Shown here piece after piece: positions 1 through 27,859 of a stretch of 27,859 nucleotides of DNA. The first letter of the stretch is position 1; the number at the start of each line of letters is the position of its first letter. Made by a program: the position numbers and the translations under genes. Source of the DNA: an uncultured bacterium. Its GTDB lineage: Bacteria > Verrucomicrobiota > Kiritimatiellia > RFP12 > UBA1067. The notes under the pieces are model-generated. The model worked only from the letters and a program-made list of their open reading frames with translations. It searched no databases and was not told the origin of the DNA. Location of the stretch: NCBI GenBank assembly GCA_902779075.1, contig CACZAK010000082.1, positions 1 to 27,859 of the forward strand, read 5' to 3'.

Positions 1-228
1 CCTTCCGTCGCTTGCGTTCCTAACTGACTGTCGATTTCTTGTCAGCGCGAACTCCTTTCATTTCGCAAGTTGCTATCGAGCCTTACTTGGCGCACCATGG
101 CGTTTTTTCTTTCCACTGGCTGGTGTTGAAGTTGTCCGAGCCTACCATGAGCCCGAAACACCCAAAAGTATAACATGGTCCGTTTCCCGTTCGCAATGCC
201 AAAACCTTGTAAATCTATAAAGTTGTAC
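1..228. other. Left edge without a recognisable gene
   Basis: No convincing coding frame, RNA gene or repeat is visible here. The open frames that cross it on the minus strand run antisense into the regulator gene and look like shadows. Confidence 0.4.
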
Positions 229-258
229 TTGCACAATCTGAAAGTAAAATGATATACT
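229..258 (+). promoter_or_regulatory. Sigma70-type promoter of the XylR-like regulator, predicting a leaderless mRNA
   Basis: A -35 box TTGCAC (229-234), an 18-bp spacer and a -10 box TATACT (253-258) are preceded by an extended TG motif (250-251). A start about 7 bp after the -10 box falls on the ATG at 265. No Shine-Dalgarno sequence is present, which fits a leaderless transcript. Confidence 0.6.
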
Positions 259-264
259 CACGGC

Positions 265-1428
265 ATGAAACAGATTGCGATCATCGTAGAGAACTTCCGC
301 CCGTGGGCGCGTGAGGTCGTAAATGGCATCGCCGCGTTCGCACAGGAGCGGCGAGACTGGATACTCCGGCCGTTCAGCACGCAGACGGCGCCCGCCGCGA
401 AGCTGCGCGGGTTCGACGGCATCATCGCACGCATCCTCGACGACGCCATGGCAAAACGGCTGGCTAAGACCGGCATCCCCGCCGTGGACATCGTGTGCCT
501 GAAGCCGCGAATGGGGTTTGCAAGCGTCGAAACGGACCACCGTGCCATTGGACGAATGGCGCGCGAGTTTTTCACGTCGCGCGGATTTGTCAACTTCGCC
601 TACTGCGGTATGCCGGGAATCGCGTTCTCCGACAAGCGTCAGGCTGCGTTCGCCGACCCGGAAACGCATGTGTTCGTGCCAAGCAGGAAACCATACGTCG
701 GCAAGGGCGATTTCTACTCCGAACGGATTGACCGCCTGCCGGACGGGAACGCGATGAAGAAATGGCTGTTAGGCCTTCCCAAGCCGATCGGCGTGTTCTG
801 CTGCAACGACCTGCGGGCCGTCCAGCTGGAGCGGATTGCCATCGACTGCGGCCTCCGCGTCCCGAAGGACATCGCCGTCCTCGGCGTGGACAACGACACG
901 ATGCTCTGTTCGTTCGCGGAAATCCCGCTTTCGAGCATCCTCCCCAATTCGTTCAAGGTCGGATACGACGCGGCGCGCATCCTTTCGGCAATCATGGCGC
1001 AACGGATCGCCGAAAAGCCGCACAGAGTCCATTCCGTGCCGCCGGGGAAACTCGTGGAGCGGATGTCAACGGAGTTCATGCCCGTCAATCCTCCCTGGCT
1101 CGGAAAAGTGCTGATGCACATTGAGGCGAACATGCGCCGCCCAATCGGCGCTCAGGAGATATTCGACCTCGCAGAACGTTCCGGGACATACGTTGAACAA
1201 ATATTCAAGCGCAAACTCGGAAAATCGGTGCAGTCATACGTTACGGCGACCAAGATGCGCGAGGCGAAGCGATTGCTCGGCGACAACCATCTGCGCATTT
1301 CGGAAATCGCCTACCAGTGCGGCTTCTCCTCGCCGCAGTACTTCTGCCGCACGTTCACCGCTCACTTCGGAATGAGCCCCAAGGCATATCGTATCACCAA
1401 ACCACAATTGAGAAGTGGCCGAATTTAG
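265..1428 (+). CDS. XylR-like transcriptional regulator (LacI-type sensor fused to AraC HTH)
   Basis: This 387-residue protein is a sugar-responsive DNA-binding regulator of the hybrid XylR type. Residues 1 to about 270 form a LacI/periplasmic-binding-protein-like sensor; the N-terminus lacks the LacI helix-turn-helix and starts directly with the first beta strand (KQIAIIVENF). Residues about 285-380 are a full AraC double helix-turn-helix, with recognisable RISEIAYQCGFSSPQYFCRTF and GMSPKAYR motifs. Family length is usually 380-400, so it is intact. It converges on the minus-strand saccharide-degradation block, which it may control; that target is inferred from neighbourhood only. The ATG start follows directly from the promoter position. 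The ligand cannot be read from the sequence. Confidence 0.9.
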   Translation: MKQIAIIVENFRPWAREVVNGIAAFAQERRDWILRPFSTQTAPAAKLRGFDGIIARILDDAMAKRLAKTGIPAVDIVCLKPRMGFASVETDHRAIGRMAREFFTSRGFVNFAYCGMPGIAFSDKRQAAFADPETHVFVPSRKPYVGKGDFYSERIDRLPDGNAMKKWLLGLPKPIGVFCCNDLRAVQLERIAIDCGLRVPKDIAVLGVDNDTMLCSFAEIPLSSILPNSFKVGYDAARILSAIMAQRIAEKPHRVHSVPPGKLVERMSTEFMPVNPPWLGKVLMHIEANMRRPIGAQEIFDLAERSGTYVEQIFKRKLGKSVQSYVTATKMREAKRLLGDNHLRISEIAYQCGFSSPQYFCRTFTAHFGMSPKAYRITKPQLRSGRI

Positions 1429-1444
1429 TTTCATGTTACGCCTT

Positions 1445-1573
1445 TCAACATTTACAGCGGATGAGCGGCAGAGGGCCGGCGTTCGGACCGGGACGCAGAT
1501 TCACCTTGACCGGCTTTCCGTCGCGCCATTCGCAGTCAACCTCCCATCCGCCGCGCGCGCAAAGGCCGCAGAG
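1445..1573 (-). pseudogene. Remnant of a hydrolase C-terminus (GH95-like tail)
   Basis: A 42-codon open frame, closed by TGA at both ends and without a start, encodes WEVDCEWRDGKPVKVNLRPG. This resembles the C-terminal strand region of GH95 fucosidase-type hydrolases (GG[FW]EVD..W.DGK). It overlaps the end of the DUF4450 gene in a different frame. It is either the leftover of a deleted neighbour or the true tail of the DUF4450 gene displaced by a frameshift. The first is favoured, because the DUF4450 protein already ends in the expected place (IIGILAVTLYREA). Confidence 0.45.
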
Positions 1574-4263
1574 TCAACGCCAAACGACATCGGCAGCTTA
1601 GGATTCACCGGAATCCCGCCAAACGCGGACGCCGCCTCGCGGTACAGCGTGACGGCGAGGATGCCGATGATCGTCTCCTTTCCGCAGCAGACGAGGCGTA
1701 GGCTTTTCAATTCCTTCGACGGGTCGAGCGTGATCGCGTGGACGTTCGCGTGCGCCGTTTCGCCGAACATGACGGGGTTCCCCTTCACCGCATACGGCTT
1801 GTTGTCGCGAGACGGAACGTAGTACGCCCATTGTCCCGTGCTGTAGTTCAGCCAGTCGTCGCAGTTGTCCGGCGGCAGAAGCGACAGGGTTTGGGACGTT
1901 CCGTCTGCATACTCCACAACCACCTTCGCCGCGTCCACCCACGCGATGTTCGGGTTCGTGGAAAGCGCACTGAGGAACGCGAGTTTCTGGGCGCGGCCCG
2001 AGAGCGGCAACGTCACTTCGTCAGGAAATGTGTTGAAGAGCGAAGCGAACACGGAGTTGCGGCTGTCCTTCGGGCCGAGACGGAACGTCGGGCCGTACTT
2101 CGTCTTGAGAACACCGTCCGCCGGCCAATCGAGCTTCTTCGGGATGTAATAGTCCTTGGGCCAGTGTCGGTTGTTGACGGCCTCGTGCCGTTCCCACCAT
2201 GAACGTCCGTTCCCCACGACAGTGCTGTTGCGGACGACTGGCGAATACTTGCGCGCGTGCAGAAGGCGCCAGTCCTGGTTGAACGCGGCGGAGATATCCA
2301 CGTAGTCCGCCGTCGTACCGACAGGAACGGTGCAGTCCGACCCTTCGCCCTTCACCTTGCCCCAGCGCGTATGCGGTTTGGGAAGCGTCGCCCCAACGAA
2401 CGTGGGCTGCGGCGTGGAAAGAATCGTGGCGTGCACGCCGCCCATCACCTTCACGCCGTCCTTGCGCGTCCACACGTACGAAACGGTCGGCGACGTGATC
2501 CGCGCCGCGTCCCACGACTCCGGGAACGACGGCTCGACCGCCTTGCCGTCACGTACGCCGAAGACGCCTTCCACAACGGCGCGCAGGAACACGGCGACGG
2601 TATCTGCAAAGTCGTATCCATAAGGCGCGGCAAGGTCGAAGTCGAGGTCGCAAACCGTCGTGCCCGGGCCGCACTTGACGCCGCGCGCCGAGACCTCTGC
2701 GGCCGAGTGCAGGTTCCGCCAGCCGAGTTCCGGCTCGCCCGTAAGGTAGCAGGCGAGCGCCCAGTGGAAGTTCTCGTTCTGATAGCGTCCGCACGACGAG
2801 TAGAACAGCGGCAGCCTGTTCGACGAATAGAGGAAGACCTCGCCGTCGTCGGTGAAGTACGAGGGGATGTTGTCCTCCACCCAGTAAACCGCGCGGCGGT
2901 TGCGCGCGAGGTCGGACGGCAGGCTGTCGATGGCCGTATAGACGGTGGAGAGGTCGGGACATCCCACAAGACGCTTCTGCGCGTAGCGCTCGCGGTATTC
3001 GCCCCACACGCCTTCCCCTTCGTCCCAGAGCTGGGCGGCGATTGCAGCTTCGACGGTCTTGGCGCGGGCGGCAAAATACGCCGCGTCGTCCGACTTGCCG
3101 AGTTTCACCGCGATCTCGGACATCGTACGGCAGGCGAACGCGACATAGGAGGACGCGATCGTGGCCGCGCCGCCGCCGCACCATTTGTTGTCGGTGTTCC
3201 AGGCGTTCAGCCAGTTTTCGTAGAGGTCTGTCCCCGGCACCTTCATCTTCGCGTCCATCCAGGCGAGGTGTCGCTTGACGCCCTCGTAGGCGCATTCGCG
3301 CATGAAGTCGTCATCGCCGGTCCAGCGCCAGTAGCGCAGCACGGAATCCACGAACACCTCGCACATGTTGTAGGTCTGGTCCTTGTGGGGCATGCAGGGA
3401 ATGCGTCCGTCGGGCTTCTGCGCGGCGAAGAACATGCGGGCGTTCTCCTTGAAGCGTTCGTTCCACGCCGTCGCAAGGCAGACGTAGCCCACGCGCCATC
3501 CGGCATACGGCACGCGCCAGTTCGTCGCCCCGGACGTAATGGCACGTCCCTCGAAGATGGCGTCCGCCGCGACGAGCTGACAGGGAAGCAGCGAATCGAG
3601 GACGGGATCAGGCGTCTTGATTTCAATCGTACGCGCAATGCGCTCCACGCGGTCCGTGGCGGCGACGAAAGCGGCGGCGGTGTCGGGACCGGCCGGACGT
3701 GGCAGGGCCTTACGCACGAAATCGTAGTAGGTGCGTCCGTCCTTCTCGGTCTTCGCCGCGAGCGCCCATTCGCCGTCGAACGTCGGCGGCAAATCGCCCG
3801 TGACCTCCACGAGGAGCCCGTCGGATGACGCGCTCCGCACCATCTTGACCGACCCCTTCCCCTTGAGGTCGTATTCGGCGCGTCCCCACACATACCGGAA
3901 CGTCACGTCCTCCGTGCCATCGCCGAACGAAAGGACACCGCGCGCCTTCTTGTCCAGACGCATGCCGTTGAACACCTTGAGGGCGACCTTCGGACGATCG
4001 CTCGTGCTCGGCATGGAGCGCTTCGGCTGGCGAATGTCGTCATCGCCGTGCCATCCGTAGAGCGGGCGCATGAATTCGGACGCGCCGTTCCTGATCTCAA
4101 ATCCGCCCGGCACGGGCGTATAGCGTTGCTGCACGGCAGGCACCGCCGCAGACGAAGCGGCGCTTGCGCTCTTGCGACTCGCCGGAAACGGCTCAACGGG
4201 CACCGCGCCTTTCGCCACCGCACATATTGCCGTAGCCACTGCAAATGTCACCAGTTTTTTCAT
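1501..4263 (-). CDS. Secreted DUF4450-type six-hairpin glycosidase-like protein
   Basis: The 920-residue protein begins with a signal peptide (KKLVTFAVATAICAVAKGAV). Residues about 45-190 match the DUF4450-type N-terminal beta domain (YTPVPGGFEIRNG, RPLYGWHG). Residues about 220-600 form an (alpha/alpha)6 six-hairpin barrel with motifs such as NWRVPYAGWRVGY, NMCEVFVDSVLRYWRW, YENWLNAWNTDN and NENFHWALACYL. The C-terminal 250 residues are a beta-rich accessory domain. It is expected to act on glycans in the periplasm or outside the cell, but substrate and catalytic residues cannot be assigned. The last 25 residues or so (after TLYREA) look non-native, because a different frame there encodes a hydrolase-like tail. 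It is the last gene of the minus-strand block, 54 bp after the DUF4838 gene. Confidence 0.75.
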   Translation of the reverse strand: MKKLVTFAVATAICAVAKGAVPVEPFPASRKSASAASSAAVPAVQQRYTPVPGGFEIRNGASEFMRPLYGWHGDDDIRQPKRSMPSTSDRPKVALKVFNGMRLDKKARGVLSFGDGTEDVTFRYVWGRAEYDLKGKGSVKMVRSASSDGLLVEVTGDLPPTFDGEWALAAKTEKDGRTYYDFVRKALPRPAGPDTAAAFVAATDRVERIARTIEIKTPDPVLDSLLPCQLVAADAIFEGRAITSGATNWRVPYAGWRVGYVCLATAWNERFKENARMFFAAQKPDGRIPCMPHKDQTYNMCEVFVDSVLRYWRWTGDDDFMRECAYEGVKRHLAWMDAKMKVPGTDLYENWLNAWNTDNKWCGGGAATIASSYVAFACRTMSEIAVKLGKSDDAAYFAARAKTVEAAIAAQLWDEGEGVWGEYRERYAQKRLVGCPDLSTVYTAIDSLPSDLARNRRAVYWVEDNIPSYFTDDGEVFLYSSNRLPLFYSSCGRYQNENFHWALACYLTGEPELGWRNLHSAAEVSARGVKCGPGTTVCDLDFDLAAPYGYDFADTVAVFLRAVVEGVFGVRDGKAVEPSFPESWDAARITSPTVSYVWTRKDGVKVMGGVHATILSTPQPTFVGATLPKPHTRWGKVKGEGSDCTVPVGTTADYVDISAAFNQDWRLLHARKYSPVVRNSTVVGNGRSWWERHEAVNNRHWPKDYYIPKKLDWPADGVLKTKYGPTFRLGPKDSRNSVFASLFNTFPDEVTLPLSGRAQKLAFLSALSTNPNIAWVDAAKVVVEYADGTSQTLSLLPPDNCDDWLNYSTGQWAYYVPSRDNKPYAVKGNPVMFGETAHANVHAITLDPSKELKSLRLVCCGKETIIGILAVTLYREAASAFGGIPVNPKLPMSFGVDSAAFARAADGRLTANGATESRSR

Positions 4264-4317
4264 GTTCTTTTACCAACCACTTCCACATCCTCGCACATGT
4301 ACCATCGCCGTGGGAGT

Positions 4318-6183
4318 TCATTTTGGACGCGCGGCGTACTCGCCCTTCGCCAGCTTCCGCCAGCCGCGCACAATGGGCACGTGGCGGCGGTTCACGGTGC
4401 TGTTCGAGATGCGTATGTCCTTCGCCTCGTCCAGACGCGCGAGAAGCGACTGTGCGAGCCGCTGCATTTCAGGCGACGGCGAGGTATTGGGCGGAAGCTC
4501 GCTCCAGAGGCGCTCCAGCCGCATGTAGTCGAAGGAAAGTGCCGTCATCCGCACGTTGTAGGAATAGACGGGCGGATCGCCCGCCACGGCCTCCACTGCC
4601 TTCTTCATCTGCGCCTGCGCCCACGCCACGAACTCGTCGTCGAGCGACTCGCGGCATTCTTTCGACGCGACGTGCTGGTAGATGCTCAGCCTGCGCGACG
4701 GATTCGCCTTGAAATACGCCGCCTCGCGACGGTGCGCCTCGTCGAACACCGCGCGAACGAACGGCGCGCCCTTGCCGTAGTAGCCGTTGAAGAAGTCGGC
4801 GATCAGCGGCTCCGCCGGCAGTTCCGGATTCCACATCCACTTCAGGAGCAGCCAGGCCTTCAGCTCGGCGAAGCCCACGTGACGTCCCTGGCAGCCGCCC
4901 TGCTCGAACAGCATCTTCACGCCGTGGTCGCGGAAGAACTTCACGTTCTCCTGAAGCGTGTACACGTTCGGGAACGGATGCGGATAGCAGAGGAAGTCCG
5001 TGGTATAGTCCCACACGTAGAGCCAGTCCGTGAGCTTGTTCCATCCCTCAAGGTCCTTGACGAAGGACACGTTCTGCGTGTACGGACTCTTGTCGAGTGG
5101 GCGCGAGAAGTCGCATTCGATCGAGCAGAGGCAGGGGATCACGTTGTGGCACAGCTTCGTCTTCTTCGGCGGCTTGCGCGTGTACTGGTAGGCAAGCGTC
5201 TCGATGCACTTGCCGGGGAACTCCCGCTCCACAGCCTCCGCGATGGCGTTCACGAAGCGGATCATCGTCCCCGCGTGGCTCCCTTCCTCGGCGTCCACCG
5301 CCGCGCAATTCGTACACGTGCAGAAGTTGTACCAGTCGTTCTGGCTCACGCCGTAGAATTTCGCGTCCGGGTCCTTGCGGATGCGCGCGAGCACGTTGGA
5401 GGTCACGATGCGCAGAACGTCGGGGTTCGTGAGGCAGAGCTGCGTCCGCTCCTTGAGGCGCCTCCCCTTCACGAGGCTGAAGTACTCGGGATGCGCGTCG
5501 AAGTACTTCTCCGGCGGCAGAAGCGTGTTGAACGTGTGGCAGTTGCCGAGGCCCCCGCCGAACCGCCACGTGTTGCCGCCGTGCCGTTCCTGCTGTCCGT
5601 GCCCGATGCCGTTTCCGCGGTTGCGCGCGGCGAAGTCGCCGTTGCGGCAATCGAACCACAGGGCGTCGCGGCAGGGGAACGCGGGCCTCTGGATATCGCT
5701 GAGGTCATCCGGCACCGAGAACGCATCGCGCTTTGGCACGACCGTGTGCCACGAGGCGTACCAGCGGCAGCCACCAAAGCGCTCCAACAGCTCGTAGACG
5801 CCGTAAAGGACGCCGCGTACATCCGATCCCACGACGAGCAGATGGGGGCCGCGCGTCTTGAGGTAGAAGCCGTCGTCACCCAGCTCTTGCTGCACATTAA
5901 CGGGAATCGTGTACTTCGTACGGCCAAGCACAATCGCCTTGGCAGGCGGCTGCGGCTGGTCGTCCGTCACAATCGGCAGTTCCACGTCCGTCATGCGCCT
6001 GACGTGTTCGCGCAGCTCCTCGGCGGCGTACACCACCGAGGGCGAGGCGTCCGCCGCGCGCAGAATCGCATATTCCGGCGCGCGCCCGCGCACCGCGAGG
6101 TCAAGCGTCCCCGCCGCCATGGCACAGGTCGCGAAAGCGGACACACCCGCCGCCGCAAGGAGCATGAAATATTTTCTGGACAT
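4318..6183 (-). CDS. Secreted DUF4838-domain protein (GH20-like N-terminal domain)
   Basis: The start was placed at the ATG at 6183 because a GGAGGA ribosome site lies 7 bp upstream and a clear signal peptide follows (SRKYFMLLAAAGVSAFATC). The longer frame would start at a GTG with no signal sequence. The mature N-terminus (PSVVYAAEELREHVRRMTDVELPIV) is the GH20b-like alpha/beta domain that precedes catalytic domains in many glycosidases. The remainder is DUF4838, with WYASWHTVVPK, NDWYNFCTCTNC and FEQGGCQGRHVGFAELKAWL as visible landmarks. DUF4838 proteins of PVC bacteria and Bacteroidota are presumed exported glycoside hydrolases of unknown specificity. Length of about 621 residues is normal. 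It lies in the same direction as the genes before and after it. Confidence 0.85.
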   Translation of the reverse strand: MSRKYFMLLAAAGVSAFATCAMAAGTLDLAVRGRAPEYAILRAADASPSVVYAAEELREHVRRMTDVELPIVTDDQPQPPAKAIVLGRTKYTIPVNVQQELGDDGFYLKTRGPHLLVVGSDVRGVLYGVYELLERFGGCRWYASWHTVVPKRDAFSVPDDLSDIQRPAFPCRDALWFDCRNGDFAARNRGNGIGHGQQERHGGNTWRFGGGLGNCHTFNTLLPPEKYFDAHPEYFSLVKGRRLKERTQLCLTNPDVLRIVTSNVLARIRKDPDAKFYGVSQNDWYNFCTCTNCAAVDAEEGSHAGTMIRFVNAIAEAVEREFPGKCIETLAYQYTRKPPKKTKLCHNVIPCLCSIECDFSRPLDKSPYTQNVSFVKDLEGWNKLTDWLYVWDYTTDFLCYPHPFPNVYTLQENVKFFRDHGVKMLFEQGGCQGRHVGFAELKAWLLLKWMWNPELPAEPLIADFFNGYYGKGAPFVRAVFDEAHRREAAYFKANPSRRLSIYQHVASKECRESLDDEFVAWAQAQMKKAVEAVAGDPPVYSYNVRMTALSFDYMRLERLWSELPPNTSPSPEMQRLAQSLLARLDEAKDIRISNSTVNRRHVPIVRGWRKLAKGEYAARPK

Positions 6184-6282
6184 TTGGGGTCCTCCCATAA
6201 TCTTTGACGATTGACTTTCGTGCCTGACTCCGCACACACCAAAACCGACACGGCTACTTGTCGTAAATCTTCTTGCCAGTTC

Positions 6283-8433
6283 TCATTCCCCCGCCGGAGC
6301 CACGGCGAAACCGTCGGCAACAACGTAGCCCTTGGACTTTGCGGGCAGCAGCTTGAGCGTGGCGCCGGGCGCGAGATCGAACTCACCGAGTTTCCTCCAT
6401 GTGCCGTCGGCAATGGCCTGGTCGATCGTGAACGTCTCCACACGCCCTCCGCTCGTCAGCTCGCACACCGTCTTGGAGCCAGGCTTCGCCCCCCAGCTGA
6501 ACGGCACGCGCCCCATCAGCGCATAGCGGCCCTTCTTGTCCACCGGCAGCGGATAGACGGCCGGCTCGGCTTTCTTGCCAGGGAAGTGGGCGTACTCGCC
6601 CACCTGGTCGCCGTAGTGGACATGGCGCTTCTGCCAGCCCTTTCCGAACTTCACGCCTGCCGACTCGTCGTCAACGATGCGCCAGTCCGCGAGCTTCGGG
6701 TCGGGCACCCCCGGGAACTCACCGCCCAGGCGTCCCTGAAGCTTCCGTATATGGCCGTGGGCGTATATGCCGCGCGGCGTTTCGCCGAGCTCGCGGCACA
6801 TCGCCGCCGCCTCTCCCGCGGCCACGCCGAGCTGCGCAAGAGTATTCATCACACGCGGTCCGCCAAGGCCCACGTGCGTGCAGCTGAAGCAGCGTCCGAC
6901 CATGAAGAGGTTCGTCACGTTGCGCGAATAGATGCTGCGGTACGGAATCCAGTAGCGTCCGTACGTTTCACCGTGGTCTGTCGTGCCGTGGCATGTGGTG
7001 AGGAAGTCGACGCCGGGCTTGTAGTTGTCGAAGTGGAGGTCGATGCCCCACGAACCGGAGGCGATGGCGTCGGCAAACGGACGGCGGCTCGTGACGTCCT
7101 TCTCGGAGTACACCCAGTCTCCAAGCAGGCGGCGCGACTCGCGCTTGCCAAGCAGGAACGGACAGAGGTTCAGCGCGTTGTTCGTGTTCTCCGGACGCCT
7201 CTTCGCGAGCGAGAACGCGCCGTATGTCGCGAGCAGCAGCCTGTCGCGTATCGCCTCTCCCTCGGCGATCATGTCGCGGTGGATGCCATACTCCCAGTTC
7301 CACCATCCGTTCACCGCCTCAACGCCCTGCGCGTGCGGTTCGGCCCAGGGAGCGGAGAACTCTATTGGCGCATTCGCGACCACGCTCGTCCACATGAGCG
7401 ACGCGCCAAGGGTGTCGCCATCCGCCTTCTCGGGAGCAAGCGACTCGCCGTACTCGCTCTTCGCCTCGCGGCCCATTCGCCAGTCCGCGCCCGCCCAGTA
7501 GCCGACCCATCCGTCGCCCGTCGCGTCGCAGAAAAGCGGCGCCTCGAAACGCACCACGCGGTTGCGTTTCAGGTCGAGCGCCTTCACCGCCGCAATTGTG
7601 CCGTCCGCGTTCTTCTCCACGCCGAAGGCGCGCGTGTTCACGCGCAGCGCGATGTTCGTCTCGTCCGCCACGACGCGCATGCGCCGCGCGTCGCACAGGG
7701 CGAGGTTGGCGTCGCTGTTCGTGAAGCGTCCGCGCAGCTCGCGCACGAGGTCGTAGCGCGCCTCGCCGCCGCTCCACACGCGGATTTCGGAAGATGCGTT
7801 GCCGCCGAGCACCGGACGGTCCTGCACAAGCGCCACCTTGATTCCCCTTCGCGCCGCCGCCACGGCCGCGCATGTTCCCGGCAGACCTCCGCCCACCACA
7901 ACGAAATCGGCCCTCACAGTCTCCGCCACGGGCTGCGTCTCCGGTGAGAGCGCTCCCTTCGGCGGCGCGGATTCCTGTGTCAGCACCACGCCCGCGCAAC
8001 GTCCGTCGAAACCGTCGAGGTCCGTCAGACGCACCTCGACCTCGCCCTTCTCAAGGCGCACCGCGCCGCCGCTCTCCCAATCCCATTCCGGCGCCCCCCT
8101 GCCGAACACCGTCGGCAGCGTTCTGCCGCCAATCGAAACCCTGAAGGCGCCCGCGCCGTCAACCCATTTGCGCGTGCGCACCCATACGCGCCATTCGCCG
8201 GACTCCGGCACGTCCACGCGCGCGGTCGCGTCCATCACGCGCACGCCAAGTCCATGCGCGAGCAGGTAGGGCGAGCCCATCACGTCCATAAACTGCGGGT
8301 CGAGCGACCATCCGCCAGGCTCGAAGCACTGCGGATACACATCCACGCGCGCCGCCGCGCAAACCGGGACTGCCACGCTTGCCGCAACCACGGCGCAGAA
8401 GATGGCCTTCAGCAAATCTCTCGTCACGAGCAT
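6283..8433 (-). CDS. Exported FAD-dependent oxidoreductase with C-terminal carbohydrate-binding-like domain
   Basis: The start is taken as the ATG at 8433, giving the signal peptide VTRDLLKAIFCAVVAASVAV; the seven codons further upstream open with TTG. Residues about 30-150 form a beta-sandwich domain. A Rossmann FAD-binding motif follows (ADFVVVGGGLPGTCAAVAAARRG), then GGNASSEIRVWSGG and a second FAD motif near the end of the domain (NLFMVGRCFSCTHVGLGGPRVM), typical of the FAD_oxidored (PF12831) family. The last 150 residues resemble a golvesin/CBM-like beta domain. Such proteins are common in polysaccharide loci of PVC bacteria, where they are thought to oxidise sugars; the substrate is unknown. 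The stop of the preceding Gfo/Idh/MocA stub lies about 20 bp upstream of the start. Confidence 0.85.
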   Translation of the reverse strand: MLVTRDLLKAIFCAVVAASVAVPVCAAARVDVYPQCFEPGGWSLDPQFMDVMGSPYLLAHGLGVRVMDATARVDVPESGEWRVWVRTRKWVDGAGAFRVSIGGRTLPTVFGRGAPEWDWESGGAVRLEKGEVEVRLTDLDGFDGRCAGVVLTQESAPPKGALSPETQPVAETVRADFVVVGGGLPGTCAAVAAARRGIKVALVQDRPVLGGNASSEIRVWSGGEARYDLVRELRGRFTNSDANLALCDARRMRVVADETNIALRVNTRAFGVEKNADGTIAAVKALDLKRNRVVRFEAPLFCDATGDGWVGYWAGADWRMGREAKSEYGESLAPEKADGDTLGASLMWTSVVANAPIEFSAPWAEPHAQGVEAVNGWWNWEYGIHRDMIAEGEAIRDRLLLATYGAFSLAKRRPENTNNALNLCPFLLGKRESRRLLGDWVYSEKDVTSRRPFADAIASGSWGIDLHFDNYKPGVDFLTTCHGTTDHGETYGRYWIPYRSIYSRNVTNLFMVGRCFSCTHVGLGGPRVMNTLAQLGVAAGEAAAMCRELGETPRGIYAHGHIRKLQGRLGGEFPGVPDPKLADWRIVDDESAGVKFGKGWQKRHVHYGDQVGEYAHFPGKKAEPAVYPLPVDKKGRYALMGRVPFSWGAKPGSKTVCELTSGGRVETFTIDQAIADGTWRKLGEFDLAPGATLKLLPAKSKGYVVADGFAVAPAGE

Positions 8434-8454
8434 CTTGAATTTCCCGCAAATCAA

Positions 8455-8712
8455 CTACAGATACCGTCCCCACTCCGCAAGTGCGGCCTCGCTCCAGTCA
8501 GGACGCAGCAGCGAATTCACCTCCGGCACGTTGGTGAAACGCATCGAAGCAGAGTCGAACTCCAGACGACGTCCGGGGAATCGCGTGGAGATCGTTCCCA
8601 TCAGCACCATGACCGTGAACTTTCCGGCAAGCTCGAACGGCGTGTTCGCTGGGCGCTTCTGCTGAACGGCCTGAAGGAATTCCGCCCAGTGGCTCTTGTA
8701 GCGCGTTCTCAT
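8455..8712 (-). pseudogene. C-terminal stub of a Gfo/Idh/MocA-family oxidoreductase
   Basis: The 85 codons encode only the C-terminal end of a Gfo/Idh/MocA sugar-type dehydrogenase (HWAEFLQAVQQKRPANTPFE, then RFPGRRLEFD and WSEAALAEWG). Intact family members are about 400-450 residues and start with a Rossmann NAD(P) domain, which is absent here. The stub begins 6 bp after the esterase stop codon, so a deletion of about 1 kb removed the N-terminal part and joined the remains to the esterase gene. A short translated product is possible (ATG at 8712) but could not bind cofactor. Confidence 0.8.
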
Positions 8713-8718
8713 TTTTCA

Positions 8719-10047
8719 TTATTTCTTCTCAGACATCATGAAATTGACGATTGCCCTGACCCATTTGCCGAACTGGGAGTAGAACTGCTGTCTGCATGAA
8801 TGCGTCATGCCGATGCCGTTGCCAATCGCCTTGTCTTTGACCTTGATTTCGTTGTAGGCCGCATAGACGGCGCAGGGAGGACATGTCGTATCCGAGAAGC
8901 CGACGGCTACGCGGACGGGGCACGTGATGCGGGAGGCGAAGTTTGCCCCGTCGAAATACGGTGCCCACCGTTCGGCGGCGGCACGGCGGGCTGGCGTAGA
9001 GGAGTTATTCTCGACGACCTGCGGCCAGCCGCTCTGACGCCCTTTCAAATAACCCATCGTGTCCGTGATCGCCGGCACGTAGAACGCTGCGCGCGTGAAA
9101 GTGTGGTTGAGTCCACACAGATAGAACCCGAAACCGCCGCCCTGCGAGGTACCTTGATAGCGGAAATGCGTCTTGTCCACGTCTGGCCGCGACGCCACCC
9201 AGTCCACGGCACGGTCGATGCCGAGGATGACGGGGTAGAAGAAATAGTCCTCGCGCGATTCCGTAATCCCCGCCTGACAGTAGTGCTGCACGCCAAACCG
9301 CGCGGCAAGGGCGGCGTCCATCTCCTTGTACTTCGCCTCAAGCCCGTTCTGCTTCCATCTCCAGTCCGGCGGGAACGGATAGACGCTGAAGCGCACGCAA
9401 ATCGCATCCCCTCTCCCCGACATGTCGTTCGTCCAACCGCCGAAACCCGCCGCATTCACCTCGAAGTCAACCGGAAACGGTGCCTTTGACTTGTCTTTGG
9501 GCACGCTCATGTAGCCGTGGACGCGGCGTCCGAAAGTGGCGAACGAAATGCGGTAGAAGTCGAATACCGCCGTGCTGCGCTCTGGTACGCGGGTCACCTG
9601 CGCATCAAGCGGAACATCGCGTGCAAGACGCGCCCGCGCATCGGCCCAAAACGCATCGAAATCTTCGGGGGACGGACTCCCCTTCTGGATCTTCTCCGGC
9701 TCGAATCCCGCGCTGAACACGAACGGATCCTTGCCCCACCTTCGGGTTGGTGGCAGGGAGAGCCGCAGGAAGCCCGGCTCACGCAACGTGCCCGATATCT
9801 TGAACACGGCACCGACCGACAACACGTCGAGCGGCATGTTCGTAAAGACGGTTGTGCCGAAGTTATCCAGGACGGCAAAAGGCCGTTCCGATCCCGCCAG
9901 GTTTTTCTTATCCAGTAGTCTGACCGTGAACGTGGCCGTCTCGCCGCAGCGGTAGATGCCGTCCGGCCTGTCAAGATCGACCTTGTATGTTGCGGCCGCC
10001 GCAGTTGCCACGGCCATCACTGCACAGATAATTGCTTTTATTTTCAT
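8719..10047 (-). CDS. Secreted acetylxylan esterase, CE7 family
   Basis: The 442-residue protein starts with a signal peptide (KIKAIICAVMAVATAAAA) behind a good ribosome site (GAGGAG). Residues about 20-120 are a beta-sandwich accessory domain. Residues about 125-440 are an AXE1/CE7 alpha/beta hydrolase. The nucleophile motif is GTSQGG (near residue 290), the acid lies in VGFSDTTCPP and the base in GMTHSC, so the triad is complete. CE7 enzymes remove acetyl groups from xylo-oligosaccharides and related acetylated substrates. It is in the same direction as the hydrolase fragment upstream and the FAD oxidoreductase downstream, consistent with a hemicellulose-processing operon. The accession-level substrate preference cannot be predicted. 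Confidence 0.9.
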   Translation of the reverse strand: MKIKAIICAVMAVATAAAATYKVDLDRPDGIYRCGETATFTVRLLDKKNLAGSERPFAVLDNFGTTVFTNMPLDVLSVGAVFKISGTLREPGFLRLSLPPTRRWGKDPFVFSAGFEPEKIQKGSPSPEDFDAFWADARARLARDVPLDAQVTRVPERSTAVFDFYRISFATFGRRVHGYMSVPKDKSKAPFPVDFEVNAAGFGGWTNDMSGRGDAICVRFSVYPFPPDWRWKQNGLEAKYKEMDAALAARFGVQHYCQAGITESREDYFFYPVILGIDRAVDWVASRPDVDKTHFRYQGTSQGGGFGFYLCGLNHTFTRAAFYVPAITDTMGYLKGRQSGWPQVVENNSSTPARRAAAERWAPYFDGANFASRITCPVRVAVGFSDTTCPPCAVYAAYNEIKVKDKAIGNGIGMTHSCRQQFYSQFGKWVRAIVNFMMSEKK

Positions 10048-10132
10048 TTTTCTCCTCGATTCAAGAACAACTAGCTGGTCAAATGCCTTTTGCGAAAACA
10101 GGTCAGACCGGAATTCTCACTCTTCCTAAGGC

Positions 10133-10495
10133 CTACTTCTCCGACATCATGAACTTGACGATCTTCCCAGTCTTGTTCGGATCGAGGCCGCAGGGATGGT
10201 GTCCGTAGCCGCCGCGCCTTTCGACATCGATCCGCCAGCCAGCCGCCTTGAAGCGCGGAATGAACAACTCTGTGTTCAACTCCGGCGGCACGGTCTGGTC
10301 TTGTCCGCCGTAAAGAAGAAGCACCGGAATGTCGGCCTTCGCGATCGGCCCGGCGACCTTGCAGGTCTTCGCGATTTTCGCCCGCAAAGACATTCCTTCG
10401 CGCGCTACATTCTGCGGCGTATCACCAGCCGCCGTCACATTTATTGCCCACGCCAAGGCAAGGACGGCCATCATCAACTTTCTTGTCATTTTCAT
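10133..10495 (-). pseudogene. Alpha/beta hydrolase with internal deletion (signal peptide joined to C-terminal piece)
   Basis: The frame starts at an ATG behind GGAG and encodes a signal peptide (MTRKLMMAVLALAWAINVTA). Within about 20 residues it passes into the C-terminal third of a dienelactone-hydrolase-like or polysaccharide-acetylesterase-like enzyme (IPVLLLYGGQDQTVPPELN, then the GYGHHPCGLDP histidine region). The nucleophile Ser region and most of the core are missing: about 120 residues are present instead of the usual 280-300. The GGQD acid and the GHH base remain. This is best explained by an in-frame internal deletion; the product is unlikely to be active. Its ribosome site overlaps the stop region of the HipA-like gene. 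Confidence 0.75.
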
Positions 10496-10509
10496 CTTAC
10501 TCCTTTTTC

Positions 10510-11883
10510 CTATTTCAAGACATCCCACCAGCCGTTCTTGTCGGCGCCGACTCGCCGAATCTCCCCTGCCGCCTGAAGCTCCTTCATCTTACGGGCAATA
10601 CTGCTCGGTGAAACCTGCAGGATGTCCGCAAGTTCCTTATACGTGACATACGGATCAGCAGAAAGGCTACTCTTGATTTGCACTCCCAACGACTCGGAAG
10701 AAACATGATTTACACTGTCACGCTTCTGCGATAAATGCAGTAAATCGTCCGCACCTGCACCGTATTCACTAATTTCACGCACTCGCTTTTGCAGAAAATC
10801 CTCTATCTTGTGTAGCCTGTCCACGGGCAGGTTGTAATACTTGTGCCTCTTGAAACGGAAACCCTTCAGTCTCTCAAGGCGTGTCCTCATTTCCTGCGTA
10901 ATGCCGCCTGCGAAACCAAGCCATTTCTCGTACAGCGCCGGCATAATGTGGTCTATGAATTTTCTCAAATCGTCGAATTCGTCATAGCGGTGACCAGGCC
11001 TGTACATCGCAAGAGAGAACAAGCCATAGCCGTTATCGAATATCGGCGCGGCACCGACGATTTCGTTCGTGTCATTGTCAATGAGATAGCCAAAATTACC
11101 GAGATGCCTGTCTGTGTTGAATATCAATGCGTCAAAGAAGAATATGTCGGCGAAGCGACTGTCGGCAAGCGCTTCATTCTTTGACACAATGCGCCCCGCA
11201 GGTACAAAGCCAATTTTGTCGCTGGTGAAAAGCGGACATGTGGAGCAGAGGCGGCTCTTGAATTTTTCGAGTCCGTATGGAACGTGTTCAAGGCCAAGGG
11301 CCTCTGCCAGCTGTGCGGCGTAAAATTCCGAATATGGTTCAAAGCCCGTGTTGGCGGCCCCTTCCGTCCCGCCCTTGTACAGCATGACGCATCCTTCGCG
11401 CCTGCGCCAACATTTGGCCAACATCCCGTTTGTCGTGAACTCAGGGGAGGATGACGACTCCTTCCCGGCATTGAACTCGCCGCGGAAGCCACCGGTGAAC
11501 GCCATCACCGCCAACGTCTTGGAGAATTCGTTGTCATACAGGTTGAAGTCCTTCCACTTGCCCTGAAAGACATCCGGAACCACCCAATACACGTCGTTCA
11601 AGGAAAGCCCCTTGCAGATTTCGATGATGGCCTTCGTATCCTTGTGGAAGAGGCCGAGATTGCCGAGCATCATCTGGATGTAATGCCGGTGCTTCGGCAC
11701 GACGCGCCGCGTAAGCCACGTCCAGAGCGTCTCGTCACTGGCGACGCCCTTCATCTCCAGCGGCAGGAACTTCCGCTCCGCGTCGTTCACGGAGACAACG
11801 CGAACCCCCTGCGGCTCGATCCACTCGAACCGCAGCAGTTCCCTGTCTCTGTGCTTCAGTATCACTGTTTTGCCGTTGCGCAT
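10510..11883 (-). CDS. HipA-like kinase with C-terminal winged-helix domain
   Basis: The start was set at the ATG at 11883, just after a TATAAT box; the 18 codons further upstream cross the promoter. The central part matches the HipA-type Ser/Thr kinase fold: the ATP-contacting lysine strand (VMLYKGG), EFYAAQLAEALGL, the catalytic loop FNTDRHLGNFGYL and the metal-binding IFDNG. The last 60 residues (VTYKELADILQVSPSSIARK and onward) form a winged helix-turn-helix. No separate HipB-like antitoxin gene is next to it, so DNA binding and kinase may be combined in one chain. The first 120 residues are not recognised. It ends in TAG. It could regulate itself through repeats at its promoter (11925-11952). 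Whether it acts as toxin or as regulator is unknown. Confidence 0.75.
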   Translation of the reverse strand: MRNGKTVILKHRDRELLRFEWIEPQGVRVVSVNDAERKFLPLEMKGVASDETLWTWLTRRVVPKHRHYIQMMLGNLGLFHKDTKAIIEICKGLSLNDVYWVVPDVFQGKWKDFNLYDNEFSKTLAVMAFTGGFRGEFNAGKESSSSPEFTTNGMLAKCWRRREGCVMLYKGGTEGAANTGFEPYSEFYAAQLAEALGLEHVPYGLEKFKSRLCSTCPLFTSDKIGFVPAGRIVSKNEALADSRFADIFFFDALIFNTDRHLGNFGYLIDNDTNEIVGAAPIFDNGYGLFSLAMYRPGHRYDEFDDLRKFIDHIMPALYEKWLGFAGGITQEMRTRLERLKGFRFKRHKYYNLPVDRLHKIEDFLQKRVREISEYGAGADDLLHLSQKRDSVNHVSSESLGVQIKSSLSADPYVTYKELADILQVSPSSIARKMKELQAAGEIRRVGADKNGWWDVLK

Positions 11884-11901
11884 TTTCTCTTGTGCGGAAT
11901 A

Positions 11902-11930
11902 ATTATAGCACAATCCCTCTCGCCGTGAAA
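11902..11930 (-). promoter_or_regulatory. Promoter of the HipA-like gene
   Basis: On the minus strand a perfect TATAAT (11907-11902) carries an extended TGC just upstream. A weak -35 element TTTCAC lies 17 bp further (11930-11925). The predicted start is about 12 nt before the ATG at 11883. Confidence 0.6.
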
Positions 11931-11952
11931 GTTCCAACGTGAAAATTCCAAC
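11925..11952. repeat. Two 14-bp tandem repeats overlapping the HipA-like promoter
   Basis: GTGAAAGTTCCAAC (11925-11938) is followed immediately by GTGAAAATTCCAAC (11939-11952), with one mismatch. The first copy covers the -35 element. The position fits an operator, possibly for the winged helix of the kinase itself; this is inference. Confidence 0.6.
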
Positions 11953-12158
11953 GATATGAATATCTTACATCCCCTGACTCCCTCGTGGGAGCAAACTTGT
12001 CTTCGACACAGGCATGGGCTTGCGCCGTTCGCGAGCTTCAGGTGAGACAACTGCGCCCTATATATATAAGGATACGCGCAATTGAAGAGGGACGCGCCCC
12101 GTCGCGCCCGCAATCGCAGAGGTTTTGCAACCATGTAGAACAGGTAAAACGTGCAATT

Positions 12159-12213
12159 GTGAATCCATAGTGAACTCATGGTGAATCCAATGTGAAACGA
12201 ATGTGAATCCATG
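12159..12213. repeat. Array of five 11-bp units beginning GTGAA
   Basis: Units start at 12159, 12170, 12181, 12192 and 12203, exactly 11 bp apart: GTGAATCCATA, GTGAACTCATG, GTGAATCCAAT, GTGAAACGAAT, GTGAATCCATG. Alternate units are more alike (GTGAATCCA at 12159, 12181, 12203), giving a superimposed 22-bp period. Function unknown. Confidence 0.8.
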
Positions 12214-12358
12214 AAAAGCTGAAACTGACAAAACAAGCAGATTATCGTCGAATATCATAAAAGCAGCTCTGTATGATGAGTTCACGCAAAAGACAGGGGT
12301 CATGTACCCTCCCAGCAGCCACCAACCCCCGCTCTTGTCTAGGTTCAAGGTAACTTCA

Positions 12359-12388
12359 CGACTCCAAAACTCCCAACTGCGAAAGCAA
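12359..12388. repeat. Solo right end of the TTGCTTTCGC terminal-repeat element
   Basis: The sequence ACTCCAAAACTCCCAACTGC followed by GAAAGCAA matches the right ends of the elements at 22066-22424 and 25987-26282. No matching left end or body is present, so this is a remnant. Confidence 0.65.
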
Positions 12389-12411
12389 CGCGCGCGATTG
12401 GAATTTCAATT

Positions 12412-12446
12412 GAGTGTGTCATGAGTGTGTCATTTTGACACACTCA
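12412..12446. repeat. Two 11-bp direct repeats forming a hairpin with TGACACACTCA
   Basis: GAGTGTGTCAT occurs at 12412-12422 and 12423-12433. TGAGTGTGTCA (12422-12432) pairs perfectly with TGACACACTCA (12436-12446) over 11 bp with a 3-nt loop. TGACACACTCAA recurs at 12588-12599, on the other side of the 22-bp array. Confidence 0.8.
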
Positions 12447-13869
12447 ATTCAGGGGAAAAGGCCGGTTTACAGCGGATTTTGCTTTGGTGCGCAGCGGAGC
12501 ATGAAATGGTGCGCACCAAAGCATCAAATGGTGCGCACCAAAACCTTCGACGGTGCGCAGCATTTAAGTGTGCCAACTGTGTCAAAATGACACACTCAAC
12601 TACTGGGATTTCCCCTGGCTTGGTCGGCGCGCGTTCGCCGCGCAGGAGCTTCGCCCCCTCGCCGGTGAGGAAGAGGTAGTGGTCCGATGGACATCCGTCC
12701 ATGCGGGCGAACTTCACGGTCTTGCCGACCGGCGGATTGTCCGACACCTTGAAGATGGCCGTCCCCTCGTTCACCTCGTCGAACATGGCCACGTAGAGGC
12801 GTTTCGCCCCCGCCGCCACGGCGGACTGGATCTGGTCCCAGTAGAACTTGCCGCCCTGGCGGGGAATGCACTCCACGGGCATGGGCTTGAGACCCTTTTC
12901 CTTGCGGCTCAGGTTGTACCAGCTGAAGCCGGGATAGACGAGCGGGACGTAGTCGACGCCCGCCGCCTTGCACCAGGCGAGGTCTGCCGACACGATGCCG
13001 CGGTAGCGGTTCATGTCGTTGTTGAGAAGCGGCGTGAAGCGCCCGACCATCCACGGCATGACCAGGTCGGCTTTCCGCACGAGCTCGTGGAGGTAGGCGT
13101 CCTTCACGCAGTCGAGCTCGAGCGCGCGCCAGTGCGTCGGCACGCCGAGCATCACGCTGCATCCGCCATACTCCGGATCGTTCTTCAGGAAGTCCATGAA
13201 CTCCGCGAGCTTGATGTCGCGGATCGAATACGGACGGTCGGGGAAACCCACCCCCCAGATGACGACGAGCGGCTTTCCGCGATGGTGGAGGTACATGTTG
13301 CTCGCGCCGTAGCTGGTCGCCTTGACCTCGTCCACGAGGAACTTCCAGTCCGCGACGAGCTTCAGGCAGTCGTCGCGCCCGGGACGCAGTCCCGACAGGT
13401 CGTACATGATCGCGACGGCGCGCGAGTGCTTCTGCGCCGCCTTGAGCGCGTGGCGGATCACCGTCGCGGACGCCTCGCGCCCCTCCTTCGAACGCCGCGT
13501 CGCGTTGCCGAAGAAGCGCTGCAGGAACACGCCGTCGAGCCCGTACTCCTCCATCCAGCGGAAGTGCGTCTCGACCGTCGATTCGTCGTCCGAGCAGAAG
13601 AACCGCGCTGTCTCGCCGTTTGCGAGCTTCAGCCCCGTGGGATACGTCTTTTCGTACTCGGAGACGTCCGGCCACATGTCGATGCGGACGGACTCCTCGT
13701 TCGGGTACATCACGCCGCCCGAACGGTTGTGGAACCACCCTTGGTAACCGGCCATGACGCGTCCGTCATACGTCGGGTGCACCGGATTACCGGCATGGCG
13801 CGTTCCCGCGGCGAACGCCGCAGCTGAAAGAATCAGCGAAACCGCCAGAATGGTATACTGTGCGCACAT
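12430..13869 (-). CDS. Secreted GH71/99-like glycoside hydrolase with a repeat-derived C-terminal tail
   Basis: The protein belongs to the GH71/99-like group of (beta/alpha)8 enzymes: AGYQGWFHNRSGG, MWPDVSEYEKTYPTG, STVETHFRWMEEYGLDGVFL, PLVVIWGVGFPD, VPLVYPGFSWYN and LYVAMFDEVNEGT are all seen. A signal peptide follows the ATG at 13869 (CAQYTILAVSLILSAAAFAA). An in-frame ATG at 13884 is equally possible, and neither has a strong ribosome site. The recognisable domain ends near LLRGERAPTKPGEIPVVE. The last 50 or so residues are translated from the 22-bp repeat array and its flanking inverted repeats, so the native stop has been lost. It may be an endo-acting mannan or alpha-glucan enzyme; substrate unknown. 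It stands alone between repeat regions. Confidence 0.8.
   Translation of the reverse strand: MCAQYTILAVSLILSAAAFAAGTRHAGNPVHPTYDGRVMAGYQGWFHNRSGGVMYPNEESVRIDMWPDVSEYEKTYPTGLKLANGETARFFCSDDESTVETHFRWMEEYGLDGVFLQRFFGNATRRSKEGREASATVIRHALKAAQKHSRAVAIMYDLSGLRPGRDDCLKLVADWKFLVDEVKATSYGASNMYLHHRGKPLVVIWGVGFPDRPYSIRDIKLAEFMDFLKNDPEYGGCSVMLGVPTHWRALELDCVKDAYLHELVRKADLVMPWMVGRFTPLLNNDMNRYRGIVSADLAWCKAAGVDYVPLVYPGFSWYNLSRKEKGLKPMPVECIPRQGGKFYWDQIQSAVAAGAKRLYVAMFDEVNEGTAIFKVSDNPPVGKTVKFARMDGCPSDHYLFLTGEGAKLLRGERAPTKPGEIPVVECVILTQLAHLNAAHRRRFWCAPFDALVRTISCSAAHQSKIRCKPAFSPELSVSK
12486..12573. repeat. Four 22-bp units with GGTGCGCA core (iteron-like array)
   Basis: GGTGCGCA begins at 12486, 12508, 12530 and 12552, exactly 22 bp apart. 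The middle two units carry the full palindrome GGTGCGCACC; the outer two read GGTGCGCAGC. The 11 bp between cores are similar in the first two units (GAGCATGAAAT and AAGCATCAAAT) and diverge later. The array lies inside the 3' end of the GH71/99-like reading frame. Confidence 0.85.
12578..12599. repeat. Inverted repeat TGTGTCA/TGACACA next to the 22-bp array
   Basis: TGTGTCA (12578-12584) and TGACACA (12588-12594) can pair with a 3-nt loop. The right arm is part of TGACACACTCAA, identical to 12436-12447 on the opposite side of the array. Confidence 0.7.
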
Positions 13870-13886
13870 GACCTCAAACGACATCT
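13850..13886. repeat. 37-bp duplicate of the NYN-gene promoter and start
   Basis: This segment is identical over 37 bp to 22468-22504. It contains the extended -10 TGGTATACT, the palindrome TGTGCGCACA and the first codons ATGACCTCAAACGACATC. Read on the minus strand it supplies the N-terminal codons of the GH71/99-like gene. Confidence 0.9.
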
Positions 13887-13990
13887 GCCAACTTCATTTT
13901 TGCTTGGTAGTTTTCTTCCTGAATCCGTTCAAGGGCATAGTGCCCCAAAACGCGTATATTTTACAATATTCCGCGCTTCGCTGTCAATGA
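13868..13990 (+). pseudogene. Short frame starting with the NYN-gene start codons
   Basis: Downstream of the duplicated promoter an ATG at 13868 opens a 40-codon frame. Its first six residues (MTSNDI) are identical to the NYN protein at 22486; the rest has no resemblance. It is probably the debris of a partial duplication and not a functional gene. A leaderless small peptide cannot be excluded. Confidence 0.3.
13958..13987 (-). promoter_or_regulatory. Promoter of the GH71/99-like gene
   Basis: On the minus strand a perfect TTGACA (13987-13982) is followed after 18 bp by TAAAAT (13963-13958). The predicted start lies about 65-80 nt before the candidate start codons. That leader contains AGGAAG followed by a seven-codon frame (MKLADVV, from 13895). 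Confidence 0.55.
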
Positions 13991-14029
13991 TAGCGCCCGA
14001 TTGCGGCGGTTTCTCGAAACTACGGCGGG

Positions 14030-17000
14030 TTACTCGACCGTGATCTTCCAGTCGCCGATCTTTTTCACGTATGCAACGCCGTAGCCGACGCCGTCCAGAA
14101 CCACGCCGGACACCTTGACGGTCTTCTGCCTGAAGCTCCTCCCGCTGTCCACGTAAACCTTGAACGAGCCGCTGAAGGCCCCGTCTTTGCCGTACCGCAG
14201 CGACAGCTTCGCCGGGGCGCCGCCGGGGAACGACTGCTCCACGCTGATGCCCGGAAACGCCGCCGCCACGGCAGCCTGGTCGATTCGCAGCGTCGCCCCC
14301 GCCGCAGGCCCCGCTCCAACCGGCGCGGCCACCGCCACGGAGCCGTCATTCAGGCTCTCGCAGGACACCGTGCCGTCCTCGCCGAACCACAGCAGGCAGG
14401 CGACGGACGCTCCCTTCTTCGCCCAGCTCACCGCCACTGCGCATTCCTTCTCGCCGACGAGCAGCAGAGAGCCCGTGCCCATGCGCCTGTGCAGCCCGCC
14501 CACGAGCAGATGCGTGTTCGCCGAAACGCGCGTACCGTTCGCAAGCGTCCCCTTCACGGTCACGCGCCCCTTCTTCTTCACCGTGATGGAAAGCGTGTTG
14601 TAGGGCGCGTCCGGCGCGCCGGCCGTCTGCCACGCCGCAACGTAATTTCCCTTCCAGCGGCTCAGTGCCTGCGCGGCCCGCGACTTGGAGTCGGCGTCCC
14701 GCGCCGAGAACATGTTGCGCGAACCGTCGACTAGATACGAGCCGAACGCGCCGGAGAGCGAGTGGAGCCCGAGCGCGATGTCGAGCGCCCGGCCGTCCGC
14801 CATTGCGCGGAACGTGCCGTCCACTGTCGTGCCCTTCACGGTGATCGCCTTCTGCCCAGTGAGGCGGATCGTCACCGTGAGACGCGAGATGCCGGTCTTC
14901 TTGCTTGGCTTGCCCGCCTTAACGGCGATCACGCCGACCACCGCGTCGTTCACGTTGGCGTCCAACAGGTAGCCGTTGTACGTAGTCATGCGGTCAAGCT
15001 GGAACGGCGCATCCGTAGGCCACAGCACGCGCCTCCCCGCAGGTTCCGGCTCCGGTTCGGGTTCCGGCTCTGGCTCGGGTTCCGGCTGTGGCTGCGGTTC
15101 GGGCTGTGGCTGCGGCTGCGGTTCGGGCTCGGGCTGCGGCTGCGGTTCGGGTTCGGGCTCGGGCTGCGGCTGCGGTTCGGGTTCCGGTTCTGGTTCGGGC
15201 TGTTCGGCAATTCTGAAGGTGCACTTCACGATGCCAAAGTAGTTGCCCTTGAACGTCACAGTCACCGTCGCCGTACCTGGCTCCACGTTGTCCGAGTAGG
15301 CGACGTCGTAGTCGACTCCCGCGACGAGCTGACGCCCGCCGCTCTTAATCGTCACCGGCGGCTCCTTAGCCGTGCCGTCGCCGACGTAGCCCCCCTCCGG
15401 CAAATCCAGGTTCACTTCCGTATCTTCATCCGTCAGTTCCTTCGAAACTACCGTGAGCGTGCCCTCCTCCATTGTAATCTCGTAGTTCCCCGCGAGCGTG
15501 CCGTCGTTGAGCGCGTAGGTGAAGGTGTTTCCGCTCGAGCCGACGTGCGTCTGCGAGCCGGTCACGTCAAAGGTGGCGCCTTCGCTAGGCGCGAAGCCAT
15601 CGGCGCCGACGAGAACGTCGGCGCACGTGACGGGCGTGCCGTCGTACACCTTGCTCGCGCTGTCGCTCGTGAGCGTGACTGCGCGCTGCGTGATCTTCAC
15701 CGTCACCGAGTTGGTGACGGGCACGTAGTTCGGCGCGCTCGCCTCCACCCACACCGTCACGTTGGTCACATCGGTGAAGGTTGGCGGCGTATCGCCAAAT
15801 GGTAGGGCGAGCCCTCCGGGCGAGCCGCCCTCCCCAACCGCATACCGCAGCTCCAGGCCCGCGATCACATTCGTCTCAATCCCGACCCCATGCCCTTCGC
15901 CGTCGTACACGCCCTCGTACCCCGTCAGCGCGATGTCGTCCGCCACGAACGTCGCACGCGCGATGGTGAACGGCACCACGAACGTGAGGCCGTCGTAGTC
16001 ATCCGTACCCGCTACGGTGAACGTGGCCGTGTAGTCGCCCGCGTCGCCCGGCTCCGCCGAGTACGTCACCGTCGCCGTGCCAAACGTCGCGCCGCCCATG
16101 TCCGGCACGCCTGCCGCCTCGCCGTACGTCCAGCCCGCGATCGACGGATCCGTCGTCCATGCGTTCGTCGCCTTCGTCACCGTCAAGGTGCCGTTCGAGG
16201 TCGTGATCACGTAGTTCGCCGCGTCCGTGCCGTCGTTGAGCGCGTAGGTGAAGGTGTTTCCGCTCGAGCCGACGTGCGTCTGCGAGCCGGTCACGTCAAA
16301 GGTGGCGCCTTCGCCCGGCGCGAAGCCATCGGCGCCGACGAGAACGTCGGTGCACGTGACGGGCGTGCCGTCGTACACCTTGCTCGCGCTGCCGCTCGTG
16401 AGCGTGACCGGCCGTGCGGTGATCTTCACCTTCGCCGCATGGACGAAATCATCGTAGTTCGGGTTCGCCACCTTGTACCACACGGCGTACTCGCCCGCGT
16501 TCGTGAACGACGGCGGCTCGGCCGTCCACGTTGCGGCTGGCGCGCCGCCGTCGTCGAGCGCGTAGGTGAAGGCGGAGTCCCCGCCGCCGACCATCACCGC
16601 AGAGAACGCCGCCTCAAGCGCGTTCGTATCGACGGCATGCACCTCGCCGTCGTACGTCGCCGCCGCGTCGAATTTCGACTCGCCGCCCTCAGGCACCTCG
16701 CCGTTGCCCGGCTCCTCGGTGCCGCCGCCGACGCGGGCCGGCGTGATCGTGAGCGTGGCGCTGGCGGTCGCCGCGTTCGCGTAGTTCGGGTTCGTGGCGC
16801 GCACGAGGATCGTGCAGGTGTCCGAGACGCCTTCCGCGACCAGGCTCGAAAGGTCGGCCGTCCAGTTCGAGCCGTCCTTCGAGTATTCGATGGTGGTCTC
16901 GCCGGTCAGGGCGGTACCGGCGGCAACGCCGGTCAGCGCGTGCGGGGAGCCGTCATAGACGAATGACTCGCCGTCAAGCGACACCGTGAACGCCAGACTC

Positions 17001-17191
17001 GGATCCTGCTCGATGGTCAGCGCACCGTTGGCCACGCCCACGTCGTAGTTTGCCGTCACGTCCTCCTCGCCGAACAGGATGACGACGTCGCCCGCATCCG
17101 TGATGACGCCCTCGTACGGGCCGCCGACATCCGTGCCCTTGGCCGAGAAGACCACGTTGTGCGTGTGGCCGGACACCAGACCTTCCGCCAC
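14030..17191 (-). CDS. C-terminal segment: MBG stalk, PE-rich linker and terminal beta domain
   Basis: This 1,053-codon open segment has no start of its own (it opens with GTG inside an MBG domain). It contains about six MBG or similar Ig-fold modules, two of them nearly identical ([33 protein letters not shown]). A linker of about 55 residues made almost only of Pro, Glu and Gln follows, then a C-terminal region of about 330 residues with repeated beta motifs ([71 protein letters not shown]). That last domain recurs, as far as I recall, at the ends of long secreted PVC proteins; its function is unknown and surface anchoring is an inference. Confidence 0.75.
15040..15205. repeat. Low-complexity Pro-Glu/Gln coding repeat
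   Basis: The plus strand reads as alternating GGTTCC, GGCTCG and GGCTGC hexamers. On the coding strand this gives a long (PE/PQ)n linker. Such tracts expand and contract by slippage. Confidence 0.85.
15498..15679. repeat. 182-bp direct repeat, copy 1 (MBG domain)
   Basis: This stretch and 16227-16408 are nearly identical, differing at only a few positions. They encode the same MBG module and lie 729 bp apart. They indicate recent in-frame domain duplication or gene conversion. Confidence 0.85.
16227..16408. repeat. 182-bp direct repeat, copy 2 (MBG domain)
   Basis: Second copy of the MBG-coding repeat at 15498-15679. Both begin with GTGCCGTCGTTGAGCGCG and end at GAGCGTGAC on the plus strand. 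Confidence 0.85.
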
Positions 17192-18881
17192 GACGCCCCT
17201 GCCGCTTCGTGATCCCGAAGGTGGCGCTCTGGCTTCCCAACCGCGGGGGAAGCATCGTCACGGTCAGATTCGCCGTCCCCGCGTTCGTGTTGCCCGTGTA
17301 GGAGACCGCATAGTCCCTGCCACGCTCGAGTTCGATATCCACGCCGTCAAACTCCACCGTGACTTCGGGTTCTATTGGCTCGCCGGTGTACGGATACCCC
17401 TGGCCGCTGAGGCCCTTGATGAGGATCGGCGCGTAAACCGCCGTAACCGTCACGGACTTTGCGGGCATGACGAAGGTGGTCTCGGCCGCGTCTGCCTTGT
17501 CGAAATTAACGCCGTCGTTGCTCGTCCACTGCACGAACGCCTCGCCGGCCGAGGGTTCGTTCGCCGTGATCGTGACCGTCGAGCCGACCTTCGCCGACGA
17601 GTTCGTGGTGCGGCCGTGCTCGACGGTTACGGCGTAGGTCGCAATCGAGATCGGATCGCTCGCGGCCGCGCACACCGTGCCGGCTCGCTCCGCGCCGGCT
17701 GCCGCCTCGGCGCTGCGCTCGCTTTCGAAATTGTTTGACAGGGTTCTGACGAGGCGGAAGCCGTTGAAGTCGTAGCCGTCGTACGACGGGTCGAAGTCGC
17801 TCCGGTAGGACGAGGTGCAGCAGCCCGCAGAGTCGACCCAGCCGCCGCCGCGCCCCACCCGGTACGACCCCGAGGAAGAATACCGTTCGAGACACCACTC
17901 CCACACGTTGCCGTGCATGTCGTAAAGTCCCCAGGCGTTTGGCAGGTGGGAACCGACCGCCGCCGTGCCAGCGTTTGTGGCGCAGGAATCGCTGGAACCG
18001 AAGCCGCCGTTGTCCCAGTAGCGACCGAGGGCCTGGAGGTCGCCCTCGGTGTCGCCGCCGTTGTTGTACGTGCTGGTCGTGCCGGCGCGGCAGGCGTACT
18101 CCCACTGCGCCTCGGTCGGGAGGTCAAGGGTGTCGAGGTCTGTTTTTTGGCGCAAGACTCCTAAGAAGGACTCGGGATCAACACCCTGGACGTCCGGCCA
18201 GTCGTAGGTATCCGCATCCCCTCGGATCATGTTCCAGGAGACCTTCTCCACCGGACGCGTGGCGTAGTACGTTTCGTTGGTGAACCAGCTCGGTCTGCCG
18301 CCCGTCACCAGCTCCCACTGCTTCTGCGTCGTCTCGAAGACGGCGCAGTAGAAGGCGTTGGTGAGCGTGACGGAGTGCGGCGGGTTGTCGGGGTATGCCG
18401 CGTTGCCCATCGTGAAGGTTCCCGGCGCGATGAGACGCATCGCGAGGTTCGTGGTCTTGTAGAGGTCGTTGGTGAAGCCGCCGGGGACGTTGGGGACATT
18501 GGAGACATAGGTGACGGGGTAGTTTTCGGCATCCTTGCCGCCGGAGAGGTCGATGATGCAGTAGTCGGGCAGGGTGAGGTACGCCACCGTGAAGGTGACG
18601 TTGGTTGACGCGAACTCGATCCCCTGCGCGCGGAGGTCCCACGTTACACGGTGGTTGGGCTCCGCCACGCCCGTGTCGAAGGTGAGCGCCGACGCGGCGG
18701 ACACGTAGTTCGAGCCGGTCATGTTGTCCGTCGCCACGATGGAGAGGAACGGCTTGTTCCAGTCGGGCAGGCCCGACCAGTTCCCGCCCGTGACGAACGT
18801 GAAGTCCACCGTCCCGTTCCACGGATCGCTCGCCGTCGCTGTGACGTTGGAGACGACGGGCTGCGGGAGTATCTTGAACAT
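16974..18881 (-). CDS. Middle segment: second Ig-like/SUMF1/InlB-repeat unit
   Basis: The coding sense of this segment runs from the frameshift near 18909 to the one near 17205; after that its frame is out of register. In order it carries an Ig-like domain ([20 protein letters not shown]), a SUMF1/FGE-fold domain ([61 protein letters not shown]), an InlB-type repeat and an MBG-like module. The SUMF1 fold is a C-type-lectin variant. The last 34 codons of the head (17763-17864) are a candidate DGR variable region. The internal ATG at 18881 is not a real start. Confidence 0.75.
17763..17864 (-). other. Candidate DGR variable region, SUMF1 copy 2
   Basis: In this 34-codon window, bounded by the invariant GFRLVRTL end, the codons that differ from copy 1 (19424-19522) all keep the third base. 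Examples are TAC for GGC, GTC for TTC, GAC for AAC, TCT for GAT, GGC for GTC, TGC for TAC, and GAC, TTC, GAC for AGC, TAC, TAC. This is what mutagenesis of AAC/AAT template codons gives. The frame RGGxWxxxAxxC...R...P...GFRLV is typical of known DGR targets of the FGE/C-type-lectin type. Confidence 0.65.
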
Positions 18882-19576
18882 GGCGCTCTGGCTTCCCAGC
18901 CGCGGGGGAGCATCGTCACGGTCAGGGTCGCCGTCCCCGCGTTCGTGTTGCTCGTGTAGGAGACCTCGTAGTCCGTGCCGCGCCGGACCGCGATGTCCAC
19001 GTCTTTAAGCTCCACCTTGATCTCGGGCTCGACCGGCTTGCCGGTCCACGGGTAGCCCGCGTCGTTGAGGTCCTTGATGAGGATCTCCGAACGAACCGCC
19101 GTCACCGTCACGTCCTTCGCAGGCATGGTGAAGGTGGTCTCGGCCGCGGACGCGTTGGCAAAGTCCACGCCGTCGTTGCTCGTCCACTGGACGAACGCAT
19201 AGCCAAAGTCGAGTTCGCCCGCCGTGATCGTGACCGTCGAGCCGACCTTCGCCGACGAGTTCGTGGTGCTGCCGTCCACGACGGTGACGGTGTAGGCCGG
19301 CAGGATCTCGACCTGCGGGCTCACGCCCGCGCACACCGTGCCGGCTCGCTCCGCGCCGGCTGCCGCCTCGGCGCTGCGCTCGCTTTCAAAGTCGTTTGAC
19401 AGGGTTCTGACGAGGCGGAAGCCGATGCTGCGGTCGCCGTACGACGGGTAGTAGCTGCTCCGGTAGGACGAGGTGCAGTAGACCGCATCGTTGAACCAGC
19501 AGCCGCCGCGCAGCACCCGGCCCGACCCCGAGGAAGAATACCGTTCGAGGCACCACTCAAACACGTTGCCGTGCAT
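18719..19576 (-). CDS. Segment after the amber codon: end of SUMF1 copy 1, InlB-type repeat, MBG-like module
   Basis: In frame with the segment upstream of the TAG at 19589. It starts inside the SUMF1 motif (MHGNVFEWCLERY), contains the first candidate variable region and GFRLVRTL, then an InlB-type repeat ([20 protein letters not shown]) and an MBG-like module ending TNAGTATLTVTMLP. After about 18909 the frame is lost by a 1-bp deletion, and the final 60 or so residues are out of register. It would only be made by readthrough or internal initiation. Confidence 0.6.
   Translation of the reverse strand: MHGNVFEWCLERYSSSGSGRVLRGGCWFNDAVYCTSSYRSSYYPSYGDRSIGFRLVRTLSNDFESERSAEAAAGAERAGTVCAGVSPQVEILPAYTVTVVDGSTTNSSAKVGSTVTITAGELDFGYAFVQWTSNDGVDFANASAAETTFTMPAKDVTVTAVRSEILIKDLNDAGYPWTGKPVEPEIKVELKDVDIAVRRGTDYEVSYTSNTNAGTATLTVTMLPRGWEARAPCSRYSRSPSSPTSQRRRAIRGTGRWTSRSSRAGTGRACPTGTSRSSPSWRRTT
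19424..19522 (-). other. Candidate DGR variable region, SUMF1 copy 1
   Basis: Aligned with 17763-17864, about 17 of 33-34 codons differ and one codon is inserted or deleted, yet there is no third-position change. The flanking codons (CTC GAA CGG TAT TCT TCC upstream, GGC TTC CGC CTC GTC AGA ACC downstream) are identical. The segment lies just downstream of the amber codon. Confidence 0.65.
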
Positions 19577-19588
19577 GTCGTAAAGTCC

Positions 19589-20881
19589 CTAGGCGTTCGG
19601 CTTGTAGGAGCCGGCCGCCGCCGTGCCAGCGTTTGTGGCGCAGAAATCGCTGTAATCGGAGCCGCCGTTGTTCCAGTAGCGCCCGAGGACCTTGAGGTCG
19701 CCCTCGGTGTCGCCGCCGTTGTTGTACGTGCTGGTCGTGCCGGCGCGGCAGGCGTATTCCCACTGCGCCTCGGTCGGGAGGTCAAGGGCGTCGAGGTCTG
19801 TTTTTTGGCGCAAGACTCCTAAGAAGGACTCGGGATCAACACCCTGGACATTCGGCCAGTTGTAGGTATCCGCATTCCCTCGGATCATGTTCCAGGAGAC
19901 CTGCTCCACCGGGCGCGTGGCGTAGTACGTTTCGTTGGTGAAGTAGCTCGGGCGGTCGCCATTCACAAGCTCCCACTGCCGCTGCGTCGTCTCGAACACG
20001 GCGCAGTAGAACGCGTTCGTGATTTCCGTCTCCGTTGTGCCGCCCTTCTTGAAGGTTCCCGGCCCGATGAGGCGCATCACGAGGTTCGTGGTCTTGTAGG
20101 CGTCGGTGTTGAAGGTGACGCCGGGGACGTTGGAGACTTTGGGGACGTTGGAGACGTAGGTGACGGGGTAGTGCGCGGCGTCTTTGCCGCCGGAGAGGTC
20201 GATCACGCACCAGTCGGGCATCCTGAGGTACGCCACCGTGAAGGTGACGTTGGTGGAGGCGAAGTCGATCCCCTGGGCCTTGAAGTCCCACGTCACCTCA
20301 TGTGTGCCGCTCGAGCCCGCGAGCGCGTCGCCGAGCTGGTAGGGCGCTCTCGCCGAGAGCGCCGCCGCGGACGACACGTAGTTCGAGCCGGTCACGTTGT
20401 CCGTCGCCACGATGGAGAGGTACGGCCGGTTCCAGTCGGGGCACGCGGCCGCCGGGGAGTTCACGACGTTGAAGGAGATGCTGACCCTTCCGTCCCACGG
20501 CTCGCTCGGCGTGGCGACGACGTCCGTGATCTCCGGCGGTTCCGCCTGGCCCGTCACGACGAACGTGGCGGTCTCCACCTTCCCCGCGACGCCGTTCGTG
20601 CAGGTGACGTGCGTGAGCTCGTACGTGCCGTTGTACGGGACGCTCCACGCCCGCTCGCCATCGCCCGCCAGGTTCTCGGCGATCGCCACGCCGTCCTGCG
20701 CGACCGTCACCGTCGCGTCCGCGCCGCCGTCCCACAGGGACGAGAAGGCGAGCGTCTCGTCGCCCCCGCTTGCGCGGGGGCCGGTGCGCAAGTCGAGCAC
20801 CATCTTCGCGGAATCCCCCGCATGCGCGACCCCGGCGACCACCATCAGGGCCGTCGCGACCATTGCCTTTGCCACTCTCAT
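19589..20881 (-). CDS. N-terminal segment of the giant surface protein: signal peptide, Ig-like domains, SUMF1 copy 1
   Basis: The start has a strong ribosome site (AGGAGG, 7 bp spacing) and a signal peptide (VAKAMVATALMVVAGVAHAG). Residues about 25-110 and 115-250 are Ig-like domains (SLWDGGADATVTVAQDG; PPEITDVVATPSEPWDGRVS). Residues about 265-430 are the first SUMF1/FGE-fold domain ([42 protein letters not shown]). It stops at TAG within [10 protein letters not shown], where the second copy has TGG. It follows the FISUMP gene by 57 bp in the same direction and is probably cotranscribed. If translated, the product is a truncated secreted protein lacking the ligand-binding end of the head. 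Confidence 0.8.
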   Translation of the reverse strand: MRVAKAMVATALMVVAGVAHAGDSAKMVLDLRTGPRASGGDETLAFSSLWDGGADATVTVAQDGVAIAENLAGDGERAWSVPYNGTYELTHVTCTNGVAGKVETATFVVTGQAEPPEITDVVATPSEPWDGRVSISFNVVNSPAAACPDWNRPYLSIVATDNVTGSNYVSSAAALSARAPYQLGDALAGSSGTHEVTWDFKAQGIDFASTNVTFTVAYLRMPDWCVIDLSGGKDAAHYPVTYVSNVPKVSNVPGVTFNTDAYKTTNLVMRLIGPGTFKKGGTTETEITNAFYCAVFETTQRQWELVNGDRPSYFTNETYYATRPVEQVSWNMIRGNADTYNWPNVQGVDPESFLGVLRQKTDLDALDLPTEAQWEYACRAGTTSTYNNGGDTEGDLKVLGRYWNNGGSDYSDFCATNAGTAAAGSYKPNA

Positions 20882-20938
20882 CCTGCCACCTCCTGAAGAA
20901 TTAAAGAATTGAAGAATTGGATGCGCTCGCTTCGCTCG

Positions 20939-21937
20939 CTATTCGGTGAACCCTTGGACTGGACGAACAGACTGCCCGCGGTAGCGGGAGTTGCCGTCCG
21001 TGTAGCGGGCGCCCGAATAGATGCCGAGGCTCCACGCGTAGCTGTTGTCCGAGTACGGAACGGACGACCAGTAGTAGCCGTACGAATCGAAATAGCCGAG
21101 CGAAGTCCCGTAGCCGCGGCCGGCGCAGGGGAGGAAGATACTGGCAGATTCGTAGGCGCCCTGGCCTCGGACGACATATCCGTTCACGCCGTTCTGCGTC
21201 GTCCAGGTCCAGTTGCACTTGTTGACGAGGTCGTCCAGATCTTGTTTCGTCGGCATCCGCCAAGCGCCGCCCCAGTGCGCCTGCGCCGCGTCATGCGCCG
21301 GCGTGAGGACGCTGTCCTCCGTGATCCATTTCCCGTTCTCGTTCCCACTTTGCAGGGTGGCAATGTCCTTGCCGAAGGTGTAGATGGCCGAGTTTGCGTT
21401 CGAGAAGTTGAAGTCCGGCGAGGAACCATCTGAGGCAACCCACTTGCCATTTTCGTGCTTGTAGCCCACCGTGTCGCCCCACCAGAAGTAGAGGCCGTAG
21501 CCCTCGGGCTTCTCCGCGCCGACGTTCGTCATGGCCCAGTACGGCCCGCCCTCCCAGAGCTGGGCCCTGGCGTGTCCGCTGACGACCGTCACGCGCACCA
21601 CGACGTTGCTGTAGAGTTCCGGACCGAGGTCCGCCCTGGCGTCCCAGATCAGGCGGTAGTTGCCGTTGGAGCACACCCCCTGGACAGGGGACTTCTTCAC
21701 GTCTTTCGCGACCCAGAAGTTCGTGGCGTTGTGGACGCTCGAATCGGGCATCACCGCCGCCACGGCGAAATCGAGTCCGTAGTCCGTCCCGTTGATCCCG
21801 GACACCGTGCAGGTGATGTCCACGAGCCCGTTCCACGGCCAGCGCTGCCGGGCCTTCACATCGTTCACGTCGGCCGCCCAAAGCGGCGTTGCGGCGGCCA
21901 TCGCCGCCAGCAGAATCAGGTTTGTGATTCGTTTCAT
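20939..21937 (-). CDS. Secreted FISUMP-type protein, possible DGR target
   Basis: The start at 21937 has GGAGG upstream and a signal peptide (KRITNLILLAAMAAATPLWA); the longer frame lacks both. Residues about 22-140 are an Ig-like domain related to those in the neighbouring giant protein (RWPWNGLVDITCTVSG). The rest resembles the Fibrobacter succinogenes major paralogous domain: YWAMTNVGAEKPEGYGLYFWWGD, WGGAWRMPTKQDLDDLVNKC, IFLPCAGRGYG, YYWSS, GQSVRPVQ. This domain is found on cell-surface proteins; its role is unknown. The last 47 or so codons before GQSVRPVQ are rich in NNC/NNT codons encoding Tyr, Ser, Gly, Asp, Asn and Arg, as in DGR variable regions. It lies upstream of the giant protein in an apparent operon. 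Confidence 0.8.
   Translation of the reverse strand: MKRITNLILLAAMAAATPLWAADVNDVKARQRWPWNGLVDITCTVSGINGTDYGLDFAVAAVMPDSSVHNATNFWVAKDVKKSPVQGVCSNGNYRLIWDARADLGPELYSNVVVRVTVVSGHARAQLWEGGPYWAMTNVGAEKPEGYGLYFWWGDTVGYKHENGKWVASDGSSPDFNFSNANSAIYTFGKDIATLQSGNENGKWITEDSVLTPAHDAAQAHWGGAWRMPTKQDLDDLVNKCNWTWTTQNGVNGYVVRGQGAYESASIFLPCAGRGYGTSLGYFDSYGYYWSSVPYSDNSYAWSLGIYSGARYTDGNSRYRGQSVRPVQGFTE
20978..21118 (-). other. Possible DGR variable region in the FISUMP protein
   Basis: Between the conserved LPCAG and GQSVRPVQ motifs most codons end in C or T with freely varying first two bases (CGC GGC TAC, GGC TAT TTC GAT, GAC AAC AGC TAC, GGC ATC TAT, GAC GGC AAC, CGC TAC CGC). There is only one copy in the window, so no variant comparison is possible. 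Codon bias of a GC-rich genome could also favour NNC. Confidence 0.4.
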
Positions 21938-21977
21938 GTTGATGTTCCTCCATTCCCCTTCGGGGGGCAACGGCGCA

Positions 21978-22006
21978 AGTTTACCACAAATCCGCGCATG
22001 GCGCAA
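21978..22006 (-). promoter_or_regulatory. Promoter of the FISUMP gene
   Basis: On the minus strand TTGCGC (22006-22001), a 17-bp spacer and TAAACT (21983-21978) with an extended TGG are seen. The start would lie about 35 nt before the ATG at 21937. The same -35 sequence is used by the ATPase gene. Confidence 0.55.
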
Positions 22007-22065
22007 TGGCGGCCCGCTCGCCGAGGGCCCTACCAAATTGCCAACCTGCATGAGGATAACTTTTA

Positions 22066-22424
22066 TTGCTTTCGCTGCTGGGAGATTAGGAGTCTAGGAG
22101 TTTCGGAGGTGATTATAAACCTAAATTCCTCATCTCGATATAACACTCCATGTTATATCTCACGCAGAGGCGCGGAGAGGCAGAGTTCGCAGAGGTTATC
22201 TCATTGTTGAGTATGCATTTTTTCACTAATTGTGTGGAATAACTTTCCGAGATTCTTCTCGTCATGTTTTCTTTTCCGCCGGATTTCAGAACTTTCTCTG
22301 CGCTCTCCGCCTCTCTGCGTCTCTGCGTGAGACATTCAACTGACGAATCTAGCACCAACTTCCGAATTTAGGATAAAAATCCTCCAAGTCTCCTAAACTC
22401 CAAAACTCCCAATAGCGAAAGCAA
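22066..22424. mobile_element. 359-bp terminal-inverted-repeat element (MITE-like), copy 1
   Basis: The ends TTGCTTTCGCTGCTGGGAG and CTCCCAATAGCGAAAGCAA are inverted repeats, followed inward by GGAG-rich and CTCC-rich tracts that also pair. The body carries an internal inverted pair TCTCACGCAGAG (22158-22169) and CTCTGCGTGAGA (22321-22332). No transposase frame is present; short frames inside are incidental. It occupies most of the divergent region between the FISUMP and NYN genes. Relative to the copy at 25987-26282 it has about 12 extra bases near 22237 (TTGTGTGGAATA). Confidence 0.75.
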
Positions 22425-22467
22425 ATAAGAAGATGCGCTCCCGCGTGCGGGCAGGAGGCAGAGGATT

Positions 22468-22504
22468 ATGGTATACTGTGCGCACATGACCTCAAACGAC
22501 ATCT
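22468..22504 (+). promoter_or_regulatory. Extended -10 promoter with palindrome and leaderless start of the NYN gene (37-bp repeat copy)
   Basis: TGG precedes TATACT (22472-22477), and the ATG follows 8 bp later (22486), so the mRNA should begin at or next to the start codon. No -35 match or ribosome site is present. The perfect palindrome TGTGCGCACA (22477-22486) overlies the start and could be an operator. The whole 37 bp is repeated at 13850-13886. Confidence 0.6.
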
Positions 22505-23058
22505 TCCGCGACACGCGGGTCGCGCACGTGCGCGAGCTCAAGGCCGAGGTGGCCCGTCTCAAAGAGGAACTCGCGCGCGAGCACGGCGCGCGGGAGAGCC
22601 TCGAGAGCCACTTCGCCCTCGCGCTCGCCGCCGCGCGCGACGCGGAGCGGATGGCGCCGGACGCCGAACTGCTCGTCGTCGACGGCTGGAACGCCGTGAT
22701 CGGCACGCACCGTCTGGACGCCGACGCCCGCCACGCCGGACGCGACCGCCTCGTTGCGAACCTGCGCGAGCGCGTGGCCGCCGACCCGCGCCTGCACGTG
22801 TGGGCGATCTTCGACGGCGCCGAGATGCGCGCCGCCGCCGAGTCGGACGGACGCCTCCGCGTAGGCTACACCGGCGGCACCGGCGCGCACCGCGCGGACC
22901 GGATGGTGTGCGACTACCTGCGCATGAGGAAGATCCTCGGGCTTAACCACGCCGTGACCGTGGTCACGGACGACAAGGACTTCGCGAAGGAGGCGGCCGC
23001 ACTCGGCGCCTCCGTGAAAGGAACGGATACGCTCAATGCCAAAACCCAAGCCAACTGA
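22486..23058 (+). CDS. NYN-domain (YacP-like) RNA-binding/nuclease protein
   Basis: Using the leaderless ATG, the protein has 190 residues. Residues about 10-55 form a charged coiled coil (VRELKAEVARLKEELAREHG). The rest is a NYN/PIN-like domain: LLVVDGWNAVIG with the first acidic residue, VWAIFDGAEMR, GAHRADRMVCDYLR and VTVVTDDKDFAKEAAALGA, matching the four-acid pattern of the YacP/Rae1 family. Family members act on RNA, for example as ribosome-associated endonucleases. An in-frame ATG 18 bp upstream overlaps the -10 box and is unlikely to be used. The last 23 bp overlap the methyltransferase gene, so the two are likely translated together and may both act on ribosomes or rRNA. Confidence 0.8.
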   Translation: MTSNDIFRDTRVAHVRELKAEVARLKEELAREHGARESLESHFALALAAARDAERMAPDAELLVVDGWNAVIGTHRLDADARHAGRDRLVANLRERVAADPRLHVWAIFDGAEMRAAAESDGRLRVGYTGGTGAHRADRMVCDYLRMRKILGLNHAVTVVTDDKDFAKEAAALGASVKGTDTLNAKTQAN

Positions 23059-24124
23059 AACCCGCAAGCTCACCTACGCCGAGGCGGCCCTGCTCGACCT
23101 CCTGCCAACGCTCTCCCTTCCCGACGGCGCGCGCGCGCTCGTCGCCGGCAACCGCAGCGGCTGGCTGCCGCTCGAGGCGGAGAAGAAATGGCCGAAGCGC
23201 GTGGCCGCGCACGCGTTCGACTTCCACCACGCGCGCGCGATCCGCGACCGCCTCGCAGAGGCGTGGATCAACCCGAACGCAATCGTACACTGCACGCCCG
23301 CCCTTCCCGAAGGGCCCTTCGCGCTAGCCCTCTTCATGACCACCCCGCAGTCGATGAGCGCGGAGCTCGTCCTCGACCAGCTGGAGGACCTCCACGCCCA
23401 GCTCGCCGAAGGCGGCACTCTCTTCGCCGCGTTCGAGGGTGATGCGGACGACGCCCTGCGCACGCTGCGCCTCGTGTGGTCGAACGTACACGTCGTCACG
23501 CGCGCGAAGCACGTCGCCGTGTTCCGCATGGTGAAGCACGGCGAGTTGGCGAAGCGGCGCAACTTCGCGTCGGACTGGGAAGCCAGCGTTCCCGACGGCG
23601 AGAAGATGGTCTTCACCAGCCTGCCGGGCTGCTTCTGCCACCGGCGCGCGGACGCGGGCGGGCTCGCACTCGCGGAGGTCGCGGCGCGCGAGGCCAAGCC
23701 TACGGACCGCCTTCTCGACATGGGCTGCGGCTGCGGACTCGTGGGCCTGCTCGTCGCGAAGAAGGCCGGCATCACGGACCTCACGCTCATCGATTCGCAC
23801 GCGCGCGCGATCGCGGCGGCGAAGATCAACGCCGCGCGCGCGGGAATCGACGCGCGGTTCGTCCTCTCCGACGACGGCCTTCCGCGTGGCGAGGACGAGG
23901 TGGGGCGCTGGAGCCTCGTGGTGGGCAATCCCCCCTACTACAGCGACTACCGCATCGCGGACGTGTTCATGGAGACCGCATACCGCGCGCTGCGTCCGGG
24001 CGGACGCTGTCTGATGGTGGTCAAGACCGCCACTGGCCTTCTCGCACTTCAGGAGAAGTACTTCCGCACGGCGGAGGTCATCAAGCGCCGGGGCTATTGC
24101 GTGCTGCGTTCCGCACGAACCTGA
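23036..24124 (+). CDS. RsmC/RlmG-like class I rRNA (guanine-N2) methyltransferase
   Basis: The 362-residue protein has the two-domain layout of RsmC and RlmG. A degenerate N-terminal Rossmann domain spans residues 1 to about 180. The C-terminal catalytic domain follows, with the SAM motif LLDMGCGCGLVGLLVAKKAG (near residue 225), the acidic loop LIDSHARAIAAAKINAARAG and the amino-methyltransferase motif VVGNPPYYSD. NPPY is characteristic of N2-guanine methylation in 16S or 23S rRNA. Which nucleotide is modified cannot be told from the sequence. It overlaps the NYN gene by 23 bp. Downstream lies a terminal-inverted-repeat element. Confidence 0.85.
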   Translation: MPKPKPTETRKLTYAEAALLDLLPTLSLPDGARALVAGNRSGWLPLEAEKKWPKRVAAHAFDFHHARAIRDRLAEAWINPNAIVHCTPALPEGPFALALFMTTPQSMSAELVLDQLEDLHAQLAEGGTLFAAFEGDADDALRTLRLVWSNVHVVTRAKHVAVFRMVKHGELAKRRNFASDWEASVPDGEKMVFTSLPGCFCHRRADAGGLALAEVAAREAKPTDRLLDMGCGCGLVGLLVAKKAGITDLTLIDSHARAIAAAKINAARAGIDARFVLSDDGLPRGEDEVGRWSLVVGNPPYYSDYRIADVFMETAYRALRPGGRCLMVVKTATGLLALQEKYFRTAEVIKRRGYCVLRSART

Positions 24125-24141
24125 TTCGCGCACGAAAAAAG

Positions 24142-24349
24142 TTGCTTTCGCTGTTGGGAGTTTTGGAGTTTGGGAGGCTAGGAGGATTTTTTACCTAAAA
24201 TCCTCGGTTGAAAGTCTCACGCAGCGTCGCAGAGAGGCGGAGAGCGCCTCTGCGTGAGATATAACATGGAGAGGTAAACCGAAATGAGGAATTTAGCTTT
24301 AATTTTCTCTGAAACTCCTAGCCTCCTAATCTCCCAGCAGCGAAAGCAA
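24142..24349. mobile_element. 208-bp terminal-inverted-repeat element (MITE-like), copy 2
   Basis: The ends TTGCTTTCGCTGTTGGGAG and CTCCCAGCAGCGAAAGCAA form long inverted repeats. Inside is a second inverted pair, TCTCACGCAG and CTGCGTGAGA. It is shorter than the copy at 22066-22424 and has an inverted internal orientation in part (GAGATATAACATGGAG against CTCCATGTTATATCTC). It lies between the convergent methyltransferase and ATPase genes and could fold as a bidirectional terminator. Confidence 0.75.
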
Positions 24350-24395
24350 GACATTCGAAGTCTACAGCGTGATTTCGTACCACACAGTGCGGCCT
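24350..24395 (-). pseudogene. 3'-end remnant of a hydrolase gene (…VWYEITL stop)
   Basis: This sequence matches 26283-26329, the region just after the element and the last codons of the right-edge hydrolase, with about three mismatches. On the minus strand it encodes the end WYEITL followed by TAG. It indicates that a paralogous hydrolase end, together with its downstream element, was duplicated and then cut off by the ATPase segment. Confidence 0.6.
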
Positions 24396-24401
24396 CTGTT
24401 C

Positions 24402-25826
24402 TCAGTTGAAGAACGACTCCACCGGAACGAGATAGTCGAAATAGCCGTTCTCCTCCACCTCCGGCGCGATGGTTCCGTCATACACGAGAACCGTCCGCAC
24501 CGAGGTGCCGCGCGGGACGCGCAACCGCCTCACCTTCTCCTGGACTTCGTCCTCAATCGCCGACGAAATGCGCGCACGCCGCTTGATCTCCACGAGATAA
24601 ACCGACTTGGGCGTCTGCACGAGCAGGTCAATCTGCACGCCGGGCGTTGTCTTTCCGGGACGCCGGACATACGGCGCCGCAGACGTGACAAGCCGTCCGT
24701 CCAATCCGATGAGCGAACAGAGCTTTTTCAGATTGTTCAGCACAAGGTTCTCGAACTGGAGTCCCATGATCGACTCCCACCCCGGAAGGCGGTCAAGGGT
24801 CGTGAAGCGGAACAGCCCTTCTCCGATCGCCTCGGCCTTCGGCGCGATGAACTTCAGATAGAAGCGCGTGTAGTTGTCGCGAAGCCGATAGCGGACTTCC
24901 CGCACGTCCGAACCCGTCTCGGGGTTTTTCCCCGCCGACGACGCGACGAAACCAGCCGCCGTCAGGTCGCGCAAATCCTCGCTCAAATGCCCGTTCGGCT
25001 CCCGTTCAAACTTCTCCGCCAATTCAGAGACGCTCGCAGAGCCGTTGGCAAGCGCCAGAAGAATGCGTCGCTTCGCCGCCGCCGCACCAAAGACATCGCC
25101 GAAAATCGTGTTGAAATCCTTGAACAGATACCCTTCCGGCGTGAAGCACATCCGCTTGACGTTCTCGTCCGCAGGAAGCGAAGGATCAATCTCCTGAAGG
25201 TATTTCGGGACACCCCCTGTCACCGACAGCACGTCGATGACCTCACGCAACGCCGTGCGCTCGGCCTTGCGTCCCCAGAACGCACGGCAGTCCGAGAGCG
25301 GCAACTCCGGCAACGTCACATCAAGGGAGATTCTGCCGACAAACGCCTTAGACTGCAGAATGTTCTCCTGAATCCACGCCGAAACACTGCCCGCCAACAC
25401 GAATATCACACGCGGATGCCGCGAGAACTGCATATCCCAGGCATTCTTCAAGTAGGCTGCAAACGACGTGTCGTATCCGCCCATCCAGGATATTTCGTCA
25501 AGGAAGACAATCTTTCTGCCGCGTCCCCCAAGAGCCGCGTTGAGCGCGTCAAACGCCTTAGGCCAGCTATCTGCTTTGACTTCTGGCGAACCCGTCGCCC
25601 GTGCAAGAGAAGCACAGAAGTTCTCGATCTGCTTCTCGTTCGTCATGTACTTGTCAGGCGCAAGTCCCTCGATTTCGATGAAACTGCATTTGGAGGACTC
25701 TGCAAATACTTCCACCAACGTTGATTTTCCAATTCGCCGTCTGCCTGAAATGACCACCAACGACGCGACCGACTTCCGCCAGAGCGCTTCAAGACGTTCA
25801 AGGTAATATTCTCTTCCGACAAACAT
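24402..25826 (-). CDS. AAA ATPase with DUF234-type C-terminal nuclease-like domain
   Basis: The 474-residue protein starts at FVGREYYLERLEALW, the typical opening of the ATPase_2 (archaeal-type) AAA family. Walker A is GRRRIGKST (near residue 28), Walker B is KIVFLDEISW, and a sensor-like FVLAGSVSAW follows. Residues about 280-340 form a winged helix (SVSELAEKF...). The C-terminal domain has GVQIDLLVQTPKSVYLVEIK, the D...ExK pattern of PD-(D/E)xK nucleases seen in DUF234 proteins. The cellular role of these proteins is unresolved; many occur in multiple copies and vary between strains. The gene is flanked by copies of the short inverted-repeat element and by duplicated hydrolase 3' ends, suggesting it was acquired or moved as a unit. 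Confidence 0.85.
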   Translation of the reverse strand: MFVGREYYLERLEALWRKSVASLVVISGRRRIGKSTLVEVFAESSKCSFIEIEGLAPDKYMTNEKQIENFCASLARATGSPEVKADSWPKAFDALNAALGGRGRKIVFLDEISWMGGYDTSFAAYLKNAWDMQFSRHPRVIFVLAGSVSAWIQENILQSKAFVGRISLDVTLPELPLSDCRAFWGRKAERTALREVIDVLSVTGGVPKYLQEIDPSLPADENVKRMCFTPEGYLFKDFNTIFGDVFGAAAAKRRILLALANGSASVSELAEKFEREPNGHLSEDLRDLTAAGFVASSAGKNPETGSDVREVRYRLRDNYTRFYLKFIAPKAEAIGEGLFRFTTLDRLPGWESIMGLQFENLVLNNLKKLCSLIGLDGRLVTSAAPYVRRPGKTTPGVQIDLLVQTPKSVYLVEIKRRARISSAIEDEVQEKVRRLRVPRGTSVRTVLVYDGTIAPEVEENGYFDYLVPVESFFN

Positions 25827-25856
25827 TGTCTCTTCTTTCCTGTGGAAAACGGCAAT

Positions 25857-25885
25857 AGAATATCATAATTTTTCACAAAGCGCAA
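25857..25885 (-). promoter_or_regulatory. Promoter of the AAA ATPase gene
   Basis: On the minus strand TTGCGC (25885-25880), a 17-bp spacer and TATTCT (25862-25857) with an extended TGA are present. AGGAAAG precedes the ATG at 25826. Confidence 0.55.
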
Positions 25886-25893
25886 GAGCATGA

Positions 25894-25985
25894 ATGGCAA
25901 CTATTTTGAGAAATGGCAAATAGTTGCCATTTTCAACGCCCCCGAAAAATGGCAACTATTCTTGAAAACCCAAAATAGTTGCCAT
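25894..25985. repeat. Two palindromes of ATGGCAACTATT upstream of the ATPase promoter
   Basis: ATGGCAACTATTT (25894-25906) pairs with AAATAGTTGCCAT (25918-25930), and ATGGCAACTATT (25949-25960) pairs with AATAGTTGCCAT (25974-25985). The two palindromes are exactly 55 bp apart. They sit just upstream of the -35 box and end where the truncated element begins. Confidence 0.8.
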
Positions 25986-25986
25986 C

Positions 25987-26282
25987 AACCTAAATTCCTC
26001 ATTTCGATTTTCCACTCCATGTTATATCTCACGCAGAGTCGCGGAGAGGCAGAGTTCGCAGAGGTTATCTCATTGTTGAGTATGCATTTTTTCACTAAAC
26101 TTTCCGAGATTCTTCTTGTCATGGTTTTCTTTTCCGCCGGTTTTCTGAACTTTCTCTGCGCTCTCCGCCTCTCTGCGTCTCTGCGTGAGACATTCAACTG
26201 TCGAATCTAGCACCAACTTCCGAATTTAGGATAAAAATCCTCCAAGCCTCCTAAACTCCAAAACTCCCAGTAGCGAAAGCAA
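25987..26282. mobile_element. Left-truncated terminal-inverted-repeat element, copy 3
   Basis: From AACCTAAATTCC onward it is about 95 percent identical, by eye, to the element at 22066-22424, including the internal TCTCACGCAGAG and TGCGTGAGA arms and the right end CTCCCAGTAGCGAAAGCAA. The left terminal repeat is missing and is replaced by the ATGGCAACTATT palindromes. Frames within it are the SLRE/RRRGAE-type translations of the repeat and are not genes. It ends 12 bp before the stop of the right-edge hydrolase. Confidence 0.75.
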
Positions 26283-26294
26283 GACATTCAAAGG

Positions 26295-27780
26295 CTACAG
26301 CGTGATTTCGTACCACACGGTCTTGTACTCTGGGCCGATCTTCACCACTGCTTGGCCGTTGGCATCCGCCGTCACGGGAACAGGGGCTTTGCGCTCACCA
26401 CGCTCGTCGAGCGCCCAACACTTCGTTTTGGCGGCCTTTGACGGCAATGTAATCGTGGCGGGGATGCCCTCGTTCACGGTCTTGCCATTCCCCCAGTCCG
26501 CGCCGCGACAGTGAATATTATCGCCCTCATGCGTGAACTTCGCGCCGCCGTTGTGGCAAAGTCCTGTCGCCGCAAGGAGGATGCGCGCGGGACGGCCGTC
26601 CGCGCCGAAGCCCGTTGCGTCGTGTGAGGTGAGCGACACCGTCGCCCAGCCGAGCTTCGTCTCGCCGACCTGGAGCTTCACGCCGCCAAGGTCGAACGTC
26701 CGTCCCTTCGTGAACCCGGAGAACACCTTGGTGTTCGGCGTGTTGACGGTCCAGAACGCCGCGCCCTCCACTTCGCCGTTGAGGACGATTTCGCCCGTGT
26801 CGCTCTTGAAGACCTTTTGGTCCTTACCCGGAATGGGACAGGCAATCTGCTTCGACTTCGCCGTGAGGTCCACCGCCGTCTTACGCTCAAGCGCAAGTTC
26901 GTTCGGAACCTTGCCGTCCGTTGCGGGCTCGATTCCCTGCGCGATGATCCCCTTCCGCACGAAGCGGTCTAAGTATTCGTTGTAGGGGAGGTTTGCGACG
27001 TACGACTTCGCGCTCTCCTTCACGTCGCCGCGCAGGTACATCGCGGCGCAGGCGGGGAAGTGCGCGAGCACGTCCGTGCGCGCCGCCATGGAGAAGAAGT
27101 ACTCGTTGCGGTCCGGTTCGGCGTTCTGACGGTTGTTGTAGGAATACTCGAACACGCCGTCCCAGCCGTGCAGCGCCCCATACGCACGGAGCATGGGCTG
27201 GCCTTCCGCGCCGTAGAAGTTGGGGTAGGGATGGTTGTATTCGCTGACCGTGTAGGGCTTGCCGAGGACGCGCTGGCCCGCCAATCTGCTGATGCGGTCC
27301 ACATTGTCGTTCACCATCGCCTTGTTGCCTATGCGCCAATTCTTGCCATTGTTTACTTTCGGGTGGCACCAGTAGGAGTGGATATCGACATAGTCCATCT
27401 CCGCCATGAGGTGCGGCGTGGAGAAGTTGAGTTGCGTGGCGGCGACGGGTGCCTTGAGGCCAAGTTCGTTTTTGAGGTAGCCGAGCATCCCGGTCCAGAA
27501 GTCGTGCTCCACGTCGGTGAGGAATTGGTAGAAGTCGCGCTTCATCTCAATAGGAGCGCGCGACCGCTTGCTGTGTACGAACGGATAGTCGCCGTTCTCG
27601 ATGCGGAACTTGTCGAGGTACGGCAGCGGCTTCTCGGCGAGCTTCCACGCCGCGCGCGCCTTCTCCGTGGTGCCGTACTTCTTGACGAGCCAGTCGCTCC
27701 AGAGCTTCTTGAGGCACTTGCCGTACACGTCATCGCGGCCGTCAAGTCCGCCCTTCAAGTACACGCTTATCCCGACTTTT
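26295..27780 (-). pseudogene. Glycoside hydrolase (clan GH-A-like) lacking its N-terminal part
   Basis: Recognisable sequence starts at about GGLDGRDDVYGKCLKKLWSD and continues through DFYQFLTDVEHDFWTGMLGYLK, a beta/alpha barrel half (YVDIHSYWCHPKVNN, KPYTVSEYNHPYPNF with the likely catalytic Glu) and a beta-rich C-terminal domain ending KTVWYEITL. Related barrel hydrolases of this type usually have 200-300 more residues before this point, including the first half of the barrel and the signal peptide. Upstream the frame runs into a stem-loop-rich sequence with an arbitrary ATG at 27824 (MFSGVRRNFG). The gene was therefore cut near 27760-27780 by an insertion or deletion. Export and activity are unlikely as it stands. 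Confidence 0.65.
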
Positions 27781-27859
27781 TCGGGATGAGTTATCCCGAA
27801 ATTGCGTCGCACCCCTGAAAACATTGGCTCAAAAATATTTTCAGTGGGGTCAAAAACTG
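27765..27859. other. Stem-loop-rich junction at the right edge
   Basis: ATCCCGA and TCGGGAT form a 7-bp stem with a 5-nt loop near 27771-27789, and a third ATCCCGA follows at about 27792-27798, allowing alternative hairpins. Further on, CCCCTGAAAA and TTTTCAGTGGGG (27813-27845) form an imperfect inverted repeat. This looks like the end of an inserted element, but no transposase is visible before the window ends. Confidence 0.4.

Follow-up and report, generated by a model that had tools for sequence, protein, structure and literature searches.

Probable diversity-generating retroelement targets, tandem FGE-sulfatase heads and a neighbouring Lcl_C protein, on a Kiritimatiellia contig

Analysis of a 27,859-nucleotide contig from an uncultured member of the Kiritimatiellia (CACZAK010000082.1; the whole stretch is referred to here as the window) identifies three short variable regions (VRs), two in tandem FGE-sulfatase heads (VR-A and VR-B) and a third in a neighbouring Lcl_C gene, which, judging by their sequences, were very probably written by diversity-generating retroelements (DGRs). 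The tandem units lie on the minus strand at a spacing of 1658–1661 bp, and each is composed of an Ig-like part, an FGE-sulfatase head, and an InlB-type repeat, the Ig-like assignment of both being our own reading of the sequence. The Lcl_C gene product has an apparent signal peptide, also by our own reading. Both kinds of gene probably encode binding heads carried by secreted proteins, probably of the cell surface; secretion, display, and ligand binding are what we infer for them. Coordinates of the features are collected in Table 1.

Table 1. Features of the FGE array and the adjacent Lcl_C gene in the window.
Feature	Position	Strand	Remarks
Downstream ORF	14030..17191	-	Repeat-rich C-terminal part of presumed ancestral long protein; different frame
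FGE unit A	16974..18881	-	Ig-like region, FGE head, InlB repeat; PF03781 E=2e-31, PF18998 E=5.8e-11
Possible translated hairpin, unit A	17692..17713	-	Part of linker
VR-type IMH-like 3′ boundary, unit A	17736..17750	-	AGA form
VR-A, variable region of head A	17763..17866	-	Codon alignment; one codon longer than VR-B
Remainder of unit B, same frame	18719..19588	-	End of FGE head, InlB-type repeat; frame lost near 18909
Possible translated hairpin, unit B	19353..19374	-	GRNA loop (GGCA); 22 nt past boundary
VR-type IMH-like 3′ boundary, unit B (GTCAGAACCCTGTCA)	19397..19411	-	AGA form
VR-B, variable region of head B	19424..19524	-	Codon alignment
FGE unit B, N-terminal part, 430 aa	19589..20881	-	Ends at TAG 19589-19591 (TGG in copy A); PF03781 E=2.1e-10
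Lcl_C (DUF1566) domain gene, 370 aa	20939..22051	-	PF07603 E=3.2e-6, 27.9 bits, below 34.9-bit cut-off
Lcl_C VR, residues 312-358	20978..21118	-	Template match in G012; third DGR target

Elsewhere in the window, a family of direct and inverted repeats is present in several copies within about 4 kb, mostly intergenic (22066–22424, 24142–24349, and 25984–26321), and a 40-nt direct repeat, 98% identical between its copies, lies at the starts of two opposite-strand ORFs (13850–13889 and 22468–22507). The short ORF at 10133–10528 looks like the end of a hydrolase; it adjoins an esterase-like gene (8719–10047) and is, by our own reading, possibly a remnant.

Codon alignment of VR-A and VR-B shows that 15 of the 33 aligned codons differ, all of them nonsynonymously, with 11 changes at codon position 1, 10 at position 2, and none at position 3; there is also a one-codon indel, with the extra codon present only in A. 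The first-pass annotation of this DNA had placed both regions correctly and had rightly described changes confined to codon positions 1 and 2 between identical flanks, although its count of about 17 differing codons was slightly too high. The flanks of the two VRs are identical for about 25–30 nt on each side and diverge beyond this, and outside the VRs the A/B alignment contains 85 third-position changes alongside 150 at the first two positions (Fisher p=1.7e-4 relative to the VRs). Across the span 17735–17893, third positions are changed in none of 52 codons, as against 85 of 467 outside it (p=9e-5). One might suppose that the two heads are ordinary FGE paralogues shaped by positive selection together with a third-position preference for C or G, as there are many FGE relatives in the genus and many of the codons end in one of these bases. 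However, nonsynonymous codons carry an accompanying third-position change in 0 of 15 cases within the VRs and in 42 of 119 outside (p=0.003), and the variable codons coincide with the Asn codons of a real template described below, such that this explanation is largely refuted and we consider it most improbable. Because the VR third positions are constant and the flanks have diverged, selection on amino acids alone is insufficient, while a common rewriting of the two regions explains the pattern.

The real template is found in a genome of the same family (G033), where contig C31 (locus L148) carries a DGR reverse transcriptase (RT) with an adjoining template repeat. It encodes NRVKRGGSWNNNADNCNSSNRNNNNPSNENNNDGFRLV, close to the form of template that had been predicted from the window heads. 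Relative to this template VR-A has mismatches at 25 of 40 adenines and at 7 of 102 other bases (p ~1e-11), and VR-B at 24 of 40 adenines and 7 of 102 other bases (p ~7e-11), corresponding to 62% (A) and 60% (B) of the A sites and 7% of sites elsewhere; the seven mismatches at non-adenine bases indicate that this is the template of a relative and not the cognate one. The variable codons of the window heads match Asn codons of the G033 template, including an AAT at the position of the TCT/GAT codon. We also constructed by rule a hypothetical 144-nt template from both window heads, placing A wherever codon position 1 or 2 varies; its best match among the matches listed for 114 genomes is the G033 template, at 90% identity, and this match is not blind because the G033 template was already known when the rule-built one was written. 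FGE-like sites were found at 15 further loci, 14 of which can be aligned to the G033 template; an adenine excess is seen in 13, and the one exception (p=0.48) resembles a template and lies next to another RT.

Tandem copies, numerous paralogues, and flanking identity resembling conversion tracts could all be taken to suggest that paralogues exchanged cassettes or underwent gene conversion, with no reverse transcription involved. Conversion by itself, however, does not concentrate differences at template adenines, and it sits poorly with the many different residues found per template-Asn column among the Lcl_C homologues (see below); we regard it as very unlikely. In the DGR mechanism that we favor, the RT would copy a template RNA and misread the adenines of its Asn codons (AAC or AAT), and the cDNA would replace the target segment up to a 3′ boundary (IMH), with a downstream hairpin perhaps marking the recipient site. 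The FGE unit would have been duplicated in tandem and both copies rewritten from the same or very similar templates, so that the third positions of the VRs agree while the rest of the copies have diverged; as VR-A and VR-B are one codon apart in length, a single common template is not proved. With the template and RT both outside the window, they would either act from elsewhere, in trans, or have been lost. Within the G033 genome itself, the local VR differs from the C31 template at 17 of 40 A sites and 3 of 104 other sites, and a remote VR on contig C77 differs from the same template at 17 of 39 A sites and 6 of 102 others, which is no more than suggestive of trans action there.

The third variable region belongs to a different fold and is located in the Lcl_C gene, at the C-terminus of the protein as in a typical DGR target, in contrast to the VRs of the FGE heads. 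This protein has homologues with up to 87% identity, including one at 83% in G001, the nearest of the genomes compared (28% of sampled words in common with the window; 89% complete). Alignment of the Lcl_C VR with a DGR template in G012 places 27 of the 38 mismatches on a template A. We aligned the window protein with 13 close homologues, picked by length and identity from 120 listed, and in this alignment the 20 columns corresponding to template Asn codons have a mean of 2.30 bits, compared with 0.37 for the 45 other template columns and 0.35 for the 260 columns outside the template, with many different residues at each template-Asn column. Between the window and G001 the Lcl_C VR has 34 changes at codon positions 1 and 2, and one at position 3.

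The window's arrangement recurs on contig C183 of G001, which has the Lcl_C gene together with an FGE gene and several of the flanking genes. Pairwise comparisons were made among six Lcl_C genes and among six FGE heads (15 pairs each), and the VRs are depleted of third-position changes (p<0.05) in all 15 Lcl_C pairs and in all 15 FGE pairs, noting that pairs share sequences and are not independent; depletion of synonymous changes alone reaches p<0.05 in 12 of 15 and 10 of 15 pairs, respectively. Depletion is least pronounced for the G001 FGE head, whose VR has 8 and 9 third-position changes relative to A and B. A comparison of synonymous and third-position changes had been named beforehand as a possible refutation of the DGR reading, which is not refuted by these results.

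In the window itself, a motif search and an ungapped scan with 10-mer seeds found neither an RT nor a template. An RVT_1 match is present in 42 of 114 relatives of G001, and we searched for DGR-type enzymes with a profile of 12 RTs from relatives at a threshold of 300 bits, which is our own choice. At least 20 of the 114 family genomes have a DGR-type RT scoring 300 bits or more, the next match among the matches listed being at 177 bits. In the nearest genus this is true of at least three of 16 genomes (G002, G006, and G012), each with template/VR pairs as well. No DGR-type RT was found in G001 (89% complete), where the only RT found is group II intron-like by its motif. A repeat scan for mismatches concentrated on one base, covering 24 sequences (the window plus 23 loci, with two loci taken as one and the same), gave template/VR pairs in 13 of the 23 loci, although one pair is short (L153; 70 bp with 6 mismatches) and two of the 13 loci (L069 and L130) belong to other lineages. 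Among the RTs at the loci from relatives are some bearing IGxxxSQ, which the account in PMC3521204 gives as the motif of DGR enzymes. The DGR origin proposed in the first-pass annotation is supported on three counts: genomes of the nearest genus and of the family carry template/VR pairs alongside DGR-type RTs, the VRs show adenine specificity relative to the G033 template, and the orthologue comparisons agree with it. An exact template pattern and the G033 RT yielded no relative in viral_contigs that would point to a viral origin.

We note that the template repeat overlaps the RT ORF in two of these elements, near its 3′ end in G033 (L148:4524–5825) and towards its 5′ side in G012 (L139:4551–6191); overlap of this kind is already recorded in PMC3521204. 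The VR of a Treponema DGR pair (L130:5110–5247) has an in-frame TGA where the template has a TAA.

As sequenced, heads A and B are not in one ORF, since a TAG at 19589–19591 precedes VR-B and a single-base difference occurs near 18909; the idea that two variable regions are carried by a single polypeptide is therefore not upheld in an intact form here, as there is both a stop before VR-B and a frame shift between the units. The end of the unit A ORF is also out of frame with the downstream part, and in G001 a similar downstream part is likewise in a separate ORF. The TAG and frame shifts suggest either decay or sequence error. The truncated 430-residue product of unit B corresponds to P0212, which is listed with two member sequences on two contigs, so the TAG may be real. 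Several FGE heads within one protein are found in relatives (P0132, P0134, and P0142), and P0170 is a single 1107-residue protein in which an Lcl_C head is joined to an FGE head, that is, two DGR target folds in one polypeptide. Nor is the presence of several VRs in one protein as unusual as had been supposed, since parts of PMC3521204, PMC6642488, and PMC10907252 already describe it; the figure given in PMC6642488 is 31 of 271 multi-VR DGRs with VRs within one ORF.

These interruptions bear on whether the system is a fossil, a decaying array whose VRs a DGR once wrote with machinery that has since disappeared. Apart from the stop and frame shifts, this is consistent with finding no DGR-type RT in G001 and with two Lcl_C VR loci that look to lie beside damaged DGRs: at L278 (G006:C50) an upstream gene has the RT fused to it and a clear template was not found, and at L277 (G001:C225) that same upstream gene runs, by our own reading, into a transposase-like stretch, with no RT found; a fossil state is therefore possible for the window too. 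However, the third positions of the A and B VRs are still identical while their flanks have diverged, so rewriting seems to have continued after the duplication; both DGR-type RTs and template/VR pairs persist in G002, G006, and G012; and assembly errors in repeats could account for the frame shifts. On balance we give the fossil interpretation appreciable weight, somewhat short of even odds; a DGR elsewhere in the genome may still act on these targets.

The 3′ boundaries of the VRs also resemble those of DGR targets. In 9 of 9 template/VR pairs examined (L139, L151, and L153 were left out, and the window sites are the FGE copies), the template has AGC at the 3′ boundary, while the VR has AG followed by a base other than C; both window FGE copies have a VR form, AGA. 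Among 27 distinct boundary sites in the loci examined, one belongs to a template, 16 are followed by a stop codon within four codons, and 10, including both window FGE copies, continue in frame for more than 200 codons. The FGE VRs are followed by 779 codons in G001, 807 in G006, and 813 in G012, and by 226 and 254 codons in the window before the frame breaks.

For nine of the 10 internal VRs there is an imperfect inverted repeat with a GRNA loop 20–23 nt after a TGTC, with 8 of 8 base pairs in seven and 7 pairs in two, and translated within an Ala-rich linker; the internal VR of G152 does not have this hairpin form, and G005:C13 is outside the reach of the pattern. The stem is bulged, and a scan for unbroken stems of 6 or more misses it. 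For covariation we used nine distinct versions chosen for having 7 or 8 of 8 pairs, six from internal and three from C-terminal VRs; this set excludes G152, seven C-terminal VRs that do not have the form, and L304 and L310 (6 of 8 pairs), 12 C-terminal VRs having been examined, with L301, L306, L308, and L315 outside the reach of the pattern. In these rows, which were chosen for matching, 95.8% of cells pair, eight cells are changed on both sides (shuffled mean 2.6), and the covariation score is 0.351 (0.095 when shuffled), none of these values being reached in 500 shuffles; sliding the versions by 1 to 3 columns gives lower scores. Two other measures do not stand out, however: 182 of 500 shuffles reach the three pairs that change on both sides (shuffled mean 2.1), and 160 of 500 reach the four further pair types (shuffled mean 2.9). 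DNA folding energy of the hairpin is unexceptional (z=0.36 for both window copies and −1.16 for one non-coding relative). The BPP-1 hairpin as described in PMC3240598 combines a GC-rich stem with a GRNA loop. It is possible that the FGE hairpin is a signal of the recipient site.

The internal position of the FGE VRs, with a VR-type boundary and a possible GRNA-loop hairpin translated as an Ala-rich linker, is the less ordinary feature of this system. Novelty lies there, as several VRs per protein and targets acted on in trans are already in print. According to the relevant passages of a large survey, PMC8144416, VRs are typically C-terminal because cis elements are needed downstream, which in this arrangement can lie in intergenic DNA free of coding constraint, and the group of internal FGE VRs is a departure from this rule as stated there. 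We tentatively propose, holding it to be plausible but short of probable, that the DGRs of this family have their recipient signals (IMH and GRNA-loop hairpin) embedded in the coding sequence, where they are read as an Ala-rich linker. The head would thereby no longer be tied to the C-terminus, so that a long secreted protein could carry a stack of diversified heads, of one fold or two, with an RT and template located far away rewriting them in trans. If this is true, a family with translated signals in long frames would be a counter-example to the C-terminal explanation in those passages of PMC8144416, and the in-frame signals would offer a natural way of building diversified domains internally and in tandem. 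The system also brings FGE and Lcl_C targets together in what are probably Kiritimatiellae-like bacteria from ruminant guts; in the literature searched, no paper joins diversity-generating retroelements with 'Kiritimatiell', or 'Kiritimatiell' with SUMF1.

The FGE-sulfatase matches and the best match, TvpA, place the FGE VRs within a C-type-lectin-like fold. TvpA (2y3c) is the best solved relative of the FGE head both by sequence and by fold, the latter from a low-confidence model (pLDDT 60); the model of the Lcl_C protein is too poor for use (pLDDT 41.5). TvpA of Treponema denticola is, like the window heads, an FGE-type variable protein of a DGR, but it has a single head, whereas the window has tandem heads followed by InlB and repeat domains. 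The G033 C31 DGR resembles the window in its FGE target, in a template close to the implied one, and in having the same 3′ boundary in the VR, and differs in that its RT is adjacent and its VR is at the C-terminus. Tandem FGE paralogues are also reported in Marichromatium purpuratum 984 (PMC3521204), there with three VRs in one ORF, whose status the passage concerned leaves undecided between artefact, pseudogene, and expressed gene; that ORF belongs to a DGR identified by its RT, whereas in the window no RT was found and the frame is broken. The Thiohalocapsa PB-PSB1 DGRs, as presented in part of PMC10907252, share with the window several VRs per target, targets at incomplete loci, and inferred trans action, although those targets are putative conflict-system proteins and the window targets are predicted to be secreted proteins of InlB type. 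DUF1566 (Lcl_C) targets, with the same domain that carries the VR in the neighbouring gene, are described in portions of PMC4159848 and PMC6642488, but unlike those the Lcl_C target here is beside an FGE target, and in P0170 is fused to one. Finally, the cyanobacterial remote variable proteins of PMC7517822, as portrayed in the part of that paper concerned with them, are likewise targets located away from the RT locus, in another lineage and with other domain architectures.
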